In this document: piece after piece, positions 1 to 8,502 of the stretch
Layout of the letters: each line of letters starts with the position of its first letter
Numbering within the stretch: position 1 is the first letter of the stretch
Assembly (NCBI GenBank): GCA_017395725.1
Contig: JAFQOB010000315.1
Coordinates: forward strand, 1-8,502
Direction: 5' to 3'
Source: Clostridia bacterium
GTDB lineage: Bacteria; Bacillota_A; Clostridia; Oscillospirales; CAG-272
Length of the DNA: 8,502 nt
Program-made: the position numbers and the translations under genes
Notes under the pieces: generated by a model
Databases searched by the model: none
What the model was told of the DNA's origin: nothing
Seen by the model: the letters and a program-made list of their open reading frames with translations, nothing else

Positions 1-27
1 ACCCATAATAATAACAAACTTTTTCAT
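1..27 (-). CDS. 5' end of an unidentified gene running off the left edge
   Basis: An ATG at 25-27 opens a frame reading MKKFVIIMG before the window ends. It is preceded by the Shine-Dalgarno-like AAGGTG (32-37), whose AAGG core lies six bases before the ATG, and by a well-formed promoter at 62-70. These three signals in correct order and spacing are why I call a gene from only nine codons. The start, two lysines followed by hydrophobic residues, could be a signal peptide or the first strand of a cytoplasmic fold; nothing more can be said. It is separated from the nuclease-like gene upstream by a hairpin terminator, so it is probably its own transcription unit. Confidence 0.6.
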
Positions 28-61
28 AATTCACCTTAAATAATATAAAGAGTTCAAAAAT

Positions 62-90
62 ATTATATCACACAAAATAATAATCCACAA
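62..90 (-). promoter_or_regulatory. Extended -10 promoter of the leftmost gene
   Basis: On the minus strand, 62-70 reads TGATATAAT: a perfect TATAAT with the upstream TG of an extended -10 element. A weak -35 match, TTGTGG (85-90), lies 17 bases upstream and overlaps the terminator hairpin. Transcription would start near 55, giving a leader of about 28 bases that contains the AAGGTG ribosome binding site. The 12-base context GTGTGATATAAT is nearly identical to the promoter of the giant exported-protein gene (GTGTGATAAAAT). Confidence 0.5.
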
Positions 91-125
91 GACTAACAAA
101 TGATAATCTTGTGGATTATTTTTTT
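74..125. terminator. Bidirectional intrinsic terminator
   Basis: A perfect 14-base-pair stem is formed by 79-92 (AATAATCCACAAGA) and 107-120 around a 14-base loop. On the plus strand it runs into a T tract at 119-125; on the minus strand it is followed by a weaker ATTTTG run. For the minus-strand hydrolase gene ending at 133 it lies just downstream of the stop and is the natural end of that operon. The stronger T tract on the plus strand suggests it can also stop transcripts arriving from the left. Confidence 0.7.
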
Positions 126-132
126 ATAAAAC

Positions 133-834
133 TCAATTCAAATTAATTGTAGCTATATGGGGTCTGTGGTCTGAAGCTATGATTGCAGGAATATCAGCAT
201 CAACAACTTCAATATCTCGGCTAACAAATATGTAGTCAATTTTTGTAGTAGGTACGTCAGACGGAAAGCTCAAAAGTTGACCGTTAAAATAATTTGCTGT
301 GTCAATCATTCTTTCTCTTATTGGGACTAAAACAGAGTTATCGGGTTTAACGTTAAAATCCCCCATAAGAATACACTTTTCGTCTTCCAAATGCTCTAAT
401 ATGGTATCAACAGCATTGATTTGCTCATCGGGGTGTAGCCCAAAATGCGTAATCAAAACCGTAAGACCGTTTTCGAGTTTAGCTTTTAATACACTGCGAG
501 ATTCATATCTGTGATAATTCTCGTCTCTGGGAGGGTCAGGTATCTTAATAGTTTCAACTTGAGCAAATGGAATTTTCGACAATATGCCGTTTCCGTAAGG
601 GTTTTCACCCTTAACCTTAATTGCTTCAGCGAAATACTTATATTTAATTCCGGTCAACTCCGAGAGAGCGCCAACCTGATCTTCATATGCAGAATCCGCA
701 CCGGCATTTCTCATTTCATTGAGTCCGATAATATCGGCATCACAATCAATTATAGCTTTAGCCATAATATTAAAATCAATTTTACGCTCAATGAAATTCA
801 AACAATGCTGTGTATTAAACGTCATTATTTTCAT
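133..834 (-). CDS. Endonuclease/exonuclease/phosphatase (EEP) family hydrolase
   Basis: A 233-residue metal-dependent phosphoesterase of the DNase I/exonuclease III/sphingomyelinase fold. Visible family motifs, in order: TFNTQH with Asn7; GLNEM with the metal-binding Glu40; the ESRS motif with Arg113; THFGLHP with His130; MGDFN with Asp159 and Asn161; KIDYIF with Asp200; and the terminal SDH, Ser221-Asp222-His223. All expected catalytic positions are present, so the enzyme should be active. Length is normal for a single-domain member. There is no signal peptide or membrane segment, so it is predicted cytoplasmic. AGAGG at 842-846 lies seven bases before the ATG, supporting this start; the stop is TGA. 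It follows the giant exported-protein gene by 15 bases and is probably co-transcribed with it. Substrate cannot be read from sequence: nucleic acid, phosphoinositide-like or other phosphodiesters are all possible. It lacks features that would make it a confident exonuclease III (XthA). Confidence 0.87.
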   Translation of the reverse strand: MKIMTFNTQHCLNFIERKIDFNIMAKAIIDCDADIIGLNEMRNAGADSAYEDQVGALSELTGIKYKYFAEAIKVKGENPYGNGILSKIPFAQVETIKIPDPPRDENYHRYESRSVLKAKLENGLTVLITHFGLHPDEQINAVDTILEHLEDEKCILMGDFNVKPDNSVLVPIRERMIDTANYFNGQLLSFPSDVPTTKIDYIFVSRDIEVVDADIPAIIASDHRPHIATINLN

Positions 835-849
835 AATAAAGCCTCTATT

Positions 850-3800
850 TTATTCAACGGGAAGTAACCAATCATCCTCAAGAATAGTAAGCTGATAGTT
901 TACACTGTTAGTTGAAGTTACTACAGCATAAAAATCGAAAGTACCTTTTGTTCCGGGATAACCGGTTTTATCAATTACGTCTTTGAAGTACTCATTCATA
1001 GCGAGAGGAGCGTTTGCTGCCAACGTATTTTCTCTGATACCAATAGCTCTAACACCATCAGGCTTCATTGTAGCTAAACTAGATGCAGATGAATTCATGT
1101 GTACTCTAACTATCGGTATTTTGTCAGAGTTAGTAGAGTATGTATTAAACCACATTTCCCCCTTGATTCTGACGTATGTATAAGCCTCAAGTGTGTCGGG
1201 CTTAAATAACGTTTTCATATCGTCCCAAGACTCAATTACCGTTACGCTGTCAAGATTATAATTTATAGCATTTCCGCTTGATACAATAGTTTCTTTTATG
1301 TCTGTAGGATTATTGTTTTTAGCAAACTGAAGGAATATCTTGTTTTCACGTCCGTCGCTGAATTTTCTTTGGATAACTCTTGCACAAAGACGGACCAAGT
1401 CGCCTTTAGCATATCCGTATTCGGGATACGTGCCGTATGTTACGCCCTGAACAGCAATCAACTTATCGCTTGATGCGTCTTTAAGTATCAATTCTTTGTT
1501 ATATCCCGCACCCTCATCTGCAACACCTGCAAACAAGCCCTCAACGTATACTAATTTTCCGGCTAATTCTCCGGCCGAAGCACCCGAAAGTACTTCAGCA
1601 ACAGAGAATGTATCTTCAACAGGATTAAAGAGCGATGGAGCGATAGAAGGACGCAAAACTACTGCTTTTTCGTATGTACGGACTTTGGCTAAAACTGTAT
1701 CGAATCTATAAATATGATTAGAACCGCTTACAAACTTGTGTGCTTCAAGACCGTTTTCAACGAGAGTTGCGGCTGTTGCGGTGTTATCTACAGCAACAAG
1801 CTCACCGTTTCCGAGGTATACGTAAAGTCTGTAATTTTCTCCCCAGTTACAGAAAATAAGGTCACCGGGCATAAAGTTATTCTCGAAGTAAATCGGTACA
1901 ACGTCGTCGTATGAAGAAATCTTCGTGCAGTTGTAAAGACGAGGTACTACCATTTCAGCAAGCGCTCCTTGCTGATTCAGAGCAAATACAGTTCCGTTTT
2001 CTACAAAGAGGTTGTCAATAATTGCAGCTGCTGAACCAACACCGAAAATATCGATACCGAGAGCATCTTTGTAAATAGAACTTGCAAGGGTTATAGGATT
2101 ACTGAATGTTGTTGCATTTGTTGCATATTCACGCGCCTTGTCGGCAACAGCATTAAGCTGTTCGTTTATGAAAGCACCAACAGTATTAACAGTTTCAAAA
2201 ATCTTCATACCGCCAACAGTAGTGTTCTTGCTTTCAATAAGAGAACCTACGGGAGTATTTTCTTTAACCTTTGCAGTCCAACGGATTTCAACTGTTTCAA
2301 GAGGACCAATGTTGAACTTCATAGAAACCGTTTGTCCGTCAACTGTCAAGTTCTTATTACTTGAAACGAACGTAAGATTATCCGAAAGAATATCTTCAAA
2401 TACAACGTCTGTATAAGAGTTTGCGGAATGGTTTTGGATACTTGCAACGTATGTTATTTCTCCGCCGGGGGCAACAGATGCACTCAAACCGGGAAGAATT
2501 GTCTTGTCAACGTTGATACCTGCAATCTTCATACGGTTAACAGTTTTTTCTGTAGGAGTAAGATTGTTATTCAAAGGACGGAGAATGGAGATACTGCGTA
2601 TTACGTCAGAACTGTCATTCTTCATAAGATATCTTGAACTGCTTGTATTTTCAAAAAGTTCATAAGCAAACAATCTTTGTACAGAGCCCTGAAGCTTTTC
2701 GTTAAAGTCACATCTGTCTTTATTGTATGCACTGTCGGGATTAGTAGAATTGGGTGTTTCAGATTTACCCGTACTGTGCAAGAACAAGCCGTCTCCCATA
2801 TAAAGCATCGAATGACCGGAAACCTCACTTGATCCACCGTGTCTGTATGTTAGAATATCGCCGGGTTGTAGGCTATCATATATTTCTTTCAAAGCCGCTG
2901 CTTTTTCTTCATCGGTTGTGTAATCAGTCGCCATCCAATATCCAACCACATCAGCTTTCTTGCCAACATTTTCTTTTGCATAAGCAGTATAGTTAGATGT
3001 TTTACAAGCTAATTCCGTTAGCGGTACACCGAGGATGTTCACACCGAATGCTTCGTAGTAAACGTTGTGAACGTAGGAACTGCAGTCTGTATAGAAGGTC
3101 TGCTGTTTTGTTGCTTGTTCGGGAGACCAGTTTTCACTGCGGTATCTGTTCTGGTCGTAAAGAAGCTGTGTTCCCTGACGGAAGTATGCATAAGCCACTT
3201 CTTCTACTATGTCGAAATTATCTTTAATTTCAATCGTTTTATCGCTGCCCATCAACCAATCGGAATCAAGAACAGTAATATAGAAATAAGAGCTGTTTAC
3301 AGTTGTAACAACTGCGTAGAAATCAAGGTTATCTTTCCAGTCATCTTTGTTAGTCAATCCGCCGGGAGAAGACGCATTCATAACAATCTTTTCGAAATAT
3401 GAAGTCAACGCCGTAGGTACGTTTGCATCCATCATAGATCTTCTGAAAGCAATGGTTCGTGCACCGTCGGGAGCCATTTTTGCAGCAGAGGTCGCGCTTC
3501 CGTTCATAGTCAAACGGTAGAGGTTAACAGCATCACCGGTCTTAGCGTATGAATTGCACCAAAAATCGCCGGTAAGACGAACGTAAGTATAGGGTTCCAT
3601 AGTTTCAGCATTGAAGAAACTCTTCATTTCTGTCCAGCTTGATACTAGTGTTACGCCGTCAAAAGTATAATTCATCTCGTTATTACGAGAAACAATTGTA
3701 TCGGCAATATTAGCGGGATTATTGTCAGCAAATTCAAGATAGATTTTATTTTGACCGTTGTCGGTAAAGTTTTCGCAAACAACGGTGCCGTAAAGCTGAA

Positions 3801-5814
3801 CAAGGTCACCCTTTTCATAGCCATAATCGGGGAATTTACCGTATGTAACGTTTTGAACAGCAATAAGCTTATCACTCTCAACGTCTTTAAGAATAATTTC
3901 CTGAGGAGCGTCGCTTCCCTCGTCGGAAACACCGGCAAACAAGCCTTCTACCAAAACTTTAAGACCTGTCAATTCACCGGTTTCTGCTCTTGTAAGAGTT
4001 TCGCTTACAGAGAACGCGCCGTCTTGCTCAAATTTGTTATCAAATACAACAACGTACTGGAAGAACTTATTTAACCCCATATTTGAGTGCTGCGTGTAAA
4101 ATTTATAAGCCGAGTATGTACAGTATCCGTCCTGATAACCATCCCAATAATCACAAGGGTCTGCACAAATTATAACGTCATCATAGATATAATCCGTGCC
4201 CATATCGTCAAGTCCGATAGCCGTCATAAAATGACCGCTTCCCATAGCCGTCGCTATCGCAATAGGTCTACCGGCAGAAAGGTTTGAACGTAAAAATGCC
4301 ATATAACTTTCATAAGATGTAAATTCTGGCGTTTCATATCTGGGGGAATGAGTGCCTTTTGAGCGATAACTAAGCTGTTCTAAAGCTTTTTGGTGTGTTT
4401 CAGCGTCTGTTCCCACGCCTTTTATCGAACTTCCGGAAATTCCTTCATATACGTTTAAATAAGAAAGTTCAAAATCATAATACGATTCACTAACATTATA
4501 TCCGTAATACTTCAACATAGAGCCCACAGCACAAATACCGCAAGAAGAAGCCATAGTCTGCTGTAATATAGTATAATTCGGCAACAGAACCCTCGAGCCT
4601 TCACTGCCCATATTGTAAAAATCATTTATCTTGTAGTAATTGGTATGGGTGTGGTTGTAATAACCATTTCCGGAACTAATAGTTCCATAAAGAGCACTGT
4701 CTCTTGTTCCGCCGTAAGTACCATCGGGATTCAAAGGCAAATGTAAATCATAAAGTGTCTGCTTTACAGTTGTGTCTACAGGCTGATAATCATATTCTAT
4801 GTCAATATTAGGGTCAATGATTATGTAGCTGTATTTATCGTGTTGAGTACCTGTGTTGAAATCAAGATTCCTGAACCATACGATAAAGTCAACAGCTCTT
4901 TCGGTATTAAAACCGTCCTGGAGATGGTCAAATCCGTCATTCGGGTCAGCAAAGATAATTACGTCATCTTTAAATGTTTCGGTCTCTTCACCGGTTGTAG
5001 TTAACTTAACATTTCCAAGTGTGTCATATCCTGCAACCAGCTTCCAGCCGTATCCATTTGGACCTTGGTATCTTACTAATACAAATTTGCCATCTTTTAT
5101 GCTGTCAACACACATACTCTTTGTTGCACCGTAAAGCGTAGCCAAGTTTGTATTACCTGCTGTAACAAAATCTATGCTTGTGTTATCTGTTGTATATCCG
5201 AGGTTTAAAGCTTCAATGAGCTTCATAAGACCTTCTTCTGTAGTACCGTTTCCGTAAACCGTTGTACCGTTTACTTCTTCGTACAATTTAAGAAGTTCAA
5301 GCTCGGTATACTGCTCTTTTACGTCTTCACCAACGTAGTTTAACATCATCATCAAGCAAGCAATACCGCTTGTATCCTGCATTGTCTGCTGATATGACTT
5401 AAAGTTCGGGAAAATAATTCTTTCATCGGTCGAGGTCATATTATACCAATCATTATTAATAGTATAATAATCGGAATTTTCAACGTTATATTTTCCGTTC
5501 AAAGGAGCACCTTCGCCATACGTAGCAGCATCCAAAGAACCGCCGTATGAACCGTCACTATTTGTAATCAATGACTCAGGAGCTTCAGGCGTATAATGCC
5601 CTCCTTGCTTCAAGAGAATCAACGCATCAAAAACGTCTATATCTCCGTCTCCGTCAACGTCGCCGTTTTCGGGTTCTTCACCGTTTCCGACTACGTAGTT
5701 AATAATAGCCGCAGGTTCTGCCCAAACAGTAGACGCACCAATAACCACTACCGCTAAAAGCAGTAGTACGGTAGTCAACGTGATAGAAATAAGAATTCTT
5801 TTCCTCTTTTTCAT
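850..5814 (-). CDS. Giant exported multidomain protein with paired C39-like and NlpC/P60-like domains
   Basis: A 1654-residue exported protein. Order: signal peptide (1-32), single dockerin-like repeat (51-72), degenerate C39-like peptidase (about 86-345), intact C39-like peptidase (about 360-599; Cys425, His528, Asp552), OB-like module (600-857), NlpC/P60 domain (about 868-1085; Cys911, His1001, His1013), DUF11-like domain (about 1095-1215), degenerate NlpC/P60-like domain (about 1218-1398), second OB-like module (1402-1654). There is no C-terminal membrane anchor or LPXTG motif, so it is probably released or held by the dockerin-like repeat. NlpC/P60 enzymes usually cut peptidoglycan stem peptides; C39-like enzymes are cysteine peptidases. 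A cell-wall or extracellular protein-processing role is inferred; the true substrate is unknown. I chose the ATG at 5812-5814 because GGAG (5822-5825) lies seven bases upstream and the basic n-region starts right there. An in-frame GTG at 5853 has no ribosome binding site. The EEP hydrolase gene follows after 15 bases. Confidence 0.88.
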   Translation of the reverse strand: MKKRKRILISITLTTVLLLLAVVVIGASTVWAEPAAIINYVVGNGEEPENGDVDGDGDIDVFDALILLKQGGHYTPEAPESLITNSDGSYGGSLDAATYGEGAPLNGKYNVENSDYYTINNDWYNMTSTDERIIFPNFKSYQQTMQDTSGIACLMMMLNYVGEDVKEQYTELELLKLYEEVNGTTVYGNGTTEEGLMKLIEALNLGYTTDNTSIDFVTAGNTNLATLYGATKSMCVDSIKDGKFVLVRYQGPNGYGWKLVAGYDTLGNVKLTTTGEETETFKDDVIIFADPNDGFDHLQDGFNTERAVDFIVWFRNLDFNTGTQHDKYSYIIIDPNIDIEYDYQPVDTTVKQTLYDLHLPLNPDGTYGGTRDSALYGTISSGNGYYNHTHTNYYKINDFYNMGSEGSRVLLPNYTILQQTMASSCGICAVGSMLKYYGYNVSESYYDFELSYLNVYEGISGSSIKGVGTDAETHQKALEQLSYRSKGTHSPRYETPEFTSYESYMAFLRSNLSAGRPIAIATAMGSGHFMTAIGLDDMGTDYIYDDVIICADPCDYWDGYQDGYCTYSAYKFYTQHSNMGLNKFFQYVVVFDNKFEQDGAFSVSETLTRAETGELTGLKVLVEGLFAGVSDEGSDAPQEIILKDVESDKLIAVQNVTYGKFPDYGYEKGDLVQLYGTVVCENFTDNGQNKIYLEFADNNPANIADTIVSRNNEMNYTFDGVTLVSSWTEMKSFFNAETMEPYTYVRLTGDFWCNSYAKTGDAVNLYRLTMNGSATSAAKMAPDGARTIAFRRSMMDANVPTALTSYFEKIVMNASSPGGLTNKDDWKDNLDFYAVVTTVNSSYFYITVLDSDWLMGSDKTIEIKDNFDIVEEVAYAYFRQGTQLLYDQNRYRSENWSPEQATKQQTFYTDCSSYVHNVYYEAFGVNILGVPLTELACKTSNYTAYAKENVGKKADVVGYWMATDYTTDEEKAAALKEIYDSLQPGDILTYRHGGSSEVSGHSMLYMGDGLFLHSTGKSETPNSTNPDSAYNKDRCDFNEKLQGSVQRLFAYELFENTSSSRYLMKNDSSDVIRSISILRPLNNNLTPTEKTVNRMKIAGINVDKTILPGLSASVAPGGEITYVASIQNHSANSYTDVVFEDILSDNLTFVSSNKNLTVDGQTVSMKFNIGPLETVEIRWTAKVKENTPVGSLIESKNTTVGGMKIFETVNTVGAFINEQLNAVADKAREYATNATTFSNPITLASSIYKDALGIDIFGVGSAAAIIDNLFVENGTVFALNQQGALAEMVVPRLYNCTKISSYDDVVPIYFENNFMPGDLIFCNWGENYRLYVYLGNGELVAVDNTATAATLVENGLEAHKFVSGSNHIYRFDTVLAKVRTYEKAVVLRPSIAPSLFNPVEDTFSVAEVLSGASAGELAGKLVYVEGLFAGVADEGAGYNKELILKDASSDKLIAVQGVTYGTYPEYGYAKGDLVRLCARVIQRKFSDGRENKIFLQFAKNNNPTDIKETIVSSGNAINYNLDSVTVIESWDDMKTLFKPDTLEAYTYVRIKGEMWFNTYSTNSDKIPIVRVHMNSSASSLATMKPDGVRAIGIRENTLAANAPLAMNEYFKDVIDKTGYPGTKGTFDFYAVVTSTNSVNYQLTILEDDWLLPVE
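853..1611 (-). other. OB-like beta module, copy 2
   Basis: Residues 1402-1654, at the extreme C-terminus. It aligns end to end with copy 1: FSVAEVLSG with FSVSETLTR, VYVEGLFAGVADEG with VLVEGLFAGVSDEG, SDKLIAVQGVTYG with SDKLIAVQNVTYG, AYTYVRIKGEMW with PYTYVRLTGDFW, and LTILEDDWL with ITVLDSDWL. Roughly half of the residues match by eye. The protein ends seven residues after the last strand with no anchor. Confidence 0.7.
1621..2163 (-). other. Degenerate NlpC/P60-like domain
   Basis: Residues about 1218-1398. It keeps the shape of the first NlpC/P60 copy: IYKDALGIDIFG against VYYEAFGVNILG, FMPGDLIF against LQPGDILT, and YVYLGNGELVA against MLYMGDGLFLH. The catalytic positions are replaced: Pro1240 (codon 2095-2097) for Cys, Arg1329 (1828-1830) for the first His and Ala1341 (1792-1794) for the second. 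The Arg-Ala spacing of 12 equals the His-His spacing in the intact copy. It should be non-catalytic. Confidence 0.68.
2170..2532 (-). other. DUF11-like/CARDB-like beta-sandwich domain
   Basis: Residues about 1095-1215. The run SVAPGGEITYVASIQNHSA, then VVFEDILSDNLTFVSSN, then FNIGPLETVEIRWTAKV, matches the DUF11 pattern found in bacterial surface proteins (G..v.Y.....N......v.D.l......fvs). It probably acts as a spacer between the two NlpC/P60-like domains. Confidence 0.7.
2560..3213 (-). other. Intact NlpC/P60 domain
   Basis: Residues about 868-1085. FYTDCSSYVHNVYYEAFG has the nucleophile Cys911 in the family's DCSS/DCSG setting. LQPGDILTY is the usual PGD motif, GHSMLYMGDG supplies His1001, and LFLHSTG supplies His1013, twelve residues later as expected for the third polar residue. 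All three catalytic positions are present. It lies between OB-like module 1 and the DUF11-like domain. Confidence 0.8.
3244..4017 (-). other. OB-like beta module, copy 1
   Basis: Residues 600-857. The first half (VLVEGLFAGVSDEG, then IILKDVESDKLIAVQ, then YGYEKGDLVQLYGTV) has the strand pattern of an OB fold of the kind found in secreted nucleases and other exported proteins. The second half (YTYVRLTGDFW to FYITVLDSDWL) looks like another small beta-barrel. The whole unit recurs at the C-terminus. OB assignment is by strand pattern and the VxG..GDLV motif, not by a profile search. Confidence 0.55.
4018..4737 (-). other. Intact C39/papain-like peptidase domain (copy 2)
   Basis: Residues about 360-599. 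The nucleophile motif QQTMASSCGICAVGSMLKYY has Cys425 at the start of a helix, preceded by Gln residues that could form the oxyanion hole. GSGHFMTAIG supplies His528, and ICADPCD supplies Asp552. This Q...C...H...D order is that of C39-type and related papain-fold peptidases. No transporter transmembrane or ATPase domains follow, so it is not a bacteriocin exporter peptidase but a free extracellular one. Confidence 0.72.
4780..5559 (-). other. Degenerate C39/papain-like peptidase domain (copy 1)
   Basis: Residues about 86-345. It aligns along its whole length with the following copy: DGSYGG and DGTYGG at the start, YTINNDWYNM with YKINDFYNM, QQTMQDTSGIAC with QQTMASSCGIC, and DDVIIFADPND with DDVIICADPCD. 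At the nucleophile position it has Ser149 (codon 5368-5370) in place of Cys, and at the histidine position Trp257 (codon 5044-5046). Asp290 is kept. The fold therefore looks preserved but cysteine-peptidase chemistry is lost. Confidence 0.72.
5599..5664 (-). other. Single dockerin-like calcium-binding repeat at the N-terminus
   Basis: Residues 51-72 begin GDVDGDGDIDVFDA, with acidic residues at loop positions 1, 3, 5, 7, 9 and 12 (Asp52, 54, 56, 58, 60, 63), followed by the helix LILLKQGG. This matches one half of a type I dockerin. Known dockerins normally have two such repeats, usually at the C-terminus; here there is one, right after the signal peptide. It may be a calcium-binding linker rather than a cohesin-binding dockerin. 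Confidence 0.75.
5719..5814 (-). other. Signal peptide of the giant protein
   Basis: Residues 1-32: a basic start (KKRKR), a hydrophobic core rich in Leu, Val and Ile (residues 7-25), and a polar end GASTVWA with Val at -3 and Ala at -1 before Glu33. This is a classical Sec/type I signal peptidase pattern. There is no lipobox cysteine, so it is not a lipoprotein. Confidence 0.85.
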
Positions 5815-5838
5815 AAACTCACTCCACTTTATAATTTT

Positions 5839-5861
5839 AACAGATAAAGACACAATCTGTT
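5839..5861 (-). promoter_or_regulatory. Small hairpin at the start of the giant gene's leader
   Basis: AACAGAT (5839-5845) and ATCTGTT (5855-5861) are perfect inverted repeats of seven bases around a nine-base loop. They lie just after the predicted transcription start (about 5862) and 14 bases before the ribosome binding site. It could be an mRNA-stabilising 5' hairpin or an operator; a chance match is possible. Confidence 0.25.
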
Positions 5862-5868
5862 TATTATT

Positions 5869-5897
5869 ATTTTATCACACTATAAATATCAAAAGCA
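5869..5897 (-). promoter_or_regulatory. Promoter of the giant exported-protein operon
   Basis: On the minus strand, 5869-5877 reads TGATAAAAT, an extended -10 element whose hexamer TAAAAT matches TATAAT at five of six positions. The -35 region 17 bases upstream (TGCTTT, 5892-5897) is poor, as is common for extended -10 promoters. Predicted start near 5862 gives a leader of about 48 bases. Another reading, TTGATA (5887-5892) with TAATAA (5864-5869), has 17-base spacing but a worse -10. Confidence 0.45.
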
Positions 5898-6044
5898 AGA
5901 CAAATCTTTGCATCTTTCGGACATATATTGCTCAGTTTTTCGTTTTTAAGTCAAAAGTAACAACAATTAACGTCAAGAATTGGTACATTTGACATATATC
6001 AATTTTTAATAATAAAACCACAAAAAGAAAAATAATTAATCATT
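5878..6044. other. AT-rich intergenic stretch upstream of the giant gene
   Basis: Part of the 428-base gap between 5815 and 6242. Apart from the -35 regions and the possible plus-strand promoter noted separately, it holds a nine-base direct repeat GACATATAT at 5920-5928 and 5991-5999, which could be a regulator site or chance. No open frame with a ribosome binding site was seen on either strand. Confidence 0.4.
5989..6018 (+). promoter_or_regulatory. Possible plus-strand promoter facing the structured element
   Basis: A perfect -35 box TTGACA (5989-5994) is followed after 18 bases by TAAAAC (6013-6018), four of six matches to TATAAT. Transcription would start near 6025, about 20 bases before the structured element at 6045. 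In such AT-rich DNA this can occur by chance. Confidence 0.25.
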
Positions 6045-6176
6045 ACCACCAGCTAAATCGGTTAGTTTGCTCAGGTGTATGGCACTCTATAAGCCTTCTC
6101 CGCTGGAGAAGGTTTCGTTGCGGCAAAATTGCTCAACGGCAAAAGCCTTTTTTGAACCACCGGCTTAGCTGGTGGT
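6045..6176 (+). repeat. Structured 132-base element bounded by inverted repeats (MITE-like or small RNA)
   Basis: The ends are perfect 12-base inverted repeats: ACCACCAGCTAA (6045-6056) and TTAGCTGGTGGT (6165-6176). Inside is an 11-base-pair hairpin with one G-U pair and a three-base loop (6091-6101 with 6105-6115, core CCTTCTCC/GGAGAAGG), a smaller stem (6117-6120 with 6134-6137), and a 5' hairpin (6051-6056 with 6062-6067). The heptamer TTGCTCA occurs twice (6067-6073, 6129-6135). It is more GC-rich than the DNA around it and has no open frame. The CCTTCTCC/GGAGAAGG core resembles dispersed intergenic elements I recall from gut Clostridia genomes (memory, not checked). No target-site duplication is visible. 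It could be a non-autonomous transposon, a remnant of an IS200/IS605-type end, or a small RNA gene. Confidence 0.55.
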
Positions 6177-6183
6177 TTTCTTA
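6155..6183 (+). terminator. Terminator-like hairpin at the right end of the structured element
   Basis: AACCACCGGC (6155-6164) pairs with GCTGGTGGTT (6168-6177): ten pairs including one G-U, with a three-base loop TTA, followed by TTTCTTAT. On the plus strand this has the form of an intrinsic terminator with a short T tract. Its right arm is shared with the outer inverted repeat, so the two pairings exclude each other. Confidence 0.45.
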
Positions 6184-6187
6184 TACC

Positions 6188-6222
6188 AAAAAATGCCCAA
6201 CTTCCCAAAAATGAAGTTGAGC
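6188..6222 (-). terminator. Intrinsic terminator of the RyR-domain gene
   Basis: On the minus strand GCTCAACTTC (6213-6222) pairs with GAAGTTGGGC (6195-6204), with one mismatch and an eight-base loop, and is followed by ATTTTTT (6188-6194). It begins about 20 bases after the stop codon of the 619-residue gene and should end that transcript before the downstream operon promoter. Confidence 0.8.
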
Positions 6223-6242
6223 AGATTTATTTGATATTCCAA

Positions 6243-8102
6243 TTATTGTTTTGATGCTCGAAGCAGCTCGGGCAAAGACAGTATATTATTGGTATCCATT
6301 GCTTGATAGTCGCGGAACTTCCCTGTTACCGCAGCCTCTTTAGCTGACAATACCTCTAAATCATTCCAAGAAACCAAACAAGCGTGTGTACGGTCCTTCA
6401 TATTTTTAGCAATACGCAAATTCGATGTTCCATATACTGCAATTTGCTCTTTATAAATATTAGATCGAAGAATAAATTCTTCATCTGTCATAGGACTAAA
6501 TCCCATGCAATAGTGGAAGGCACACCACCTTAGATGCTCGGTTTTACTTAGATTCTCTTTTTGCGTATCCGTAAGTGCCCAATCACCTGAACAAACCTGA
6601 GCTTCCGTTTTGTTAGCAGCACGCAAAACTGCTGGCACAAAATCAGCAAAAGCCCGACAGCTCTGACGACTGAAATAATCACATTCCATCCAATTTTGTA
6701 ACGGGGTATTATCACTTCCGCTTTGATAACTGTGATTTACGATCATTGCCATATTGTCAAGCTGTTCACCGTCAATTAAATCCGCACGGTAAATATTGTA
6801 TGTAACAGTTTCAGAGCTATCCAAAGAATAAGCTTCTACGCCGTTACGAGAGCAAATAAACACGGGGACTTCGCGGTTATAACGACGAAAATAATCCATT
6901 AAATCAGTTGCTATTTCATGATTAAGCTCAGTGTTTCCCACACAAACAACAACGTATTTCAGCGTATCACGGTGTTTGGCATGATAGTCATACATTTCGC
7001 GGCTTCTTGCATCATAACCGTAAAAAGATAAATCGTAATTACTGCACAAGGAACTCAGTTGATCGGCAAAACGACCGTCAGTAGAATTATAGTCTTTCGC
7101 AAAGACAGACAAATGAAAATCACTGCCCTCAAATTGCGCATTCATAACGATGTTTTTTAAAACCGCCTGACCAACCTGTCCGAAGCCAATAACCAATGCA
7201 TCAAAATTTTCAGTCGCTTTACAATCACTGTCAAAGGAAACGTAATCACAGGGCGGATATTTCATCATAAGCAAGCGTGCTGCCATCTGCGGTTCATTAA
7301 TTGCATTGACAAATCCATATCCGTATTTTTCAGACGTGCATTGAAGCCGGCTGACTGCACTCTCCTCTTGCTCAAGGATAACAAGACGAAGAACTTCCGA
7401 AGGTGTTTTAATTAATTCAAGAGAATTAAGAAGCTTTTTTGCATATTTTATATTATCGATTGAATTTTTTGAAACAGCATAAAGAGTAAGTGTTCGTCTT
7501 TTGGCAGAAAAGCCTATGCTTCTCAAAAATTTTCTATCAGCGCTTAGTGCATGGACATCTGTTTTTATCACTCCGCCAATAGTTGCAATAGTTTCAACAG
7601 AAGTTGCCTTTTCTGCCACAAAAACAATAATACCTTTCTTTTTTTGCGCAAGGTCGCGTCCTAAAGCCAAAGTATCGTCGTTGATTCCATATATAACGTT
7701 AATTCTTCCGCGACGAACCAAAATAAGACGTAACTTTTTCAGTGTTTCTCTTCCTATTGTGGTTATAATGGCACTTGCGGTAGCGTACAAGGCTGCCAAA
7801 CGAATAAACTCAAAAAATATTCTCATCCATACTGTCTGCATTATGGGAACAGAAGCTATAGAACTGAATTCATTTCCCCCGACAAAAGAGCTGCAAACAG
7901 CAAGCAGCGCTTTTAGAGATGCTAATATAAGATTGTCGGTAATCACAGCATAACCGTATCCGTAAATAAAAAAGCCGCTGATTCCGGAAAAGGCTAATGC
8001 CCCTACCGTAATTTTTTTCGATATACTCGGTTTCACAGACAACAACAAAACCAAACCAAGAAACAAAATCGCTGTAATCAATATAGAAATAACGTAGGTC
8101 AT
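6243..8102 (-). CDS. Membrane protein with TrkA-N-like Rossmann domains and C-terminal RyR-like domain
   Basis: A 619-residue membrane protein. Hydrophobic segments lie at about 3-22, 31-54 and 92-116, with a further semi-hydrophobic stretch at 57-76 (SSFVGG) that might be re-entrant. Two Rossmann-like regions follow: the first (about 133-290) has a weakened glycine motif (YGIND, 138-142); the second (about 300-430) has a full GFGQVG (306-311). The C-terminus (about 515-610) matches the RyR domain pattern: EHLRW (522-526), GF (534-535), then D570..H573.CLVSWNDL and a late DYQ. This layout, membrane helices plus TrkA-N-like regulatory domains plus RyR, suggests an ion channel or membrane sensor gated by a nucleotide such as NAD(H); that role is inference. 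RyR domains in bacteria have been discussed in nucleotide-signalling and conflict systems. CGGAG (8112-8116) lies nine bases before the ATG, supporting the start. It follows the small zinc-ribbon gene by 29 bases and ends at a strong terminator. Confidence 0.8.
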   Translation of the reverse strand: MTYVISILITAILFLGLVLLLSVKPSISKKITVGALAFSGISGFFIYGYGYAVITDNLILASLKALLAVCSSFVGGNEFSSIASVPIMQTVWMRIFFEFIRLAALYATASAIITTIGRETLKKLRLILVRRGRINVIYGINDDTLALGRDLAQKKKGIIVFVAEKATSVETIATIGGVIKTDVHALSADRKFLRSIGFSAKRRTLTLYAVSKNSIDNIKYAKKLLNSLELIKTPSEVLRLVILEQEESAVSRLQCTSEKYGYGFVNAINEPQMAARLLMMKYPPCDYVSFDSDCKATENFDALVIGFGQVGQAVLKNIVMNAQFEGSDFHLSVFAKDYNSTDGRFADQLSSLCSNYDLSFYGYDARSREMYDYHAKHRDTLKYVVVCVGNTELNHEIATDLMDYFRRYNREVPVFICSRNGVEAYSLDSSETVTYNIYRADLIDGEQLDNMAMIVNHSYQSGSDNTPLQNWMECDYFSRQSCRAFADFVPAVLRAANKTEAQVCSGDWALTDTQKENLSKTEHLRWCAFHYCMGFSPMTDEEFILRSNIYKEQIAVYGTSNLRIAKNMKDRTHACLVSWNDLEVLSAKEAAVTGKFRDYQAMDTNNILSLPELLRASKQ

Positions 8103-8131
8103 TATAATAAACTCCGCATTATATCAACAAT

Positions 8132-8377
8132 TTATTTATCGCTGAGAAATACTTTTTTACACTCGTCACAACGGTAGCATTTATTAGGCAAATGTTTACG
8201 AATCCTATTTCGTTTAACAATAGTTTTAGATATGCAATCACCAACAACCGCACCTATAATACCACCTACAAAAAAGAACAAGAAGGTCAACTCAAACAAA
8301 TCATACGGAACAACAAATGATGAAATGCTCAAGAACAAGAATGAACCAACAATAGCTAAAACTACACTTAAAAGCAT
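8132..8377 (-). CDS. Two-helix membrane protein with C-terminal half zinc ribbon (likely 3' part of a broken gene)
   Basis: An 81-residue open frame with two hydrophobic segments (about 2-24 and 28-51), a basic stretch (KRNRIRKHL) and a cysteine cluster CYRCDECKKVF near the end. A C-x2-C alone is only half of a zinc ribbon. The ATG at 8375-8377 has only a poor Shine-Dalgarno match (GAAAGA), which argues against it being the true start. Upstream, in the same frame, the codons AGA ATA AAA CGC AGT AGT and so on lead back to a single TAG (8414-8416), before which a frame with the complementary CPACGS half-ribbon is read. I therefore think this is the 3' part of a zinc-ribbon/two-helix/zinc-ribbon protein of about 108 residues. 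It lies 29 bases before the RyR gene and is probably in the same operon. Function unknown. Confidence 0.55.
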   Translation of the reverse strand: MLLSVVLAIVGSFLFLSISSFVVPYDLFELTFLFFFVGGIIGAVVGDCISKTIVKRNRIRKHLPNKCYRCDECKKVFLSDK

Positions 8378-8413
8378 AGTAAATCTTTCAAAAAAACTAC
8401 TGCGTTTTATTCT

Positions 8414-8502
8414 CTATGGAAGATATGTAGCCTCAGAAGAACCACAAGCAGGACATACCGTTTCTCCTAAAACAACAGTATTACCCTTTTTATTTTTTTG
8501 AG
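8414..8502 (-). pseudogene. Zinc-ribbon fragment ending in TAG, at the right edge
   Basis: A frame open from the window edge (8500) reads 28 residues ending TVCPACGSSEATYLP before TAG (8414-8416). CPACGS is a typical first half of a zinc ribbon. A good ribosome binding site, AGGAG (8464-8468), lies seven bases before an ATG (8454-8456), but that ATG is out of frame and gives only seven codons. The sequence ATGTCCTGC would become ATG TGT CCT GC, that is M-C-P-A-C-G-S, if two bases (TG) were restored. The simplest reading is a decayed 5' end of the gene continuing at 8377; the other is the true C-terminus of a separate zinc-ribbon protein starting outside the window. Confidence 0.45.

Follow-up and report, generated by a model that had tools for sequence, protein, structure and literature searches.

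The window analysed here, a stretch of 8,502 nucleotides from a Clostridia bacterium (contig JAFQOB010000315.1), carries one long minus-strand gene for a protein of 1654 residues, set between two other minus-strand genes (Table 1). Four Pfam families match the whole protein above cut-off: NLPC_P60, Peptidase_C39, Peptidase_C39_2 and DUF11. ABC-transporter domains are absent from its Pfam matches. The protein contains a C39 pair in the order dead (C39a), live (C39b), and an NlpC/P60 pair in the order live (N1), dead (N2). Its sequence suggests that it is probably secreted. When it was used to search solved structures by sequence, nothing firm was returned, the best match being 2hbw (E 0.0057). 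A sequence-only reading of this DNA had proposed two tandem C39 and two NlpC/P60 domains with one active/inactive pair in each family; BLASTP, profile-profile comparison and family counts agree with that layout, and every residue it named is the letter given at that position.

Table 1. Features of the window, in order of position; residue numbers refer to the 1654-residue protein.
Feature	Position	Strand	Basis
Near-perfect inverted repeat, 25-nt arms, 88%, 2-nt loop	74-125		
Endonuclease/exonuclease/phosphatase-family gene, just downstream	133-834	(-)	Pfam 66.5 bits
Whole gene	850..5814	(-)	1654 aa + stop codon at 850-852
Second linker module, residues 1399-1654	853..1620	(-)	49% identical to first
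N2, dead NlpC/P60-like copy, residues 1196-1398	1621..2229	(-)	Residue counts, model, profile-profile
Ala1341 codon, replaces second His	1792..1794	(-)	Alignment, profile-profile
Arg1329 codon, replaces first His	1828..1830	(-)	Alignment, profile-profile
Pro1240 codon, replaces catalytic Cys	2095..2097	(-)	Alignment, profile-profile
DUF11, Ig domain of pilin/adhesin type separating N1 from N2, residues 1096-1195	2230..2529	(-)	Pfam, TIGR, structure search
N1, live NlpC/P60 copy, residues 869-1095	2530..3210	(-)	Pfam 37.5 bits, cut-off 23; residue counts
His1013 codon, N1	2776..2778	(-)	Alignment
His1001 codon, N1	2812..2814	(-)	Alignment
Cys911 codon, N1	3082..3084	(-)	Alignment
First linker module, residues 609-868	3211..3990	(-)	49% identical to second; model
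C39b, live C39 copy, residues 358-600	4015..4743	(-)	Pfam above cut-off, residue counts, model
Asp552 codon, C39b	4159..4161	(-)	Alignment
His528 codon, C39b	4231..4233	(-)	Alignment
Cys425 codon, C39b	4540..4542	(-)	Alignment
C39a, dead C39 copy, residues 79-357	4744..5580	(-)	Internal BLASTP, residue counts, model, profile-profile
Tyr255-Gly256 codons, site of lost catalytic His	5047..5052	(-)	Alignment with single-domain relatives
Ser149 codon, replaces catalytic Cys	5368..5370	(-)	Alignment
Single calcium-type loop, half-dockerin-like, residues 50-71	5602..5667	(-)	Dockerin_1 16.5 bits, cut-off 22.9; pattern
Residues 1-33, positively charged, then hydrophobic; candidate signal peptide or membrane anchor	5716..5814	(-)	By-eye reading
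619-aa protein, hydrophobic N-terminal segments (by eye)	6243-8102	(-)	No Pfam above cut-off; weak TrkA_N-type trace

The inverted repeat may serve as terminator of the minus-strand genes. Around two related loci, L001 (9 ORFs) and L002 (10 ORFs), the gene neighbours scanned show no common theme except a SpoIID-domain gene in both. A role in anti-phage defence was set aside, as no PADLOC match was found at E up to 0.1, and so were viral relatives, for which there was one pattern match and no encoded relative. The best structural match in BFVD is a phage endolysin, spanning about one domain (200 columns).

The two C39 copies share 33% identity over 239 columns by BLASTP (E 4e-34) and align at E 4.3e-58 when their profiles are compared. 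C39b is the copy matched when the whole protein is scored, by Peptidase_C39 at 29.9 bits (cut-off 22; best stretch 414-444) and by Peptidase_C39_2 at 29.6 bits (cut-off 24; best stretch 416-548). It holds the full catalytic set of Cys425, His528, Asp552 and the oxyanion Gln419, and would most likely cleave a peptide or protein. That C39b, instead of being an ordinary peptidase, is an amide hydrolase or a transferase with a related papain fold, comparable to phytochelatin-synthase-like proteins, seems improbable. C39a, scanned alone, reaches 18.6 bits for Peptidase_C39, under the curated cut-off of 22, and lacks the catalytic Cys and His, having Ser149 at the first site and Tyr255/Gly256 at the second. 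Its model and alignment give a C39 fold in which the catalytic Cys has been exchanged, as in HlyB-type domains. C39a is classed by fold and sequence as a C39 relative and, by those residues, as no enzyme. The sequence-only reading had placed the lost His at Trp257. This residue aligns with the one after the His (Phe529 in C39b; GHW in single-domain relatives), because GHWQVIIGYD in the single-domain relatives lies against YGWKLVAGYD in C39a. The true site is Tyr255/Gly256, where C39a looks to have a one-residue insertion; the other replacements named, Ser149, Pro1240, Arg1329 and Ala1341, stand.

Loss in the same copy extends across the family. Residues were counted in 127 C39 pairs, consisting of the query, P0003-P0007, P0012 and 120 listed relatives (120 of 173 matches), with P0002 dropped as 100% identical to the query. 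Position 149 is Ser in 122, Gly in 4, Asp in 1 and Cys in none. C39b keeps both Cys and His in 126/127 (position 425: Cys 126, Ser 1; position 528: His 126, Gln 1), and position 552 is Asp in 125, with one Asn and one gap. P0107 is the only pair to have lost Cys in both copies and is wholly dead, so at least one relative manages without C39 catalysis. Gln143 of C39a and Gln419 of C39b, which we take to be the oxyanion glutamines of the C39 family, are each present in 127/127. The Asp site of C39a, position 290, is occupied by Glu (79), Asp (35) or Asn (13). Position 255 is most often Tyr (64), followed by Phe (38), Asn (14) and His (7); the seven relatives with His have the motif GHGW beside a non-Cys residue at 149. 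An acidic stretch after the catalytic Asp, D-x-x-D-x-x-Q-D (residues 290-301 and 552-563), is nearly invariant in C39a, C39b and single-domain relatives and is possibly a metal site.

In the second pair, N1 matches the NlpC/P60 (C40) profile and has the Cys-His-polar triad, formed by Cys911, His1001 and His1013. BLASTP finds no match between N1 and N2; profile-profile comparison relates them at E 2.1e-9 with a probability of 96%, and its register sets Cys911 against Pro1240, His1001 against Arg1329 and His1013 against Ala1341, so that N2 lacks all three triad residues. Control pairings (N2-C39b, N2-C39a, N1-C39b and N2-DUF11) gave E values of 0.007 to 0.41 and probabilities of at most 5.4%. 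In both families, then, the profiles bear out the proposed kinship of the paired regions. Scanned alone, N2 scores 12.7 bits for NLPC_P60, under the cut-off of 23. A structure search with residues 609-1398 had its match list filled by DUF11, and a search of solved structures with the NlpC alignment placed MepS on N1 (E 4.6e-7) and, weakly, RipA at the N2 part (E 0.07).

The NlpC count covers 109 proteins, after removal of P0002 (identical to the query), of P0012, which lacks the NlpC part, and of P0232, whose coverage is 11%. Cys911, His1001 and His1013 are all kept in 108 of them, the exception being P0231, a distant match. Position 1240 is Pro in 87, with two gaps and no Cys; His occurs at position 1329 in 0/109 and at position 1341 in 1/109 (P0179). 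The consistent loss that the earlier reading expected is thus found, the first C39 copy being without Cys in 127/127 and N2 in 109/109, and homologues with both copies catalytic are absent among the 127 C39 pairs and 109 NlpC pairs.

The remaining modules include the linker, called OB-like in the sequence-only reading. Its proposed duplication holds, the two copies being 49% identical; the OB-like label is a tentative one, as Pfam gives neither copy a match at E ≤10. TIGR04226 matches the DUF11 region under its own cut-off. This region (2179-2529, residues 1096-1212) resembles pilin D2 domains with an internal Lys-Asn cross-link. Candidates for the cross-link are Lys1104 (100/109), Asp/Glu1141 (103/109) and Asn1210 (74/109), with all three in 65/109, the query included. 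DUF11 may be a stapled spacer.

Dockerins have two calcium loops. The 'dockerin-like repeat' of the sequence-only reading comes down to one calcium-type loop with a Dockerin_1 match under cut-off, and a cellulosomal dockerin is not supported. A home-made pattern detects the loop in five of the seven C39-bearing long proteins (P0001 and P0003-P0006; absent from P0007 and P0012). This loop bears on the proposal that each live copy is inhibited or gated by its dead twin, to be released by calcium, a ligand or cleavage. The constant arrangement, in which every live domain has a single dead neighbour, suits such control, and possible switches are the calcium-type loop and the acidic residues conserved behind the catalytic Asp. 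However, the same pattern finds the loop in 0/120 listed C39-pair proteins and 0/102 NlpC-pair proteins, so it is not needed for pairing, and we regard gating as distinctly unlikely.

The first homologue search with the query returned 17 proteins. By domain mapping, both modules are present in P0003-P0007, of which P0006 and P0007 have a single linker module; P0012 has the C39 pair without the NlpC module, and P0008-P0011 and P0013-P0018 have the NlpC module without C39. The C39-pair search gave 173 matches, the 120 listed relatives being 454 to 758 aa long, and the NlpC-module search gave 103, of which 23 are just 539 to 578 aa. The window protein is therefore a fusion of two enzyme-plus-dead-twin modules mostly found apart. 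By a crude rule, the N-terminus is hydrophobic in 116/120 listed C39-pair proteins and 96/102 NlpC-pair proteins. Three NlpC-module relatives (P0201, P0206 and P0216) carry PF00395, presumably S-layer homology, which would anchor them at the cell surface. The longest contigs of P0134 (C39 pair) and P0228 (NlpC pair) are both 43,554 bases; the two are perhaps unfused neighbours, or the equal length may be chance.

Only two of the searched genomes, G001 and G002, were found to have the C39 pair. In G002 the pair stands by itself on one contig, and NlpC-module frames lie on three different contigs. The L001 gene is 81% identical to the query, and its product equals P0005 at 1651/1652 positions, so the two are not independent. 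In a sample of the order, 1/197 genomes has the C39 pair; C39 domains are matched in 10 more, where nine of the proteins read have a single domain and one has two. In a sample of the family the pair is found in 1/200, with three further partial C39 matches. No new C39 pair appeared in 146 and 148 related genomes. The NlpC alignment matches 73/197 genomes, mostly by short matches or DUF11 alone, and reaches E <1e-50 in 4/197 (G001, G155, G188 and G046). The genome sets overlap, and all these searches scored at most 5 to 9 candidates per genome, so that misses are possible. The two named records, one from goat rectum and one from sheep colon, belong to Clostridia.

The age of the loss is indicated by an unrooted tree of 99 domain copies, drawn from 44 of the 127 C39 pairs and 11 single-domain-type copies. 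It gives one clade of dead copies (support 0.998), one of live copies (0.957) and one of single-domain-type copies (0.999). Since dead and live C39 copies are separated, the catalytic loss in C39a is, on this tree, older than the sampled family. In another doubled protein, L007 (about 880 aa), both C39 domains are live, and the N-terminal repeats look, by eye, S-layer-homology-like. By sequence it is a separate C39 doubling with both copies live, outside the dead/live pair family; L007 was rejected as a doubly live ancestor, its copies grouping with single-domain relatives in the unrooted tree.

Mean pairwise identity is 0.51 for C39a, 0.50 for C39b, 0.46 for N1 and 0.32 for N2, and the columns at ≥95% number 41/260, 38/235, 23/217 and 6/190, respectively. 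Dead C39a is as conserved as its live partner, whereas dead N2 falls below N1. Against the L001 gene, dN/dS is 0.083 for C39a, 0.119 for C39b, 0.053 for N1 and 0.041 for N2, values that are rough because dS is 0.9 to 3.1. Since it is the same copy that is dead in almost every relative studied, the dead copies resemble retained parts, not wreckage. The earlier reading had also taken them as selected, and same-copy loss across relatives, the old split and low dN/dS favour it; as a whole, its interpretation is supported in part. For decaying, functionless duplicates the sole point found is the low N2 conservation. Loss common to every aligned relative, the separate C39 clades, conservation and low dN/dS contradict this reading, leaving it a negligible likelihood.

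Conservation and residue counts also suggest that the two dead copies differ in kind, C39a keeping its former active-site surroundings and N2 little beyond the fold. Dead copies could be structural spacers or fold-stabilising halves with no role in substrate binding or control, and N2, with its low conservation (0.32; 6/190 columns), fits a mere structural part: it keeps fold residues only, and its former catalytic positions vary. C39a speaks against such a role, being strict at Gln143 (127/127), Ser149 (122/127), Trp257 (114/127) and His297 (127/127), and for the pairs in general we consider it unlikely. Structure models, based on alignments of 107 of the 120 listed relatives for the C39 part and 69 relatives for the NlpC part, are confident, with pLDDT of 94.7 and 92.8 and pTM of 0.92 and 0.91.

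The reading that we prefer, with evenly balanced confidence, is that each module is an enzyme and its pseudoenzyme twin in one rigid unit, the twin helping to hold or shape the substrate site, and that fusion gave an exported double hydrolase. Two older enzyme-plus-pseudoenzyme modules would have joined in a protein that is probably held at the surface. The live papain-like domain of each module, C39b or N1, would do the cutting, and the degenerate twins C39a and N2 would be the fixed halves of units whose predicted rigidity rests on the pTM of the models. Characterised NlpC/P60 enzymes cleave peptidoglycan stem peptides, the most likely substrate of N1. The kept pocket of C39a need not be the binding site, since the C39-like domain of HlyB has its binding site opposite the enzyme groove (PMC8277102). 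A wider proposal, which we advance with considerable doubt, is that gut Clostridia have two unrelated enzyme-pseudoenzyme tandem families whose dead domains form part of the substrate site, and that some lineages fused both into an exported machine cutting wall peptide and protein at one place.

With 127 and 109 aligned relatives that retain one and the same copy dead next to its live partner, in two cysteine-peptidase families and also fused, these proteins form a clean natural series in which the contribution of a dead peptidase domain to a live one can be tested. An answer would name a function for exported proteins now labelled 'hypothetical protein' or 'C39 family peptidase'. Descriptions of either dead/live pair were not found in the open literature, subscription papers being mostly outside the search; published precedents of the same kind include degenerate C39 domains and NlpC repeats that have lost the Cys.

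Several known systems share parts of this architecture. Single-domain C39 proteins of the same order (L005, L006 and L008-L014), and the families PF03412 and PF13529, belong to the same fold family as the C39 pair, and Cys, His and Asp are kept in 11/11 aligned single-domain-type copies, two of them from L007. Such proteins lack a dead twin and form a clade of their own; they have a single domain, except L007 with its two live ones. The nearest precedent for a retained dead C39 domain is HlyB, an ABC transporter of type 1 secretion, whose degenerate C39 domain has Tyr for the catalytic Cys and binds and tethers cargo. Like C39a, it retains the C39 fold after loss of the Cys; unlike C39a, it sits on an ABC transporter and has no adjoining live C39 twin (PMC8277102). 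Tandem NlpC/P60 modules are also found in RflaF_05439 of the rumen bacterium Ruminococcus flavefaciens, where in strain 17 the first module carries Ser in place of the catalytic Cys. Its modules are 45% identical, keep the His and are followed by a C-terminal X-dockerin, and the loss is not family-wide, the study reporting it for strain 17 and not for strain FD-1 (PMC3573020). The same source describes Bacillus subtilis YwtD as having three NlpC/P60 copies, the second alone functional, and there it appears without a C39 part (PMC3573020). An analogy of working is offered by M16 metallopeptidases, unrelated in fold and chemistry, where active-site residues typically lie in one half and both halves are needed (PMC12731061).
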